From: Ophiosphaerella korrae | Lineage: Eukaryota; Ascomycota; Dothideomycetes; Pleosporales; Phaeosphaeriaceae | Assembly (NCBI GenBank): GCA_028456385.1 | Contig: JALNQF010000068.1 | Location: 124,001 to 188,000, forward strand | DNA: 64,000 nucleotides | Reading direction: 5' to 3' | Part shown: one piece after another, positions 1 to 64,000 of the stretch | Numbering within the stretch: position 1 is the first letter of the stretch | How the letters are laid out: the number at the start of each line of letters is the position of its first letter | Made by a program: the position numbers and the translations under genes | The notes under the pieces: generated by a model | What the model saw: the letters and a program-made list of their open reading frames with translations, nothing else | What the model was told of the DNA's origin: nothing | Databases searched by the model: none

Positions 1-947
1 ACTTGTTGACTGTGAAGGATGAGCAGCGGATGATCATCTCGCGGATCTCTGGAATCGAGGCCCTCTTAGTAGGATCAAACTCGAAGATCCTTCGTAGCAG
101 TGCGTCCAGCTCCGAGGAAATGGGAAGGATAGATCGAAGAAACTTGGGGTCCTTCATGAATGCACGGAAGGTGCTATCCTCGAAAGAGGCACGCTTCCAT
201 GGGTTGCGTCCACAAGTTAGGTTAACCAAGATGACTCCAAGGCTCCAGATATCGTTAGGCGCTGAAGCGTAACGTGAGTAGGCCTTGGGTGTAGATGTTT
301 GGCACTCTTGTTTGGGTTAACACGTGACTCATATCGTGTTGGAAAAAATAGAACATACCAGGTGACATATAGAAAGTCGAGCCGCATCCGAAATCCGAGG
401 TGATTTGGTCAGTAGTAGCAAGTCCAAAGTCGGCGAGTTTGCAGGTCATGCCGTTGTCAGTCACGAGGACGTTCTCCGGCTTCAGGTCCCGGTGATAGAT
501 TCCAATAGAGTGGCAGTACTCGACGGCATCCAGAATTTGGAGGAAGGCTCGCTTGACAAGATCATCATTACCAACATACTTGCCGTGCTCGGTGATGTTG
601 GAGAACAGGTCACCTTCTGGGCAGTACTCGATTACAACATAGGTACAATCTGGAGCGTCCATGATTTTGACCAAGGAAACTACATTGGGATGCGCACTGG
701 CCTGGTGATGCAGCTGAATCTCACGCTGTTGAAACTTTCGTTGACGAGGCTCGAGACCAATCTTGTTCAGTGCCTTTACGGCATAGGGGATGTTTGTTTG
801 GATGTCCACGGCTGTGTAGACAACTCCATATGCTCCAACTCCAAGGATGCTGGTGAGCTGCAGGCGTCCAGCGAGAATTTGGCCTAGTCGGTCCTCTGGG
901 GCGCGGAATCCATTGTGAGTTGGAGAAGCTGGAGGGGTGGGGTACAT
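1..947 (-). CDS. Ran1/Sks1-like serine/threonine protein kinase (3' end cut by window edge)
   Basis: Two exons are visible: 359-947 and 1-306, joined across a 52-bp intron (307-358, donor GTATGT, acceptor CAAG). Splicing restores the MSPE form of the APE motif (E197), and the frame then stays open to position 1. 298 residues are seen. Catalytic features: glycine loop GVGAYGVV (about 36-43), ATP-binding lysine in YAVK (K58), HRDLKPEN (D154), DFG (D173), then the C-lobe with DIWSLGV and a conserved arginine in FDPTKRAS. The short N-terminus before the kinase core and the overall pattern match fungal Ran1/Pat1, Sks1 and Vhs1 kinases, which act in nutrient signalling and control of meiosis. The non-kinase C-terminal tail lies outside the window. 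The start is the ATG at 947; there is no competing in-frame ATG just upstream. The family call is firm; the exact orthologue is inference. Confidence 0.92.
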
Positions 948-2650
948 AGTGGTGAAGAAGGGGTAGAGAAAGTCCTCGTAGGTCCACTGAAGGCCTCAAG
1001 GACGGGTTGGAACAGAGAGGGAAAAGCAGGCGCTTTGTCCAGGGGGCGTCCAAAGGATGGTAGGTCGAGGTTAGGGTGGGTGAAGTGAGGTTCAATGCCA
1101 AGGATCCAGGTCAGGTGACAAGACGAGTCAGAAGCAGGACAAAGCAGCAGGAACGATGGCAGGGTGGACAGGATATTGGATAGGGAGCGGGGAAAGCAAG
1201 ATGATCCAAGGAATGTGGGAAGAGGAGGGTAGTAGTAGGTGGTGGAGAGGTCGGCTGGTGGAGAGGTGAGGTGGTAGGCAATGGTGAGGCGGGATATGAT
1301 GTAGGTATGTATGAAGACGGCTGGGCGCCAGTGAATAAAAGAGAGGCAGCTAAAGAGAGCCCCCTGGCAACTATTGGCTGCAGGCGGGCCCCAGTTTTCC
1401 TGGAGATATATATGGGCAGGATGGGCCTGGCAGGGGCGCTATGACGGAGAAGGATGCGCCTGCGTCCGCCCATCAGCGATGCACACCATGGCCAACGGCA
1501 CGCAGACGGCCACGCACTAACGTCGTCTGGTGCCACTAGTGCCAGGCGGCGAAAGTGAGGGAGGTAGGGGGCGCGCGCGGCTTGCCCCGGTCGAGCCTAG
1601 CGCCGCCCAGCCAGCGCAGAGCGGCCGAGTGGCGCCCGGGCCTTGATTCACTTGTCATGGACACGCTTGCGAGCCCACAGGCGCCAATACTTGCACTGCA
1701 GCAAGCCATACAACGGCACAGCCTGCGCTCCACAAGCGCTCATCAGCTCCGCAAGCAGCGCACCCTGTCCAAGCCTCGCGTTGCACACCACCAGAGGCTG
1801 ACGCCGGTTCGCCCTCGCCCCTAGTCACCGGCGACACCAACACGGCCCAGCAAAACGACCGCGCCTCGCCCCAAACAGAAGGCTGAAGGGTTGCACTCAT
1901 GCCCTTGCCGGCTAGCCTCTCTCGGGCTGACGACGTCTCCGGCCCATGACGAAAGCAGGGCGTCCACACGACAATCTCGTAACCCCAACCGCACCGCGTT
2001 TCTGACTCGCTCTGTCGCCAGCAGGCCTCTGTGTGAGTCTCTGTCCTGCCTGAATCTGCCCATCGTGCTGTCACGTTTGTGTTTCGTCTGCTGCTCTTCT
2101 TTAAATTACCGACCGCTTCCGGCCAGGGCGAGTTGGCTGCTGCGCCAAACAGCACCCCACAGTGCCTGGGCGACCACCACATGGCCCTGTGCCCTCATTG
2201 GCTTGTGGCGTCCAATCACTTGCCTCGCTCGTGATTGGCTTCGTCCAATATATTGACGGCATCTATGACTAACCACACGCCCTCCCTGCTTGGCGCGTCC
2301 TTCAGAATTTTCGAGAGTTTGCGCCTGGCAAATCACGTCGGAGATTATTCTGCCCTTCTTGCCAATCATCGTCGCCCGCCGTGCAAAGTCTTCCTGCTCG
2401 CAAATCGCACATGGTCTTGTGACTGCTGGACATGGCACCACCTCCGTCTCTGACTGGCCAGCCCTCTCACTTCGTCCACCCGCTCATGATACAGCGTGGC
2501 TCATTGCGCAATCATCAACGACGAACCATTGTTCATTGTTAGCCCGGATGCTCCGGCAACAACATCACGAACGGTTTATCCATGCTTGTCTAGATCGAGC
2601 TGTCTACCGTCTCGTATCTTCATCTCGTTTCCAAGCCCGTTGAACGAATA
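948..2650 (-). promoter_or_regulatory. GC-rich leader and promoter region of the kinase gene
   Basis: No credible coding region is seen here. The open frames on both strands are proline/arginine/serine-rich and overlap one another in the way GC-rich noncoding DNA does. The stretch next to the start codon is purine-rich on the plus strand (pyrimidine-rich in the transcript), as in long fungal 5' leaders. A group of CCAAT boxes lies near 2.2 kb. Transcription start and any leader intron cannot be placed from sequence alone. Confidence 0.45.
2197..2249. promoter_or_regulatory. Cluster of four CCAAT boxes in alternating orientation
   Basis: ATTGG at 2197-2201, CCAAT at 2212-2216, ATTGG at 2234-2238 and CCAAT at 2245-2249. 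Four pentamers within 53 bp, alternating in direction, suit binding of the fungal HAP/CBF (NF-Y-like) complex. They lie about 1.25 kb upstream of the kinase ATG, so the target gene is inferred. Confidence 0.4.
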
Positions 2651-5600
2651 ACCGAACAGCACTTGGCCCTGGGTGGCGCTTCCATCCATGGCCCAAAGGG
2701 CAAGCGAAGGAAAGAACCTGCAGCTTTTAGTGTGCGTGCTTTTCGTCATCCGTGCAGGCCAAGCCCCTTATCCCGTAGCCTAAATTTGCAAACGGGAGTC
2801 TGAGCGAAGGCCCGACGATCATGTCTGTGTCGAAATTGCCAACGCCTTCTGCATCCTTGCGAGCGGCCTGTTGGGTTTCGAAATGAAGAACACTGCTTCC
2901 AAGGGCATGGCCATGGGTAGTGATTGAGCCGCTTCATTCAACTGGTAATCTCTCCGTATGCCTTTTCTTGGATACATGGCGCGTAAAGAGATGGGTCCTG
3001 CATCGAATGGCACAACTGTCCATGCAGTTCAACGCGACAAACGGCTGGTCTCGACCCAATATTGGAGCCTTGGTGCTCCATTATTGTCCTGTCAACTTTA
3101 CTGCATGTGCACTCCACAGAGCTCGAACACTTCAGTGGATACAGTATCGAGTCTCATCCTCACCGCCCATTACTTAGCGATTTGCCAAGCGTGGCTAAGT
3201 CTGCTTAGGGCTTAGTCCGTCGCCTCACCAAAGTAACGCCTTATCGATAACGTTCAACGAGCCAGCCCCTCCAACACTGCCCCGCCTTCGCTGTACCAAC
3301 CTCCGTTCTGCACCTCGTGAAAGCCTGAACTCTAATGTCAACCAAAATATGCGGCTAGATGTGCATCCCACCAACCTCATAGTACTGCATGCATCGTGCG
3401 TATCACCAGTAGGACTTGCAACGTGGCGCTTACTAGTCCTCCACAAAGCGAGACGAAAACTAGTGATGCCTACCATCGCTCGAGACAATCGTTCAGCCCA
3501 AACACGCGCCTAATCAATTCCAGACTCCCTTAGTCTATCAAACATTCACCCATTTTGCGCAACAGCCTCGTTCGTGTTGCGTTGTTGAGCGGGTGTGGCA
3601 CCCCTTGCCTGTCCCAACCAACTACCAGCAAGACGAGCAAATGCCGACTGCCCACAACACACGATCATCACCGGTGGAATACGCCACTGTGGGCCCCACT
3701 TCTCATCTATTCTTCGATTGAGTCAACCAAGATAGCCAAAGTCGGGCCGATCAGTCCAAAACACGATCTCCAGGTAACGACGTTTTACGATCATCCCATC
3801 TGCTACTATGGATGGACCAAGTTCCGTCAGTATTCTTTGCTCGTCAAATCCATGCCTTGGATGCAATAAGACAGGGTTTCCCTACCCTAGCACAATAGGG
3901 CCCGTTTCTAAGCCAACCAGACCATGTCGAGATCAGGCCCCAATCAGGCTCACGACAGTGATGGGGGCGAATGATCTGTAGAAGTTGTCTTAGGTACGTA
4001 TGTACTATGTGCAATTCGTACCAGATGAGCGCTTCTGTCGAGTGTGGCATCATGATTGACAGCGGAATGATGCATATTCCCTGCATTTCATCCCACTGAG
4101 GTCAGATAACTGTGCTGGCCACGATACGCGCGATGCCCAATCGCTGAATTATATCGATTGGCCAGACTACATCACCAAAAGCCAATCGATGCAAAGAAAA
4201 GAAAGCGATAGAAAAAGAAGAACCCGTGCACCTAATCATACATGAATAGTTTAACAAAAGCAATTGCAAACGTCATGAGGGTCCATTAGTCTGCCATTTG
4301 CGCGGCCAACCTGTCGACACACAATTTAGCTCGAGTAACTGCTGTGTTACTTGCGATTCAGCTACGTTAAGTTGTAACGGTAAGTTCTCAAGTTACTTCA
4401 CTAAGAACAACCACTTCGGGGCTTTCAGCCACGCCGCTTCTGCACTGTGGAACACATCTTAACGGCGCACGATTTACCCTGACTTCCGGACCACCTGAAC
4501 AATATTTAGTCAACATCAAATGCTAGCTGAATGTCTACACATTCCGACAAAGCATTAGCTTGTCACCTCCACCAATCAAGTTTCCAAAGTTTAGGTGAGA
4601 TTATGGTGCGACAGACATAGCAGTAGCGTTGAGTGATCACAGCTTTGAAATAGAACCGACCAAACGTAACCTTCAATTGTAGATTTAGATCGACGTTAAC
4701 GGACCTTTTTAGAACTGTTGGTTACAAACCCACAGGTCATCAGTCTGCTTCGGATCACGTGCCAAGCGCTAGACTGTGATTACAAGTGTCATTTCCAAAT
4801 GGAGCCGAAAGTTAATATACCTTCAGCGCCATTAAATCTCCGTACTCTATAATTGTCGGTCAACGAATAGTATGAATGGATTGAACTCCGGTCTCAAATA
4901 TATTTCGGAAGCACTCTCTAGTAAATCCATTGGCGGCATCAGTGCGAGAAATTTAGATGTTGACACCGTGGGGATTAACGCAGGTCGCATGGCTGATCCA
5001 GCATTAGGCAGATACTACTGAGACAGACGAGTAGCCTCTTCTCCGCAGACCCGCGCACAAGTCTCCCATAATCCTTTGTGCACAGAAGGTCGGATAGCTT
5101 TGCTGCATTCCAAAATACGCTCTGTGATTCACCACCAATCAAATCGTTCCGTTCCAGAATATTCACGTCACGTGATATATCCTCGATTCTCTCGGTGTTT
5201 CTCTCCGGTATCAAGTTCCACATTTATTGAGACAACAGGATTAAACTTCGTCAACGGCCAAAGATTTCTTGGCTGTTCTGAGATTTACAATAACAACAAT
5301 GCAAATACTATTTTACACAGCCATGCGTGCTTACCTGGCGCCAAGAAACCCGTTGGTTTGGACTGGGCGGCTGTAGTTGTATACATAGCCACGAAACCAT
5401 CACTAACCGCCTTACAGGCCCTCCATGTCAACATCAATGGTTTCAAGAAGACATCGCTATGAAACAAGGTCAACGCCAATAAGGCGGCGCAGTAGTCTCG
5501 GCTGCTGGCTCTCGGATCCAACCAGCCGATGAAGGATTGCGTACCCATTACCCAATATGGCAAATGTTTCTCACTAATTACACAAAGAAATAGCATTGCG

Positions 5601-7793
5601 CCGCCAGCATACGTCCTCGTAACGCTCATCCTCCAGCCATCGTCGTCGTCGTTATCTGGATCTGAGGCCTGAGAACGCCCGCGGCTGCACGTCAGCATCC
5701 TTCAATGCGCTCTGCGGGGGCGGTCTAAGTCAAGGCCACCCTTCAGGCGGCTGCAGTCTACGCCCAGCCTTGTGAGTGCCGGTCGTGAAATGGTCGGCCT
5801 GAGCAATTCGACGTATTGAATGGCGAGGCAAGCTGAGCAGATACTTTTATGTGCATAACCGCTGGTGGTAAATATGTGGATGCGGCGAGGTCCAGGGACG
5901 TGGTTCTATCATCTACAACAGCCCATAAACTCACGCGTGACATGTAACCACCAACTTTACTCCGACTTCCAGCTAAAAAATGATAGGAGGCCTTGAGAAA
6001 GCTGCCTGAATCACGAAGCGGAGCACATAAATGGGCAAAGATAGGTAGTGCGTAAACGCTAGTGGCAGCTGTATGGATGGTGGCTCAGTAGAACACATTC
6101 CACATCCAGTTCTATTTGCACGCGCTGAACAAGACAATAACTATCCACTAACATCCTCGCCAGCGCGAACTGCCATCAAAAAGCCAAAAACAGTAGCAAC
6201 ATGTTTTTGGTATTTGGGCCACAGGTTCAGCCATGCGGCCACGGCCAACGGCAAGGTCACCACCGATCATAGACCACCGGGCACACCCCAAGCTTTTGAA
6301 CAGCAGCAGCACCACCACCACCACCACCCTGCATACTGCATCTCGAGTGCATAACCGCTTCATGATCTCCAATTCCGGGGAGCCGTGGGTCAGAGACTGC
6401 ATGATGTAACCATTTAGTACTAGCTGTGCCGTCAGCGTGGATCTCGATTGCTATTTTGAGGCCGGCCCATGAGACCACCGAACACCTCCCGCTCCGTTTT
6501 GATGCCCCGCTACCAAAATGTATTTGTGTTTGCACTATGTTGGGATGGATGCCGTGGAGCGCGTGAGTCCTTGTTGAATGAATGGGTTTGAGGCGTTGGC
6601 GCTTGATGGTGAGTTGGAATGCGCCCGTTGAGCTTACTTTGGCTTGTCTTGGAGTGACGCAGATGGCTATGCGCCGTTTGGACTCTGGGAAACCTTCCGT
6701 GTGGATTGGTGCCGGTGGGTGGTGCTGGGCTATAGGCCGGACCTGTGGACCAGATCACGTCTTGTTGTTCGACTGCGTTTCCTGAGGGGTGCTTGCGTGC
6801 AACTTGCCAAGGACTTCTGTAAATATGACTTAGTGTATTCTTGTCTTCATCGGCACGAGCACGCCAATCATTGAGGTAGTGTGTCATTTGTGCCGTGTCG
6901 AGATCATATGGTGCCAGCGACAGAGTTGTGAGCTCTGCGTCTCAGTGTTTTAGGCGCAGGCAGGGCAGTTGCATAGCTTTCTATATGTTTCTCTGCTCAG
7001 AGGCTTCGTAGGACAACAAGGTATACGACAAAGGTGCGGCCTCTACATGCACTTTATATAGTTACCAGATGGTGCTTGGTAGTAGTACTGACATAGGTTA
7101 TATGTTGATCGAAATTTAAGGTCCTTCAAGACAACATCTATTTCTTTTTGTGAGTGATCTGGAAATGGGCCAGGCCAGGCCACTTTATCACGATGTTACT
7201 TATTATCAACAAATCTTCATAAGAATTTGAATAACGCTTTTGTACATTGGAACTCACAGCCGACCAACAAGGCCAAAAGGCCATAAGTTGTGTCACACAA
7301 CTAGTTATTATAATAGCATTTTATGCCACCGAATCGTGGATGAAGAAAATTGATGTTCAAAGAATAACTAGCACAATAACTTATCTACATGGGTCAAGCG
7401 TCTAATCGTCCTACTTCTAAAATATCTGACTCTTATAATCTGTAGTAAAATAATACTTCAGAGCACAATATTGATAACATCGCAACCATACAACAACGCC
7501 CCAACAAGTCACATGATCAAAATCGTATTATTTTGCAGCTGGGAGGGCAAAGTTTCAGAAATTGGAATAGAACAAAACATCCTTGTTGGAACTAAAACTG
7601 GTAGGGATATGTGCGACAGGAGCTGGGATTTCATTTCAAATATCAACCATAAACCAAGTGCGCTGATACTTGGAGGCCCTCAATCATACTTCTTGGAAAG
7701 GACAATTTTCAACAAGACATTTTAGTTAGATAAATTCCAGCTGCAAGTAAAACTAGATGTGTAGCCCAAGCCGAGCCAGAAGCCGTATGAGAC
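2651..7793. other. Long gene-poor intergenic stretch
   Basis: I see no supportable gene in this 5-kb stretch. Short open frames exist on both strands but lack recognisable domains, and splicing does not extend them into anything conserved-looking. A CAG/CAC trinucleotide tract lies near 6301-6330. CAATCG-type motifs recur around 4137-4195. The DNA is of ordinary composition, unlike the AT-rich blocks further right. Confidence 0.5.
6301..6330. repeat. CAG/CAC trinucleotide microsatellite
   Basis: Three CAG units followed by about six CAC units. It explains the histidine or valine runs in the overlapping spurious frames. Confidence 0.8.
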
Positions 7794-7889
7794 CTACTGC
7801 CCACCTGCACTCGATGGTACATTCTTGAGATGTATATTCTTGAGGTACTTGTCGAAGAATTCCTTGGGGCTGAGTGTTGTTTTAGGCAT
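7794..7889 (-). other. 31-codon micro-ORF of unknown status
   Basis: ATG at 7889 to TAG at 7794. The translation begins MPKTTLSPKEFFDKYLKN and is rich in lysine and leucine, with a peptide-like, non-repetitive composition that stands out from surrounding noncoding DNA. No signal peptide or domain is seen. It could be a real micropeptide, the last exon of a gene whose other exons I cannot place, or chance. No function is assigned. Confidence 0.2.
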
Positions 7890-8229
7890 GTTTCTGTCGG
7901 TTTGCTGAACACGAAAAGCTGTGGAGAGGGACGTCGCGGTCAGTGGAGTCTGTTTATTGAGGATGCATATACGAAAGGAAGCTAATATTTATAGTTTTTA
8001 TCGTGGTATATGAGTAAATGCGAGTTTCTTGATCTACTGTTGTAGTACTAGTTCAACTTGAGTCACCCGTCGTATAATGTTGAGTGACTCTTTCTAACTC
8101 TTGGATACACGAGACATGAAGATTATTCAAGGGCAAACCACAATTAAAAGTGTGATTATTAGTGTTACGAACGACGAGTAGGTAGGTTCGAGATTGGCGG
8201 AGGCTCACCGTAAACCTTCACGATGCATC

Positions 8230-9405
8230 CTATCTCTTTTCATCCGAATTGTTCGCCACTTCAACTGGGAACTTCTCCAAGCTCTCATACCACTGCATCG
8301 TACTCCCAATCAAGAAAGCCCAACTTCCCCAAAAGGTAGACAGACAAGCTTGATACTGTGCCCAACTGCTCTTGTCTAATCCAAAAGCCGGGCACATGGT
8401 AAAGCCAATACCACCAACTAAGTTCCAAGCGCCGATCCACCAACCAAGTGTCTTGGGGGCGGGCTTCCACCACTTTGATTGCGTTTCTAACATGAAGAGT
8501 GTGCCAGAGACTATGAAGCCGAGACCACCGATAACCTGAGGGATCCAGTAAAAGATTATGGTAATGGGACGAGACATGTAGTTGTAGATACCGGGGAGCG
8601 CAGTCAGGCCTGATATCCAGAAGATTGACGCGCCTAAGAGCTGTGATAGAGAAGCTAGAAAACCTAGGGAGTGTATATAGCGTGTCCTCAAATCATCAGT
8701 TGAAGGCCACCAAATCCACGAGTGAGAGTTCGCATCGTATTCGTCCTTTGCAGATTCGGCCGGTACAATGAGGCTATTTTTGTTAGAGTGATGATGCGTG
8801 CAGAGGGGCCTCGAAGGCCTCAATATGCCTGGCTCTTGCTCGCAGGATTTCTCATGCGCCAATGCCCGGTCAATCGCCCACCCAAAGCACCCCGCCCTAT
8901 TTTCGTTGAGGGCTTCAAGCATAAGCAGGAATGACCCAATTTCAAACACAGTGGCCCCGATAAACGCGGTTATACCACCGCCATACAGTTCTTCGTTCTT
9001 GAAGATGGTATCGGGTCGCACAAGCGGCAGCCAAACGAAAAACGCATTGATGACCCAGATCATGCTACCAATCGTGAAGATGTATGCGACGTCGAATGAT
9101 ATATTCCAAATGGGATAGTATGTTAACATGCACCAGATACTGCGGGCGATGCGAGATGGTGACGATGTAGGTCGAGGACTCTGAGATTGAGCGTCGACCG
9201 CATGGACAGTGATGGCATGGCGACCTTTGCGGTTGTTGCGGGACGTCCACTTGAAACGAAAATCAGATTGGGCATCATGGCGATAGTGAGCTTTAGTAGG
9301 GTTGAGGAAGGGAAGAGGACCAGTGACGCGATTGGGTTCGAGATGAAGCGTTGAGTTGTCTTTGAGTGGTTCGTGTGCGGGCTGAAAGGCTTTGCTGCGA
9401 GTCAT
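8230..9405 (-). CDS. Multi-pass integral membrane protein, fungal conserved family of unknown function
   Basis: A single exon of 391 residues from the ATG at 9405; a TTG six codons upstream extends the frame but is not a plausible fungal start. A basic, Ser/Thr-rich N-terminal region of about 95 residues is followed by roughly six hydrophobic segments near 108-128, 142-165, 245-268, 282-305, 320-340 and 352-372. A hydrophilic loop of about 75 residues lies between segments 2 and 3. Tryptophan-rich interfacial motifs (WIWWPSTDDLR before segment 3, SKWWKPAPKTLGWW before segment 5) look like the conserved part. There is no signal peptide and no transporter signature. It resembles unnamed ascomycete integral membrane proteins; the substrate or role is unknown. 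It stands alone in a gene-poor region, with a MITE-like element upstream of its start. Confidence 0.75.
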   Translation of the reverse strand: MTRSKAFQPAHEPLKDNSTLHLEPNRVTGPLPFLNPTKAHYRHDAQSDFRFKWTSRNNRKGRHAITVHAVDAQSQSPRPTSSPSRIARSIWCMLTYYPIWNISFDVAYIFTIGSMIWVINAFFVWLPLVRPDTIFKNEELYGGGITAFIGATVFEIGSFLLMLEALNENRAGCFGWAIDRALAHEKSCEQEPGILRPSRPLCTHHHSNKNSLIVPAESAKDEYDANSHSWIWWPSTDDLRTRYIHSLGFLASLSQLLGASIFWISGLTALPGIYNYMSRPITIIFYWIPQVIGGLGFIVSGTLFMLETQSKWWKPAPKTLGWWIGAWNLVGGIGFTMCPAFGLDKSSWAQYQACLSTFWGSWAFLIGSTMQWYESLEKFPVEVANNSDEKR

Positions 9406-9572
9406 ATTTGGTTGAAGTGTCAATCGGTGTTGTATTGTGACACAAACTATTTGTTGTTACATCACTAATAGGAGATCAATGAGAGATCAAGTAGTCGTGA
9501 CTATTTCAAACGCGGGACACGCGCCATGTAATTAGGTAGGTGGCCATTGTGCCGCGGTCCAGACCAGAAAAA

Positions 9573-9918
9573 AACCCAAAAACCACCAAAAATCGCAAAA
9601 ACTAACCTTAATATCTCAACAATAGCTTAACAATAAATTCTAAAATTTCATAATAAACCCTTCATACCTACTTTAAGACTTACGTTGAAGCTCTAGGGTA
9701 ATAAACCTTGCCGTTATAAAGATGTTGAGTTTTCGTCTCCAATTTTGCACCAAATTGCTATACCTCAGAACTACACAATGGATTAACTACCTTCTAAGTT
9801 AAATATAAGTCTTGAAATGGTTATACAAAGGTAGATAAAGTTTGTTAGAGTTTATTATCAAGCTGTTGTTAAGATATTAAGGTATAGTTTTTGCGATTTT
9901 AAGTGGCTTTTTGGGGTT
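9573..9918. mobile_element. MITE-like foldback element with long imperfect terminal inverted repeats
   Basis: The first ~75 bases (from AACCCAAAAACCACC) match, in reverse complement, the last ~75 bases (which read AACCCCAAAAAGCCAC on the other strand). The shared cores are ATCGCAAAAACTA and CCTTAATATCT, and similarity continues more weakly inward. The element is about 346 bp, AT-rich, with no coding capacity, so it would be non-autonomous. I could not identify a convincing target-site duplication, so the family is unknown and the ends may be off by a few bases. It lies between the membrane-protein gene and the F-BAR gene. Confidence 0.75.
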
Positions 9919-10237
9919 GGCGGAATGGTGGTGGAACACGTCAAAAGCGTGATGCTGAGTAAGACTTATTGCGACCCCGATGAGGAAGAACGCTACTGCA
10001 CCACATGGATTAAATGATAGACGAACTAGGTCAGAACGATCATACAGTTCATATACAATTTCGTATCTCGCATTACATAAGCAATCGAGGTTCATAATTG
10101 CCAAACGATATCCTGGACACCCCCAACGCCAAGCATGTAAACTTCCACGCACCCAAACAGGGCATTGAGTGTGAAAACGCTAAAAACATGACACAAAAAA
10201 GCCAACGTCATCGATGGCCAAACTGTCTGTAAACAAC

Positions 10238-13200
10238 TTAGCAGTTCTGCAAATAATTCGAAGGCACAAGACCTGGCCGGCCGTTCTTGCCAACCGCCTC
10301 AGCTTCCCACCATCCATCGTCTTGTAGGCGAAGGACAGCGAGAATATCACCCTTCTGGAAACCCAGTTCTTCCGGAATTTGAGCGGCGTACGTATACATA
10401 GCGCGAGCTGTGATGTAGTTAGCGTCATTGATGTTTGTAGTCGTGACCGACTTGACTCACAGTAATGTAGAATGATCCTGCCATCTCTGTTATACTGCTT
10501 AGGCTCGGCCAAGCTCCTGCTCCTCACTCTGCTTTCTGCCCTCACACTACTTCCTCCGCCGCCGCCACCACTATTGAAGTTGAATTCGCTGCCTCCGCTC
10601 CCACCATAGTAGCTACTTTGTGGTCTGGCAGTGCCACGCCCACGCACACTACCGCCATACACACTACCCTCGCCGCGTTCACTAGTCGGTGCGATTGAAA
10701 GTGCCATCTCACTGCCACGTGAACTAGATGGGCGGTCATAGGATTGACGGAAGGCAGGTTGTGGGCTTACTGCCCGGGATGCGGGAGCTGCGCGGGAAGC
10801 TGGACGCGACTGTGGTTGTTGCTGTTGTGCAAATGCGGGTTGAGGAGGAGGTTGTGGTGATGGGGCACGAACGCTAGGAGAACCCCCACGAGTGGACGAG
10901 TATGAGTTGCGGCCAACGGGTGTGCCATATGCTTGAGCAGGTGCAGTGGTAGTTTGTGCACGCGGCCTAGTTCCAGCGTTAGATGGAGCAGCATAAGGAT
11001 TTGGTGATGCTGTGCGGTAGCTGTTCTTCGGTGCCGGTGTTTGCTGTGGAGGAGGTTGCTGCTGTTGCACCGGCGGTTGCTTTTGCGGTGATGGCTGCTT
11101 CTGTAGTATAGGCTGCTTCTGTGGTGTAGGCTGCTTCTGTGGTGCAGGCTGCTTCTGTGGTGCAGGCTGCTTCTGTGGTGCAGGCTGCTTCTGTGGTGTA
11201 GGCTGCTTCTGTGGTGCAGGCTGCTTCTGTAGTATAGGCTGCTTCTGCGGTGTAGGTTGCTTCTGCGGTGTCGGCTGCTTTTGTGGCGGTGGTTGCTGCT
11301 GTAGAGGTGGTTGCTGCTGTGGAGGTGGTTGTTGCTGTGGAGGTGGTTGTTGCTGTGAAGGTGGTTGCTGCTGTGGCGGTAGTTGCTGTTGCTGCGGTGG
11401 TGGCTGCTGTTGTTGCGGCGGCGGTTGTTGTTGTTGCGGTGGCGGTTGTTGTGGCGATTGCGGTTGTTGTGGCGATTGCGGTTGCTGTTGTGGCGGCTGT
11501 TGAGGTGGTGGCTGTTGCTGTTGTTGTGGTGGTGGTCGATACGATGCTGGAGATGGTGGTGCTTGCTGTTGTTGCTGTTGCGGGCGGTATATCGACGGCG
11601 ATGGCGGTGCCTGTTGCTGCTGTGCTCCACGGTACGAAGACGGTGATGCCTTCTGCTGCAATTGCTGGGTATAGAGAGAAGGCCGAGGGCTTGTGGCATG
11701 GGGCGGTGCAGGCGAAGCTGCCCGTGGAGGATCTTGCTTAGTCGGGCTTCGAGACGACGACCGAGAGTTCACACCAGCATTGAACATGTTCACTTTCTGA
11801 TTGACGTACATCTGCGTTGTCTTTTGCATCTGGCGAGACGTATGGGCCGGTTTTGGAGCCCCAAGATGAGACATCGGCGGCTGTTCATATGATGGTGGAG
11901 GGGTCCCTCGCTTCGCAGCATTTATGGCTGCGCTCACCAGAGGCGTAGGCATAGCACTAGGAAGGTCCGCACCGACAGCGGGTGTAGCAGGGGGCTGAGG
12001 TGTTGCGAGGCCATGATAGCGATCTGCAGTCACACGTGTAGAGGTTTGTTTAGTAACATCTTTGAGCTCCTCGAGAGCTTGGGCTATAGGATCGAGTTCC
12101 TCTCGAGGATCGTCCTGCTCCGATTGCTTCTTCTTATCAGGGGATGCCACGTCAAAGACGTTGTTTCCTATATTGAGTTGGAAATTTGCCCGGGGATCGA
12201 CTGGCTCTGGACTGACAGAGCGAGGTGCGTCCTGAATAAAATTGCTACGAATTCCTCGACCTAGAGGTCTGGTGGGGCTGATATTTTCGTCATTAGTTCT
12301 TCTGGATGTGGGACCCCAAGTGTTACGACTGCTGGGGGTAATATTCAGCGGTTCTCGTTCACTCTTACTCTTTCTGCGTCCGAATGGGCTATTGAAGAAG
12401 CCTCTTTTCTTCTGCACTAAGCTCTCCTCGACAGGACTAGGCTCAGGCAAGGGTGACTGAGCCATTGGCTTGCCTGGAGAACAGGAACCGCTTGGGGGCT
12501 CGATGCTGGAGAAGGAATTTGAATTTGAGTAGTCGCTCTGGGAGTCTCTGCTGGAAGGTCGTGCAGGGCTGGGGATAGTGCTTCGATCGGAGGGCGCTCC
12601 AATGCGGCAATACTGTGTCATACCGTCTGCTGGATAGTCGTTGTGTGGAACTTGACTCTGCTGATAATTCTGCCGAGCCTGTTGTTGCGCTTGAATCAAG
12701 CGTGGGTCCGGCTGAACGGTTCGCTGCACGTGCGTTGACTGAGCGGGCTGAACGGATCGCTGTGAGTGTTGCGGTTGATGAGCTTGTTGGACGGTCCGCT
12801 GTGGCTGAGGCGGTTGGTGAGCTTGTTGAGTGTTTCGCTGTACATGCATTGGCTGTGGTGGTTGCACTGGTTGCATTTGTTGTGTTGGTTGCATTGGTTT
12901 GACTGCCTGTACAGGCTGCATTGGCTGTGGAGGTGGTGCAGACTGGCGTGGAGCAATATTGATGTAATCTTGGGGAATTGCCGGCCGCAGAGTAGCCTCT
13001 ATCTCGTCCTGCGGGATTGGTTGCGTATCTTGCTGTAAGCCCATCTCCTTTGCTAGAGGGTTGTTGGGATCGTGGTGCGACTCGAACATTGATGGCTGCG
13101 GAGATGAAGTGCGATATGTCGGATTCATAGTCCTCGCATACTGTGCAACAGTGTAGTTTTCATCATCAGACGTTTGAGAGGATGTCTCGGCATCGCCTCG

Positions 13201-14175
13201 ACAAAAGTTGATAAATTTGGGTGGGTCCGGTATCTCTTGCCCAGTTCCTGACTCTCTGATGAAGCTTGTAATGTCCTTTTCTACATCGCAGTCTTCAAGC
13301 GAAAGTCGGATCTTTTCACACGAAGCATCATCGCTGACGCACACGGTTGAAGCAATATTGGCAAAGTTCCACATACTGCTTTTAGTGTAGTCGATGCGTT
13401 CCTCCTCGAGGTCTTGAAATTTCTGCGTCTTGTCAGTGAGGTTTCTTGGAGAGGCAGCATGACACGTACATCGCAGGCAGCTTTCCAGTCTCTGTTCCAC
13501 CTGCCTGTCGTCTCTTCTAAAATCTTCACGGCTGCCTCATACTCGCTGCTTGTGGTCGACAGGTTGATCTGCGTCTTCTCGAGCTTTGCTTTGTTTTTTC
13601 GCTCTTCATGGCCCATGACCATGTGTGCTTGGGCGAGAAATCCTTTGATCTTTAGACAGTCCTGCTCGTATCGGTCGCGTGATTTGTTGACGGCTGATGT
13701 CTGCTGCATCTTCAGCTTGAGCAGCTTCTCAATGCCATTCTGCACGATCTTCCTGCGTTCTTTCATCCCTCCCGCAAATGCGGCCAAGGGCTCTTCGAGT
13801 TCGGTTTTCATTTGTTGTGCGATATTTTGGTGTGCCTTTCCCATGGACTCGGTTTCGGCTCGGATGACGTCGCATGACAAACGTAGGGTACCCGACTCAG
13901 AGGAGCCCAGGGGCTTGCGAGAGAGGTTCAAGAGCTTTCGCGAGTACTCTTCCTCGATTGCAGCTCTCGTAGCATAAAAGTTCTTGAGCTCGTCGTTGCC
14001 GACTTTCGCATTGTGCATGCGATCGAGCATGGGGCCGACGCCGGCATCATCTTTGCCCCAGAAATTGTTTGCGACTGTTTGTATTAGCATTATGTGGGAA
14101 ATGTAGGCAACTGTTGGGCCTGGACATACACGAGAGGGTGACAGACGGCGGCTCCGAGGCCGTTGTGCCGCCCAT
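10238..14175 (-). CDS. F-BAR and SH3 domain cytokinesis scaffold (Cdc15/Imp2/Hof1 family)
   Basis: Four exons on the minus strand: 14130-14175, 13470-14074, 10461-13422 and 10238-10407, giving 1260 codons plus stop in one frame. Introns are 55, 47 and 53 bp with GTATGT, GTACGT and GTGAGT donors. Residues ~16-250 form the membrane-bending F-BAR domain (NNFWGKDDAGVG, YATRAAIEEEYSRKL). Then comes a long disordered region rich in Pro, Gln and Ser with a QKQP-type tandem array (about 928-998). The last 56 residues are an SH3 domain (ALYDY-like RAMYTYAAQ, DDGWWEAE, GLVPSNYL), recovered only after removing the last intron. Family members link the plasma membrane to the contractile ring and septum. 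ATG 14175 is chosen because it opens the frame that splices into the F-BAR core. It shares a 900-bp promoter region with NOT1. Confidence 0.9.
11080..11290 (-). repeat. Intragenic 18-bp tandem repeat (PxPQKQ array) in the F-BAR gene
   Basis: About twelve copies of an 18-bp unit encode a six-residue repeat of the form PxPQKQ, with the variable x-P positions being TP, AP, SP or IL. The copies are nearly identical at the DNA level, which points to recent expansion. Flanking Q-rich and P-rich stretches continue on both sides (about 11030-11750). Confidence 0.9.
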
Positions 14176-15079
14176 GGCCGCGATGTTCAGTTGCGAAACG
14201 AAGGAGGGGTGCGATAATGAGCTGGATGGGCGAGGACAGACACCCGGAAACAATATTCGGATTGAGATAATTAGGGTCACGCTGGGAGGTACAGAGTCCG
14301 GGTCTGCGTGGTGAGGAGGTTGACCGGGGTAAATGCGGGCACACGCACCACGTTGTTTACTTGGAGTTGTCGTCCATAGCAACGCACGTGACCAGCGCTG
14401 ACCTACCACGACCTCCAACGACCTCAGCCGGGCAGCCACTGTGTACTCCTATTGGATGATTCTATGAAGATCTTGCAGATAATGGTTCAGCTACCCGAGG
14501 TGCTTTTGGCTTTCGACAAATCGGCTACATAGCACCGCGATATGAAATTAACCCGTGCATGACAGCATGGTTTGCATTCGATATCACAACTGGGCGTTAC
14601 ATGATTGAGCCCCAGATGTGGCCATGTCACTCAAAGTTTCTGATCTCCAGCTTTACCGGTGAGGAATGTGCCATGGTCTTAGTCAAAGACTCCAAGCAAC
14701 GTCTAAATAGACTGGCTGCTGAGAATGCGATTGATGCACATACCTGATCATCTATACCTGAGATTTGGCTGCTTTGGCTAGCAAATAGTGCTGATGCATT
14801 TGGTATTTAGATCGCAGAAGAGAATGTCACCCATCCATAAGATCCATACGGGGTCGAAAGCAATGCAGAACCAATTCTGCAAATTGGTGCCACAAGAGTC
14901 TGTTTGCTGCATCAGAGAACGTGACTCGGGCGTGGGCCGGGGTTCTTCCGAGCTGCCGTGTCGCGGCCAACGTCCATCACCACCAAGCCAAAACTCGACC
15001 CCAAATCCCCTCCATCTCCTCCACTCACCCGCTTCCCCACCTCATCCGCACGCGCGCGGCTCATGGACGCATCCTTTCG
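14176..15079. promoter_or_regulatory. Shared divergent promoter region of the F-BAR gene and NOT1
   Basis: Head-to-head starts at 14175 (minus) and 15080 (plus). The 904-bp gap has no supportable gene; the short frames within it lack domains. The part nearest NOT1 is C-rich on the plus strand, typical of a fungal 5' leader. Confidence 0.5.
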
Positions 15080-18000
15080 ATGAGCCAGCAACATCCCTGG
15101 GGTGCCCCGAAACACAATCAGAGCACACGCCTAGCCCCCATAGCAACTGCGTTTACGCAAGAAGCGCGCAACACGCCCTCACCCAGTGCTTCACGTACAG
15201 CATACTCACCCGCAACCGCCAGCTTCCCATCCCTTCCCGCAGCGTCGTCGCGCCTAGTGGGCAGCCGCAAGTCATCGGTCGCCTCGTCGACGTCGGCACC
15301 CTTCTCACCCGCAGGACAGCAGCTCCCCGCCAGCCAGCTGCTGTCCTCTCGGTCTAGGACCATAGCCCCCAACAACGCCGTTTCGCAACTGGCCTTCTCC
15401 GCCGCAGCAGCTGCTTCACAGGGGTCCGGCACACAATCGAGCAGCGGCGGAGGAGCCTCAACGCTTGTCCGTGCCTCTCCCTCACTGTCTACCTCGAGCA
15501 CTGTCGGCTCGCCTAACACCACGACCAACTCTACCGCCGGCACCTCGACCAAAAATCTCTCGAGAATCATCGCTGCTCAGATCTCTCTGGTTCTTAGCCA
15601 GGTCGGGCCCCCTAAAGACGACGAAAGCCTCGAGAGTCGCACAAAGCGGGACATGAAAATTGAGCAGCTCAGAAAGGTTTGTCAATTGCCTTCACCGCGC
15701 CTCGATCCATCGCACTCTACTTACTAATGCAACGCCAGCTGGTTGACTCAAGCGACATGGAGGTCTTCTCCAAGTACTTTCGGCGCCTGCTGCAGAACAA
15801 TGCGGCACAGGTATTCCCAGGCGCTCGCAATGCAGACCCCAGCGGTTCCAACGGCAGCTACCAGATTCTTGTAACGGAAATGCAGAAGTTACGGAAGGAC
15901 CACGAGCAAGCAGACAAGATTGCCGAGTCAATCGACTCAAATGAAGGCGAGCTGTTTCGTGACTTTGACTTGGCCACATTCGTATCGCATTTCAAACTCG
16001 ATCCTGTAGCCAAGATAATGTTGGCGCTCGCGTGTAGGAGGACAGATCTTCGGCAAAAAGGTAACGTCACTTTTGGATACGCACCACCACAATTTTAACA
16101 TATCACAGCCGGCGCAATCATGTCCACAATTGGCGATGAGCTCCTCATGGCCATTGCGCAACCATCGCAAGGCGACGATACAACCCCCGAGTATCTTGCG
16201 ATCCTTATCGAGCGACTTCTCCAGGACCCACCACAAGGCTGGGATGAGGACAAGAAGTTGAGCCTTGCATACGCAATTCAGGTGCGCTATCAGAATCTTC
16301 ACACGCAAATACCTACCGCCATCGAGTCAAAGCTACTGCTAGTCGATCTCACAGATGGTACACGGAACCCCCTGGTTAAACTGATCCAACGGGCTGGCGT
16401 GCAAGGGACAGCAACAGTGGAGTCATGCAAAGAAATGCTTGCGCAAGCCGAAACGCGCGACATCAGTTACCAGCAGGTGGCCACAGCAATGCTCTTCTTG
16501 GCACTGACGACCGGCTACAATGCGAAAAATTTCGTAGCCGCGTTGCGAGAGCATCGCGCTGGACAACGATTAGACTGGCAAGATGTTGTACACGGATTCG
16601 ACCGCGATCATCTTCACATCGAGAAACACCAGTTTCTAGCCATCTACGAAGCCCTACTTCCTATTGCACAGGACACGGAAACTTTCGATATCCAACTGTT
16701 GTGGGGTGGTCAATGGCAACACGACTTGACACATCTATATTTTCTGTTGTCCTTTTTGTCATGTACTCCTCAAGAGTTGGATGTGACACAAATTCCGCGC
16801 CTTCGTACATCCTACACATTGAGGACCTTCGAGAACGCCTCAGACGACGTGAAAGCCTTTGCAGAGCAAGCAACCAAGCATCCGTTTGTGTCACTCGATG
16901 CGACTAGTGCCCTCTTCAGCATGATTTTTAGGACATCCGAGACATATCACACCGCTCAGATCATGGGAATTCCTGACATGGTTATTAATCCTCACACGGC
17001 TGAGTTTCTAGTTGCGGCGGCGGCAGTACCAAAACCATGGGGAGCCTTACAGGAGCAAGCACTCAAACAACTGTTTGATCCATATTTCCACAAAAAGCTA
17101 CCTATTTATAACTTTGTCCTTTATGGTCTTTGGCACCAGGATCTCCAATGGCTCATTGACCGATTTGTGGACGCATACAACAACGATTCGATGTCCCTTA
17201 CTTTGATCTTGGAGCATGCAGAGGCAAACAACTGGTTGGAGTCCTTGATTCGTAGCAATACTGACATTAGCCTGGACCTTGCTGCGCAAGCACATGCGCG
17301 CGGCAAGTTCGAGGTGGAACCTTGGCTTCAGCAAACTTTTGAACAAGCCGGTCCATTATTTCGTCGCATCCTAACTAATTTCTTGACGGCTCGTGCTGCG
17401 GAGGAAATGCAACGCGTACGGGAAGACCACCACCCTCTGAGCTTGCCCCTAGCCGTGAAGACGGTCTACCCTCTACTGTGGTTCCTTGCTGAGTGTGGAT
17501 TGCCGGAACAAGAACTGCTGCCGCTCCAACGAAACTGCATTCAAGCCTACCCGCGCTTGATCAACTATGGTGAAGGCGTGGACGATGTCATTGACGCCAA
17601 CGGTCAGAACGGGAACGCTCTGCCTGAGGATGCCGACAAGAAAATGCAGGAACATTTCAAGAATATGTACAGTGGCGAAAGCGATGTGCGCGACATCATT
17701 TCTGTGCTGAAGAAGTACAAAGAGTCGCGCGATCCGGCTGAACAAGAACTCTTTGCTTGCATGATCCACGGGCTATTCGATGAATACAATTGTTTCGGCG
17801 AATATCCTTTGGAGGCACTAGCAACAACCGCCGTGCTCTTTGGTGGCATAATCAACTTCAATTTACTGTCACGGATCGCACTTCAGGTTGGCCTCGCGAT
17901 GGTACTTGAGGCAGTCCAAGAATACCGGCCAGACGAGTCTATGTATAAATTTGGATTGCAGGCTTTACTGCATTTTTCGAACCGCCTATCTGAGTGGCCG

Positions 18001-21000
18001 AATTATTGTGATCAGCTGTTGATCGTTCCTGGACTTCATGGTACGGAAATTTTCTCCAAAGCCGAGGAGATCGTGGGACAACAGGTCGGTGAAGTCAACG
18101 GTGATGCAGGGCTCACGAATGGCAACGGTATCGAAGACGCTTTGCAGCAAGAATCTGCGATACCCAAATTCAACTGTCTTCACATTGAGCCACCACTACG
18201 ACCGGACTTGTACGAAGCACCTGACGAAGATGTCCAAGACAGAGTTTTGTTTGTCCTCAATAACGTTTCTGAGCGCAACCTGCGTGACAAGATTGCTGAT
18301 CTCACTGATGCGGTCGAGGATAAGCATCACCAGTGGTTCGCCAACTACCTAGTAGAAGAACGCGCAAAGATGCAGCCCAACTTTCAACAGCTCTACCTCG
18401 ATATCCTCGCCTTGTTCGACGACCGGCTTCTTTGGCATGAGGTTCTTCGGGAGACTTATGTCAGCATCATTCGTTTACTCAATACCGATTCGACGTTAGG
18501 CTCGACAGAACGTGGCCACCTCAAGAATCTCGGTTTGTGGCTTGGCTCTCTGACTATTGCTCGCGATCAGCCAATCAAGTTTCGAAACATATCCTTCAAA
18601 GACTTGTTGATCGAGGGGTACGATTCTGACCGACTACTGCTTGTGATACCGTTTACGTGTAAGGTGTTGATTCAAGCAGCGAAATCTACAGTCTTCAGGC
18701 CTCCTAATCCATGGATTATAGAGATTCTCGGTGTCCTAATGGAATTATACCACTTCGCAGATCTAAAGCTCAATCAGAAGTTCGAAATCGAGGTCCTCTG
18801 TAAAGGACTTGATCTTGACCACAAGAACGTCGAACCAACAAATAGCATTCGTGCACGCCCACAAGCGGACGAGGAGTTCCTTGGTTCCATGGTCACGGAT
18901 GGTATGGAGGCCTTTGGCGACATTTCCATCATGGGGCTGAATCGTCCCCGCGGTCTCAACGAACGCTTTACGCCTGCAGCTTTTACAGCTGCCCTACCTG
19001 ACTTCACAAATCTACTCAAATTCCCGCCATCGGACAACAGTGTCGTTTCACTGGCTAGTTTCAAGAAAATCTTCCTCGCCGCGGTTACGCAGTCAATTCA
19101 GGAGATTATTGCTCCAGTCGTCGAACGATCAGTCACGATCGCTGCGATTTCAACTTCACAGCTCATCAATAAAGATTTCGCAATGGAACCGGATGAGGAA
19201 AAGTTCCGCAGCGCGGCCCATACTGTTGTGAAGGCTCTTTCTGGTGCTCTAGCTCTTGTGACATGCAAAGAGCCATTACGCATGAGTATTCAAAATAACA
19301 TTCGTGTGATGGCTCGAGAATTACCAGACCAAGCGCTTCCCGAAGGCCATGTGTTAATGTTCGTTAACGACAACCTTGACTTGGTTTGTAACACTGTGGA
19401 ACAGGCTGCTGAGATGTCATCTCTTGCCGAAATTGACATGCAAGTTGAAGAGGCTGTTCGTATTCGTCGCATGTTCAGAAGCACACGCCCAAACGAGCCT
19501 TTCAAGGACGCTAGCATCAGCCCATGGGCGTTCTATATCCCAGAGCCTTACAAACAAACAACAGGAGGACTCAACAGGGAGCAATTAGCTATCTATGAGG
19601 ATTTTGGGAGACAATCGCGTGGTGTACCACATGCCAACAATTCATCTCAGGATAGCGGCCGACAGATGCCTGACATACTTCAAGATGCATTTCCAGCGGT
19701 TCCAAATCTGCCCACACCCAGTGCTGCACCTGCCGAGCCGCGCCAACCAACCCAGCAACCCCGTCTCCAAAGCCTACAATCATCACAGGTTCCCCCAACG
19801 CAACAGCAAATCAACGGCTACATGGAATCGTCTGGACTAGAGCGAGGCCAACGCAGCGCTGAAGACATCCTTGGCGAACTTATGCGTGTTATCAAGGAAG
19901 CCCCAGAAGAACGCATTAGCGATCTCCAACCCAGCAGCAGCACCATACACCATGTGTTTGATCAGTTGATCTCAAGCATCGAGTTTGCTGGCCCTGATAA
20001 GGACACGTGGGCTTTTCGCATTGCTGGCCAAGTCACAAACCACCTCTTTTCTGATTCTCTGGCTCGCTTAGAGCTTGAAGTGCTAGCTCATCTTCTCAGC
20101 CATTTGTGCCAGTTGTCTGTGCAGACTTCACGACAAGTCTTAATGTGGCTTGCCGCGCTTCACGAGGATGACCGCATCTTCAAAGCTCCCGTTATGGTTG
20201 CTCTTATGGAAGTAAGCCTCATGGATATTCATCGCCTAAACACCACGATTGCAAAGGCCATCCAAGATCGACGCATTGCCGCAGTCGAGATGCTTGCGAG
20301 TCTCATGGACGCGTTGCTGCTTAACGAACACCCAAGCGCATTCCGTGCTGACTTTGCTTTGAGCATCGACGCTCTTACCAACTGGTTAGCGGAGGAACCA
20401 TCCCTGGAGTTAGGTAAGCGTATCATTGCCAACTTACAGCCATCGCCCAATGATCTTTCCATGACACCACCAGCAAGTGGGAACAAGGACCAACTAGAGT
20501 ATGTTTTCGAGGAGTGGGTACATCTTCAGCATGCAGAGACACCAATAAAGCCGATCAGTGCTTTCATCTACCAGCTGCAGAAACAGAAGGTCATGGACAC
20601 CCAGGAAAGTTCGATCGAATTCATTCGCACCTGCATCGATGCCTCGGTGGTCGCGTATGAACGTGAACACTCGCTTCCGTATGGTACTGGCAATGAAAAT
20701 CTAGCCACCGTGAAAGTTGATGCGCTTGGAAAATTGATCGTCTCCCTAGTGAAGCACCAAGGAGAACAGGATGGTGCTGCCACAGAGAACAAAGCGAAGT
20801 TTTTGGACCAGATATTGGTTGTTGTTGTTTTGGTACTTTGCAATCACCACAACACACGCGGAGAAGCCTTCAACCAGAAGGTTTTCTTTAGACTCTTCTC
20901 AATCATTTTGTTCACATTGGACAGCACTGTTAAAGATGAAGCCCTGGCTGATATCAAAACCGATCTTTTCCTTGCTGTCGCTAGAGCATTGCTGATACTG

Positions 21001-22100
21001 CAGCCAAGTCACTTCCAGCGCTTTGCCTTTTCGTGGTTGGCGCTGCTTGCTCATCGAACCCTCATCCCCGCCATGCTAGAGGAGGGGCAGAACGACGAGC
21101 GCTGGGCTGTCTATGCCAAGCTTATGGAGACACTTTTGGTCTTCACTGGACAGCTTGTCAAGCCGACTGGTGAAACGCTCATGGCTCAGCATTTCTACCG
21201 TGGCGTTTTGCGTGTGCTGCTTGTCATTCATCACGACTTTCCGGAGTTCCTTGTTGAGAATCACTTCAGGTTCTGCAACAGCGTTCCAATGCACTGCACG
21301 CAGCTGCGCAACTTGATAGTCAGCGCATATCCGTCAAATACGCAGGACATGCCGGACCCTTTCATGGCAGGTCTCAACATGGACCGCTTTGAGCAGACCC
21401 TCCCGGCCCCAATAATCCGTGCAGACGTCGGACAAGTCCTTGCCAACGCAGGCATCAAAACTGTCGTCGACAATCTGCTAAAAAGCCCTGACATGAAGCA
21501 ACAAGACGTGGACAAAGTCTTGGCTGCGATCTACTACTCAGAACCCAAGTCGACCCCCTTTGAACTGCTACCTACTACAGCTGACCCAGTCTTGATTCAA
21601 GCGATCACGCTGTACATCGGTATCGCGACTCTGGGCGAAGAAGATGCTAATGCGTCAGTGTTCGACGCTGATAGTGCAGCAGCCACACTTATGGAGAAGC
21701 TTGCCAGAGAGTTCCACCCAGAGGCACGATTCTACTTCATCAGTGCAATCGCAAATCAGCTCCGCTTCCCGAATACACACACTCATTTCTATAGCTACGC
21801 GCTTCTACACCTCTTCGGCTCGCCGAACGGTGACTCGCAACAACTCGAGATCCAGGCTACTATTACAAGAGTGCTTTTGGAGCGCCTACTTGTCCACCGG
21901 CCCCATCCGTGGGGACTTATCATCACACTACTTGAGATTTTGAAGAACCCGAGCTATGCATTCTGGGATCTGCAATTTGTAAAGGCAGCACCTGAGGTAC
22001 GTTGTTCTCTAATGAGTTGTTGAGCTATACTGACGTATTTTAGGTTGAGCGGCTCCTCAACGCTCTCTTTACAAACGCACAACAGAACCGCGACCTATAG
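15080..22100 (+). CDS. NOT1: CCR4-NOT complex scaffold subunit Not1 (Cdc39/CNOT1)
   Basis: Four exons: 15080-15676, 15739-16060, 16109-21996 and 22044-22100, 2287 codons plus stop. Introns of 62, 48 and 47 bp have GTTTGT, GTAACG and GTACGT donors. Not1 is the platform of the CCR4-NOT deadenylase, which shortens poly(A) tails and controls mRNA decay and transcription. Order seen: Ser/Ala/Thr-rich N-terminus (1-160), helical HEAT region, MIF4G-like CAF1-binding region (~1001-1211, starting near EPPLRPDLYEAPDEDVQDRV), DUF3819/CAF40-binding domain (~1284-1420, SLASFKKIFLAAVTQSIQEI), Gln/Pro-rich linker (~1490-1545), and the C-terminal NOT superfamily homology domain ending in NAQQNRDL. Length agrees with other filamentous ascomycetes. 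The start MSQQHPWG was chosen because the upstream in-frame part is leader-like; a start further upstream cannot be excluded. Confidence 0.95.
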
Positions 22101-23329
22101 CTTACAAGGCTTGCCAAGGCCAAGTCGATACCACTACTTTCGATCTCCAAGCACACAAACGTAGTCTGAGACCTTTTAATTAATGCATTTTTGTGCGCAA
22201 TAGGGTTTAGAGACCATGTCTTGGGGTCTCCCTCACCGCCTCGGCGCCCAATTCTTTGCTCACCTCGAGGTAATACCCAAATATTTGTTATTCGCTCGCT
22301 GGCTTTTTGTTGCCGATTCTCATGACGTCTTCTCGGCTGGCAGGCATATATAGGCACCACGACAACGGCACACGGTCACAGGAAATGGGTTGCTAGGAAA
22401 AAAGGACAAACGGGGGTTTTGGCTCGACACCCAGTTGGCGACCCACGTTTCCAAAAGCAAGGCGTTGCTGGATTTTCTTTTCATTTTTGTATTCGATTCA
22501 TGAAGAGATGGGGTTTATTAGCGTATTCAGGTTGTGTGGTGCCTTTGCTTTGCGTGAATTCGTGTAGAATAAGCATTTGTATGGCGAACTGTCGGCTATG
22601 AAGGCGGGAATGCGCAAGCATATACTGTACGTGTAGGATATCATGATAGTGTTAGTGTTTACAACTTTGTCAATCCAGTGCAATCGTGTAGGAGCGAGGT
22701 GTTTTGACGGAGTAGAGTGGGAACCAGGTCTCTGACTACTATTTCGTTAGTTACGCTGAAGGCTCGACGGCTGACTACTTAATGATACAATATTATATTT
22801 CATGCGTGTAATCTTGGTAAGTGGATCTCTATGTTTTATTCAGGTTTCCATGTCAACGAGTATAAAAACCACTAACGTTACTTAGTGCTACACATACACA
22901 TGGGTCTCGCCCCAACACTGCCGGCACATCCACATCCTCCGAGAACGAAGCAAATCCTGCTTTATCCCTCCAGCCATTGATTGAGAAACGTCATCCCAGC
23001 CGCGCGTCACCAGACGGCCTCGGAACACAACCTCCGTCGAGAAATGACCCCATACCCACAAAGTCGACCCACCAAACCACCCCAACCCCCAACCCTAGCA
23101 GCACAAGTTCTCAAAAATAACCTTTAGATATTGAACCCGCCGCCAATCCCAGCAGCGCGCAAAGCGAAGTTAAGTATATGTACATAATCATATTATAACA
23201 TTGCAACATTCCACAACCGAAACAAAAAAAAAAAAAACCCTCCATCGGGCCCCTCTTCATGCGTGCCCATTTGATCCCACCGCCCAACAGCTATCCATTT
23301 TCTCTTTTCCCCAAACTGCAGTTGCTTTT
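22101..23329. other. 3' region of NOT1 and intergenic spacer
   Basis: No supportable gene. The first part is presumably NOT1 3' UTR. An A14 homopolymer lies at about 23222-23236. Small open frames here have no recognisable features. Confidence 0.45.
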
Positions 23330-23563
23330 TCACGACTCGTCGTCTGCTCTCGAGTAGTACCTTGGCCGCGAGCCCGATGACCCCGCGCGTCTTCGCTGCT
23401 CCTCGTCCTCCCCCCGCACAATCCTCATGACCTCCCGTGTCTGCCCGTTGAACGTGACGATGATTTGTAGCGGAACGGGCGGGATGGTGTTTGCGTGTGG
23501 GGATGTTGGCGATGAGGGTTCTGAGTGCGAGTGGGGGGATGGGGAGCGCGATGGTGAGGACAT
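23330..23563 (-). CDS. Small hypothetical protein, 77 residues
   Basis: ATG at 23563 to TGA at 23330. The first 30 residues are Ser/Pro/His-rich and probably disordered. The second half has a beta-strand-like patch (PLQIIVTFNGQTREVMRIVR) followed by a charged tail with GEDEEQRRR and a tyrosine pair. No domain name is known to me. The frame is open further upstream, but the upstream part translates a CA microsatellite (HTHTHT) and looks like 5' leader, so I chose the internal ATG. It could be a conserved fungal small protein or a chance frame; the composition of the second half favours the former. Confidence 0.45.
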   Translation of the reverse strand: MSSPSRSPSPHSHSEPSSPTSPHANTIPPVPLQIIVTFNGQTREVMRIVRGEDEEQRRRAGSSGSRPRYYSRADDES

Positions 23564-23583
23564 GGTGTGTGTGTGTGTGTGTG
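23564..23583. repeat. GT/CA dinucleotide microsatellite abutting a start codon
   Basis: About nine GT units on the plus strand. On the minus strand this is a CA run ending directly at the ATG of the 77-residue frame, so it would form the last bases of the 5' leader. Confidence 0.85.
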
Positions 23584-25108
23584 GGTTGGTGGTAAGGTGT
23601 GTCGGGTTCGACACACGAGGGGTTGAAGGTGTAGAGGTTTGCAAAAATGGGTTGTTTGTTTTGAAGCGGGGTGGGAGCTTGTTCTGGCGTTTCGTTAGCT
23701 GTGTTCTACTATTTGACCCTGCTTTCCCTGATATCCCTTCAGAGTCTCTCCCGTGCTTGCTAGAGGGTAATAAGAAAAAAACAAGGTAACAGGTGCCGCC
23801 CCCTACCCGGGTATACCACCTAACAAGTCCTGCCCAGGGCGAAGAAAAACGAAACATAAACAAACATACCTTTCCAAGCAAAAACCCTTTCTAACTCTCG
23901 AAATTGGTTGCTTTAGAGTCTACGATCAAGTCTGACTTGTTCAACTTTCTTGGTCTTTGCAAAACAAGTACTTACCCCACGGGATATATCCTTCCCCCCC
24001 GTCCCTTCTGCGCGAATTTGACCTTCATTTCCACACGTGGCTGTGTTTCCGCGTCAGCGCTCCAGCGTCATCGCGCCCGAGGCCGCCGGGTCTGCGCCCT
24101 GCCGCATAGCCGTTGTGTGGTCATCGCGCCCCCCAACATATCATTTTGCACGCACACAAACACAGACACACATACACATACACATGCACAATACGACTAC
24201 CCTGTCTCCTATTCTGTGCCGTGCTATACGCTGCCTATCCGGGGCTTCCTAGTCTATCTATAGAATGCCTTACAGATGTCCGGATCGGTTCTAGGAGGAA
24301 CCGAGGCAGGGAGCGTGGTGATTGGCCGGAGTCTTCGCCACACATTTCCTTATTTGGGAGCGTGGGTTTGAGGCTGAAAGGTTTGGTGCGAGGTTTTGGG
24401 TGCGGGTGGCGGTGGTGTGTATGATTTGCGGGCGGCGGATATGGGGGGGAAGAGTTGGTGTGATCCGCATGGCATGCTTTCATTGCGGACTTTTCTGCAC
24501 GGCCGCGACTCAAAGGATGACGATGTTTCGCGATCATGGTAATGCCTATCAAACTCGTATTCTGGTCAGGATTGCAGGTGGAATCCTTCTTGTTGCGAGT
24601 GTGGTGGTCTTGGCGGTTGATCCGGCGGGCATGACTTCAGCGATCACGAGAGCTGACGAGATCTCAGACATAGGAATCAAAAGACAATGGGTTGACACGT
24701 CGTGAGCAAAGCTTGTGTCACTTGTAGGCAACCAGATGGTTGGGCTCGCTTCGTGTGTCTACTGGTCGGTGTGACTCGCCTTACCTATTCGATTAGAGTG
24801 ATGCACGTACGTGGCTTTGCCTTGCGTCTGCGTCTCGTAGATCCTTTGGCATGGAATTCAATGTCTCAAGAGACGATGAATACAGACTTATGCAGCCATG
24901 TCGCGACTCCTGCATCAACCCACAACTCAATAAATTATTTCGATTCACACGCCCCACATCGAGTCGCATTCAATATATTGTCCCTATGCAACATTCTCAC
25001 CCAAAACAGCCCAGCTGAACCCATGGCGAAAGTTTGTAATCCCAACCTCAAAACTCCAGCGCAGTGCAAAACAGCAACGGGACCAACCCAACGTATCCCT
25101 CCGACTTC
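23584..25108. other. Intergenic spacer with CA-rich tract
   Basis: No supportable gene. A degenerate CA-rich tract (CACACAAACACAGACACAC and similar) lies at about 24149-24192. Overlapping short frames on both strands are low-complexity shadows of that tract or of proline-rich GC DNA. Confidence 0.45.
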
Positions 25109-25489
25109 CTAACTCTCCGCCTTCCCACGCTCCCCGTTCCTCAGCCCCCTCACCAACTGCCTGCCCATCATCCTCTTCAATTCCTTTGCATAGTCGGCCA
25201 TGCGCATCCTTGTCTGCTCATCCTCAGACTTGCCCTCGTAGGCCTTCTCCTCGTACAGCGGTGGAGCATCCATGTACTGCGCACACTCGGCTTCAATATG
25301 ATACACCTTGTCGTCGTCGTCGTGTATCGAGTCTGCGCGCGCGCGAGGATGTTGCGCGGCGATAGTGCTAGGTGGTGGGAACGATGTGTATTGTGGTGAT
25401 GCGTTGTCTTTGTTGTGTTTGCTTGATGATGTAGATGCACGGCGTTGGCGTACACGCTCTGAGGCGCTGGCTTCGGGGTAGTGGTCCAT
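25109..25489 (-). CDS. Small hypothetical protein, 126 residues
   Basis: Single exon, ATG at 25489 (context TAATGGACC), TAG at 25109. The N-terminal half is Ser/Pro/Arg-rich and disordered. The C-terminal half is a charged helix: MDAPPLYEEKAYEG, then EDEQTRMRMADYAKEL and KRMMGRQLVRGLRNG. A PPLY motif is present, but a single copy proves nothing. No signal peptide or membrane segment. The biased yet orderly helix looks like real protein and similar small acidic/basic proteins occur in Pleosporales genomes, from memory only. Function unknown. It reads in the same direction as the next two minus-strand genes. Confidence 0.5.
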   Translation of the reverse strand: MDHYPEASASERVRQRRASTSSSKHNKDNASPQYTSFPPPSTIAAQHPRARADSIHDDDDKVYHIEAECAQYMDAPPLYEEKAYEGKSEDEQTRMRMADYAKELKRMMGRQLVRGLRNGERGKAES

Positions 25490-26041
25490 TATATATGCTA
25501 ATTATTCGGCACAATTTTTGCGCCGAGTTTGGGATGTCGTCAGCCAAAGATATCGATTGCTGGATGCATGGCAAAGACGGATCCGCCGATTTAAAGCCCG
25601 AATTTGCTGGGTATGGCGGTGCATGGGAGTGAAGGGTAGCTTGCTTCGACGTCATTGTAGCGTTGTGTGTGCCAAGTGAGACCTTATCTGCGATTACCAG
25701 ATCGGGCAATGATTGATGGCCAATCATCAATCGTTGCCATGTTGGTCGCGAGCAAGTGACTTTGCACAAACAAAAGCGCCGCCCGCGGAGGTCGAGGTAA
25801 GCAGGGGATGTGAGGCAAGGCGTGGAGTTGACGTCGTGAAGGGGCCGGGGTGGTGGCGTTTGATATCACCGGTATGATGTCACGCATGGCAATGTGCGGC
25901 AAAATGATGTTTGGGCATCGGAAAGAACGTGTCAATGCGCAAAGTTGGCAGTAGCCATGGGTATCTTGGAAGTGATGTAAAAATGGCGTTCGTAGATGAA
26001 TGTGCGCGGACGACCCCTACGTAGAGCGGATAGGTATGCAT
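25490..26041. other. Intergenic spacer
   Basis: No gene seen. The region holds the putative promoter of the 126-residue protein (a TATATA stretch lies just upstream of its ATG at about 25491-25495) and downstream sequence of the next gene. Confidence 0.4.
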
Positions 26042-26541
26042 CTACCCTCTCACCAACGCTCTAACCTTCCTTCGCATCCTGCCTACACCCTTCAGTCCCT
26101 TCGTGCGCTCTAATTCGATTTCTGTTGGCGCGTTGAAGTTCCCGCTGAGTCGTCTGATTTCGCCCTGTGGATGTGATGGCATCAACTGATAGGAGTACTC
26201 TGGACTCGAGACGCTCCTCGGACGCTCCACGTAGTCGTGTGATGACCTGGGGTCCGCGGACGGGTTGGAGCAGACATGTTCGATTTGTGAGGTATTATGT
26301 GATGGTGGGGTAGTAGGAGGAGGTTGATGTGAGTCTGCACGTTTTCGTGATGGTGAGGGTTGATGTTGGGTGGTGTTCGATGATTGTTGGGCTGGTGGCG
26401 TGAGTATGAGACAGATCAGTTGTCCGGAGTAGTGTCACCTTGTTGTCGTTGATATTGATCCCATTCTTGTTGTTTCTTGTTCTCTGCCTTTGTACCTCCT
26501 GGTGGTACATAGCTTGCACTCTTGTAGAACAGTCCGTTCAT
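26042..26541 (-). CDS. Hypothetical protein of 150 residues, two exons
   Basis: Neither exon is striking alone, but they join in frame: exon 1 26439-26541 begins MNGLFYKSASYVPPGG, followed by a 47-bp intron (26392-26438, donor GTGACA, acceptor CACCAG), then exon 2 26042-26391. Together they give 151 codons including stop. The protein has a short N-terminal segment with a Lys/Gln-rich helix, a disordered Ser/Pro/Thr-rich middle, and an orderly C-terminus (SPEYSYQLMPSHPQGEIRRL, then a basic tail with RMRRKVRALVRG). The arginine-rich end could bind nucleic acid or membranes, but that is a guess. No family recognised. The donor is not the consensus GTRAGT, so RNA evidence would settle the model. 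Confidence 0.55.
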
Positions 26542-26914
26542 GGTGTCGAGCAACTACTTTGGCAGACGAAGGGATTGCGATGCTGTGATCAAGTCTACTT
26601 GACGGCTGCAAGGCGCCTTACTTAACCGTTTACCCTCCTTTGATCCTTTCTTCCAACCAACATGTGGCACTCGTGTGGCTAGCGTCATTGACAATAGGTT
26701 CCCAATCAGGATTGGGTGTCGGGTCGCTCAGCCCCGCTGAAGTCAGCACCGCCATAAGCCCTGAGGCAGCAGGTCAGCTGACCATGGATTAAGCAAGGTT
26801 GTGATTCTTCGACCTGGCTTACACAGGCTTTGAATGTGCATACTCTGTAGAAATGGATTGGGTATCTACTCAACCTAGTGCGCCAACTATGCTATATATA
26901 ATTACAGCTTTGCA
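26542..26914. other. Spacer between the two-exon hypothetical gene and RPC31
   Basis: No gene seen. Contains the upstream region of the 150-residue protein gene and the 3' end of RPC31, both on the minus strand. Confidence 0.4.
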
Positions 26915-27827
26915 TCATTCATACGTGTTTTCATAAGGGTCTGCATCGTCGATATCGTCGTCCTCGCCGTTGTCAAAGTACTGCTCGGCATTGTAGTCGT
27001 CGTCGGATTCCTCCGAGTCGGTCGAGACAGCCGACCAGTTGTCTTCCTCGTCCACGGCGTCTGGCTTGTCGTCCTCGGCCTCTTCCTCGTCCTCGGCGGC
27101 CTCCTCGTCCTGCTCCTCTTCGGCGCGCGCTTCGGCGTCGTTGGTGCGGCCCTGCTCGGCCATGATCATGCGCTCAATGTGCGAGACGGCGCTGATTTTG
27201 GTGACGCCCAGCGTCCTGCGCTTCTTGGAGGGGTTGCCGTCTGGCTTGGTGCCGTCGAGGGTGGAGCGCAATTCGGGCGGGAAGAGGTCGGTGGCATACG
27301 GGCGTGCGTCCAGCTTGGGCAGCCGCCGCCGCACCTTGAGGTACTTGGCCGAGAATGTCTGGTTGTCGGTGAAGGGATTGAACAGCGAGGCCTCGGTGGG
27401 CGCGGGCTCGCTGGCCTTGCGCTTGAGCCCGTTCTTCATGCCGTCGTTGAGGATGGTGTAGAAGGGGCCCTCGTGGATGCGGTCGCGCACCGCGAGGTAG
27501 TGCGATACGACGCCGGCCTCGTGGGCCGTGGGGGGAGGTGCCTGTGGAGGGGGTGCTTCCTGGCGTGGTCTTAGCATCATCAAACCAGTAAGAGGATAAT
27601 GACAGTAATAATAAAATAGAATAGAATAGAATAGAACAGAACACAGCTTGGCTGATTGAATAAAGCCATCCAAAACTCACCGGAAAGCGCTCGGCTGGCC
27701 CCTTCTGGATGTCGAGGCCCGTCAAGTCCCAGGCCAGCTCAGTGCCAGCAATCGTCACCGTGCCTGACCGCGGATTGAAGCCTCCGCGTCCGCCACGTGC
27801 GCCGCCTCGCCCGCCTCTGCCAGCCAT
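26915..27827 (-). CDS. RPC31: RNA polymerase III subunit Rpc31 (RPC7 family)
   Basis: Two exons, 27681-27827 and 26915-27559, joined over a 121-bp intron (donor GTGAGT, branch-like GCTAAG, acceptor CCAG), 263 residues. Rpc31 belongs to the Rpc31/34/82 subcomplex used by Pol III for initiation at tRNA and 5S genes. Evidence: an N-terminal MAGRGGRGG-type Arg/Gly start, a W-containing GTELAWDLTG motif, a central conserved block (YTILNDGMKNG, FNPFTDNQTFSAKYLK, PKLDARPYATDLFPPEL), a KKRRT basic patch, and a long Asp/Glu-rich C-terminus (last ~75 residues) ending NTYE. This layout is diagnostic for the family. It diverges from HSM3 across 281 bp. Confidence 0.88.
27608..27641. repeat. AATAG pentanucleotide repeat within the RPC31 intron
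   Basis: Roughly five units of the AATAG/AACAG type on the plus strand lie inside the intron, which helps explain why this intron is more than twice as long as most others in the window. Confidence 0.7.
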
Positions 27828-28108
27828 TGCAGTCGGGTAGGCGCTGTGCAGCTGTGATTGACCAGATGTCTTTGCAAAGGGCAAAGATTGTTTTCTATGG
27901 TCAAATGGAAGAGCTGCACGGTTTTCTGGAATTATCTGCCGCGGTTGACTGGTTGGGTGGGGCACCCTAGCGATCCCTGCTTTCACCTCTCCCCGCCTCC
28001 GCCTGCCGTTCTGCTTGCACTCTAGTCCCCGTCGTGCATAGGGCTGCAGCCACCACCCAGAGTCGGGCTGGTAGGTCGATCCATCTGCAATCTACAGCCA
28101 ACTTCACC
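27828..28108. promoter_or_regulatory. Shared divergent promoter of RPC31 and HSM3
   Basis: 281 bp separate the two ATGs. HSM3's start lies in a strong context (CACCATGGCC). The region must carry both 5' leaders. No specific factor site is claimed. Confidence 0.5.
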
Positions 28109-29958
28109 ATGGCCCCTTCCCCTGTCTTGCAAGACGTCTCGGCCCATCTTCACAACATCGAGCAAGACGCCACAATACCCCTCGACACTGATCTGCTCGA
28201 GAAGGCTGAACTCTTCACAAATACACCAGAATACCGCGACCAGCTATGGAAGGAGGCCCAGCCGCTGTTCTTGCAGGTCGCTGCAATACTACCCACCCTC
28301 CAGCAGGATCCATCCCCTCTAGCCCACTTCGTCCTCAGGCTGGCAGAGCCATATCACTTTGAACACATCAAGGACATCGATTTTGAAATCGGCCTGGACC
28401 TGCAGGCTTCTCCCTTCCATGGCCTCCTCCTCACCTTGCTGGGCAAAGCAACCGCCAACAGCATCGATGCCCAAGCGCTCGCAAACAGACCTAGTGTCAT
28501 GGCATCCATCGTTCGCCTGTGGTTATGCACCACAGATACCGGCATAGCTACACAAGCCGAAAACTTGCTTGTGTCTCTTCTACAAATCTCCAAAAACGAG
28601 CCTGCTCTGCTTTCGGCACAGGACCCATCCCACATGCACGGCCAAGGCCCAATGTGGCGCCGGCTGTTTGGCGACCGAGATATCGTTTCGCTGTACTACA
28701 ACTATACCTCACTCAAGCAGCCCACATCACCTTCTTTACCATTACTGAACAAGCGAGATACCACTGTTGCCCAAGCTAGGTTACTATCTTGGCTACCTCA
28801 AGTAGGCGCACTGGATTGGGCCACTGTCGTGTCCTCCCACAACGCCGACCTTGAGCGCGAAATTGGACTAAAAGAAGGCCAAGGCCTGCTTCACTATGCT
28901 GCACTCAAAATGGTGGATAAAGAGGACGATATTCTTATGCATATCACGTTGATCAATTTCTACAACGCGCTCATTACCACTGTCAAACCGCCCTTTTCGT
29001 AAGCTTCCAGCATCCTCGTGACTTCGACTCTAAAGCTAATGACCCAAGAAAACTCGACTCAAGTCTATCACTATCCTTCCTCCAAACAGAAGGCATTCAC
29101 AAATCCATCATCGACTTCCACACATCCGACACCCCAAGCATAGAACACAGCTTCCTAAGCAGTTGCACGGCCCAATACATCAGCGACTACATCTCCTTCT
29201 ACCCCTCCACCTTCGAAGACAGCCCCGACCTCCAAACAATCCAAAACTACCTCCAGCACGCCCTCCCCAAATCCGACCCATCCGACCTCTCCATCCTCGC
29301 CTCCATGCCCCGCCCCACCCTCATGCACTCCACCAATTCCTCCCCCCTCATCCTCGCCCTCCACACCTCCCGCACCACCCCCTCCGCCCTCAGTACCCTC
29401 GCATCCATATTTCACGGCCCCTCCAAATACATTACCTTCCCGCCCCCTGAATCCGTAGACCCCCGCGCCCAAACCGAAGCCATCTACGCCCGCTTCCTCA
29501 CCGCGCTATACTTCGCCCACAACCCAGCCATGTTCTCCCACCTCGTCGCACACATAAGCACCCCCGCGATCCCAGAAACAGCCCTCGCCTCCCTCGCCCT
29601 CATCCGCGCGATCCTCACATCTAACTGGGCCCTCCCCACACCCGACCGGTCCACCCCGCCGTCCCTCCATCTCGAAGCCTTTCCCGCAACGGGCCTCGCG
29701 CTCATTCTTGATCCGCGCTTGAGCGCCGGTGTGGTTCCTGCGCTGCTGAAAGGCGCGGAGGGGGGTGTGGCGGAAAGTGAGAGTCCCGCCTGGAGGGTGG
29801 CAGTTGAGCGATTTGAGGTTCTGCGCGTGTTGAGGAGGAAGATGGAGGAGGCTGGGGTTGGGGGTGAGGTTGAGGGAATGGTTAGGAGGAGGGTTGCGGA
29901 GGGGGTTTGGGGAAAGGATGGGGGTGTGGGTGGGAGGGTTGGGGTTTTGGAGATGTAG
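28109..29958 (+). CDS. HSM3: Hsm3-like proteasome base assembly chaperone
   Basis: Two exons, 28109-28998 and 29049-29958, with a 50-bp intron (donor GTAAGC, branch CTAATGAC, acceptor CAAG), 599 residues. Yeast Hsm3 (S5b) helps assemble the Rpt ring of the 26S proteasome and was first named for a mismatch-repair phenotype. The protein is all-helical and HEAT/ARM-like without a catalytic motif. The family-like signature is the N-terminal block around IVRLWLCTTDTGIATQAENL and the GPMWRRLFGDRDI motif (about residue 190). Fungal entries of this kind are named after the Hsm3 N-terminal domain. The second exon is C-rich and then abruptly G-rich, which shapes the codon usage at its end. A long insertion relative to yeast is expected in filamentous fungi. 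The identification is from family resemblance, not from a search. Confidence 0.72.
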
Positions 29959-32040
29959 CGCGGTTCAGAGTTATTGTTCGTGGTTGCAAATGCGCAGCGA
30001 ATACACCAGGACAACGGCGACTAAGAGGTTGCTATGACCACGCGCATTTAGAAATAGGGCTACAGAAGTCTCGGCAAATTTTAGTGTCATAATAAGTACA
30101 CTACCTAAATACTCAAAGCGCCCCAAAATGTCAAAATTCATCATATTACATCGCACCCATTACCCACCCATCCAAGGCGTCGAAGCCCCGACAGGAACCC
30201 CCCGTTCGACTATATATCGAAAATATAACCTAGCAACTATCACCAGGGACGCTTTTGATCTAGAGGATAGGTTCGTAAACCTATCGGATGCTATTGATAG
30301 CCTCCTAGTATACCTATCTAAGTTCTGTAATCTCTACGCTTTCGCAAACTTCTACGACCCTACTATAAAGGCTTTTATATTATCCATATATTAGCTATGA
30401 TTATATAAGGAAACAAGTCGTATAGAACAGAGGAATACCTTAGCTACTATAGGCTCTTATATCTGTTATGAAAGCTTTTTTCTTTTTTTCTTCGTCTTTT
30501 ATTTTTCTCTTCTTTTTCTCTTCTTTTCATTTTTTTTTATAATATACTAATGTTTCTTCTAGTATTTTTAGATATCTATAAACAACAATAGATTATAGGA
30601 CAAAGAGTAAATTTTGCTTACTTAGAGAATACTACAAAATCTACTACCTATAAGTATTCTTTAGCTGCAAGTTATATATTCGCAAGAAAGCTTCTTAGGT
30701 AAGAGCTCTAAGAACTATATCTTAACTTTAGAATTTGCATCAAGACTACTAGAGGTAGCAAAATCCAGCAAAGTGTTATAGAAAGCAGAGAGCTGTAACA
30801 AACATCCTTGATAATCCTAACGTATTCGTAATGCTAGTCTGAAGAGGGGCTAGTGCGCTACACCAGCGCATAAAAGGCCCTATACCTACGGGTAGAATCT
30901 TACAAGTATTATTCACATATTAGAGCTTACGCTTGAAATACTATTGTCTCCCCTTCACTATCGCCTGTGGCCTACGGCAAGTACTATTGCCTTCCAGCTA
31001 CCACTCAACAAGAGCTCTTAGAAATATAGTAGATGTTATTAGATAGTAGTATCTATTATATAGTTTTAAGTAAATTCAAAACAATCTATCTATTATTTTG
31101 TAAGGAGACGGCTTACTTGTTGCAGGAAATCTGCAAGATAAGATGCTTATATCAGATCTTTACATAATAAAAGGAAAGATAATGCAAGAGACGTACCAGC
31201 TTGTCTTTGGAGGAAACCAAGGACCACATCTTTTTTCTTACTGATTTTTGTCGATGAATTGCCAATAGCCGTTGATAGTCTAGGTAAGTACTGAGCACCT
31301 AGGCATGCTCCAGCCCTACTCGTGCTACAGATTTTGCACAATGAGACCTTGGATCGCACACTAATTTTACATTTTCCACATCGCTATATTTATTCGAAGG
31401 CCTTTCTAGCAAAATCCCCACAGGGTAAGTCGTATACCTGTTGCTCTCATAGTCAGTATTATGACTACTTTAGAGCTCTTTGTGCCTACTCCTGTTGAAC
31501 AAGGATTGAAATAAGAGGTATTAAGCAACCATCGCTGAGCTTTACTGCTATAATACGTAAGAAAAACCCTTGCTTATCGTTAAACAGTGTTTTTTGAATG
31601 TGTTTAGTATAGTTACTCTTTTTATACCCTAGAGTTTTAAGCTAAGTGGATTCTGATACAATGTATTGGTCTCAGGCTATTCAACGTATTATTGTAAAAT
31701 TAGAAGTTTGCTACTCTAACGGCAAGTTCACTTGTCCTCTGTGATGGATTTATTCTAAACTAGGCATTGAAAAACGCCAATACGTAACATGTGTTCGTTT
31801 GTATAAATCAATATTCCTATACATTGATAGAATTGACTTATACAAGAAATACATGGCTTAGATAAACAAGACTGATCTTTAATGGCATGTTCATAGTCCT
31901 ACATAATGGCTCTTTTACAACAGCTTTCTCGTAGTTAACTATAAGTAACTTGCGTATGTGTTCGTAGACCATCTACTACATCCGAAATCGTAACTATCGA
32001 CCTCTTCGCAAGTATCGCGTAATACTGTCTCAATTAGTTA
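29959..32040. other. AT-rich decayed intergenic block
   Basis: From about 30.2 kb the composition turns AT-rich with many TA steps, consistent with a RIP-mutated repeat too eroded to name. An 89-codon frame at 30128-30394 (ending LSIY) is not convincing. A polypyrimidine tract of about 65 bases lies at 30474-30540, mainly T with scattered C. A small palindrome (ATAGGTTCGTAAACCTAT) is at about 30267-30284. No RNA gene recognised. Confidence 0.5.
30474..30540. repeat. Polypyrimidine (T/C) tract
   Basis: Nearly uninterrupted pyrimidines on the plus strand, low complexity, inside the AT-rich block. Confidence 0.8.
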
Positions 32041-32043
32041 TAG

Positions 32044-32865
32044 CCATTCTTTGTGGCTCATCACGTCCTCAAGCGCCATAATGTCCCAGATAAAGGATTG
32101 ACTGGGCCTCCACGCATCGTCGAGCCCGAACCCAGTGATACACCGCTCAGACCTGAGGATACCATCGTCACCTTTCTCCATGCCCAGGAACAACAGTATC
32201 CTGGGGTTGTCGGTATGTTTTTCAACCTCGAGATCGAGTTTTTTCTTTTTCGACGCATTTATGAGGACGACGAGAAGAATGATGAATATGGACCGATGAT
32301 GATACCTCGCGTGGAGAACGCCGCTATCGTGCGTTTTAGAATACTACCTGTTAAAATCGGTACATACGAACAGTGTTTCTAGTGCGGATTTTATAAGAAA
32401 GTAGTAGGGAAAGAGAGACCTTATCGTTGGGATTTTCCAATACGATATGACCTAACAATTGTGGAATACGGCGGCACTTGGCAGACAGCTGCTGGCACGT
32501 TCAGAGTTGCCCTGCCAGAAAGTGAACTCCCTTACGTACCCTTCATGAAATATATGCACAGTAATAAGGTACAATCGAGCGTGCCTCGCGAAAGTGCTTA
32601 TGATTCCTACTTGGCCCAAAAATACGCTGGATTATTTGCTTCACGCTTGATGGACATACTAGGTTCGGCAGCCGATAGCTCGGGTTTCCACATTCTCAAC
32701 GCGTTCAATAACACGACTGCGATGGATTATCATTGGGAAACGGAATCTCGTATGCTTTCTATGACTCGGTCTGCAAAGGCGATGTTCTTCTCCTCTAAGC
32801 GTGGATTGGTTGGTAAAAGCGATTTTCCTAGAATCTATTATCATACAGACTATAAACTCATTTGA
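32044..32865 (+). pseudogene. Damaged or mis-modelled gene of unknown family (internal TAG, no clear start)
   Basis: One frame is open from about 32044 to the TGA at 32863-32865 except for a TAG at 32380-32382. The translation is protein-like on both sides (for example PLRPEDTIVTFLHAQEQQYP upstream; ERPYRWDFPIRYDL and YGGTWQTAAGTFRVALPESE downstream). No ATG opens the frame; the upstream side runs into the AT-rich block, so the 5' end is missing, or lies in exons I cannot find. Two readings: (1) the TAG is a CAG-to-TAG change, the expected RIP product at CpA; (2) a 54-bp intron 32329-32382 (donor GTGCGT, acceptor CTAG), which is in frame and of normal size here, removes it. I recognise no domain. 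The stop codon lies 1 bp from the end of the convergent ATS1 gene. Confidence 0.45.
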
Positions 32866-32866
32866 C

Positions 32867-33934
32867 TCAACTATTAACCACAAAACTTGTGCAAAATCCC
32901 GTGCCAATGAACTCCAACTGTCCAGATATATCGATCTCGCTCCAAAAGCCACAAACCATATCATTCTTCATGGCCTTTTGCACATGTGACAAGTCTCCGC
33001 AGTTGCCATGCTTACCCCAACCCCAGGAAATGAGCTTGCGTGTCTTGGTCACCGCGAGAACATGCTCTGAGCCAACGGAAATCTTGTCAATTGGTGGTAG
33101 ATTCGGTGGTACGAGTTTCCACAGTGCATTTCTGCCCCATGCGACAAGTTTCCCGTCCCCAAACAGGACAAAGACAGCGTGCCAGGTTGCACCAATATCT
33201 TCCCACTCAGAAATATTATGGGGCATTCCAGACACAATGTTGAACTTGTCTTTCCCAAGCACGGCGTGCTCGCCAGTAGACGGACGACCAACTAGGTACG
33301 TGAAGTCTTTCCCACAGACGACCCGCACTGGCCCGAATGGAATACCTTCAATTCTAGTAGGTGAGGTGACTTTGCCGAAGAGTTGCGGGCCCAACTGTCC
33401 CAGTCGTGCTTTACCCCACCCATACACAGACCCATCCTCGAGCACGGCAACGTAGTGCCATACACCAGCAGCAAAGTCGATCACTTTACCTGGCAATGAG
33501 CCAATATAATGTGGGTGCTCACCGCCAGCTGCCGGCGCACTCGAAAGATTGTCCTCGCGACCTGGTTCGCCCCATTGACCGGAGCCTCTGATGTAGATTG
33601 AGCTTTGTGCGCCTGTCTTTTCGACGACGATGAAAGCGGATGATTCGCAAGTGGCAGCAACAAATGAAATACCATCTGCCAATTTTTTGAAAACCTTGAG
33701 GTGTGAGTTATGTTCTCCCTCGGTGACGAGTTGGCTTTTGCGGTTGTCACCAACACCATACACTTTTCCGTCGCCAGTCAAAATGAGCGTGTGATTGTCT
33801 CCCCCAAGAATACTTCGCAAGCCTTTCAATGGGGGAGGATTAAGCACTGTGGTAGGAACATCAACGATTTCTGCAGCGGGTATACCTAGTTGGCCTTCGC
33901 CATTGCTACCGAATACTTGGAGTTGGTGGGGCAT
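32867..33934 (-). CDS. ATS1: RCC1-repeat protein Ats1/Kti13-like
   Basis: Intronless, 355 residues, ATG at 33934. It consists of RCC1-type beta-propeller repeats: FGSNGEGQLGI at the N-terminus, GGDNHTLILTGDGKVYGVGDN, GVWHYVAVLEDGSVYGWGKA, and a C-terminal SVGSEHVLAVTKTRKLISWG followed by WGKHGNCGD. The small size, without signal peptide or extra domains, fits yeast Ats1/Kti13 (333 residues) better than the nuclear Ran exchange factor RCC1. Kti13 partners Kti11/Dph3 in Elongator-dependent wobble-uridine modification and diphthamide synthesis. The assignment to Kti13 rather than another short RCC1 protein rests on length and the C-terminal motif. It diverges from RPS16 over 351 bp and converges with the damaged gene at 32 kb. 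Confidence 0.78.
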   Translation of the reverse strand: MPHQLQVFGSNGEGQLGIPAAEIVDVPTTVLNPPPLKGLRSILGGDNHTLILTGDGKVYGVGDNRKSQLVTEGEHNSHLKVFKKLADGISFVAATCESSAFIVVEKTGAQSSIYIRGSGQWGEPGREDNLSSAPAAGGEHPHYIGSLPGKVIDFAAGVWHYVAVLEDGSVYGWGKARLGQLGPQLFGKVTSPTRIEGIPFGPVRVVCGKDFTYLVGRPSTGEHAVLGKDKFNIVSGMPHNISEWEDIGATWHAVFVLFGDGKLVAWGRNALWKLVPPNLPPIDKISVGSEHVLAVTKTRKLISWGWGKHGNCGDLSHVQKAMKNDMVCGFWSEIDISGQLEFIGTGFCTSFVVNS

Positions 33935-34285
33935 GTTGTGGGTGAAGTGCTGATGTTTTGTTTAGGCACTTGAATCGGGTGTTTTGAACAGAGCCGTCTT
34001 CATATTGGGGCATCAAGAAGAGATGAGTCTTGTGGAAATGATGTAGACATATTGAGACGATCAAGAACGATAGCGTCGAGCTGTTGTTCCTCAGAGGTGC
34101 TACGTTGCACGTGGTAGACGGCTAACGTAATCCGATCCCAAAGACGCTAGTCGCTAAACTAGCCGGTGGTCTGTGCAGCCCACACAATTTCGACGTCGCT
34201 AACCAGCAACTTCGCCTACGACGACGACAATCGAAAAAACGACACGCCCACCACCCACACGCACGCAATCCCACAGTCGCCCAAC
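33935..34285. promoter_or_regulatory. Shared divergent promoter of ATS1 and RPS16
   Basis: 351 bp between the two ATGs. It must include a strong ribosomal-protein promoter on the plus strand. The pyrimidine-poor ACACGCCCACC-type leader just before the RPS16 ATG is the only clear compositional feature. Confidence 0.5.
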
Positions 34286-34908
34286 ATGGCTTCCCAGAGC
34301 GTGCAATGCTTCGGCAAGAAGAAGACTGCGACTGGTATGACTACCTTCCCTCGCCGACGATTGTGGAATTGAGCCAAGCTAACCCTCTCCCAACAGCTGT
34401 CGCCCACTGCAAGGTACGCCAATACTGCCACGACGAGGCGCGCATTCGAATTATATACTGATAGTGTCTCTCAGGCCGGAAAGGGTCTTGTTAAGGTCAA
34501 CGGAAAGCCTCTTTCCCTTGTCCAGCCCGAGATCCTGCGATTCAAGGTCTACGAGCCCATCCTAATCCTCGGCGTTGACAAATTCGGTACGCACCCGCCG
34601 CACATACTCGCAAATGCGTAATTCAGAAGAATATGGAATGCTGACAAAATTGGGTAGCCGATGTCGATATCCGCGTCCGCGTCTCCGGCGGTGGTCACAC
34701 CTCGCAAATCTACGCCATCCGTCAAGCCATTGCCAAATCCATCATCGCCTACTACCAGAAGTACGTCGACGAGCACTCGAAGAACCAGCTCAAGCAAGCT
34801 CTCGTCCAGTACGACCGCACACTACTCGTTGCCGACAACAGGCGGTGCGAGCCCAAGAAGTTTGGTGGTCCAGGTGCGCGTGCGAGGTACCAAAAGTCGT
34901 ACCGTTAA
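34286..34908 (+). CDS. RPS16: 40S ribosomal protein S16 (uS9)
   Basis: Four exons: 34286-34334, 34397-34413, 34475-34586 and 34658-34908, 142 residues, one shorter than the yeast protein. The second exon is only 17 bp. Introns are 62, 61 and 71 bp, all GT-AG. The sequence runs [46 protein letters not shown] core, then the uS9 signature [20 protein letters not shown] and the basic end [14 protein letters not shown], which reaches the decoding P site in the small subunit. Identification is certain. Having three introns in a 430-bp coding sequence, with a micro-exon, is typical of fungal ribosomal-protein genes and is easily missed by automatic callers. Confidence 0.97.
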
Positions 34909-35443
34909 GCGGTACATATGTGGAAAGGTGTATGGGGAGCATGGAGCGGTGTTCATCCTGGGCTTTTTCATGGGTCTCTCCTACTATTCGGGATTACGTG
35001 ACACGGCACTTTGTGGGTTATTACGAGCAGCTGTCTGGATCGAATGATCGAATCTCGAACCTTGTGACGATAAAAACGAATACATTGGTCGAAAGACAAA
35101 TCGAATGGCATGAAATTTGAAGCTATATGTGATATGGTTATGATAGGCCAAGCCGGACACATGGTACCAGTTCTGCTAATGACATCCGATCGGTGTGCCA
35201 AGCTAAACCAAGCGTCATGAACCACATCCGGTGAATTGAAGTGTTTTTTGAGCCAACAAGTAGCTAAAGTGGCAGTGAACGTCTTTAAATAAGAGGCCGT
35301 ATTTTGAATCAATAATTTCTAGACGCTGCCCACCCAGGCTCCATCGCTCATTCATGCATTACAAAGATAATTAGCTAGATCGGCGACCGATTGCATTCAC
35401 ACCAACTCAACACACCCTCAGCATACCGCAACAGAAAACGTGG
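34909..35443. other. Convergent intergenic spacer between RPS16 and the ChAPs gene
   Basis: Holds the 3' UTRs of two converging genes. No gene or RNA recognised. Confidence 0.5.
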
Positions 35444-37841
35444 CTAACCATCGCTTCCGTTGCTTCTGAAAGCAGCACATAGCGCAGCGTACTGATGAGT
35501 GAGATCCAGCACATGTTGGGGTAAGCTGGTGCCCTGAATGATGCTACGAATTTTGACCGCGCCTTCTTCCTCGATGAGTTTGCGAATGGTGAAGAGCAGT
35601 GAGGGCGAGAACTGCGAGCATTAGCAAAGGAATTTCAATCGGGATACGTTTGGCTTGACTTACCTCGGAATACCAACGATACTGCCATGTAACCAATCTG
35701 ATCAAAGCCGCACATGCGTCTCTCGTCTTACCCTTGTCTTCACCCACAAAGCCATACTTTAGCACGCCGCGCATCGCTTTAGGGCTGAAGCGTATCTGGA
35801 GGCAACTTTCGTATGCTTCGAGAGCCTCGTCTTGGTGGTGCAGACGCTCCGCCAACTCACCCAAAATTTCCCACTCTTCTGCGGATTTCTTGTAGAGCAG
35901 TTGTTGTTGCCGATATTGAGCCATCTCGGTGCGCCAAATAGTGTACACGCGTAGATCTTCGTAAAGCACCATGAAGAGATTGTCTAGCCAGCGTTCGCAA
36001 AGACGCTTGTTTTGGAAGTGGGTGTAGTTTGGTTGCGACGGGTCGGTGTTGTTCGAAGTAGAGGGGATGGGATGTGGGTCTTCGGAGCCGGCTTTGACGA
36101 CTTCTGAGGCGACGGTGTGGCCTGGCTTCTCTATCGATTCTTCTGCGGCTGCGACTATTGGGGAGGTGGAGGATTCTCCGTTGATGGTTGTTCCATCGAT
36201 GGAGGAGCGTTCTTCGACTTCGCCATGACCGTTGCCATTTAATTGAGTGCTGGATCCAGGTGACGGCGAGCGCAGTGCAGTGGTACTGGCACTTCGAGAG
36301 TGTGGCTGCTGACCAGTCTTCTCGTGGCGGTATTCTTCCTCCATGACAAAGACTTGAGACCGTATCTTGAGTAACTGATCCCAACCAATTTTCTTGGTTA
36401 TCTCAGTCAGGAGAATATAGGCTTTCAGGAAAGTGCCTTTAAAGCCAGCTGCGTGTAATTTTTTCAAGGTTGGGTGTACGAGCTCCATATCATCAAGATT
36501 ACTGTCTTCAATCTCGTCACACATAGCCTCTGGCATGATGGGCAGAAATACTCTTTGAGGCTCAGGCATCCGTGGTGCATCCTTGTCCTGGTATGTGAAC
36601 ATGGGACATGAGTTGAGTGTTAATAATGCCAGATCCCATTGCTCTAGGCTCACATATATTTCTGCGAGGCGTGCCCAGGTGCCAAACTCGCTGGGGGCGG
36701 ACACTACACTTCTCTTAGCAATTTCGAGGGCCAGGTCGCCACGACCTTTCTTATTACAGAAGTCTGCTTGGCAATCAAGTAAGGAATAATCCATTGGCAG
36801 ATCTTGAATTGCTTCATGGAGCAACTGTACTGCCTTGACCTCCTCGTCGGCTTCAATGTACACACGCGCAAGGAGGGACGAGATTTCTGGGTCGCGAGTT
36901 CGTAGCTTTTCGAATAGGTTGATGCCTGATGCATATCTGCCTGTGGTCTGAATATAGCTAAGTAGCCCCGTAGTCAAATGATTAGAGACGAGGTTGGGGA
37001 CTTGGATCTCAGGATCAGATCCCAGTTGCCAGCCTAGCGCACATCAGTCTCACGCAGCCAACGAGATATAGAATTACTAACCGCTAAAAAATAAGCGCTC
37101 AGCAGCATCCAGGAATTTGTGCTCGCTCTCAGTGCTCGTGATAGGATTGAATCTGCGAACGCCGACGATTTTCTTAATAGTGTCTCCAGAACCATCGTCT
37201 GCGTAGGAATATGCGCGGAGAACACTACATAGATAGGTCTCTAACCACAGATCGTCGGTCGCGACCCTCTTGTCGCCACGTTCATCTATGCAGTAGCTTT
37301 CCACGGTGCCAGGAATGTAGACCTGAACGCGCATGTCTAGTCGTGAGAAGGCATTGTAGCAACTGACCTGTCAGCGATGCCCGTATATCTTGTTTGCGTC
37401 GCATACCAGTAGAGCCCAGATACAACCTTGTGCTGCTTGTCGTGTGTCGAGTATGTGAGAGTGTTGATATAGGCGGCTAGACTCGCCGATGAAGACGCAT
37501 CTATGCCTGAAACATGGTGGTAGACGCCAACCTGTTTTGTTGCAGACTTGATGGGCTGTTTGATGAGATGGACGAGATCTGGAGGGCCTAGCTCGCGGAG
37601 TGTCTGGAGTGACTCTGAGCGAGCCTCGATGGCCGTGTGGAGTTCATCCTCATAGATTCTGGAGAGACGTCAGCATTGCAATCATTGCGCATACACGGCC
37701 TGCTGTCTCTTTTCTGGATACAGGAAATGTCGAAATACGGAGGGAACATGAAGGTGAGCTGGCACTTGGGCGAGATGTGATATATAGATTAGATCTATGA
37801 ATGGCGTATGCATACTCAGGAACAGCGGGAGCCGTGACCAT
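35444..37841 (-). CDS. ChAPs-family exomer cargo adaptor (Chs6/Bch1/Bud7-like)
   Basis: Five exons on the minus strand: 37816-37841, 37407-37658, 37082-37362, 35664-37033 and 35444-35611, totalling 698 residues. Introns are 157, 44, 48 and 52 bp. Exomer ChAPs proteins work with Chs5 and Arf1 at the trans-Golgi network to send chitin synthase and some other cargo to the cell surface. Evidence: GVYHHVSGIDASSASLAAYI, then CCYNAFSRLDMRVQVYIPG (restored only by the 44-bp intron), a TPR-rich middle (LLSYIQTTGRYASGINLFEK, ARVYIEADEEVKAVQLLHEA), a disordered insert (~400-500), FQNKRLCERWLDNLFMVLYE, and the C-terminus with FSPSLLFTIRKLIEEEG. Filamentous fungi usually have one such gene, so a single yeast name is not assigned. 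It diverges from HIR3 over 401 bp. Confidence 0.88.
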
Positions 37842-38242
37842 GGCTCAATTGGTGCTGCACGCGGTGGGAGGCTCTTCACAGCAAGCCGAAGCTATCGCGT
37901 GGTGGGTGTGAATGTTGGAGGAGGAGGGGTGTTTGGTGGGATGGTTTAGGCGTCAGGGTTCGACATGGGACAAGCTGGATACAGTAGCTCGCGCGGAGGA
38001 TAGCCGTTGAGCTATTCGTGTCCCAGACCACGACGCGAACCGAGCTCCGCACATCAACCACTGACTTCGCGACGCGCCCACGTCACGTCACGGCAGACTG
38101 CCTACTCTCATTGATTTTCCCGTTTCGCGCATGGCTGGCTGCCTATAGCGCTACTACCCCAGATGTTGTTTCCCATGCCCTGTCTGCAAATAACCTCTTC
38201 TCATAAATAGAGTGTACACGACCACCACCCTGCGCCCTCAAC
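37842..38242. promoter_or_regulatory. Shared divergent promoter of the ChAPs gene and HIR3
   Basis: 401 bp between start codons. A TATA-like ATAAATAGAG lies about 38 bp before the HIR3 ATG (around 38205). No other site is claimed. Confidence 0.45.
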
Positions 38243-41200
38243 ATGGTAGGTGTTAAACTGGGCCGGACGAAATCCACAAACCCTGACCAAATGCAGCCGA
38301 AGGCCTCGAAGGCGTCAGTCTGGCGTCCATTAAACGTCGAATTCGAGCAAGAGGCCGAAGATGAAGTCGACGATACCCAAGAAATTCAGATCGAAGAAGC
38401 TCTGAAGCTGTACCAAACAGCCTTGAAGTACCATTCCGAAGGGCCCGAGTCATTCGAGAAGACCGCCGCGGCCTACCACGACCTCTTCGCGTCTGAAATC
38501 TTCAAGTATAACGAATCCCTTTCCGAGTTCCAGCGGCACGAGGCCTTTGGCGAGAGCTTGGTATTCGACTCCATCCTCGAAGACGACTTCGAAGCAGGGC
38601 CTACGCAGACAACAGGCGCAGCCGACTCGGCCCCAAACACCCTTCCGCAAATACTTCATCTCTCATACAAGAACCATGGTCAGTTCCTGCTCGAGTCGAT
38701 GCAGCACTGGATAAGCCAGCACGGCGCAATACCGCCAGCGGAGGGGTGGAACAATATACAGGGAGCATTGAACTACTTCGCAGAGGCGCTGGACAAGGAG
38801 GACACCGATCTGGATCTTTGGCTGCGTGCAGCCTCCGTGTCTGCTATGCTTAGAAGCAAGCGCCTCACGCGATACTGCCTGGAAGCAGTACTGGATGGGA
38901 ATGACGAACTTTGGGAAAACCTTCTGAGGGTTCCAGGACTTGAGGAAGGCTTCGCCGGTCATCAGCTGCGAGAGCTTGTGGAGAGGCTAGAGGACAATGT
39001 GTCGCTGATGCAGGCACCATTATCCACTATGAAGCGGAAGAAACTGTCCGAGACCATCAAGAAGCGTCTGAATCCCTATCCATTCGCGCCGTTCCCAGCT
39101 GACGTCACTCCTGATCCCCAACCTTTGCTCAGCCGACCGCCGGAACGCGTGTCTTTGACGCCTACAAAGTGGGACTGGGCTGGTATAGGAGAAGTTATCC
39201 TAAAGCAGCACATGTTAGAGTCCCAGGGTATGACTGAAAATATCGCCCCCGGGTCTAGCATAAATTTCAATATTCCACCTGATGGTGTGACTCCTGAACG
39301 AATCGAGCCGGGGCCAGCACCCACGGATTCTGCCTCACCGCCTCTAGAACAATCCGCTTCAATCGAAGATGCTGATTCTGCGTCTCCCGCAACTAGAGCT
39401 GGGTCATCTGAGGATAAAACAGTCGGAGATGTCATCATGGAAGAACCAAAGGACGGCTCAGTAGTCAAAGATGAGGCATCTACGTCGACAATTGCACAGA
39501 ATGGTGTGCCAGCCCCATCCCGAAAACGTTCAACTGACTCTGCCGGTCTCCCGGAAACAGCAGATGGCGCTCGCTCTCGAAGCAAACGTATTCGGGCGCG
39601 CGATACGGTCACAGAACCAAGTGCTGGAGGCGATCGTGTTGCGCAAGAAGGGAACAAGCAGTTGGACGAACAGCTTGAGCCATACACTCATGCTGATCAA
39701 TGCCTCTACGAGATTATGAAGGACATATACTCGCGACTAGGCATTGATGGAATTCAGAACCCGAATCACTTGCGCGAACTCCTCAATGCGCTCCCTGCTA
39801 CCTCGTCAGTTAATCCTTTTGACATGGCAGCTTGCGATATGTTCCTAGCTCTTCAAAGTGGCAATGGAAAAGCAGCACAAGTAATACTCAATCCTGATTC
39901 ATTCGACCTGATTGGAGTCACCCGCGACGCTGGATTGAATGCATTTCTTGGTTACGCCAAGCCAGGAATTGGGAATGCCTGTGTCAAGCCTGATCTTACG
40001 AGCCAGAAGCTGGGCTCTTTTGCGCGCAGCATCAACGAGGAATGGCTTTCAACGAAGGAGGTTGCATTTGCTTGGATGGAAGCACTCCTCTCGCTTGGCC
40101 GTTTCTCTTCGATAGGTGAGAGTAACAGCAATGCTTCTCAATCCAGCTATATGCAGTTTAGATGGGCCGAAGACCTCAAGCGAAACCTGGTCCAGATTAT
40201 CGTTAATATTGACGATCATATCCACGAACGTATGCTTGACAGAGTTGGAAATCTCAACGCAAAGATACTTTCTGCACGCCACCAGTCTCATGCATACGAA
40301 TTTTCAGATTTTGACCTGTCGCAAGTAGAGATTGTGGAAACTCTTTTCGAGTTACATCTCGACATTTACTCTCTCATTAAGCACCCTCACAGTCAGGTGG
40401 ACGTCACGACTCAGGTCCTACAGAGCGACCGCCTGGAGCGCTGGTCCACACTGGCACGAGAGGTTATACGGCTGCGTTCTGACTGCAATTTAAACTTGCA
40501 AATGGATACTCTCTCACTCCGCCACATTTGGGCTACAGTATTTCAGATGAGTGTGAACGACGATATAGCACCCGAGCATGTTGTCTCGGCCATTGGTGAG
40601 CTCAAAGATATACTCGAGAGCCTAGGAGACCATGTTATCCATGTCCAAAACAACGCTGTCATGCCAGAGCTATGCGTTGCTGCTGTTGAACGCGAACTGG
40701 TCAGGATCAGTATGAAGGACTTCTTTTTAAAGGTGTTCGACCAGGATGAGAAGGATCCTGTGACAGTAATAGAAAGTCTGGAACCCATTCTTGAAGGGGC
40801 TGATGAAGCAACCGCGTCCCCGGAGGTTCTAACATCAGCTTCGAGTGATAAAGCATATGATCATGCAAGCCCTTCAAGCCAAAGCCATGGGACGAGCGAA
40901 GAGTCGGAAAGAAGTGGGGATCGACCATCACCGATTATTGAGATGCGGAAATTTTTGGATACTGCTAATGTCAATGTGCGTGTGTCTTTGTGGCACCGAT
41001 TGCGAGACGCATACGAAGCGATCGATTACCCACCTAAGGTCCTATCCTGCTACCTACGAATAATCGAGACATATGTCACCGACTTCAAATCGACGCACTT
41101 CCAAGAATTGTCAGCCGCTGAGCGCCAAGTCCTGCTATTGACACGGTTCCGTGTTATTGATGATCTGGTAACTAAAACTCTTCAGCTAATCAAAGACGAA

Positions 41201-44200
41201 AAATCTTCTTTTGATTGTCTTGCGTTTGAGCATGTACAGTCATCAATGTCCACCATCACCCAACTCTTCCATATCCTTTCGGCCGCAGACATGTTCCGAG
41301 ATATGATTCGTATTGGCCACGTTATAATGCCCAGAGTTGAGGGGCTTTCAAGTCAGGCTTTTGTAAATCTGTCAAACAAACTGGATGACATGCACCTCCG
41401 ACTTTGGATGGTACAATACCACTTGCTCAAAGAAGGCTTGCTGCAGAATGCAGAAAGCTTCCCCACTCCTTCCGAAGACTTATTTGAGTTCATCCGACAT
41501 GTTCACCACGCTACTGGGGTGCGCCACTTCTCTCATATGACTAACCGTCAATTTCTTCGCCTTGCTAAGGACGAGGTTTTACGCCTGGGCGATATTATTG
41601 ATTCCCAAAGCCGAGATGCTGAACTCTGTCAAGTGCTTTACGATCTTTACGGACTGAAGCTTTTTATCGAGCCTCTAGAATGTCAAGATTTCAAAACTAC
41701 ACCTGACTGTCTCGACAAAAAGACTGCATTCAGCATCTTACCCTTCGTTATGTCACAGGCCAGTAAGATAGATCTTAAAGACCTGCCAAAGACCGAGCTT
41801 AGAGGTAGCATTGACAAGGTACATGCGAGTCTTGGTAGACCCAAACAGCACAAATACCTTTCTTTCAACCACAAGCTTATAGCTGCTTGGTTCAAGTCGC
41901 CAATTAATCCGGCTTCACTTTTCAACTGTCTAAAAGGAGTTGGCTCGCTATCTACCAAACGCATTCCTACCGATGAAGCTATAGCTGCCTCCATGGGCTG
42001 GTATTACCTCATGGGCAATATCAGCCTCAGCAAGTTTCGTTCACAGAAGCGCACAACTCAAGGACCGACGGAAGATCTCAGTTATGCGCAAGCCTTTTTC
42101 TTGCAAGACCTCGAATTTTCCGTTGACCGTTGGGAGACTTGGTATCGGCTTGCCCAAGTTAACGACTTGCAACTTGAAGAGGCCGTTTCATGGAATGCAG
42201 ACAAACTTAACAGTAGCAGTGTAGAGCTGATAAACTATCAGCGCAGCGCGATTAACTGTTACACCATGGCAATTGCATCTGCTATGCGCGAACCCAACGC
42301 ACAATCTCAGAATACGGTCGCTCAGATGTACACCGATTTCGGTAATCGGATGTATGCTTCGTCTAGAGAACCCTTTAGCATGGAAGCTTTCCAGTTCCGG
42401 GACAACGAAAAAAAGTTCTATAATTTACCTTACCAGTCGGGCACGTCAAAAGGCGAGTTATTTACACCTTTATGTCCTTACTCCTGCTGGAAAATTGCGA
42501 GGACCCTTTTCAAACGAGCAATTCAGGGCAATCCCAACAAGTGGTGGAACTATTTTATGCTCGGCAAATGCGGATGGAAGATGTGGAACACCAACGGGTA
42601 CGTGACACGCCTGGCTGCGCCAGGTCCAATTCGTATCGTACCAATTGAATGGGAATCAGTCACTGATGCATTCATCACCTCTATCGAAACGTTGCCCGGC
42701 AAGAAAGGGAGAAGCAGCGAGCCTATTCTTGAACCGCATTACAAACTTGTTTCTGTTGTGCACAAGCTCTTGCAATTTGGTGCCATCGACCACGAGAAAG
42801 GTGCAGCAATATTATCCCATACGTGCTACTCAAAGAACATCAATGTACCAGAGAATACGGACGACTGGGAGCGATATATCCTTGCAGTCCTCAAAGCTTT
42901 GCGATCAGCCGACAAGTCAAGCTGGCATCATCGTATCATAGCTCGATCCGCTCATATCATATACGACGAGGGCAAAGACGCAATGATGGCACATGGAGCA
43001 AAACACGAGTTGACACAGCAAATGTTCACAAAGACTATGGCCGTGCAAGTGTGGAAGCCTGAGAATGAGCGGCCGGGCAGACACTTTGTGTACACAACAC
43101 GTTATACCAAATTCTTTGTTGACCTGCTCGACTTGACAGGGGATAAAGCTAACTTTGAGGCTCTGGCGAAGCGTGTCCGAAGAAAGACTGCAGATTTCTT
43201 CAAACACTCGAAGCTTTGGCAAGAGTTATGCATGCGTTATTTGAAAATGTTGCGAAAGCTGGGTAAGGTCCCCGACGGACAGGAAGACTCCGCGTTCAAG
43301 TCTCTTCACCATGACGAATTCAACGCCCTCGCCCTACGGCTAGAGGCTTGGTGTCAAAACCCGCTGACCCAAAATCCTGTCTTGGATGTTCTGCGCGACG
43401 CAATCGAGCTCAAGCGCCTCAATAATGGGCTTATGAAACCAATTCACATTGATGATCTTATCGGAGACACATACGCGTTGTTGTACACGACTATAGGACC
43501 AACTCTGCCGCCATTGCCGTCCGAGCAGCCGCAACAACCCCTACAGCCCACACTACCAGTTCCTACACAACATATCAGTGCTCTACCTATCTCGTCCCTA
43601 ATGCAGGTGCAAGTTGACGGTACTGGCGAACCGGCCAATAATGTGCCTTTCGCACTATATCACCCCAATCAGCTGCACCCTCAACCCCAACTTCCACCGC
43701 AGCCTGAATTACCTGTTAAACCTAGGACTAAAGCAGTCGGTCGCCGAGAAATTGCACGTAGAGCTGAAGCATGTGTTCAACGGCCCGTTACTACCGCGAC
43801 CCCTCAAACTACCGCTATGCCAATACGCTCACCAAACGCACCAAGCGCTACCATCCCCATCTTTCCTACACGTACTTCCTCGCCCGAGAAATCCGTTCAG
43901 TCAGGACCTGATGTCACTAATCCAAACGACTACCTACACGTACCCTTCGACAAGAGTGGTACTGCCACTGCGACCGCGAGCGTAAACAACGATGATGCTG
44001 AACCCGAACCTGAGCCAAGCGCTCCAGCATCCGTCCATGATGACGCCGATGACGAAAGCGAGCTTAGTGAGCTAGACGAGGAGGAAGTGCAAGAAATTGA
44101 ACAGCAGATGATTGCACCAAGGCGATCTACATCAATCGCGACTCCAAAGCCTCTGTTCCCTAATCTGGCAGCTACCCGTCGCAATGCCGATAAACAAACT

Positions 44201-44329
44201 GCTGAGTCTAGTGCGGATGGTGACAGAGATGGTGAACAAGATGATAGTGATATAATTCATGTCCGGGTGCCTGTAAAGAGTGTCGCCCTGGGCGATTTGA
44301 AAGCGGCCAATAGGACACGAGACGTTTAA
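38243..44329 (+). CDS. HIR3: Histone transcription regulator Hir3 (Cabin1 family)
   Basis: A single uninterrupted exon of 2028 residues. Hir3 is the large scaffold of the HIR histone chaperone, which represses histone genes and deposits H3-H4 outside replication. Evidence: the N-terminal block WRPLNVEFEQEAEDEVDDTQ, EIQIEEALKLYQTALKYH and SEIFKYNESLSEFQRHEAFG is characteristic of the family, followed by TPR-like helices. A disordered acidic/Ser insert lies at ~360-480 with a nuclear-localisation-like SRSKRIRARD. Later family-like blocks include NPNKWWNYFMLGKCGWKMW and HHRIIARSAHIIYDEG. The tail is Pro/Gln-rich, then very acidic (DDADDESELSELDEEE). Length fits ascomycete homologues (about 2000). 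The residues before WRPLNV (1-26) may not all be native to the family; an alternative start cannot be excluded. Confidence 0.9.
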   Translation: MVGVKLGRTKSTNPDQMQPKASKASVWRPLNVEFEQEAEDEVDDTQEIQIEEALKLYQTALKYHSEGPESFEKTAAAYHDLFASEIFKYNESLSEFQRHEAFGESLVFDSILEDDFEAGPTQTTGAADSAPNTLPQILHLSYKNHGQFLLESMQHWISQHGAIPPAEGWNNIQGALNYFAEALDKEDTDLDLWLRAASVSAMLRSKRLTRYCLEAVLDGNDELWENLLRVPGLEEGFAGHQLRELVERLEDNVSLMQAPLSTMKRKKLSETIKKRLNPYPFAPFPADVTPDPQPLLSRPPERVSLTPTKWDWAGIGEVILKQHMLESQGMTENIAPGSSINFNIPPDGVTPERIEPGPAPTDSASPPLEQSASIEDADSASPATRAGSSEDKTVGDVIMEEPKDGSVVKDEASTSTIAQNGVPAPSRKRSTDSAGLPETADGARSRSKRIRARDTVTEPSAGGDRVAQEGNKQLDEQLEPYTHADQCLYEIMKDIYSRLGIDGIQNPNHLRELLNALPATSSVNPFDMAACDMFLALQSGNGKAAQVILNPDSFDLIGVTRDAGLNAFLGYAKPGIGNACVKPDLTSQKLGSFARSINEEWLSTKEVAFAWMEALLSLGRFSSIGESNSNASQSSYMQFRWAEDLKRNLVQIIVNIDDHIHERMLDRVGNLNAKILSARHQSHAYEFSDFDLSQVEIVETLFELHLDIYSLIKHPHSQVDVTTQVLQSDRLERWSTLAREVIRLRSDCNLNLQMDTLSLRHIWATVFQMSVNDDIAPEHVVSAIGELKDILESLGDHVIHVQNNAVMPELCVAAVERELVRISMKDFFLKVFDQDEKDPVTVIESLEPILEGADEATASPEVLTSASSDKAYDHASPSSQSHGTSEESERSGDRPSPIIEMRKFLDTANVNVRVSLWHRLRDAYEAIDYPPKVLSCYLRIIETYVTDFKSTHFQELSAAERQVLLLTRFRVIDDLVTKTLQLIKDEKSSFDCLAFEHVQSSMSTITQLFHILSAADMFRDMIRIGHVIMPRVEGLSSQAFVNLSNKLDDMHLRLWMVQYHLLKEGLLQNAESFPTPSEDLFEFIRHVHHATGVRHFSHMTNRQFLRLAKDEVLRLGDIIDSQSRDAELCQVLYDLYGLKLFIEPLECQDFKTTPDCLDKKTAFSILPFVMSQASKIDLKDLPKTELRGSIDKVHASLGRPKQHKYLSFNHKLIAAWFKSPINPASLFNCLKGVGSLSTKRIPTDEAIAASMGWYYLMGNISLSKFRSQKRTTQGPTEDLSYAQAFFLQDLEFSVDRWETWYRLAQVNDLQLEEAVSWNADKLNSSSVELINYQRSAINCYTMAIASAMREPNAQSQNTVAQMYTDFGNRMYASSREPFSMEAFQFRDNEKKFYNLPYQSGTSKGELFTPLCPYSCWKIARTLFKRAIQGNPNKWWNYFMLGKCGWKMWNTNGYVTRLAAPGPIRIVPIEWESVTDAFITSIETLPGKKGRSSEPILEPHYKLVSVVHKLLQFGAIDHEKGAAILSHTCYSKNINVPENTDDWERYILAVLKALRSADKSSWHHRIIARSAHIIYDEGKDAMMAHGAKHELTQQMFTKTMAVQVWKPENERPGRHFVYTTRYTKFFVDLLDLTGDKANFEALAKRVRRKTADFFKHSKLWQELCMRYLKMLRKLGKVPDGQEDSAFKSLHHDEFNALALRLEAWCQNPLTQNPVLDVLRDAIELKRLNNGLMKPIHIDDLIGDTYALLYTTIGPTLPPLPSEQPQQPLQPTLPVPTQHISALPISSLMQVQVDGTGEPANNVPFALYHPNQLHPQPQLPPQPELPVKPRTKAVGRREIARRAEACVQRPVTTATPQTTAMPIRSPNAPSATIPIFPTRTSSPEKSVQSGPDVTNPNDYLHVPFDKSGTATATASVNNDDAEPEPEPSAPASVHDDADDESELSELDEEEVQEIEQQMIAPRRSTSIATPKPLFPNLAATRRNADKQTAESSADGDRDGEQDDSDIIHVRVPVKSVALGDLKAANRTRDV

Positions 44330-46200
44330 AGCCTTGTAAAGTATGGTAGATTGAGGGACCTAAGGACATGTTCTATATAATTGTTACACTACTGGATTTC
44401 ATCATGCAGAGGAAAGGCGTTAGTAAGTAGATCATGCCTCCTTAGATACCCGTTTCGTATGACGGAGTACATGTATTATGCTTGTAATTGTTTCTTTCAA
44501 ATCATGCACGTTCAAAGAGCAATGTATCGTTTGTATGCTTATGCTGAAGACTGGGCTAAATAGCTCAGCGTCTCATATCAGGTTAACCACTAATCAATTG
44601 CATGTTATGGTACCCGAGTCTTAGGCTGCAGAAAGTCGCGGTCTGAAAACTGCGGCTCACGGTGGTGCTCTTTTGCCAAATGTGGTCAAAAAAATGTATC
44701 CCAATTCGTGTGCGTAAGCTATGCATGCCAAATACGAGCAATCTCACGTCATTCATGATACGCTATGGGGAGTCTAGCCCGGCTCTTTCCACGGTTCCTG
44801 AACCACGCCCCGCATTCAGCTTAAATGCGGTCAAATCAAGCTGTCGCCGATCGACCGCGCGAAACCCGAATCCAGGCTCCACACCGTGTGAGACACTGCG
44901 CTGGCCTAGCTTACTGTCCCTATCCTAGCGAAAAACTTACCTGACTGTGTACCCACCAATCGCTACAAAGTCTGCACTGGTGTGCTAGCCGTTACCGATG
45001 ATCCCTGGCTGTTTTGGCGTGCCCATGGCAATATCCAATATTTCAAGCCTTGAGGGCACTAGGCTTAGCGCTCTTAGTGCCTTTGGAAGGCTTCGGATGT
45101 TCCCGTTCCCGTTCCCAAGTCTCTCTAGGCACAACAGATTCGCTACGAGAGTCTGCGTAAATATAATAGCTTTTTCAAATTCTTGTCTTTGCGTTTCTCA
45201 TGGGCATGAGATGCTGACTGGTTACAAAACAATAGCTTTACCAAGGCGAAAAGTTTTGTAGGTTATTTCTGGCCGAGATGTGCTGCCGATGTTCCGAACA
45301 GAGGGGTGTGTAAGCCACCCCTAATATCTTTAAGGCGACCAAATATCATGATGCACTGCAGGGGGTCAGCCCTCCCCCTCCTTAGACCCCCACTCAGCCT
45401 TAAGAACGAGCCACATAACCGAGCCTATGTCAAAGCTTGTATTGATCTACCAGATTTTTGTTATTGGGGACATCCAAATTGGCTGCATTAAAATGCACCT
45501 ACGACGCACCACAAAATCATGGGCGTTAGGTCCAAATACTCTAAGACATAAAGCATTCATTTTGTCTTACATCTTTCCACTTCGAGCGAAACAAAATTCG
45601 GCCCTTCCATTCGGGCTCAGGCATTGAGTCTGACAGTCAGAGCCGTGCAGGCCACACACCACCTCGGAGATGTATCTAGGTATGTCTAACGGTCATCAGC
45701 CACCTTGAATCTCAACTTGCATGGCCACATCCGGCTTTACGTAATTGGTTGTATTCGCTGCGATCTACAAGCTCCCTAAACCCATTCTTAGTCACATCTC
45801 GACGGTGCTTATGCAACGGGCCAGTTTATGGTAGGCCTAAGTGCATTTGTGACATACACACTATTGGTGCTTACATAGCTCGATAGTGTGGCTGTTTCCT
45901 AGTAAGACAATTAATTTACTTGCGCAGGTACAAGGATTGATTCTATAGCATGACAACCTCTGTCGACCACTAATATGTGTAACATGGCGATGAGCATCCC
46001 CTTTATTGTTAGTAAGAGGCTGGCTGAAGTACGAGAAGTAAGAGCTATTCTTTCAAGAAAGTTTCCATACTCAACGTTCTGGTTCCAGCTCTTAGCTAAA
46101 TATTCCACATGGGTGCTTCAAAAGCTACTGCAACACGTCAAATGATGTTAGAAAATTTCGGGCGAAGATCTCAATCACATTGAAATCTATACCATCTCTA
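44330..46200. other. Intergenic stretch without recognised genes
   Basis: After the HIR3 3' UTR I see only short, domain-free frames on both strands. Composition is ordinary and not clearly RIP-mutated. A C-rich patch with inverted GGGGT/ACCCC-like pieces occurs at 45300-45400. Nothing can be supported as a gene. Confidence 0.4.
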
Positions 46201-46491
46201 ATGACGAAGAAAATTCTCCAAACCCTTTCTAGCACTAACAAACAGCTACGTCACGAACTCTACAGGGACTTCGATTCTAATCAGATTCCATTTCAGTGCT
46301 ATATACAAGACTTGTGCCAAACAGAACTAAACGAGTGTGATATCTTAAGAAAGATAAGAATAGGTATGAACGAGAGTGTTGAAAATGAAGCCCCATCAAC
46401 CAGCAGTTCCATCACGTCCCCAACAAACTTCGACCTGGACAATTTATTTACATCGAAGAGTGTGCTACTCAAGCGGTATGACTGCGCCTAA
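46201..46491 (+). CDS. Hypothetical protein, 96 residues
   Basis: ATG at 46201 to TAA at 46489-46491; a TTG 21 bp upstream extends the frame but is not a likely start. The protein begins MTKKILQTLSSTNKQLRHEL, looks helical and mixed-charge in its first two thirds, and Ser/Thr-rich afterwards. Four cysteines, no signal peptide, no domain recognised. Its codon and residue use look protein-like rather than random, but it is short and may be a fragment of a decayed gene. Its 3' end overlaps the 3' end of the secreted-protein gene on the other strand by 4 bp, which is unusual and reduces confidence that both are expressed. Confidence 0.3.
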   Translation: MTKKILQTLSSTNKQLRHELYRDFDSNQIPFQCYIQDLCQTELNECDILRKIRIGMNESVENEAPSTSSSITSPTNFDLDNLFTSKSVLLKRYDCA

Positions 46492-46886
46492 GAGCTAGTC
46501 TTGTAGCACTTGCATTGGCTGCATCCGAATGGGCGATCCTTCTTGGGCTTGCTGAAGACACATCGTCCTTTAGAGCTGACTTTGCACTGTGTAGCAGGTG
46601 GGCATTGGTTGTAGTGGCAGTCCTTGCCTTTCTTGCTAGTGATTCCGCAGGTTGTACGGGCCATCAGACGGCTGATGACTTCTTCTCCATCGTCGATATC
46701 TTCTTCTTCCAAGTCTTCTGCTTCCACGTCGCGGGCATCGTATGGAGCTGCGATATCGGCTGCCCTGGCCTCAACAGGATTGTATTGAGCAAGAGAGTCG
46801 TCCTGAGCTGTTGGGGCAGCTAGGGAGAGTGGCACCGCACTGAGTACGGCGAGAGTGAGGAGGATGTTGCGGAGAGAAAGCATCAT
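46488..46886 (-). CDS. Small secreted cysteine-rich protein with acidic pro-region (effector or antimicrobial candidate)
   Basis: Intronless, 132 residues, ATG at 46886. Residues 1-23 form a signal peptide (MMLSLRNILLTLAVLSAVPL then SLAA). A strongly acidic stretch follows (54-69, EAEDLEEEDIDDGEE), then a basic RLMAR (73-77) that could be a processing site, and a compact basic domain (78-132) with eight cysteines at 80, 90, 95, 101, 109, 122, 125 and 127 and many lysines. The layout (signal, acidic pro-part, cationic cysteine-rich mature part) is known from defensin-like and other antimicrobial precursors and from fungal effectors. I recognise no named family; the spacing CSQCKC at the end is distinctive. 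It sits in an accessory-looking region about 6 kb from the transposon island. A TATA box lies about 100 bp upstream. Role is inference. Confidence 0.75.
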   Translation of the reverse strand: MMLSLRNILLTLAVLSAVPLSLAAPTAQDDSLAQYNPVEARAADIAAPYDARDVEAEDLEEEDIDDGEEVISRLMARTTCGITSKKGKDCHYNQCPPATQCKVSSKGRCVFSKPKKDRPFGCSQCKCYKTSS

Positions 46887-46986
46887 GTTGGTAAAAGGTT
46901 TTGGTGGAGAAAGAGAGATGTTGTGATTGTATGATATTGAGTGAAGAGTTGACTGTTTGGTGAGTCCATGAGAAGGATACTCTTGT

Positions 46987-46995
46987 CCTTATATA
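46987..46995 (-). promoter_or_regulatory. TATA box of the secreted cysteine-rich protein gene
   Basis: TATATAAGG on the minus strand, about 101-109 bp upstream of the ATG at 46886. Position and sequence are good for a strongly regulated fungal gene. Confidence 0.55.
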
Positions 46996-48494
46996 TGTGA
47001 TTTCTCTTGTACTTGATACTGTAGCTCCGCTTTCCCGGTAGTGGGTGCCCTTGTGACACCGTGCCGGAAACTAAGCAAGAAAGAAATATTGGATCTGAGT
47101 GGCGTAGCATGTGTAAGGCGAGAAACATGTGCCCCGCATCATCCTGGCCTAGACTTCTTATGATGCGCGATTTTCCACCTAGAAATAGATTTTCCGGGGG
47201 AAAATGTGGCTCATACTCAACTCACAGACCTCCGAGCTGATGATCGTGGCCCGGGCTTCTTTGGTGTTGAAGCCCTCATAGAGGTCCGGACTCTTGGGGC
47301 GAAATTACTATCAGATACGCCCTAGGGCACCTCGTTCGGCAAGAGAACTTGAATACGAATGATTACAGAGTAAGACATCTTAATTAAAATCCTAGTAGTC
47401 TACTTGATGAATGCAAGCCTACGGGTAAGACGGCACACAAGTTGTATCAGTATGCCTTGCGAACAAGATGACTGAAGGAGAAAAAACCCATAGCTCTTTT
47501 GGAAGTGGGAAGGATTATCACTGAGTCTAGGACGGGATATCAAAATACATAGTCAAGGTCTATGCTATCGCCACATAAACTCCTTCCTCGATAAGTGAAC
47601 TTATGATGTGGTAATAGTCACAATATAAATCTATATCTTAAATGTAGTGTAACATATTAATATCTTTTCTAACTATATAAATACTAAAATAGATCCAGCA
47701 TAATATGGCAGGTTTGATCGAATGTAAGTAAGAGATGTTGATCATTGTCTTGACAGCTTCCACACGGACTTGAATCTTTGAAACTGTAGCCTGTCAAAGT
47801 CAATTAAACCATGCATTTTCAGTACACATGATTTGTTTCTGTGGTATACAAGAGGAGAAGTGTTTCGTCTCACCTCACCCCAATATTTTCATTATGTTGT
47901 TATACAATTAGTTGTCATAGTATTGGTAACGAAGTTTGTTATAGTCAGCCTTGGAAGGTTGTAATACTACGTTCCAGTGCAAACTGTTGCCCGAGACTCG
48001 ACCGATCCTTTTTGCATGCGTCCCACATGTGCTTAGTACAATGTTCTCCATGATGGCCGGCCTCGGTATTACGTCGTTTCCTTCAAACGCAAATCTTGGC
48101 CTACCTAGGTTAGAACTCGCCTGCATGATGATTCTCCTCGCCGTTGCGTAAACTATGAAATATGGACCCCACCAATTACGGTATTTTGTCTAGGATTCAT
48201 GATATCCGTAGCACTAATGGATTGGTGGCCCTAAGTATTTGTGGATCAGTTGGCGTGACTGGTACAACACTAGTTGAAACTAAGAATTTCTATTGTTACA
48301 ATCCTCGAGAACAAAAAATGCTCGGGCTATGCTTGCTAGTAGCGATTGGCCATTGAGGGATATGGAGAACCCCACATGCCTACCTATTTTCTGCACATCC
48401 AGTAATTCCTGTCACCTCGTAATATATATTTTTTGTAAGTTTCGAGGATTCTATATTCCTACAGAATTCCAAGCATGACTCAGTCGTCGCATCT
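46996..48494. other. Intergenic stretch between the secreted protein and tRNA-Tyr
   Basis: No supportable gene. Short frames on both strands at 47.8-48.4 kb lack domains. The part around 47580-47720 is locally AT-rich. Possible distal promoter of the secreted protein. Confidence 0.4.
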
Positions 48495-48581
48495 CTCCGC
48501 TTGGTGTAGTTGGTTTATCACGTTCGACTGTAATATTAAGTTGTCATCGAAAGGTCTCAAGTTCGATTCTTGAAGCGGAGA
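48495..48581 (+). tRNA. tRNA-Tyr (anticodon GTA) with 12-nt intron
   Basis: A full cloverleaf can be drawn: acceptor CTCCGCT/AGCGGAG (7 of 7 pairs), discriminator A at 48581, D-arm with GTG/CAC, anticodon stem TTCGA/TCGAA, five-base variable loop and T-arm TCAAG/CTTGA with loop TTCGATT. The anticodon loop is enlarged: CT-GTA-A (anticodon 48530-48532), then 12 extra bases at 48534-48545 directly after position 37, the standard place for a nuclear tRNA intron. The C1-G72 pair and A73 are identity elements of eukaryotic tRNA-Tyr, and fungal tRNA-Tyr genes normally carry introns, so GTA fits. A perfect B box (GTTCGATTC) and a T5 terminator (48587-48591) support transcription. The D-arm reads like tRNA-Val, so another isotype or a pseudogene was considered. 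Confidence 0.8.
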
Positions 48582-48586
48582 TTTAC

Positions 48587-48591
48587 TTTTT
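48587..48591 (+). terminator. Pol III T5 terminator of the tRNA gene
   Basis: Run of five T residues six bases after the discriminator base. Confidence 0.7.
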
Positions 48592-48834
48592 GTTGATATT
48601 TGATTCGGGGACCTTCGGGCCCAGAATCTAAAAGTTAGTTCGGGGCATAGTTCGGGACAGAAACCCGTGTTGGAGTTCTAGGGCCTGCGGTTTTCTTGTA
48701 GGGGTCTAGGCGACTAGTACCTGCTAATGACCAGTAAGACTGCGCTGTCGTATTCTTAGTTTAATGACGTTGCTGCCTAATGACGACACTTCTACGGCTC
48801 ACTACCATCCTCCCATCACCACCCACACAAACAG

Positions 48835-50295
48835 ATGGCCAACCTTCCGAACGAGCTTCTTCTCAACATAGTTTCCTTCCTTGCAACAGGCGATGATCTC
48901 GATATCAAAACGCTTCTCAATTTATGTCAGGCGTCACGATTACTGCTCGATATTGCACAGCCGACACTCTACGTTCATGTTTCCATAGCCGAGCCAGCAG
49001 TACATCCATTAAAACCTCTCAAGTGTTTTCTCAGAACCCTGCTAGAGCGTCCAGCATTGGCTAAGATAACTCAAGAGCTTTCTCTCATCAACGACAGGGG
49101 GATACGCTATGAATGGCCTGGCCTTGAGAATGACACATACTTCATGGATTTGTCGGCATTGATAGGAGGTCATATATCTGAAATCGAACCTGAGCTTTGC
49201 TATAAACCACTCGCTGTTGAGGTTCTAGCCAGACTGCCTAACCTAGAGCACCTCCACTTTACCGCTAAGATTGAACACCCACGAGCTTTGTTACAACACA
49301 TCCATCAACTGCAGGCTGAATCTTCGATTTTAGCCAAGTTGAAAACATTTCATTTGTAAGTAACACCCGATGCAACAACAAAATGAGCATCAAGATCTTA
49401 TATTTCTTCTTCTGTGCTTCGCTGACTCCCGGTGCTTGGTTCTAGGCACAAACAATATGAAAATGGTCCGATCAACATTGAAGATTACATACCTTTTCTA
49501 CGATACCGATCATTTAATGAATTCACATCTGAGAGCCATATCCCGAGCGCTTCAGACCAAAGCTTGATTAATACTGTTACACACTCGGCTGTGAAACTGG
49601 GCTGGTGTCTTGGGCCTTTGACTACAATGCGAAAACTTCTAGCTGCCTGCTCTCATCTAGGCGTGTTTGAATTAATTGTACCCGACACGTCCGATGTACA
49701 GGCGTGGGATGTGGGCTATCAACCACTGGTTTCGCCGCGAGAAATGGTCAGGACATTGCTCGAAATTCACAGCCAGACTTTGGAAACACTTCGTCTGGAT
49801 TTCCATCATTTCTACAACCTTAATGAGGCAGAATTACGAGGAGAACTAGAGGATTCCGGCGAGAGCCTGGAGGACTCTTGGGTCACCTATCCGTCGTTCC
49901 GTGGTTTTGAGAATTTGAAGCATATGGCCATTGAGTTCGACAAGCTCGTCAAGATTTATAACCTCCCCGCATCATTGGAATCGTTGGTTCTCTTCTTTTG
50001 CCGTTTTGAAGACATGGATGAGGAGTACCTCAAAGATTTGATTGAACTGAGAGAGAAATGGTGTCCAGTGATCGAATTTGTCAAATTGAACGGCTGGGAA
50101 AAGACTAACAGGGGTATAGCGGCCCTTGTAGGTCATGCTAGGTCTTTGGAAGTGCCTGTTCAGGTCTCTCCAGATGGCCGAACGTTGAAGTTCTCGGGCA
50201 AGGGAAGTCATTTGCAAATACAAAGTCTGGAGGACTTGCTCCCTGATCTTCCTGAATACGACGATTATATGGAAGTGAGTGAAGAGGAAGAGTAA
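48835..50295 (+). CDS. F-box protein
   Basis: Two exons, 48835-49355 and 49446-50295, with a 90-bp intron (donor GTAAGT, acceptor TCTAG), 456 residues. The N-terminus MANLPNELLLNIVSFLATGD followed by LCQASRLLLDIAQPTLY is an F-box, the motif that docks to Skp1 in SCF ubiquitin ligases. The rest is leucine-rich and irregularly helical (LARLPNLEHLHF, SHLGVFELIVPD, ENLKHMAIEF, LPASLESLVLFFCRF), suggesting a divergent leucine-rich-repeat-like substrate-binding part. The last residues are acidic (EVSEEEE). F-box genes of this type are numerous and fast-evolving in Pleosporales, and no orthologue or substrate can be named. It starts about 250 bp after the tRNA gene. Confidence 0.82.
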
Positions 50296-51757
50296 ACTAC
50301 CGTGAAAGATACTATTTTTGGAATGAAACATAAATCATGGTGAGATTGGGTGTGTTACAATACTAGTCCGTTTTCGTACAAATGATAAGATTGCTAGAAG
50401 TTCTGCAAGTCGACTGTCCTTCCGCTTCCCCTCATACCCTCGAAACTTATAGGAGATGAGCGCATTTCACAAACGCAACAATACTCTAAAACCAATCTAC
50501 TCTCACATTTTGCTACGTTGAACCCATAACCATAAATCACCATCTTCAACTATCCTAGTGTCCAAAGGTGGTCCGTTGTCTGTAAGGCTGTGAGGCCAGC
50601 TTTGTGATATATATACTGTTACAAATCCAGGCATCAATATCGCTTAGCTAAACCATAATTTATTGGCATTTCCTATCGTATTAATATAGAGCTGCGATCT
50701 TACTAGGTATTTCTTTTCAAAACGAACAATGCGCCAATCGTAATGGGCGGCGTAGCCTTATGCTCGCAACTGGTGTTCGCTAGCTCCCTGTTCGATCGAT
50801 AACTCCGATTCGGATTTTGCAGGGCCCAGATTTACTATGAAAGAACCCAATAATTTTTCGCTACATACTATGCTCGCGTGTAGTTGTAAAGCTATCAAAT
50901 AGTCCTATTCTGACATTATAATTTCTTGGCTACTTATATGATTGACAAAGAGAAGCCGTCAGATGAGCAATGGGTGCAATGCAAAAACTCTTAGGCTAGT
51001 TCTGCGAGCCAATAATAAGCTACATAACCAGGCAGTTGGCTAAGTAGGATATTGTGGTGTAGCAGGACCGCACGCGATCGGGAGGCTTAGGTCAGCATTG
51101 CGGCTCTGTGTGGGCACCGATAAAGGATCGGATGGAGCAGATAGCCTCCGACACCAACTCGTCATGTAGCTACTCAAGCCATATATTCCAACTCATCTCG
51201 CCGACTGTGGGCCGCCACCTGCCTCCTACTTCTATATGCATTCTAGTAGGCCACAATATATATCTCAAATATATGGATTTGAGTTGGCGATCATCCTCCT
51301 ACACGATGTTCCAATTGAGCAATAGGCACATAGAAGCATTAGAGGCATCTAACTGAAAGGGCATCTGTCAAGATTAGCTAAGTAAATGCGAAATTTGTGA
51401 GGCATTTTCTGTACGTTGAGCCTCGTGCGTAGGGTTTTCCAACCATCAGGCTGCAGTTTGACGTCAGTGGTCAGGCAGTGTAAGGGGCGCACTTCCTTGT
51501 CGGATTGGTTGAGCAAGCGACCATCTATCCCATCAATCATGGTCCTTCAACCAAAAGCATGGAATGCCTCCCACACCCCTTAGCATATATAGCCTTGGGC
51601 TGTGTTCGGCTTCGTGTCTCCATAATCATCACAGCGGCCTCTGGCCGTCTACCAAGGCACAATATTGACGACTCAAAACAATCATAAGATTCATGGATGT
51701 AAACTATTCATTACGCGCATTCTAATACGCTTCCCAAAACTCGCTTTTCCACCGTTC
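50296..51757. other. Intergenic stretch
   Basis: After the F-box gene 3' end only short frames occur; none has a signal peptide, domain or splice partner that I can support. Confidence 0.4.
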
Positions 51758-52363
51758 ATGCCATCGACAGTGCTAAGCATTCGGTCCACTCCGCATATTA
51801 TTTTCCGTCAAGCATTACGGCTGCCCCATTTTAAAATTCAATACCATACGTCGCCGGCCCAAAGCCGCAGTCCGACGAAACCCAAGCCGCTGTCTGTCGA
51901 ATCGAATTCCAACATCATCGACCAAACACAATTAGCGGATCCCCTCACAATCAAAACAAGTCAATTGTTTCGCCGTATGAGGTTGAGTATGACGTCAACC
52001 CAGTTATACATCGGCCCTTTCTTATAAACTCAGTGCTTCTCACATCTTCGGAAGAAGCAAATGATGCGATCGCATTAGATGAGCAGTCATCAATACCTCT
52101 TTCTTTTGAACCCATTTCACCACAACTTTATCCACTGTGGTTATCTGAAGCTTCTGGCAAAGCGTCATTTTAAGCTGAAAACTGACTTGAAGCAGCACAC
52201 AAACACAATTCACTATCTTGAAGGGGCAAACCTGTTGTTGGTTGTTAATTTCAAGGGTTCACGGAGACGTTTTCAAGGCGTGACAACATGCCGAGGCATG
52301 CTCGGAAAGTGCACGGGCTGGCCATGTGAAAGCCTCGTGAGAACGCTCAATTCGATTAGTTAA
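51758..52363 (+). pseudogene. Frameshifted relic of a C2H2 zinc-finger-type gene
   Basis: Three reading frames in succession look coding. Frame 1 runs from the ATG at 51758 (MPSTVLSIRSTPHIIFRQAL) to about 52015. Frame 2 continues from about 52018 with TSSEEANDAIALDEQSS and SPQLYPLWLSEASGKASF, ending at a TAA at about 52168. Frame 3 then begins at HFKLKTDLKQHTNTIH, which fits the F-x5-L-x2-H-x4-H second half of a C2H2 finger. Both shifts fall at short homopolymers (CCCTTT near 52015-52020 and TTTT near 52165), as expected for single-base indels. The cysteine half of the finger is missing or changed. I read this as a disabled gene at the edge of the transposon island; an unrecognised intron could replace one of the shifts. 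Gene of origin unknown. Confidence 0.4.
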
Positions 52364-52521
52364 GATACACCGACTCAGCGCAGGGCAATCTGCATGAATT
52401 GATTAATTTGATCTTGTCCTCAGTTTGTGAACGGTGTTGAGGGTCAAGGTTGTGGCTGAGCGATCGTGCATGCGCTCTTGAGCTTTCGAGTGCCGATCGA
52501 GGCTTGTTTGGGTATGGTGTA

Positions 52522-53100
52522 GTGGGGCTCACCGCCTAGTGCCCGCCCCCACCTAATGCCCGCTTTGGCCGTATCGCAAATTTTTACAACCCAACTTCAA
52601 CATCAATTATCTCAGCCAATATAGGTAATCTAGATGCAGCGATTGCAGCTGTAGAATCGCTGAAGCCAGGAGAACAGGCCTGTTGGTCTAGAATTGCTAA
52701 GACTTATAGCGTTAATCGATCAACGCTATCAAAAAGATACCAGGGCAAAACTCGCCCAAGCGATGCGAAGACACTCAACGAGCGTTTACTCAACCTACAA
52801 CAAGAGGATAAGCTTATACTGTATTATAATAAGCTCTACACAAGAGGGCTACTACCTTTACGAGGGATAATGCGAAATTTTGCGTTAGAACTAGCTCAAA
52901 AACCAGCTAGAAAGAACTAGGCTAATCGTTTTATCGCACAGCACACTAACAAGCTTATTATACGCTAGGCCTCTAGACTTAATACTACGCGTAAAAATAC
53001 TAACTCTATATATAAATATATACTCTATAAAGCTATAGTATTATAAGGTAGACTATTATAGACTACTATCTAATATCAAGATAGTAACTACTTATATATA
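52522..53100 (+). mobile_element. 5' fragment of a pogo/Fot-like (Tc1/mariner superfamily) DNA transposon
   Basis: The likely terminus, after a TA at 52520-52521, starts GTGGGGCTCACCGCC and carries a near-repeat (CCTAGTGCCCGC and CCTAATGCCCGC). From 52633 a frame is open to the TAG at 52918 and matches the N-terminal part of pogo/Fot transposases: a psq/CENP-B-type helix-turn-helix (SRIAKTYSVNRSTLSKRYQG), then the linker LYTRGLLPLRGIMRNFALEL. The TAG at 52918-52920 and another about 60 bp later occur where tryptophan codons are expected, fitting TGG-to-TAG RIP mutation. Beyond about 52.98 kb the sequence is too eroded to read and no catalytic DDE/D region is seen. The right end is not found; the element is truncated or split by later insertions. 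Confidence 0.65.
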
Positions 53101-53484
53101 GTATATTAATAGAAGTAGAATAGACTAAGGAATTTATAGTTAATAGTTAACTATTAATAAGCTAAAAGTACTAAATAATTCTAAATAATAGATATTAAAG
53201 TAGTGTTACTTTTAGTTAAAGATTAGGATTAATAATATTAACTTAATATTAAACATTATCTTAACTATATACTTTATTCTTAAATTCTTAATCTATTAAT
53301 TTATAAAACTTAGAGCTTATATATCTTTATAGATCTATAGATTACTTATTTATTTTAATTATATTTAACTTCTTAATTAAGTTTATTATTTTATAAGTTA
53401 TATAAGTTATTATTTTCTAGTATAAAACTAATTACTTTTATTCTTAGTTTTCTTATTATATCTATAATACTATCTTTTCTTTTA

Positions 53485-54012
53485 TATAATAGGCTACCTG
53501 TTATTAACTATAGATACCTATCTTGTAAGGGTTAGTAGATTATAAGGTAATAACAAAAGCTTATATAGGTAATCTATAATAACTATAAATAATAGAAGAT
53601 ATTTTATAACTATCTTATATTAGCGTTCTATAGTTAAGGGATTAAATTACTAATACTATCCTAATAATATATATTATAGTAACTATATACTTTTAGTAAT
53701 CTATTTGTATAACCTTATAGATTACTACTAATCTATTATACGTAACTATAGATTACCTTAATCTATTATACGTTATTGTAGATTACTACTAATCTATTAT
53801 ACGTAATTATAGATTACTTTAATCTATTATACGTTATTATAGATTACTACTAATCTATTGTATATAATTATAGATTACTATTACGTATCCTAATTGTAGT
53901 TAGTTTCCTAATTAATTTTATTATCTTATAGGTTATTACCCTACTTATCCTATACTTTATTAGTAGCTAAGCGTAGACTAATTAGTTCTATCTTGTTTTC
54001 CCTAATTACTAC
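53485..54012 (-). repeat. Inverted solo-LTR-like copy of the Gypsy LTR
   Basis: Reverse complement similarity to the LTRs at 55.2 and 61.8 kb along most of its length, including the tandem AATCTATTATACGT-type units and the GATAGAACTAATTAG block. It is about 528 bp, longer than the other two because it holds more of the tandem units, and it retains more G and C, so it appears less mutated. Confidence 0.7.
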
Positions 54013-54041
54013 TATAATATTTTAAGTAGTCTTTTTATTAT

Positions 54042-54095
54042 AAGTATAATAAAAGAAATTAAAATAAAACTAATTAGTTAATACTTAAGTTAATA
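54042..54095 (+). repeat. Fragment of the Gypsy LTR 5' end in direct orientation
   Basis: TATAATAAAAGAAATTAAAA followed by TAAAACTAATTAG matches the first ~40 bases of the LTR at 55189 after C-to-T/G-to-A changes. Similarity stops after about 50 bp. Confidence 0.5.
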
Positions 54096-55188
54096 CTTAA
54101 GCTAAAGTAGTTAAGTTTAGGTAAGTACTAGTTTACTTAACTTAGTTAAAGTAGTAAAACTTTTAATTATTAAATTTAAAGTTATAAAATTAATAGATAT
54201 AAACTTAAGTAAAAAAAGAGTTAATTAATTAATCTTTATATCTATTTATTTCTAGCCTTATACTTTATCTATATAATTATACTATAGTAGTCTTAGCTAA
54301 GTTTTTTAAGATAGTAGTAAGCTAAATCCTTAGTATTTATTTTATTAAAGTACTAGTTCCTTTATTATATTAGTTATCTAATATAGTTTATTTTTTTATA
54401 TTTAAGATCTTTTATTTAGTTTTTTTATTTATAAAAGTTAAAGCTATAATCTTTTTAGCTATAGTAAAGTTAATAGTTTAGTAATTATTATACTTTTTTA
54501 CTAAGCTAATTAATAGATTCTAAGTATACCTAGAATCTATTATACTTTTCTATATATATACTATTTTATATCTAATTATATATCTAATTATATAACTTAT
54601 CTAATAATAGTTAATAAATAATAGAATTATACTTCTAGATTTAAGATTAATTAAAGTATAAAATCTAGATCAATTTTATTTTAGATTTTATAAGCTATAT
54701 ATCTATCTTTTAGTTAAATTATATATACTATATAGTTAGTATTACTTTTTAGTATTATTATTAGATTATACTATAATATAAGTAATATTATAGTAGTTAT
54801 AAGTTGTATTATTCTTAAATCTTTTAAGCTAATATTTTTTAGTTATATAGTATAGTTAAAGTAGTAAAACTTATAATTATTAGATTTAAAGTAAGTTTTT
54901 ATAATAACTTAAATCTATATAAGTATATAATAAATATCTATAATAAATAATTAAGAAAAAACTATTATATTATCTTTTTAGTAAGTTATAAAACTTTTTT
55001 TATATATATACTCTAAACTTTATTATATACTAACTTTACTATTATAAGTACTATATTATAGATATATACTTATAACTCTTTAAATAATTCTAATATTATT
55101 TATAGCTAGAGAGTAAAGCTAGAAATAAATAAATAGAATAATTAATCTATTTAATTTTAACTAATATTTTATTCTAAGTATAATAAGA
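54096..55188. repeat. Unclassified AT-rich segment with internal direct and inverted repeats
   Basis: A 39-bp near-identical direct repeat (AGTTAAAGTAGTAAAACTT...) occurs at 54144-54182 and 54854-54892. A weaker inverted pair built on TCTATTTATTTCTAG occurs near 54240-54270 and 55105-55140. The segment might be a small DNA element or rearranged pieces of one. No coding remnant is readable. Confidence 0.45.
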
Positions 55189-55598
55189 GAAATTAAGATA
55201 GAACTAATTAGTCCTAACTTAGATACTAATAAAGAATAGGATAAGTAGAGTAATAACTTTAATTAGGAAACTACTTATAATTAGGATACGTAGTACTAAT
55301 CTATAATTACGTATAATAGATTAGTAGTAATCTATAATAACGTATAATAGATTAAAGTAATCTATAATATTATATAAATAGATTAGTATAAGTATATAGT
55401 TTATATAATATATATTATTAAGATAGTATTAGTAATTTAATCTCTTAACTATAGAATAATAATACTTAATATTGTATATATAAATTAACTATTATTCTTA
55501 GTTATTATAGATTACTACATAAGCTTTTATTATTAACTCTTAATCTACTAATACTATTAAAGGATTACCTATAGTTAATAATAGAGTAACCTATTATA
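55189..55598 (+). repeat. 5' LTR of the Ty3/Gypsy element
   Basis: About 410 bp, direct repeat of 61777-62226. Shared landmarks: TATAATAAGAGAAATTAAG at the start, GATAGAACTAATTAG, tandem ~31-bp units, TAGTATTAGTAATTTAATC, and GTTAATAATAGAGTAAC near the end. Three tandem units are present. Ends are set by where similarity stops; original TG...CA termini appear to have mutated. Confidence 0.8.
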
Positions 55599-58500
55599 CC
55601 TTACTAATTTAGTTATTATAAGAAGTAAAGTATAAGTAGCGTATAGTCTAAGCTAATACAATAGTAGAAAGTTTAACTAAGAAAGAAAGTAAGCTACTTT
55701 AAGTACCTTTAAGTAGTTACAAATTAGATAATACTATATAGAAAGTAATTAAAGACTACCTAAACAACTTAATTTCTAAAAAAGAAGATATAAAGATAGT
55801 AATTAACACCTTAAAGATATAGAATAAGAAACTCTAGGACTACGTAAAATAAAATAAAGTATAGATTAAAGCTATTATTAAAGGATAAAACTAAATAGAA
55901 CTAATTATATAAAGACTAGAGATAAGTATAATAAAGAAGCTACTAAAGATACCTATACTTAAGAAGTTTAATAGAATAAAGAAAGTACTAAAACTTTTTA
56001 TAGTATTAGTATAACTCTAAATTAATATATAAGTACTATACTTTAATAGAGAAGATAAGAAAGTAATATATATTAGAATACACCTTAAATAAGATATAAT
56101 AAGATAGTTTAAACCTTACTAGATAGATTATATAATATATACTTAGATAAACTAGAAAGATAAAATAAAAGCTATCTTTAGAAGTTATAAATACTTTATA
56201 AAATAAATAAGAGTAGTATTTAAAGATATAAATATTACTTAATAAGCTAAAGAGAAGCTTAAAAAGCTTATATAAAATAAGAGTATTCCTAAATATATAT
56301 TATAGTTTAAATAACTATTATAAAATATAGAATAGAAAAAGCTATCTCTAATATTATAATTTAAATAAATACTAAACTTAAAGATATAATATAAAATAAT
56401 TTATATAAAAAAGCTAAGAATACTAGAAGCTCTAAAGTAATAGGTAATATAAATTAATAATAACTTCTAAGAATAAAGAAAGAATAAGTATAGAGTACCT
56501 ACCTAGAATTATAACAAGGAAGACTCTATAGTCTTTAACACTAATAAGGATAAAAAGAAAAGAAAGAATAAAGACTTTATATACTTTAATTATAGTAAGT
56601 TAGGATACTATATAAAGAACTACTAATTAAAATAGAAAAAAGATATAGTATAGTATAAATATAAGAAACTAAGACACTTTATAAAAGATTATAGAAGTAA
56701 AGACTCTAAGAAAGATAAAGAAACTTAGTTAAAAATAACTAAAAGAAGAAAAGAAGTACTAAAAGTATAGGCTAAACTTTAAAAAAAAGTAGCTAGGAGT
56801 AAAGAAGTATAATACGTAATACTCTATTAGGCCTTTTATTATAATAATAACTACTTTATATATCTTTTTAGTAAATAAAGAGTAAGATAGTTCCTATAAA
56901 AGTATAAAGTAGTAGTAATAAAAGAAAGTAGAATAAAAGTATAGCTAGAAGAAATAGCCTATATAATAGACTTACTATTAGAAGATTTAAAAGGAGAAGA
57001 GCTCTAGATACTTTTAATCTAGGCTAAAGTACTAGTACTAGATAAAGAGACTACTATAGCTACTTCTAAAGAACTATAAAGAAATAAAAAGTAAGTTAAT
57101 ATAAAAAATATAGAGTATACCTAGTTAAATATATATAGCTATAATAGCTATATAATATTAGATATAGTAGAATAAAATAAAGAATAGAAGTTTATTTAGA
57201 AATACTTACTAGTTATAAGTATAGAGGAAGCGTATAAAGACTAGAAAGAATATAATCCTAAAGTAATAAAGTTTATAATATTTTAATAATAGATAGAATA
57301 ATATATAGTTATAGTAAGAAGAATACTTATATAAAGAGAGTAGTAGTATTTTATAAGAAAAATATAATAGATTAATAAAGGTTATATACTATAAGTACTA
57401 ATAGTATACTATATTCTAGTAACTATAAGACCTAGTATAGATAGATACTAGGTAGGAGATAATAAAAGAATAGATCTAGAATATCTAGTATACTTAGAGA
57501 TAGTATAGATATTATACCTAAATTTAAATTACTACTTATATAGAGAAGTAAAAGTATAAAACTACTTATAGCTAAAAAGAGAAAAAAGATATAACTATAT
57601 AAGAGTAATCCTAAGAAAAGAAATTAAAAGTTAGGAAATAATTAAAATACCTAATAAAGAATATATATTAATTAGACTAAGACCTAAACTATTAAAAGAA
57701 TATATTAAAGGAAGGCTATAGTATAAATATACATAGAATAAATATCTAAAATATAAGAATAATAAATATAAAATAAGATAATAGCTATAAAAGAATAGAT
57801 AATTTAAAGAAAGACCTAAGTAAGAAAAGCTAGAAAGTATACTAGGCTTACGTATTACAAAAAAGAGAATATACTAAAGAAAAGAAGTATAATTAATAAT
57901 TAATAGTAAAGCTATAAAGAACTTTATATTAAAAAAGTTTATAGAAAACTAAAGAATAGAGTATATTATAAAAAGATACCCTTAATAATTAAGTATAATT
58001 AAAGGAAAACTATTCTAGAAACTTATTAAGTTTAAGATAGTACCTTTAATACTAAAACTAGAAAGACTAGAAATTAAGAATATAGTTATAGATATAATAA
58101 TAATTAATAATAAATAAGATATAATATTAGGAATACTATAGTTATAAATAACTAACCTAAGAATTAATTAGAGAATAGAGAAAATTAGCTACCTTAAAAG
58201 AGATATATTAAAAGCTAATATAACTATATATAAAGAATAGTTTATAAAAGAATATAAGAAATAAGAGAAATAACTTAGTAAACTAGATAACTACTTTCTA
58301 GAATATTAGCTATAGGACTTAGCAATAGAACTAGAAAAAAGAAAAAATATAAGATAGAGCCTAGTCTATAGAAAAATAGAGGAAAAACCTAAGATTAAGT
58401 AAATATTTATCTAGAATATATTAAAGAAAGAATAGATATAAGAATTAAAATCTATAATAGTATATAGACTTATATTTATAGATAAGAAAAAGATAGATAA

Positions 58501-61500
58501 TAAATAACTTTATAAAGATTTTAGAAAGATAAATATAATTATAAATAAATACTAATACCTTTTACTATATATTAAAAAGATATAAAATAGATTATAAAAG
58601 GCTTAAATCTTTATAAAACTAGGTATCTAAAACGCATACTACTAGATTAGAATTAAAAAAAGAGATAAATAGAAAACTATATTTAGAACGTAATATAAAC
58701 TATTTAAATACTTAGTTATACTATATAGACTAATAAACGTACTAGTAGTATTCTAAGAAAGAATTAATATAGTCTTAAGAAAGTACTTAGATATATTTAT
58801 ATTTATATACTTAGATAATATCTTTATATTCTTAGAAATAGAAGAAGAATACGTATAATATATATATAAAGTACTAGAAAAACTAGTAAAAAGTAAGCTA
58901 TTCTTTAAGATAAGAAAATATAAATTCTATACTAAAGAGATAGATTTCCTTAGATTTATTATAGAACTAGGAAAAATTAGGATTAACTTAAATAAGATTA
59001 GAGTAATCTAAGAATAGCTAATACCTAGGAATTTACAAGAGGTATAATAATTTTATAGACTAGTAAACTTCTATAAGAAATTAATAGTAGACTAGTCTAA
59101 GTTAATAGAACTACTAATAAACTTTATAAAAAAAGATATACTATTTAGTTAGATATATAAGTATAAAGAAGCCTTTAGCTAAATTAAATAGAGATTTATA
59201 GAAAACCTAGTAATTAAGATATATAACTTAGAACTACTAGTAATAGTAAAGATAGATATATCTAATTTAGTCTATAAAATAGTACTAATACATAAAGACC
59301 TAGATATAAAACAAGAATACTTAGTTAAATACTTTTCTAAGAAAATAAATCTAGTAGAGCTTAACTACCTAATTTATAATAAAGAAATACTAGTAATCTA
59401 TAAAGTATTTAAGTTATAAAGAGTATACTTATAAAGAGTAAAATACTAAATAAAAGTTTATATAGACTATAAGAACTTTATAAGATTTATAATAAATAAA
59501 GATTTATTATAATACTATATAAGATAGTAAAAGATCTTGTTAATATTTAATATAGAAATTATATATACTAAGAGTAAAGATAATTAATTTATAGATACTT
59601 TAAGTAAAAGACTAGATTTATAAAAAGAAGTAAATACTACTAGTATAGTTCTAGTTAAAAATAAAGAAAGATATCTAGTCTTAAATATACCTAAAATAGC
59701 AATAATACTTTAGAAGAAGACTAGTAAGCTAAATAAATAGATTTAAAAAGAAATAGAAAAAACTTCTAAAAAAATAAAAAAACTTAAAATTTAAAAAGAA
59801 ATTATAAAAGTATATAGAAGAATATATATACTAAGAAAAATATAAAGAGAGTTTATATAATAATTTTATAAACTACTAGTATATAGATATTAAAGTATTA
59901 ATAAAATATTAGATAGACTCTTAAGAAACTACTATATACTAAGAGTAAGATAACTAGTAATAGAAGTACTACAAGACTATATAGAATATTATAGAAATAA
60001 GTATAATAGATACGTACTATATAAAATACTATAACTAGTTAAGATACTAGAAAGACTATAGAGAGTTATAATAATAGACTTTATTATAAAGCTACTAAAG
60101 TCTAAAGACTTAATATTAAGAGTTAAGTATAATAAAATCCTAATAATAGTAGATAAGCTTATAAAGTATTTATACTTTAAGCTATATAAATAAAAAAGTA
60201 AGATAAAGGTTACTATATACTAGGTTCTAAGAACTATAATTAGCTAATATAGTATTCTAGATAAAATTATTATAGATAGAGATATAAGATTTATATGTAA
60301 ATTATAGGAAATAATAGTAGTATTATTAGGAATCTAGTATATAATATTAATAGTATACTACTTATAAATAGATAGATAATTAGAATATATAAACTAAATA
60401 GTAGAATAGTACTTAAGATACTATCTAAACTATAACTAGAATAATTAAGTATAGCTATTACTTATAGTTTAGTTAGTATATAATAGCGTAAAGAATATAG
60501 TAATAAGAGTATTTTTTTTTATAAACTATAGATTTAACCCTAATATATACTAGATACTAAAACTCTAAGTATTTTAGTCTTTAAGAGGAGAAAACTTTAT
60601 AAATAGACTTAAAGAGAAATATAATTAATTATAATAGGACGTAGAATTTCTCTAAGATTAGATAGTAAAGTACTATAATAAAAAGTACTAAAGAAGATTC
60701 TAATTTAGAGAGAGAGAAAAAGTATAGTTAGTATATAAGAATATTAAAAGTAAATAATTAAGCTTAAAACTAGACTATATAAAGATAAGACTATATAAAA
60801 TTAAAAAAGAAGTTATACTAGTTATATTTAAACTAAGACTACTAGATAAGATAAAGATATACTTAATATTCTATATAGTACTACTAGAGAAAGTACTATA
60901 AGAAGTAAAACTACTAGTATATAAAGTAGATATATATAGAGAATAAGAAAAATAAAAAGTTAAAGAAATCTTATAGTACTAGTTTTATAATAGAAGAAAC
61001 TACTATCTAGTAAAATAGATAAGTATAAATAAGAAAAGCTAACTATAAGAAGATATATAAAAACTAGAAGATAATCTTAACTACTTTAAAAAACTAGAAG
61101 AGTTCTAAAGTTAAAACCTTTTAGACTACTTAGTAGTAAATAGAGAAGACCTACGTTATTAGTAATAGGTAGAGAGGCGCTAGATACGCCTAATATAATA
61201 GGAACCTAAGTAGCCTCTATTATAGACTTAAAGTCTAGCTTAGACTCTAAGAAAATAGCTTATAAGATAAACTTCTTATTATTTAAAGCTTTTATCTTAT
61301 AAAAATAAGCTAAATAAGTATAGTTCTCTACCTATATACTTAGAATATAGTTATACTCCTTTTTAGCTTCTATAATCTATAATAATAGTTTATCTTAAGT
61401 ATAGTTAATAGCTCTCTCTATTATATCTAAGTACTAACGCGTAAATAAGCTTAATAAACTTATACTCTACTAAAAAGATACTAGATAAATTATAAACTAA

Positions 61501-61776
61501 ATAAGTATTAGTATAAATATATACTTTATAAGCCTTACTATACTTTAAAGAATAATAAACTAATAAAAAGTTAGAAAACTTATAATAAAAATAAAAAAAT
61601 ATTTTAATACTATAATATAATATATAGTTTACTAACTAAAAGTAATAAAGAGTAGATTTAATAAGTATAAAGATAAAGAATAAAGAACTTAATATTAATA
61701 AAAAAACTAGATTAATAATATTAGTTCTAGTAAAAGAAAATAAAAACCTATCTAAAGAAGAGAATAGTATTATAGG

Positions 61777-62226
61777 TATAATAAGAGAAATTAAGATAGA
61801 ACTAATTAGTCTTAACTTAGATACTAACAAAGTATAAGATAAGTAAAGTAATAACTTTAATTAGAAAACTACTTATAATTAAGATATATAGTACTAATCT
61901 ATAATTATATATAATAAATTAGTAGTAATTTATAATAACGTATAATAGATTAAGGTAATTTATAATTATATATAATAGATTAAAGTAATTTATAATATTA
62001 TATAAATAAATTAGTATAAGTATATAGTTAATATAATATATATTATTAGGATAGTATTAGTAATTTAATCCCTTAACTATAGAATACTAATACGTAATAT
62101 TATATATATAAATTAACTATTAATCTTAGTTATTATAGATTACTATACGAGCTTTTGTTATTAACTCTTAATCTACTAATACCTCTAAAGAATTACTTGT
62201 AGTTAATAATAGAGTAACTTATTATA
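61777..62226 (+). repeat. 3' LTR of the Ty3/Gypsy element
   Basis: About 450 bp, homologous to 55189-55598 but about 40 bp longer because it carries one more ~31-bp tandem unit. No clean target-site duplication could be confirmed around the element. Confidence 0.8.
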
Positions 62227-63101
62227 TATTTCTACGTTAATAAAATTTATACTTATCTAATTTAACTTTAATTTTAATACCTATAAATTTATAACTATAA
62301 ATCTTATACTATATTCTTTTAATCTAAAATGTTAATAGATTAATTCTATATATAGTTAAATAAAATTAAACTATAAATATAAATTATATAGTATATTTAT
62401 AACTTTTTATTTATAAACCTTTATACTTAAGTACTCTTTATACTATATACTCTATAATTTCGTTCCTTAAGGCTCTTTTAGTAAACCGGGGCCTAGGCGC
62501 TAGTTGCGCTTTCCTGTAATTTAATTACGCTAATGCAGCCGACCTGCACTGAAAAGCACGCTACGGCAAAAGGAGGCCATTCTATCTTCGAGCACGGGCC
62601 ACGGCCAAATTTCGCTGCCACGCGTTACCAAGGCTGCAGACTATACGCGCTCGCTTGACGAAAAAACTAGATTTTGGTTTATACGCGTTGACTTAGCAGA
62701 ACGGTAGCCGACTATACGTGCTGACGTGGTTGTAAATTAGGTTGTGGCTTATACATGCCGACTTAGTAGGAAGACCGTGAATTGACGGGCTAACAAAGCC
62801 GTTGGACCATTGGTCTGACAGGTTTGCGTACACTTCAGCCCCATCCAGCCTTCGGCTCTTCACAATCGACTGCAATCGAGAAATAAACTTGTTGAGGCTA
62901 GACTCGGCGTCAAAAACGGAGGAATGAATGGGATGTAGCCGGGTGCTAGGACGAGGCTCATTTACAAAGTTTAGTGTAGGGCATTCTGAAGGACAGTTGG
63001 CTGAGATTTATTATTTAAATCCAGACTGGCTTGCCAATGTTTGAAAAGACAACTCGAGCATCTCCTCTTGAATCATTTCCATTACCACACTTTAATCTAA
63101 T
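62227..63101. other. Junction of the AT-rich island with the esterase promoter
   Basis: AT-rich to about 62480, then mixed composition. No gene seen. A ~70-bp imperfect tandem duplication lies at 62639-62771. The region upstream of 63102 should contain the esterase promoter. Confidence 0.5.
62639..62771. repeat. Imperfect tandem duplication containing four TATACRYGYYGAC-like motifs
   Basis: Unit 1 (62639-62708) begins GACTATACGCGCTCGCTTGAC and unit 2 (from 62710) begins GACTATACGTGCTGACG. Each unit also contains an internal second motif (TTATACGCGTTGACTTAG; TTATACATGCCGACTTAG), making four related copies about 30-40 bp apart, 330-460 bp upstream of the esterase start codon. Confidence 0.65.
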
Positions 63102-64000
63102 ATGATTGGCTTCAACGCACTCGTTTTCGTGCTGGTGGTGGTCGGACCTGCCCAAGCACTTCGCTATATCGGCCGAGTCAACCCAGCTACAAAAGAGTTG
63201 ACCTGGTCACGCACCGGAGTGTCATTCACCTTCTCAGGAACCTCAGCGTCCATTGGATTTAGATTGAACGGCACGAACAGCGCCGAATTCATCGTAGATG
63301 GCAAATCAACGTATATTCCGAGCGTCAATGGCACCTCAATATCCACTCCAGCCGGCCTGAATCATGGGAGACACACAGTCGAGTTCCTCAAAAGTTCCGA
63401 AGCCCTCCTTGGTTCTATTTTCATTGGCTACATCCGCACCAACGGCCATTTTGAGCCAGATATCCCCGCCTCAAAGCGTAGGATCGAACTCGTTGGCGAC
63501 TCTATCACTTCAGGTTATGGCGTCGGCGATACATTTCCCTGCAACAACACAGCAGCCGTAGAAATCATCTCCCAGACCTACGGCGCCCTGACAGCGGAAG
63601 CAGTCAAGGCAGATATCAATATTATCTCATGGAGTGGGATTGGCATTGTACGCAACTTCTTTGATGAAGTAATGAACCCTATCATGCCAGTGCGATATAC
63701 AAAGTACGGTGCCCACGACGCCAATAACAGCTATACATTCTCCGAAGAGGACATCCCAGATGCCGTAGTCATCAATCTTGGAACCAATGACTTCAGTCAA
63801 GACGGTTCACGTCCTCAACTCAATGTTACCGAATACATAGCCGCCGTGGTCGAGTTTGTGCATTTTGTCCAGTCGAGTTATCACAGCGAACCTAGCTTCT
63901 TTCTCTTGAGTTCGCCGATGCTGGGCGACACTCCGAGAGACATGGTTAAAACAACGCAAATAAATGCCCTAAAGGAGGCGGTACTGCAGTTGGATGATAC
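63102..64000 (+). CDS. Secreted SGNH/CE2-type carbohydrate esterase (3' end beyond window)
   Basis: Frame open from the ATG at 63102 to the window edge: 299 codons, no intron seen. Residues 1-19 are a signal peptide ending PAQA. Residues ~22-120 form a beta-sandwich-like domain (RYIGRVNPATKELTWSRTGV, SASIGFRLNGTNSAEF) as in CE2 acetylxylan esterases. The SGNH hydrolase part follows: block I IELVGDSITSGYG with catalytic Ser134, a conserved Gly in SWSGIG, and block III GTNDF at 227-231. The catalytic His/Asp block lies beyond the window. CE2 enzymes remove acetyl groups from plant hemicellulose in the extracellular space. Several NxS/T sites suggest glycosylation. It is the first gene right of the transposon island. 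Substrate is inferred from family. Confidence 0.88.
   Translation, partial: MIGFNALVFVLVVVGPAQALRYIGRVNPATKELTWSRTGVSFTFSGTSASIGFRLNGTNSAEFIVDGKSTYIPSVNGTSISTPAGLNHGRHTVEFLKSSEALLGSIFIGYIRTNGHFEPDIPASKRRIELVGDSITSGYGVGDTFPCNNTAAVEIISQTYGALTAEAVKADINIISWSGIGIVRNFFDEVMNPIMPVRYTKYGAHDANNSYTFSEEDIPDAVVINLGTNDFSQDGSRPQLNVTEYIAAVVEFVHFVQSSYHSEPSFFLLSSPMLGDTPRDMVKTTQINALKEAVLQLDD

Follow-up and report, generated by a model that had tools for sequence, protein, structure and literature searches.

The window analyzed here, the whole 64,000-nucleotide stretch of Ophiosphaerella korrae contig JALNQF010000068.1 (assembly GCA_028456385.1, positions 124,001 to 188,000), contains on its minus strand an intronless open reading frame (ORF) at 46488–46886, which encodes a precursor of 132 amino acids followed by a stop. 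The ATG lies at the 46886 end and the stop codon at 46488–46490, a frame that the relatives described below support. All features of the precursor gene are given on this strand. Residues 1–23 (46818–46886) resemble a signal peptide, with the cut between SLA and AP set by eye, and the hydropathy maximum of the precursor falls at residues 8–18 (Kyte-Doolittle 11-residue mean of 2.75; the best such mean starting beyond residue 30 is 0.68). Residues 24–77 (46656–46817) form an acidic pro-part with a net charge of −13 and 17 Asp or Glu residues, the most acidic stretch being, as read from the sequence, residues 53–69 (DVEAEDLEEEDIDDGEE; 46680–46730). The pro-part ends in RLMAR (residues 73–77), of which residues 74–77 (LMAR; 46656–46667) make up an LxxR site of the form given in PMC8528282. 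The predicted mature cationic domain spans residues 78–132 (46491–46655), a 55-residue part with a net charge of +10 and a pI of 9.5 that holds all eight cysteines of the precursor (positions 80, 90, 95, 101, 109, 122, 125, and 127). Within this domain, C101-KVSSKGR-C109 (46560–46586) follows the order C-X5-GXC and is modelled as a β-hairpin with strands at residues 101–103 and 109–111. Upstream, a TATA box (TATATA; 46990–46995) starts 109 nt ahead of the ATG, and downstream 39 nt of 3′ sequence precede an AATAAA signal (46443–46448). This layout agrees with the original prediction, which had described a secreted precursor with a signal peptide, a very acidic stretch, and a lysine-rich eight-cysteine C-terminal domain.

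Codon usage gives modest support to the 46488–46886 frame, which scores +0.17 bits per codon relative to local coding usage, while the five other frames range from −0.18 to +0.09. An overlapping plus-strand ORF at 46515–46823 scores +0.06 bits per codon and looks like a shadow of the precursor ORF. A convergent plus-strand ORF of 103 amino acids (46180–46491) ends inside the 3′ end of the precursor gene; it matches no Pfam family at E 0.01, and its coding score is below zero. The precursor gene itself sits in a gene-sparse gap of 4.5 kb, flanked by a 2028-aa ORF that weakly matches TPR and by an F-box ORF, and lies approximately 6 kb from an AT-rich block. This block, at 53001–62000, is strongly RIP-type, with about 9 kb at 15–20% GC, TpA/ApT of 1.4–1.7, and (CpA+TpG)/(ApC+GpT) of 0.01–0.12. 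At its edge, a plus-strand frame at 52540–52917 matches the Psq helix-turn-helix domain (PF05225, E 9.2e-5) and is perhaps the remnant of a pogo-type transposase.

A family of eight-cysteine precursors

The closest homolog is a protein of Phaeosphaeriaceae sp. PMI808, sharing 86% identity across 99% of the length (E 1.3e-68), and 15 relatives were found when one single-sequence search and two profile searches were combined. The single-protein search returned 2 relatives out of 10 candidates, a three-sequence profile returned 11 proteins, and a twelve-sequence profile returned 14, scoring in both profile searches being limited to the 7997 candidates with the most shared words; P0010 was found by the three-sequence profile and is absent from the result of the twelve-sequence profile. 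Members in named fungi come from PMI808 and Ophiobolus disseminans (Pleosporales), Zopfia rhizophila (Dothideomycetes), and Hypoxylon sp. FL1857 and Cladobotryum mycophilum (Sordariomycetes), and lineage records place two of the relatives in the Phaeosphaeriaceae. P0010–P0012 lack the normal N-terminus and are perhaps truncated gene models, leaving 13 full-length members. In O. korrae itself, searches covering 63.0 Mb on 974 contigs gave the gene itself as the sole protein match at E 10 or better, and a DNA query also gave a single match.

All 16 members share the eight aligned cysteines, with the spacing 9-4-(4/5)-(7/8)-(10-13)-2-1, and T83, S84, G107, and R118 are likewise invariant. The C-X5-GXC pattern is found in 14 of the 16, yet it also arises in 24% of shuffles. 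Mean pairwise identity among the full-length members (P0010–P0012 omitted) is 0.66 for the signal part, 0.28 for the pro-part, and 0.51 for the mature part. In a tree built from the mature domains of all 16 members, the two Sordariomycete proteins are placed in separate groups (AU p 0.038), a weakly supported split that may hint at ancient copies followed by losses, or at transfer.

A chance ORF or mis-called gene could be suspected from the gene-sparse surroundings and the modest codon signal. However, the 86%-identical full-length homolog and the cysteines aligned throughout the family speak strongly against it, and TATA and AATAAA are both in place, making this explanation extremely improbable. 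With 15 relatives, of which five come from named fungi in two classes, sequence comparison confirms the precursor gene as real, beyond chance.

Structure prediction separates the two parts of the precursor. The precursor model (12 sequences) has a mean pLDDT of 67, with residues 81–130 at 86–88, residues 21–70 at 44–59, and a helix at 67–75 just ahead of the cut. The model of the mature part (16 sequences) reaches a mean pLDDT of 86.6 and a pTM of 0.60, with strands at 2–7, 24–26, 32–34, and 48–53 in fragment numbering. The C-terminal domain, for which the original prediction had proposed structure prediction as a check and the lack of a disulfide-compatible fold as a refutation, is modelled with fair confidence and does not bear out that refutation, though the disulfide pairing is not readable from the model; four disulfides are predicted from the eight cysteines. 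A fold search against PDB and viral libraries gave no significant match, which for 55 residues does not amount to a new fold, and a sequence search of the PDB likewise gave no significant match.

Known families were equally silent. A Pfam scan of the window protein and 10 other members produced nothing over any cut-off, and precomputed Pfam annotation is empty for all 15 relatives, so the earlier failure to recognize a family held up. No relative found suggests a non-secreted family; homology of that kind had been named in advance as an outcome that would count against the prediction. Two relatives carry source labels, "Dickkopf N-terminal cyste..." for P0008 and "Antifungal protein" for P0016; a Pfam match of either kind is absent at E 10, and both labels are probably automatic. 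The GCSQCKC end of the window protein follows a GCxxCxC order that we take to resemble antistasin repeats, and this likeness is the sole argument for an antistasin-like protease inhibitor. As the 11 of 16 members scanned lack an antistasin-like Pfam match at E 10, and the PDB gives no significant sequence or fold match, an inhibitor of this kind seems very improbable. Five locus tags of the named relatives were not found in the literature searched, and searches on a source label, or on two relative species together with small secreted proteins, found no description of the family. Because many journals and fungal genome portals lie outside this coverage, "undescribed" is a provisional term. The original interpretation is supported in part, namely for the secreted precursor, the cleavage motif, the charge pairing, and the lack of a known family.

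Predicted processing site and charge co-variation

The boundary at RLMAR, anticipated in the original prediction, proved to be a conserved motif ending at R77, with L74 present in 16 of 16 members and R77 in 15, all but the Cladobotryum member, which has LSVQ instead of LxxR. The residue right after the LxxR position is Ala in fourteen members and Thr in two. LxxR is the expanded Kex2 motif used by a survey of fungal effector pro-domains (PMC8528282, section 5), and the RLMAR boundary is a predicted cleavage site of this Kex2 type. A candidate enzyme is encoded in the same genome, where the one convertase P-domain match lies in an ORF of 847 aa that carries both a Peptidase_S8 and a P_proprotein domain and whose best solved relative is a kexin (E 4.8e-177), making it a predicted kexin-like gene. 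A pro-unit close to DVLxxLxxR occurs once in 10 members and is repeated at a distance of 22 residues in 4 of 16 (P0003, P0005, P0006, and P0009); it does not occur in P0015 and P0016. Since the unit is duplicated in these four members, an extra pro-peptide might be released from them.

Pairing of the acidic pro-part with the basic mature part had been suggested for the single precursor, and it is borne out by co-variation across the family. In tests devised after the charge table had been inspected, with part boundaries fixed by alignment, net pro and net mature charge are inversely related among the 13 full-length members, which are related rows (Spearman −0.71, p 0.007; Pearson −0.56, p 0.048). 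Independent contrasts of net charge, on a midpoint-rooted tree from the same proteins, give r −0.66, with opposite directions in 11 of 12. The Cladobotryum member is off-trend, having a nearly neutral pro-part (−1) and a mature part of +7; without it the Spearman coefficient is −0.77. Among the same 13 proteins, pro Asp+Glu follows mature Lys+Arg (Spearman 0.87; contrasts 0.74, two-sided sign-flip p 0.009) and not mature Asp+Glu (Spearman −0.23; contrasts −0.37, p 0.18), and pro-part length is not clearly related to mature charge (0.36, p 0.23). Mere drift to charged residues is disfavoured because pro Asp+Glu tracks mature Lys+Arg rather than mature Asp+Glu. Some compositional drift is possible, since pro Lys+Arg also tends upward with mature Lys+Arg (0.54, p 0.06). 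The co-variation of pro acidity with mature basicity, which is new here, supports charge pairing.

The same co-variation bears on a role in the fungus itself, where the product would serve in development or at the cell surface, for instance as a signal, as a protein bound to the wall, or as a self-acting regulator. The single copy found in the O. korrae genome and the presence of members in two classes of fungi fit such a role. However, members are found in five named fungi only (in searches that pre-select by words), unlike a core developmental gene, and the charge co-variation suggests a masked active part, so that an own-cell role is improbable.

Proposed function

In the secretory pathway, the acidic pro-part would pair with the basic domain, which it would hold inactive and help to fold. 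Kex2 would then cleave after LMAR in the late Golgi, and the released domain would be stabilized by four disulfides. Outside the cell, the mature domain would bind the anionic surfaces of competing microbes and inhibit them.

Members occur in Phaeosphaeriaceae, Zopfia, Hypoxylon, and Cladobotryum mycophilum, and plant-associated fungi are among these. C. mycophilum is a fungicolous species (PMC10989895). An antimicrobial use is considered most likely because members are present both in fungi associated with plants and in a species that lives on fungi, and for the same reason action on microbes is favoured over a role confined to plants. The precursor may best be read as a secreted, Kex2-activated cationic mini-protein that acts on microbes and is masked or chaperoned by its acidic pro-part, a reading that we regard as about evenly balanced between right and wrong.

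The main rival is an apoplastic effector aimed at the plant and of the Kex2-processed pro-domain (K2PP) type, which would be cleaved at LxxR and target plant surfaces, proteases, or receptors. A cationic, cysteine-rich, LxxR-bearing protein fits plant effectors too, and the location in a gene-sparse gap near the RIP-type block points the same way. Relative to PMI808, the mature part of the window protein carries 12 changes in 55 residues and the pro-part 5 in 54, which would favour an effector, but the difference has a p of 0.11. Parastagonospora nodorum belongs to the Phaeosphaeriaceae, as do two of the relatives. ToxA-type effectors, also reported from P. nodorum, have an LxxR in the pro-part (PMC8715435). 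However, LxxR processing is not effector-specific, one member occurs in the fungicolous C. mycophilum, and the PDB, which includes several effector folds, gives no significant match. On this evidence, a plant-directed effector is rather unlikely.

The antimicrobial reading can be extended, tentatively, to the whole group. The members could form an undescribed antimicrobial mini-protein family of Dothideomycetes and Sordariomycetes with its own four-disulfide fold and a co-evolving, Kex2-released electrostatic safety catch, of which the pro-unit and LxxR have been duplicated in some members. The analysis in any case defines a testable family of fungal cationic eight-cysteine proteins outside the Eurotiales AFP profile, and the family is a natural data set for testing pro-part masking through charge co-variation. 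If active, these compact peptides would merit attention as leads against fungi or bacteria and would bear on fungal competition on roots, wood, and mushrooms.

Comparison with known systems

The Eurotiales antifungal proteins (AFP/PAF) share with the window protein a prepro-protein, a cationic mature part of 50–60 residues, 6–8 cysteines, and a β-rich structure, as outlined in PMC11423270. The window protein shows the AFP-like layout in which a prepro-sequence precedes a small, cationic, cysteine-rich mature part, with the processing predicted. In contrast to AFP/PAF, its acidic pro-part ends in LxxR. Its mature model has four strands and AFP/PAF a five-stranded, disulfide-stabilized β-barrel, which may be a difference in fold. 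Membership is unsupported by the Pfam profile PF11402 (Antifungal_prot), which is unmatched at E 10 in the window protein and 10 other members. In the O. korrae genome, PF11402 has no match over the cut-off and one below it at E 3.2, and 14 control genomes likewise have none. PMC11423270 gives the AFP γ-core as GXC-X3-9-C or C-X3-9-CXG and describes it as disputed as a signature; neither form is present in the window protein, the one member checked. AFP is absent among the 40 Foldseek matches listed, folds this small being hard to match. The AFP pro-sequence is believed to protect the producer (PMC11423270).

With K2PP effectors such as ToxA, the window protein has in common a signal peptide, a disorder-prone pro-part, and LxxR (PMC8528282; PMC8715435). 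K2PP precursors carry KR, RR, or LxxR after a disorder-prone N-terminal stretch, and the window precursor has LxxR in such a place. The K2PP survey was limited to the first half of the protein (PMC8528282), and residues 74–77 of 132 fall outside this half for the whole precursor; once the signal peptide is removed, the LxxR site falls inside it. The window protein differs from these effectors in having no significant sequence or fold match.

Defensin-type peptides have six cysteines, whereas the window protein has eight and lacks a Pfam defensin match. Their precursors nevertheless share with it an acidic pro-part joined to a cationic, disulfide-rich peptide, the disulfides being predicted here, and anionic propeptides are thought to neutralize mature antimicrobial peptides until cleavage (PMC3179947).
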